This document shows positions 1 through 7,343 of a stretch of DNA of 7,343 nucleotides, in pieces; within the stretch, counting starts at the first letter, position 1; each line of letters opens with the position of its first letter. Under the pieces are notes generated by a model that was given only the letters and a program-made list of their open reading frames with translations, did no database searches and had not been told where the DNA came from. The stretch covers positions 1 through 7,343 of the forward strand of contig JALVWX010000209.1 of the NCBI GenBank assembly GCA_027023165.1, given 5' to 3'. This DNA is from Thermococcus sp. GTDB taxonomy: Archaea; Methanobacteriota_B; Thermococci; Thermococcales; Thermococcaceae. The translations under genes were made by a program, and so were the position numbers.

Positions 1-658
1 CGTTCCCTTCGAGGGGCACCACAAGTATCTCCCCGAAGGGCTCCTCCTGAACTAGGTCAACCTTTCCCATGTTCGCGAGGAAAAGCAGGTAGAGGAAGGT
101 TCTCGCGACGTACTTCGGCGTCGGGTCGAAGACGAGGTCCCAGAAGCGTATCGGCGAGCCTGTCTCAGCGTACATCCTGACCACGATCTCGTGGAGCCTG
201 TGGACGTGCTTCTGGATGTCAACGCGGAAGTCCTCAACGACGAAGACCTCCTCCTCGATGTCGACCTTCTTCCTCTTCCGGGGCTTCTTCCTCTCGGCCT
301 CCTCAAGGGCGTCCATTAAAGCGTCGAGCAGGTCGTCAAAGGTGTAGTATCTCTCCACCCTCCTGAGGGGCGGTGCCAAAGGCTCGACCTCGACCTTTAT
401 GTGCTCCCCGTGCTTCTCCTCCTCTTCCTCCTCGTCCGCGTGAAGTAAAGCCTCGCTCTTCATCCTCACGAGTATCGATGCAGCTAGAATGGCCCTCGCC
501 GAGACCCTCAGGTCGAGGTCCTTCATCTCGCGCAGCCTCTCGATGTACTTCTCCGTCAGGTCGACTATGTCAATGTTCCAGGGGTCGACCTTCCCCATCG
601 TGACGAGCTGGAGGAGAATATCAACCGGCGTTATCTCCTCTTCCCTTCGTGCCTCCAT
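1..658 (-). CDS. scpA: ScpA, kleisin subunit of the Smc condensin complex (3' end cut by window edge)
   Basis: Kleisin that bridges the two ATPase heads of an Smc dimer to form the DNA-entrapping ring used in chromosome organisation and segregation. The frame is open from an ATG at 658 to the window edge, giving 219 residues, which is about the full family length, so only a few residues and the stop are probably missing. The N-terminus (PVDILLQLVTMGKVDPWNIDI at about 11-31, then LTEKYIERL) is typical of the ScpA helical domain that contacts the Smc neck. An acidic Glu-rich linker lies near residue 75-85. The last ~75 residues (VHRLHEIVVRMYAETGSPIRF..., FLYLLFLANMGKVDLVQEEPF) form the winged-helix domain that binds the Smc head. 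The start follows the upstream nucleotidyltransferase stop by 5 bases, and GGGTGA, which contains that stop, acts as RBS. No ScpB gene is visible; Thermococcales Smc complexes have been reported to lack kite subunits. Confidence 0.93.
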   Translation of the reverse strand, partial: MEARREEEITPVDILLQLVTMGKVDPWNIDIVDLTEKYIERLREMKDLDLRVSARAILAASILVRMKSEALLHADEEEEEEKHGEHIKVEVEPLAPPLRRVERYYTFDDLLDALMDALEEAERKKPRKRKKVDIEEEVFVVEDFRVDIQKHVHRLHEIVVRMYAETGSPIRFWDLVFDPTPKYVARTFLYLLFLANMGKVDLVQEEPFGEILVVPLEGN

Positions 659-663
659 TTAGC

Positions 664-1083
664 TCACCCTCTCACCCGTATCCAGCCCCTTTTAACCCTG
701 CGGAACTTCTTCTTGACTGCTCTGAAGGCAGACATAACCTCCCGTAGGTACGCCCCGTCTGCGTGCAGAACTTTTCCGTCCTCCAACGCGTCCATCACCA
801 GAGGGTGTCCTTTGGCGAGCATCCTGCTGAACTCCTCGGGGGTGTAGGCCTTGACGTCTATGGGTGCCCTTGTCATGTCGAGGTCGTAGAGCAGTTTCAT
901 TCTCTCATTGGGATTTTTGGGCAGGTTCTCCGCAACCACTAATATGTCCACGTCGCTTCCAACTCCAAAGGTCCCTTTTGCAACTGAACCGTGAAGCAGT
1001 ATCAGTCGGGGCCTGATGGTCTTTTTCAGAACTTCAACGTAGCCGACGATGTCCCTCCAGTAGGGAATGTCAGCGTAATTCAT
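664..1083 (-). CDS. mntA: MNT-domain nucleotidyltransferase, antitoxin of a HEPN/MNT pair
   Basis: Small DNA polymerase beta-fold nucleotidyltransferase, predicted antitoxin of the HEPN protein encoded just upstream. In characterised HepT/MntA systems the MNT protein transfers AMP from ATP onto the HEPN toxin and silences it; that activity is inferred here. The start chosen is the ATG at 1083 (139 residues) because an AGGGGTG RBS lies a few bases upstream. In-frame GTG (1092) and TTG (1089) codons further up would add only three residues. Active-site signature: HGSVAKGTFGVGSDVDILVV, with Gly32-Ser33 and metal-binding Asp44 and Asp46. The third acidic residue is probably Asp76 in PIDVKAYTPEEF. 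The catalytic set therefore looks complete. The C-terminus is strongly basic (KKKFRRVKRGWIRVRG). The start overlaps the HEPN stop by 14 bases, so the two are probably translationally coupled. The last codons lie in a 10-bp repeat shared with the smc 3' end. Confidence 0.88.
   Translation of the reverse strand: MNYADIPYWRDIVGYVEVLKKTIRPRLILLHGSVAKGTFGVGSDVDILVVAENLPKNPNERMKLLYDLDMTRAPIDVKAYTPEEFSRMLAKGHPLVMDALEDGKVLHADGAYLREVMSAFRAVKKKFRRVKRGWIRVRG
668..677. repeat. 10-bp direct repeat, copy at the mntA/scpA junction
   Basis: On the minus strand this reads GGGTGAGAGG, identical to the copy at 1484-1493. It falls in the last codons of the nucleotidyltransferase gene. The gene's stop (664-666) lies just outside the repeat, in a second GGGTGAG that also serves as RBS of scpA. 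With its partner it brackets the HEPN/MNT pair. It may be a target-site duplication or recombination scar, or simply repeated Shine-Dalgarno-like sequence. Confidence 0.7.
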
Positions 1084-1483
1084 CCACAACACCCCTGATG
1101 AAGTTCAAGACCCTCTCAGCGGCTTTTATGGCCTCTTCAGCATCCGTTTCCCCATAGTATTCGTAGGGAGCGCCCTCAATGTAGGCATCTGGGTACCTTG
1201 GGGGAATGTAGTGCCTGTCAAGGAGCCTGGCGATGCGGAACATCTCCTCCGGAATTTCAACATTTGGGTCCTCCTTTGAGAGAACATCAAACAGGTGCTT
1301 CAGTGAGTGGCCATAAACCATTATCCCCCTCCCGTACATTAGGGCCTTCAGAGCATACTCTGCCGCCTGCTGGGCTTTAAAGCAGGCCCAGGAATAAAAA
1401 CCGGAGCGGAGATCGCTCCTTGCACTCTCAAGTGTGTACTCTGCTTGTGACATCCAGCGCTCAAACTCCTCAGTGTCGAACAT
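1070..1483 (-). CDS. hepT: HEPN-domain protein, probable RNase toxin of a HEPN/MNT pair
   Basis: HEPN-family all-helical protein of 137 residues, predicted to be the ribonuclease toxin of a type VII-like toxin-antitoxin pair with the MNT gene downstream. The family hallmark WACFKAQQAAEYALKALM sits at about residues 32-49. It is followed by Arg52-X6-His59 (RGIMVYGH), which fits the R-X4-6-H motif of catalytically active HEPN RNases, so nuclease competence is plausible. The helix near the C-terminus (DAEEAIKAAERVLNFIRGVV) is also typical. I chose the ATG at 1483 over an in-frame TTG at 1507, because the TTG would overlap smc and has no RBS, whereas GGGTGA stands 4 bases before the ATG. The gene starts 4 bases after the smc stop and overlaps the next gene by 14 bases. 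The usual AMPylated tyrosine of R-X4-H-X-Y HepT proteins is absent at that position (His59 is followed by Ser-Leu). Family is secure; toxicity is inferred. Confidence 0.86.
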   Translation of the reverse strand: MFDTEEFERWMSQAEYTLESARSDLRSGFYSWACFKAQQAAEYALKALMYGRGIMVYGHSLKHLFDVLSKEDPNVEIPEEMFRIARLLDRHYIPPRYPDAYIEGAPYEYYGETDAEEAIKAAERVLNFIRGVVDELR

Positions 1484-1493
1484 CCTCTCACCC
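1484..1493. repeat. 10-bp direct repeat, copy at the smc/hepT junction
   Basis: The minus strand reads GGGTGAGAGG, exactly as at 668-677. This copy contains the last Gly codon and TGA stop of smc and supplies the RBS of the HEPN gene, whose ATG follows immediately at 1483. The exact match ends at both sides: the bases before it are GAA here and TAC at the other copy, and the base after it is A here and G there. Confidence 0.7.
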
Positions 1494-4400
1494 TTCAAGC
1501 CGTCCAAACATCTCCCTGTGCTCCTCCTCGCTCTTCTCCCGTATCTGGGCGAGTATCTTCCTGGCCTTCTCGAGGCTGAGCGAGACGACCCTTGAAACGC
1601 CGTTCCTCATGCTGACGCCGATTATCCTGTCGGCGTTGGCCATCATAACGTCGCGGTGGGTGACGACGATGAACTGGCTGTCCTGGGAGGCTTCCTTTAT
1701 CAGGTCTGCAACGCGCTTGACGTTCGCATCGTCGAGGTGGGCATCTATCTCGTCGAGGAGGTAGAACGGGGCTGGTTTGTAGCGCTGGATGGCGAAGATG
1801 AAGGCCAGTGCTATTATAGCCTTTTCGCCGCCGCTCATCGCCTCTATCCTCTTGACCTCCTTTCCGGCGGGCTTTGCCTCGACTTCAAGGCCGCCTGCGA
1901 ACGGGTCTTCCTCGTTCTCGAGGATGAGCCTGGCCTCTCCGCCGGGTGAGAGCTTTCCAAACAGCTCGGAGAAGTTCCTCGCTATGGCGTTGAGCGTCTG
2001 GAGGAAGACCTGCTTCTTCTGGCTCTCTATCTCCTGGATAAACTCCTCAATGCTCTCCTTCTCGGCGACCACCTGTTCGCGCTTGCTCTTGAGCTCGAGG
2101 TAGCGCCTCTCAACGACCTCGAAGTCCTCGATGGCCTTCATGTTGACAGGTTCGAGGGAGCGTATCTCCTCCTCCATCGTGGTTATCTGCTCCCTCAGGG
2201 CCTCGAGTTCGAGCGGGACTTCTTTTATCGAGCGTATGAGCTTCGAATCGTACTGCTTAAGCTCCTCCTGCCTCTCCCTCAGCGCCCCCTCGTACTGGGC
2301 GAGCTTTATCTTCAGCGTGTTCGCCTCTATGCGAAGCTCTTGGAGCTTTGAGGAAAGCTCGTCCTTCTCGTTTCTTAGCTCGGCTATCTCCCTCCTAAGT
2401 CCTTCGCGCCTCTCGCGGAGTTCCTTAAGCTCGTCCTTGACGTTCTCCTCCGCCTTCTTAAGCTCCTCAAGCTCTGCCTCGTATTCCTCTATGGCCCGTT
2501 TGTTCTCCTCGATGTTGGCCCTGAGGGCGTTTATCCTGTTGACGAGTCCCTCTATCTCCTCCTCAAGGTCGGCCTTCCTCGGGAGGAGTTCCTCGTTTAT
2601 CCTCGCCTCTAGGGCCTCGAGCTTGCTCTCTACCTTGCCCAGCTCCGCCTGGAGCTTGCTTATCTCGGCCTCGACCTCCCTTATGCGCTGGTTCAGCTCC
2701 CTCGCCTCGGGGTTCTCGAGTGCCCTCTTGAGCTTCTCGCGCTTCTTCTCAAGGCGCTCAATCCTGCCGCGGAGCTTCGCCATCTCACCCTTTGCCTCGT
2801 GGATTCTCTTCTCAAGGGCTTCTATCAACTTCTCGTTCTCCTCTATCTCCTCGGATAGGGCCTTATCCTCTGCTAAGAGCCTCTCCATCTCCTTCTGGAC
2901 CACCTGAAGGTCTTTGCTCAGCTCGCTCTTCCTCATGCGCAGGTTGAAAAGTTCGTTCTCCAGGCCTTTGACCTCGAGCTTGAGGGCGTTGACTGCTGAC
3001 TCGAGTGCTTCTCTCTCGCGCTCGAGCTTTTCGACCTTCTTTCTTATCTCCTCGACGTTTACACCGAGCCTGCCCCTCGGCCTGTAGTGGCCGCCTGTTA
3101 TGGCACCGCTTCTTTCGAGGAGCTCTCCCCCAAGGGTCACCATGCGGACCTTTCCTATCCCAACGCTCCTTGCCTCGTCCATGTCCTCGACGATGAGGGT
3201 ATCCCCAAGCGCATACGCTACAGCGTTCTTGAAGCGGGGGTCGTAGTGGACGACATCAAGGGCCGGAATGCCCAGGGCCGGCTTTTCGCGCATCGAGCGC
3301 GGCTTTATCTTGTTGAGCGGGAGGAAGGTCAGCCTCCCGAGTTTCCTTTCCTTGAGGAGCTTTATTGCCCTCTCCGCGACCTTATCGTCCTCAACGACGA
3401 CGTTGTCGTAGTTCCCGCCGAGGGCGACCTCAACGGCCAGAGCGTACTTCTCGTCGGCGACGGTTATCAGTTCCCCGAGGGTGCCGTGGAGGCCCGGGAT
3501 GTTCTGCCGCTTCAGGAACTCCACCGCACGGTTTCCCCGCACTTCCCTCTGGGCCTCCGCCTTTATCAACTCCTCCTTTGCCTTGGCCAGCTTACCCTCA
3601 ACCTTCTTCAAAGCCCTCGTCTTTTCCTCAAGCTCCTTCTCCGCCTTCCTGAGCCTCGCCTCCGCCCTTGATAGCTTCCCCTCAACATCGCCAAGCTCGG
3701 AGCGCTTCTCCTCGAGCGACTTCTTGGCCTCCTCAATGCGGGACTTCAGGCCAACTTTCTTCGCGTTGTTCTGGGCGATTCTGGCCTTGGCGCGCTCTAT
3801 TTCCTCCTCGAACTTTTTCACATCCGCCTCGCGGGTGTAAAGCTCTTTCTTCGCCTCCTCAAGCTCTGCAACGACCTTATCAAAGTCCTCCTTTGCCATG
3901 GAGAAGCTCCTGTCTATCTCGCCGAGCTTCACAACAAGCTCGTTCTTGACGACTTCTTTCTCCTTGATCTCGGCGATGAGCTTCTCGCGCCTCTTGCTCC
4001 AGCGGGTTATCGCGCTTCTGCTCTTCTCTATCTCCCCGGAAACCTTCTTCAGGTCCTCCTTGGCCTTGGCCATGCGCCTCTGACTTTCCTCTATCTCCTT
4101 CTCCGCGTTCTCGATGTTCCGCTTGGCAAGCTCGATCTTGGACTTAACCTCGCTTATCAGCCTCGTTACCTCGAGTATGCCGTCCTCACTCTTCTCCTCG
4201 AGTTCCCTCTCGACCTCTGCGAGTTCCTTCTCCTTGGCAACTATCTCTTTGGCGACCTCCTTAAGCCGGGCTTCTACGGCCGCTATCTCCGCCTCAAGCT
4301 CCTTGTCGCGGAGGTTGCTCTCGCCTATGAGGTTCTCAAGCCGCTTTATCTCCCCTAAGAGGAGCGTGACCTTGGCCTTCTCAACCCTGTCCTTCAGGTC

Positions 4401-5054
4401 AAGGTAGCGAAGCGCATCGTTGCGCTCCTTCTCGAGCTTGTCGAGCTGGGCCTTTACCTCGCGTATGAGAAGATCAACGCGCGCTAAATTCTCCTCGGCC
4501 TGCTTCAGCTCGACCATTGCCTTCTCCTTCTTGGAATCGTACTCGGCTATTCCAGAGATCTCGTCGATGAGGAGTCTCCTCTCCGTGGGAGACATCTTGA
4601 TGAACTTGGTGATGTCGCCCTGCAGGACGAGGTTGTATCCTTCCGGCGAGATCATCGCCGCGCTGAGAACGTCGAGTATGTCGCTCCTGCTCGTCCTCTT
4701 GCCATTGAGCCAGTAGGTGCTCCTGCCGTCTGGATAAACGCGCCTCTTGACGACCACTTCATCTTCATCAACCGGGAAGCCCCTGTCCTCGTTGTTGAAG
4801 TACATTGCCACCTCCGCGTACTTTGCCGGAGGCTCGGTTTTGGTGCCCGCGAATATGAGGTCGCTTATCCTCGTCGCGCGCATCGCTTTGGCGGACAGAC
4901 CGCCCAGAACGAAGAGAACGGCGTCACCTATGTTGCTCTTTCCAGAACCGTTGGCACCAACTATCGCTGTAAACCCTTTAGAAAGCGGGACGACGACCTT
5001 CCGATTACCGTAGGATTTGAAGCCCTTCATTTCAATCTTCTCAATGTAAGGCAT
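1488..5054 (-). CDS. smc: Smc, chromosome segregation/condensin ATPase
   Basis: Structural Maintenance of Chromosomes ATPase, 1,188 residues, the usual length for archaeal Smc. It dimerises through its hinge and, with the ScpA kleisin, forms a ring that translocates on or entraps DNA in an ATP-dependent way. Visible order: N-terminal half of the head with Walker A GANGSGKSN (33-41) and Q-loop Gln145 (LVLQGDI); a long antiparallel coiled coil, almost all Glu/Lys/Leu/Arg heptads (about 165-510); the hinge (about 515-655, from IPGLHGTLGELI to the glycine-rich AITGGHYRPRG); the return coiled coil (about 660-1010); and the C-terminal head with the ABC signature AMSGGEKAII (about 1070) and Walker B plus D-loop FYLLDEIDAHLDD (about 1096). 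All ATPase motifs are intact and I see no intein. The start ATG has AGGTGTGAG 2-3 bases upstream and a BRE/TATA promoter beyond it. It heads an operon with hepT, mntA and scpA. Confidence 0.98.
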   Translation of the reverse strand: MPYIEKIEMKGFKSYGNRKVVVPLSKGFTAIVGANGSGKSNIGDAVLFVLGGLSAKAMRATRISDLIFAGTKTEPPAKYAEVAMYFNNEDRGFPVDEDEVVVKRRVYPDGRSTYWLNGKRTSRSDILDVLSAAMISPEGYNLVLQGDITKFIKMSPTERRLLIDEISGIAEYDSKKEKAMVELKQAEENLARVDLLIREVKAQLDKLEKERNDALRYLDLKDRVEKAKVTLLLGEIKRLENLIGESNLRDKELEAEIAAVEARLKEVAKEIVAKEKELAEVERELEEKSEDGILEVTRLISEVKSKIELAKRNIENAEKEIEESQRRMAKAKEDLKKVSGEIEKSRSAITRWSKRREKLIAEIKEKEVVKNELVVKLGEIDRSFSMAKEDFDKVVAELEEAKKELYTREADVKKFEEEIERAKARIAQNNAKKVGLKSRIEEAKKSLEEKRSELGDVEGKLSRAEARLRKAEKELEEKTRALKKVEGKLAKAKEELIKAEAQREVRGNRAVEFLKRQNIPGLHGTLGELITVADEKYALAVEVALGGNYDNVVVEDDKVAERAIKLLKERKLGRLTFLPLNKIKPRSMREKPALGIPALDVVHYDPRFKNAVAYALGDTLIVEDMDEARSVGIGKVRMVTLGGELLERSGAITGGHYRPRGRLGVNVEEIRKKVEKLEREREALESAVNALKLEVKGLENELFNLRMRKSELSKDLQVVQKEMERLLAEDKALSEEIEENEKLIEALEKRIHEAKGEMAKLRGRIERLEKKREKLKRALENPEARELNQRIREVEAEISKLQAELGKVESKLEALEARINEELLPRKADLEEEIEGLVNRINALRANIEENKRAIEEYEAELEELKKAEENVKDELKELRERREGLRREIAELRNEKDELSSKLQELRIEANTLKIKLAQYEGALRERQEELKQYDSKLIRSIKEVPLELEALREQITTMEEEIRSLEPVNMKAIEDFEVVERRYLELKSKREQVVAEKESIEEFIQEIESQKKQVFLQTLNAIARNFSELFGKLSPGGEARLILENEEDPFAGGLEVEAKPAGKEVKRIEAMSGGEKAIIALAFIFAIQRYKPAPFYLLDEIDAHLDDANVKRVADLIKEASQDSQFIVVTHRDVMMANADRIIGVSMRNGVSRVVSLSLEKARKILAQIREKSEEEHREMFGRLEG

Positions 5055-5087
5055 AGCTCACACCTAACGCGAGAATGGTGCGGAAGG

Positions 5088-5102
5088 TTATATAACTTTA
5101 TC
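5088..5102 (-). promoter_or_regulatory. BRE/TATA promoter of the smc operon
   Basis: On the minus strand GATAAA (5097-5102) fits the archaeal BRE pattern RNWAAW and directly precedes the TATA box GTTATATAA (5088-5096). Start of transcription would be expected about 25 bases downstream, near 5065-5068. That gives a leader of about 12 bases that still contains the RBS AGGTGTGAG before the ATG at 5054. An 11-bp dyad, CGACT-C-AGTCG (5103-5113), abuts the BRE and spans the stop of the DUF835 gene; it could be an operator, but this is speculative. Confidence 0.65.
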
Positions 5103-5106
5103 CGAC

Positions 5107-5538
5107 TCAGTCGAGTATCCTGCGGAGCAGATGGATCGTCCTCTCGTCAAGTGCGTCGCTCACGGTGACGTAGAAGTTCGAACCCCTGAGAACCGTCATG
5201 TCCCTGAGCTTGCTGGTGAATTTGAGGGCGGTTTCAACGCCGTTCTCAATGGCCAGATACTCAAAGGCGTCAAAGATCACGTCCGACTTTGAATTTTGGA
5301 GAAGCTGCCAGAGAGTCTGCTCCAGAACGTAGAGCTTCGAAGGATCTGCGTGTCCGGGATGGGGTACCTTTGAGAGATATATCAGCTTGACGTTCCCCGG
5401 GGCGTCGATTTGGTGTCTGCGGGTTATGACGACTTTCTGCTTCGTGGGGTCCGAGCGGAGCACCCGCAAAAAGTCCTCCTCATCGAGGAGTCCCGAACCC
5501 TGAAACACGGACGATTTCTTGCCAAACCACAGTGCCAT
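5107..5538 (-). CDS. DUF835 family protein, function unknown
   Basis: A 143-residue cytosolic protein (no signal peptide or membrane segment) that I assign to DUF835, a family common in Thermococcales and of unknown function. Supporting features are the N-terminal beta-rich stretch KVVITRRH (about 35-42) and KLIYLSKV (51-58), then SDVIFDAFEYLAIENG (85-100) and the following helix ETALKFTSKLRDM. FYVTVSDALDERTIHLLRRI at the C-terminus is also typical. The segment DVIFDAFEYL resembles a Walker B strand, but no P-loop is present, so nucleotide hydrolysis is not indicated. I chose the ATG at 5538 because GGTGAG lies 4-5 bases upstream. A longer frame from a TTG at 5592 would run through the promoter region. 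The gene ends 52 bases before smc, which has its own promoter. It has its own promoter in the AT-rich island upstream. Membership is by recall of family sequence, not by search. Confidence 0.82.
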   Translation of the reverse strand: MALWFGKKSSVFQGSGLLDEEDFLRVLRSDPTKQKVVITRRHQIDAPGNVKLIYLSKVPHPGHADPSKLYVLEQTLWQLLQNSKSDVIFDAFEYLAIENGVETALKFTSKLRDMTVLRGSNFYVTVSDALDERTIHLLRRILD

Positions 5539-5595
5539 ACGCCTCACCGGCGTGCAAGCTGGATTTGATTTATGGTTTTTTGGTGATAACAAAAA

Positions 5596-5610
5596 TTTAT
5601 AAAATTTTCT
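5596..5610 (-). promoter_or_regulatory. BRE/TATA promoter of the DUF835 gene
   Basis: The minus strand carries AGAAAA (5605-5610, fits BRE RNWAAW) directly followed by TTTTATAAA (5596-5604), a good archaeal TATA box. Predicted transcription start is near 5575, leaving a leader of about 35-40 bases before the ATG at 5538, with GGTGAG as RBS. It lies in an AT-rich stretch (about 5565-5690) that contrasts sharply with the GC-rich genes on both sides. The 159 bases between the DUF835 start and the epimerase stop hold this promoter, two ATTATTGG copies and a probable terminator; no gene is visible there. Confidence 0.65.
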
Positions 5611-5612
5611 CT

Positions 5613-5648
5613 ATTATTGGATGAAACGACATAATTGCACATTATTGG
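5613..5648. repeat. Pair of ATTATTGG direct repeats upstream of the DUF835 promoter
   Basis: ATTATTGG occurs at 5613-5620, just upstream of the BRE, and again at 5641-5648, 28 bases apart. Between and after them are related pieces (ATTGCAC at 5634-5640, AATGCAC at 5657-5663). The arrangement would suit binding sites of a regulator, but short AT-rich repeats arise easily by chance, so this is only a candidate. Confidence 0.35.
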
Positions 5649-5663
5649 TTAACAGAAATGCAC

Positions 5664-5683
5664 AAAAAATTGGAAAATTTCCA
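5664..5683 (-). terminator. Probable terminator after the methylmalonyl-CoA genes
   Basis: Reading the minus strand downstream of the epimerase stop (5698-5700), a short perfect dyad with arms of 6 bases and a one-base centre (5671-5683, TGGAAATTTTCCA) is followed by a run of six T (5664-5669). Archaeal RNA polymerase terminates on T-rich runs without needing a strong hairpin, so the T run is the main evidence. It separates the methylmalonyl-CoA genes from the DUF835 gene. Confidence 0.45.
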
Positions 5684-5697
5684 GCATTGGAACGCCT

Positions 5698-6096
5698 TCA
5701 ATCCCTCTGGCATAGCTCGAGCAGAACGCCGGTTACCGCCTTGGGGTGGACGAAGGCTATCTTCGCCCCACCGGCACCGATGCGCGGCTTCTCGTCGATG
5801 AGGCGGTAGCCCTTCTCTTTGAGCTCCTCCAGGTGGGCCTCTATGTCATCCACACCGAGGGCTATGTGGTGTATGCCCTCGCCGCGCTTGGCGATGAACT
5901 TCGCTATCGGAGAGTCTTCAGCGGTCGGCTCGAGAAGCTCTATCCTGCTCTCCCCGACGTGAATTATCGCGGTCCTGACCTTCTGGTCCGGAACTTCCTC
6001 TATCTCCTCGACCTTGAGGCCGAGGCCCTCCCAGACCTTTATCGCCTCGTCGAGGTTCTTAACGGCAATACCAACGTGGTCTATCTTCCTGAACAT
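5698..6096 (-). CDS. mce: Methylmalonyl-CoA epimerase
   Basis: Interconverts the (R) and (S) epimers of methylmalonyl-CoA, linking propionyl-CoA carboxylation or decarboxylation to the B12-dependent mutase. It is a vicinal-oxygen-chelate (glyoxalase-fold) metalloenzyme made of two beta-alpha-beta-beta-beta modules. Likely metal ligands, by similarity to the human and Propionibacterium enzymes: the His of IDHVGIAV (residue 7), the second His of GIHHIALGV (77) and the Glu of VLLELCQ (127), with IELLEPT at the position of the fourth ligand. [20 protein letters not shown] and TGVLLEL are family hallmarks. I chose the ATG at 6096 (132 residues, normal for the family), which has AGGTGGTG upstream. 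In-frame GTG codons at 6108 and 6105 would start only one to four bases past the meaB stop and leave no room for an RBS. It lies 12 bases after meaB and is surely cotranscribed with it. Confidence 0.94.
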
Positions 6097-6108
6097 CGCA
6101 ACCACCAC

Positions 6109-7065
6109 CTAAACTTTGAGTGTTTCGCCCATAATCCTTTCGGCGGCCGAGTATGGATCGAGCCTTCTCTCGACGACGGCATTTATAAGCTCCACAGCGT
6201 CCTTCTCCCTCAGCTTCTCCTCGACCTTCCTGGCCACATCGCCGGCAACTATGGCCTTTATCTCCTCCCTGGCGCGCTCCTTCCGCCTCTCGACCAGCTT
6301 CCCGCTCCTCTCGAGGAACTCGCGGTGCTTCTTTATCGCCTCCCAGAGCGGCCTAACTCCCTTGAGAGTGAAGGCGACAGTCTCGACTATCGGCGGCTCC
6401 CAGCCGAGCTCCCTCCACTTGTCCCTCTCGAACTCGATGGCCATCTTCAGCTCGAGGTAGAGCATCTCCGCCCCCTCCCTGTCGGCCTTGTTGATGGCGA
6501 AGATGTCGGCGATCTCCATGAGGCCGGCTTTTAAGGCCTGAACCTCGTCACCGAGGCCAGGAACGTTCACGAGGACCACCGTGTCGGCCGTCTTCACGAT
6601 GTCAACCTCCGTCTGGCCGACCCCAACCGTCTCGACGAATATGACGTCGCAACCGTAGGCGTCGAGAATCCTCACCGCGTCGTTCGTGGCTTTGGCTAAG
6701 CCTCCGAGGGAACCGCGAGTGGCCATGCTCCTTATGAAAACGCCGGGATCGGTGGAGTGCCGCTGCATCCTCAGCCTGTCGCCGAGAAGGGCACCGCCGG
6801 TGAAGGGTGAGGTTGGATCGATGGCTATGACCCCAACAACGTGTCCCTCTTCCCTCGCGAGCTTTATGAGCTTGTCGAGGAGCGTTGACTTTCCGGCCCC
6901 GGGCGGACCGGTTATGCCGACGACGTAGGCTTTCCCCGTGTGGGGGTGGATGAGCCTCGCTATCCCCCTGGCCTTCTCCTCGTCGTTCTCGGCGAGAGTT
7001 ATGAGCCTCGCGGCCGCCTTCTTGTCGCCCTTGAGAAGCGCATCAACCAGTTCTTCAATGCTCAT
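6109..7065 (-). CDS. meaB: MeaB, G3E-type GTPase chaperone of methylmalonyl-CoA mutase
   Basis: GTPase of the MeaB/ArgK family (SIMIBI class), 318 residues, full length. It gates delivery of adenosylcobalamin to methylmalonyl-CoA mutase and protects the enzyme from, or rescues it after, loss of cofactor. Motifs: P-loop GPPGAGKST (53-61), a switch-type segment IDPTSPFTGGALLGDRLRM (82-100), the Walker B-like VIFVETVGVGQTEVDI (141-156), and base-specificity NKAD (192-195). FIRSMATRGSLGGL (110-123) is very characteristic of the family. The C-terminal helices would form the dimerisation arm. The family was once annotated as a lysine/arginine/ornithine transport kinase (ArgK), but the neighbours, a mutase subunit upstream and the epimerase downstream, support the mutase role. 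The start ATG lacks a recognisable GGTGA-type RBS; a TATA box stands about 34 bases upstream, so a very short leader is likely. Confidence 0.96.
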   Translation of the reverse strand: MSIEELVDALLKGDKKAAARLITLAENDEEKARGIARLIHPHTGKAYVVGITGPPGAGKSTLLDKLIKLAREEGHVVGVIAIDPTSPFTGGALLGDRLRMQRHSTDPGVFIRSMATRGSLGGLAKATNDAVRILDAYGCDVIFVETVGVGQTEVDIVKTADTVVLVNVPGLGDEVQALKAGLMEIADIFAINKADREGAEMLYLELKMAIEFERDKWRELGWEPPIVETVAFTLKGVRPLWEAIKKHREFLERSGKLVERRKERAREEIKAIVAGDVARKVEEKLREKDAVELINAVVERRLDPYSAAERIMGETLKV

Positions 7066-7094
7066 AGGACATCGGGGAGAATAGGGAAGGGAGG

Positions 7095-7103
7095 GATATA
7101 AAC
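7095..7103 (-). promoter_or_regulatory. Possible internal TATA box for meaB
   Basis: GTTTATATC on the minus strand begins directly after the TAA stop of the mutase subunit gene. Transcription would be expected to begin near 7073, only about 8 bases before the meaB ATG. This agrees with the lack of a Shine-Dalgarno there (the preceding bases are pyrimidine-rich, then CCCCGATGTCCT). The BRE position (CTTAAG) is a poor match, so readthrough from the mutase gene may also supply meaB. Confidence 0.5.
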
Positions 7104-7343
7104 TTAAGCCTCCTTGAACCTCTTGAGGTTCTCCACGGCCCTGTCAACGAACTCGATGGTCTTCTGGAGGGAGGTTCCGGGTCCAAAAACCTCGGCAACG
7201 CCCATCTTCTTGAGTTCTTCGGCGTCGTCGGGCGGGATTATTCCGCCGGCGAAGACCACGATGTCCTCGTTGAGCTTGAGGCCCCTTTCCTCGAGGAGCT
7301 TCAGTATCTTCGGGATGAGGACCATGTGTGCACCGGAGAGTAT
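7104..7343 (-). CDS. Methylmalonyl-CoA mutase, cobalamin-binding (small) subunit, C-terminal part
   Basis: The frame is open to the window edge, so 79 C-terminal residues of a protein normally near 140 residues are visible. The first visible codon is in the sequence ILSGAHMVLIPKIL; the internal ATG at 7325 is therefore not the start. The stretch matches the B12-binding Rossmann-like domain of methylmalonyl-CoA mutase: LSGAHM near the lower axial loop, VVFAGGIIPPDDAEELKKMGVAEVFGPGTSL (the conserved GG-x-IP and F-G-P-G-T loops that hold the nucleotide tail of cobalamin) and the final helix. The cobalt-ligating Asp-x-His-x-x-Gly motif would lie upstream, outside the window. In archaea this domain is often a separate gene next to the catalytic subunit, which fits the short length and the MeaB and epimerase genes that follow. 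A fused C-terminus of a large mutase cannot be excluded from this window. Confidence 0.9.
   Translation of the reverse strand: MLSGAHMVLIPKILKLLEERGLKLNEDIVVFAGGIIPPDDAEELKKMGVAEVFGPGTSLQKTIEFVDRAVENLKRFKEA

Follow-up and report, generated by a model that had tools for sequence, protein, structure and literature searches.

A fixed smc-scpA address, patchily occupied by HEPN/MNT gene pairs, in the Thermococcales

HEPN/MNT pairs are reportedly very common in thermophilic archaea. The window (the whole stretch of Thermococcus sp. DNA analysed here, 7,343 nucleotides) carries such a pair inside the condensin operon, between smc and scpA, which raises the question of how it came to sit there and whether the address matters. 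An earlier note on this DNA proposed acquisition by insertion, with an exact 10-bp direct repeat as the signature of the event. Comparing this junction across the order, we think it likely that a Class II HEPN/MNT pair occupies a fixed smc-scpA address, that its seams are built from stop codons and ribosome-binding boxes, and that it is lost by deletion and regained or replaced laterally.

The gene pair and its class

The minus strand of the window carries, in this order, meaB, a glyoxalase-like gene, a DUF835 gene, smc, HEPN, MNT and scpA (Table 1). The earlier note had placed the pair exactly, and the Pfam and TIGR02169 matches agree with its gene names; the insert is also clean, as it had claimed, both at the smc end and at the scpA start. 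The smc gene terminates in GAA GGG TGA (Glu-Gly-stop), with its stop codon at 1488-1490 inside the left GGGTGAG box, and HEPN starts (1483) four bases past that stop. The 3' end of HEPN and the start of MNT share 14 bases (MNT start 1083, HEPN end 1070), and scpA starts (658) five bases past the MNT stop, leaving only the two genes and 9 bases between the smc stop and scpA. A GGTGA box stands where it would be expected if HEPN took its ribosome-binding site from the end of smc, in line with the earlier proposal. The DUF835 gene lies at 5107-5592 of the window; in 4 of 47 loci (G062, G003, G055 and G039) there is no DUF835 match upstream of smc and the gap is short too, so the 5' side of the operon varies as well.

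Table 1. Features around the smc-scpA junction of the window, with the evidence for each
Feature	Positions	Strand	Basis
scpA, kleisin partner of Smc, extends past the window edge	2..658	-	PF02616, E 9e-19
Right GGGTGAG box: MNT stop and presumed scpA ribosome-binding site	663..669	-	register from the G063 junction
MNT, 139 aa, minimal nucleotidyltransferase, presumed antitoxin	664..1083	-	PF18765/PF01909, E 5.3e-9/2.6e-8
10-bp repeat GGGTGAGAGG, right copy, inside the MNT 3' end	668..677	-	exact word search
HEPN, 137 aa, Class II, presumed toxin or substrate-binding partner	1070..1483	-	PF05168, E 1.8e-35
10-bp repeat GGGTGAGAGG, left copy	1484..1493	-	exact word search
Left GGGTGAG box: smc stop and presumed HEPN ribosome-binding site	1487..1493	-	sequence; G063 empty-site alignment
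smc, chromosome segregation ATPase	1488..5054	-	TIGR02169, 1191 bits

The HEPN protein scores 122.1 bits on PF05168 (cutoff 22) and the adjoining MNT 34.6 on PF01909 (cutoff 21), which is the pairing that marks Class II; MNT scores slightly better on PF18765 than on PF01909. Solved structures 1wol, 1ufb and 1o3u are relatives of the window HEPN. Set against PF01934 and PF08780, the models of Type VII HepT, the HEPN protein matches PF05168 only, and MNT reaches 33.3 bits on the MntA equivalog model NF047752, under its cutoff of 60. Judged by these profile matches, the pair is a Class II HEPN/MNT module, distinct from Type VII MntA-HepT. The MNT protein matches the PADLOC candidate models PDC-M05A and PDC-S09 (best E 1.2e-10) and HEPN matches none; we did not adopt a defence-system label.

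In all 20 intact copies at the site, the window included, MNT retains GSx10DxD and HEPN retains GHS and RYPD; RX4HXY was found in none of the 20 HEPNs. Tyrosines 16, 30, 57, 92, 97 and 110 of HEPN are invariant among these copies, and one of them may be the conserved tyrosine proposed as an AMP acceptor in the class. Class II HEPNs are described as having no RX4H RNase motif (Yao 2020, PMC7641770), and the passage on PF05168 proteins in Anantharaman 2013 (PMC3710099) suggests that those with D in place of the motif H may use a conserved histidine elsewhere. A plain R-x4-H string does occur in all 20, as R[LMV]LDRH in 16 and RYPDAH in 4. The RYPDAH form belongs to the site copies of G008, G010, G013 and G014, where RYPDAY is usual, so that in these the R-x4-H falls at the RYPD place, which might bear on RNase activity. 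The four additional pairs treated in section 22 of PMC7641770 are Class I, and the toxicity tests described there cover Class I only. With RX4HXY missing and the R-x4-H strings at most candidate catalytic motifs, we treat the toxin function as presumed: HEPN is probably the toxin or a substrate partner, and MNT probably the antitoxin.

The HEPN-first order might look like an oddity of this site, given that the published gene-order rule for HEPN/MNT, as worded in PMC3710099, is MNT-first. We rejected this idea: all 20 pairs located elsewhere in these genomes are HEPN-first, so gene order is no argument for a domesticated role in the condensin operon. Where defined, dN/dS is 0.02-0.31, some pairs being saturated; the exception is G010-G014, at a tiny dS (0.74 for HEPN, 0.41 for MNT). 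These ratios place the module under purifying selection.

Occupancy of the junction across the order

We assembled 88 loci, the window and 87 of 94 Thermococcales genomes, the other 7 having no scpA match and being dropped. Inserts longer than 100 bp occur at 26 of the 88 junctions, and every one is HEPN/MNT: 20 are intact pairs of the window's family, 4 are broken, and 2 are a second class standing alone (G006 and G088), while one of the 20 intact loci, G094, carries both the window-family pair and the second class. At most 13 bp separate smc from scpA at 56 loci. The pair is no novelty of the window: the same junction is occupied across the Thermococcales. The two outcomes that the earlier note had said would count against insertion, namely a vertically inherited pair shared by every relative, or empty junctions unrelated to the window's, were not found among the 88 loci, and empty-site relatives with a related junction do exist (for example G063, 39 of 44 nt). 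At the nearby meaB-glyoxalase junction, 0 of 47 readable loci carry an insert.

The broken copies are the large remnants of G062, G018, G064 and G067; that of G062 is the start of HEPN joined in frame to the end of MNT. Two further loci look scarred. At G057 a 34-nt end matches the MNT tail at 31 positions, against a best of 19/34 among loci without a window-family module. G055 is a weaker case, with about 14 HEPN-like codons, at most 29 of 42 nt matching and no chance control. Two loci with odd spacers, G038 and G003, may hold scars and were left out of the scar count. In G067 (L116) HEPN and MNT form one open frame of about 186 codons with several in-frame deletions; the MNT motif is intact and large pieces of HEPN are lost, so that this could be a decaying or a domesticated fusion. 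The smc of G088 (L131) is apparently frameshifted, its C-terminal query match ending at residue 248 of 370 with a stop after it, by sequencing error or real mutation; the gap length of G088 is therefore overstated and its smc identities are meaningless. The G039 contig is cut within scpA.

Copies of the same subfamily also stand outside the operon, beside other reading frames, in G086 (L182), G077 (L183) and G081 (L184), whose own smc-scpA junctions are empty. We looked for a GGTGA box at these three and found none. An AT-rich stretch, CCAAAAAGGTTTAATAA, ends 21 nt upstream of the start of the G086 copy, and we infer that such stretches give the three copies promoter-like sequence of their own. 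The G081 HEPN seems broken near its start. A more distant HEPN copy, with an internal TGA, lies elsewhere in G063 (L201, G063:C1:46868-47200). In a search of 115 genomes of the phylum with the HEPN protein (E<=1e-25), all 37 with a match fall among the 94 Thermococcales. Plasmid matches comprise 36 records (34 Thermus, 1 Meiothermus and 1 Thermomicrobium), with identities of 41-50% among the 10 listed of the 36.

On a tree of smc and scpA, occupied loci are scattered among empty ones; for the 26 loci that hold an intact or remnant copy of the window's family, at least 21 changes of occupancy are required, or one gain and 32 losses. In the HEPN/MNT tree (built without xG043b, xG030, xG007, the fragmentary xG063 and xG014c, and the MNT half of xG054; long branches flagged by the program were WIN, the window, together with G033 and xG054) a 100/100 branch sets the site copies off from the further copies that the same genomes carry. 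The three copies from elsewhere in G077, G081 and G086 nest among them, beside that of G094. Module distances follow host distances (r 0.93; 0.76 without the Pyrococcus-like rows, namely G014 and its close relatives G008, G010 and G013), so residence looks old.

Over 18 rows (without G066 and G013, whose smc is short) the module tree and the smc+scpA tree nevertheless reject each other, with p-AU of 1.3e-33 and 3.9e-6. Clade tests run without G013 and G010 reject, for the module, two of the host groupings (p 3.6e-5 and 4.4e-6), namely G016+G034+G051+G072 and G017+G043+G026. A third suspected swap, between G036 and G069, found no such support, the host clade G028+G066+G069 being unrejected (p 0.16). 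The modules of G016 and G043 are 96% identical, against 85% over the first 300 nt of scpA and about 80% in smc past 900 nt. G043 agrees with G016 at both informative sites among the final 15 nt of smc and at all 3 among the opening 15 nt of scpA; farther out it mostly sides with its sister G019 (42 to 2 over scpA 60-300 nt, 21 to 8 over smc 15-300 nt), and at scpA 450-640 again with G016 (17 to 9). Flank sites of swapped modules are thus a mosaic and place the breakpoints only roughly. The module has thus changed hands between the G043 and G016 lineages at one address, the breakpoints probably lying close to it. Overall, the pair looks like an old, patchy occupant of a fixed address, with repeated loss and with lateral exchange in at least two cases.

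Seams, repeats and the second cassette

In the window GGGTGAGAGG occurs only as the two copies of Table 1, which flank the pair as the earlier note had observed. None of 200 dinucleotide-preserving shuffles of the window held two copies (mean 0.04), a result that flatters the repeat, since the word was picked from the sequence itself. It is the longest word common to the two flanks, and was equalled in 13 of 2000 single-base shuffles of the right flank. GGGTGAG occurs twice in that flank, at 671-677 and 663-669 with a single base between, which allows two deletion registers. The 7-bp register pairs 1487-1493 with 663-669 (unit 824 bp), and the 10-bp register has a unit of 816 bp. Joined at the 7-bp box, the window gives a 44-nt junction of exactly the G063 length, and it is this junction that yields the 39 matches; joined at the 10-bp repeat it gives 52 nt, 8 bp longer than the empty G063 junction. 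Box-register joins likewise reproduce the G022 junction from G036 and the G025 junction from G028, at 41 of 41 nt each, and the other eight pairings give 28-38 matches over 41-45 nt, two of them with a one-base spacer difference.

Among the 20 intact loci, the longest word shared by the flanks is 10 bp in the window, 11 in G069 and 16 in G028, G036 and G066; in the other 15 it is 5-6 bp, which is chance level. The GGGTGAGAGG 10-mer is found in the window only. For G094 this comparison says little, as its right flank is that of the second cassette. The box itself recurs: at 62 of 88 loci a GGTGA stands no more than 15 nt from the scpA start, where random positions give 1.3%, and the other 26 lack it there. 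At the seams it reads GGTGA in most loci and GGAGGGCTGA in one clade. The earlier note had cautioned that its repeat is Shine-Dalgarno-like, and this caution was apt, the repeated element being a stop codon inside a ribosome-binding box. The repeat of the window thus looks mainly like such a box, grown to 10 bp in this genome, and not like a target-site duplication of a conserved kind. The note had also supposed that MNT borrowed its stop codon from the old scpA leader; this is not needed, as the G074 MNT and the G064 remnant also end V-x-Gly-stop. The empty locus G038, not a near relative, reads GGCTGAGAGGGTGAGC before scpA, near the ancestral junction that the note had predicted. An empty site reading GGGTGAGAGGGTGAGC in the window's own species would be at odds with the box-seam explanation.

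For three other loci a target duplication would explain the long repeats as well or better. At G028 and G036 the two repeat copies share the variable base ahead of the start codon with each other and with the closest empty relative, the pattern expected of a target duplication. In G066 the variable base agrees between the copies and differs from G047, and in G069 the copies differ at it. A duplication at G028, G036 and G066 is accordingly a possibility that we keep. We found no transposase or integrase in the smc-scpA DNA of the window and no uniform terminal or target repeats, the flank repeats changing in length and sequence from one locus to the next; a trans-acting transposase could still have taken part. 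The suggested codon-usage check is uninformative about gain: module GC3 is below that of the 3' part of smc in all 18 measurable intact loci (G066 and G013 being too short), and codon usage is therefore no evidence of recent arrival.

The second class makes a stronger case for insertion. An MntA-HepT pair lies at the same junction in G088, G094 and G006, flanked by copies of GGTGACCAAAATG that are identical over 13, 17 and 17 bp respectively, and the cassette unit is 636 bp. In G094 its proteins match PF01909 and PF01934, and RDKLIHFY fits RX4HXY. GGTGACCAAAATG is the scpA leader and start. It is present in a single copy in the empty relative G092, and upstream of other MntA loci it was found in 0 of 27 (27 of 30 loci taken from 65 listed matches), which argues that the leader was duplicated when the cassette entered. 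Entry with target duplication is thus well supported by these sequences for the second class, although G092-like sites could instead be collapsed ones. The leader of G005, a relative of G006, is of another kind, and G006 may therefore have brought in its leader along with the cassette. Insertion with target duplication is thus well supported for MntA-HepT and a possibility for the three 16-bp loci; the 10-bp repeat of the window is not supported as an insertion signature.

Rival readings and known systems

From these comparisons we take as established the fixed address, the patchiness, the remnants, the two tree conflicts, the box-register seams and the purifying selection. In the explanation that we favour, the seams would be stop codons embedded in ribosome-binding boxes, so that the pair could be present or absent without upsetting the signals of its neighbours. 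HEPN and MNT would be translated by coupling from the smc transcript, with ribosomes handed on to scpA. Loss would proceed by deletion, either exactly at the boxes or with remnants left behind; the similarity of the boxes would favour precise deletion, with microhomology or slippage as a route. Homologous recombination through smc and scpA would then restore or swap the cassette, the regain or replacement seen in at least two cases at the same address.

How the window itself came to be occupied admits several readings. G063, the nearest relative of the window, has an empty site, and the window's module forms a long branch without a close partner; the remnant of G062, the next sister, is 80-84% identical to other lineages and 71% to the window. 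These points, together with an exact 10-bp repeat that is unlikely by chance, would suit a recent arrival by insertion in the window's lineage, along the lines of the earlier note, with 10 bp of target sequence duplicated. We regard this as improbable, because the G063 junction is 8 bp shorter than it predicts, the pair occupies the same junction order-wide, and the long repeat is lacking in 15 of the 20 intact loci. A tentative but more credible alternative is gain from an unsampled donor into a primitively empty, G063-like site, with GGGTGAG as a 7-bp duplication or microhomology. The 7-bp register does give the G063 junction length, and close to the junction the window goes with G063 rather than G065: of 21 informative sites among the final 60 nt of smc, 17 agree with G063, 3 with G065 and 1 with neither, and of 11 among the opening 60 nt of scpA the corresponding counts are 9, 1 and 1. 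The module distance between the window and G065 is also 3.6 times the housekeeping distance, where the median over pairs is 1.8. However, the flank likeness fits a precise deletion in G063 equally well, and the G062 remnant suggests that the common ancestor may have been occupied and that G063 is a loser. For the module, the tests do not reject a grouping of the window with G065 (p 0.09) or with the wider clade of its hosts (p 0.38), and the copy in the window may therefore have descended vertically. A gain by the window and a loss by G063 are both plausible.

Pure vertical descent from the Thermococcales ancestor, with losses only, fits the single group of site copies and the tracking of hosts by deep distances, but would need the 32 losses. 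It is contradicted by the tree tests for G016/G043 and G017/G072, in which two host clades are rejected for the module, and by G016 and G043 modules far more alike than their flanks; we hold it very improbable. It is also unlikely, in our judgement, that the pair is a domesticated nucleotidyltransferase with a substrate-binding partner that acts on the Smc-ScpA machine or its expression, rather than a toxin-antitoxin. The condensin-operon address, the lack of RX4HXY in all 20 HEPNs and the purifying selection would agree with such a role, yet the pair is absent or broken in most loci, the same family stands elsewhere in three genomes with promoter-like sequence of its own, and a different HEPN/MNT class occupies the same site. 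More speculatively, the junction could be a dedicated, exchangeable slot for HEPN/MNT cassettes of both classes, its occupancy favoured because co-translation with condensin would couple the HEPN and nucleotidyltransferase activity to chromosome replication and segregation, the pair being a conditional third operon member. We consider this doubtful.

Over 88 loci a single address is found intact in some, broken, scarred or exchanged in others and empty elsewhere, so that gain and loss can be read base by base, and the second class at the same seam adds to that record. The slot bears on how small cassettes move without a transposase, and gives a straightforward way to ask whether a place in the condensin operon makes a difference. 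In the open-access literature searched we found no prior account of HEPN/MNT at the Thermococcales smc-scpA junction; what is new within that literature is a fixed slot used across an order and by two classes, with gain, loss and exchange recorded down to single bases.

Among known systems, the window pair most resembles the Class II HEPN/MNT modules (HEPN-T, COG2250, a link made by family name) as these are outlined in PMC2701414, PMC3710099 and PMC7641770. It shares with them the Pfam pairing, GSx10DxD, the lack of RX4HXY, the conserved GHS and RYPD and a patchy distribution; it differs in its fixed address within the smc-scpA operon and in its stop/ribosome-binding seams. HEPN-MNT pairs present or absent within conserved clusters, a Thermus operon included, are described in Makarova 2009 (PMC2701414). 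The insertion in the lysine operon of Thermus thermophilus HB8, absent from HB27, and Deinococcus DR0679-80 are likewise present or absent in a conserved cluster. In the account given there these are single cases, whereas in the Thermococcales a single junction is used order-wide and by two classes, and it shows both remnants and lateral exchange. Type VII MntA-HepT (Class I, PF01934/PF01909), reported in PMC7641770 as tested in T. cleftensis CL1, shares the junction in G006, G088 and G094; it differs from the window pair in its HEPN subfamily and its MNT-first order, and the window itself holds the Class II pair.
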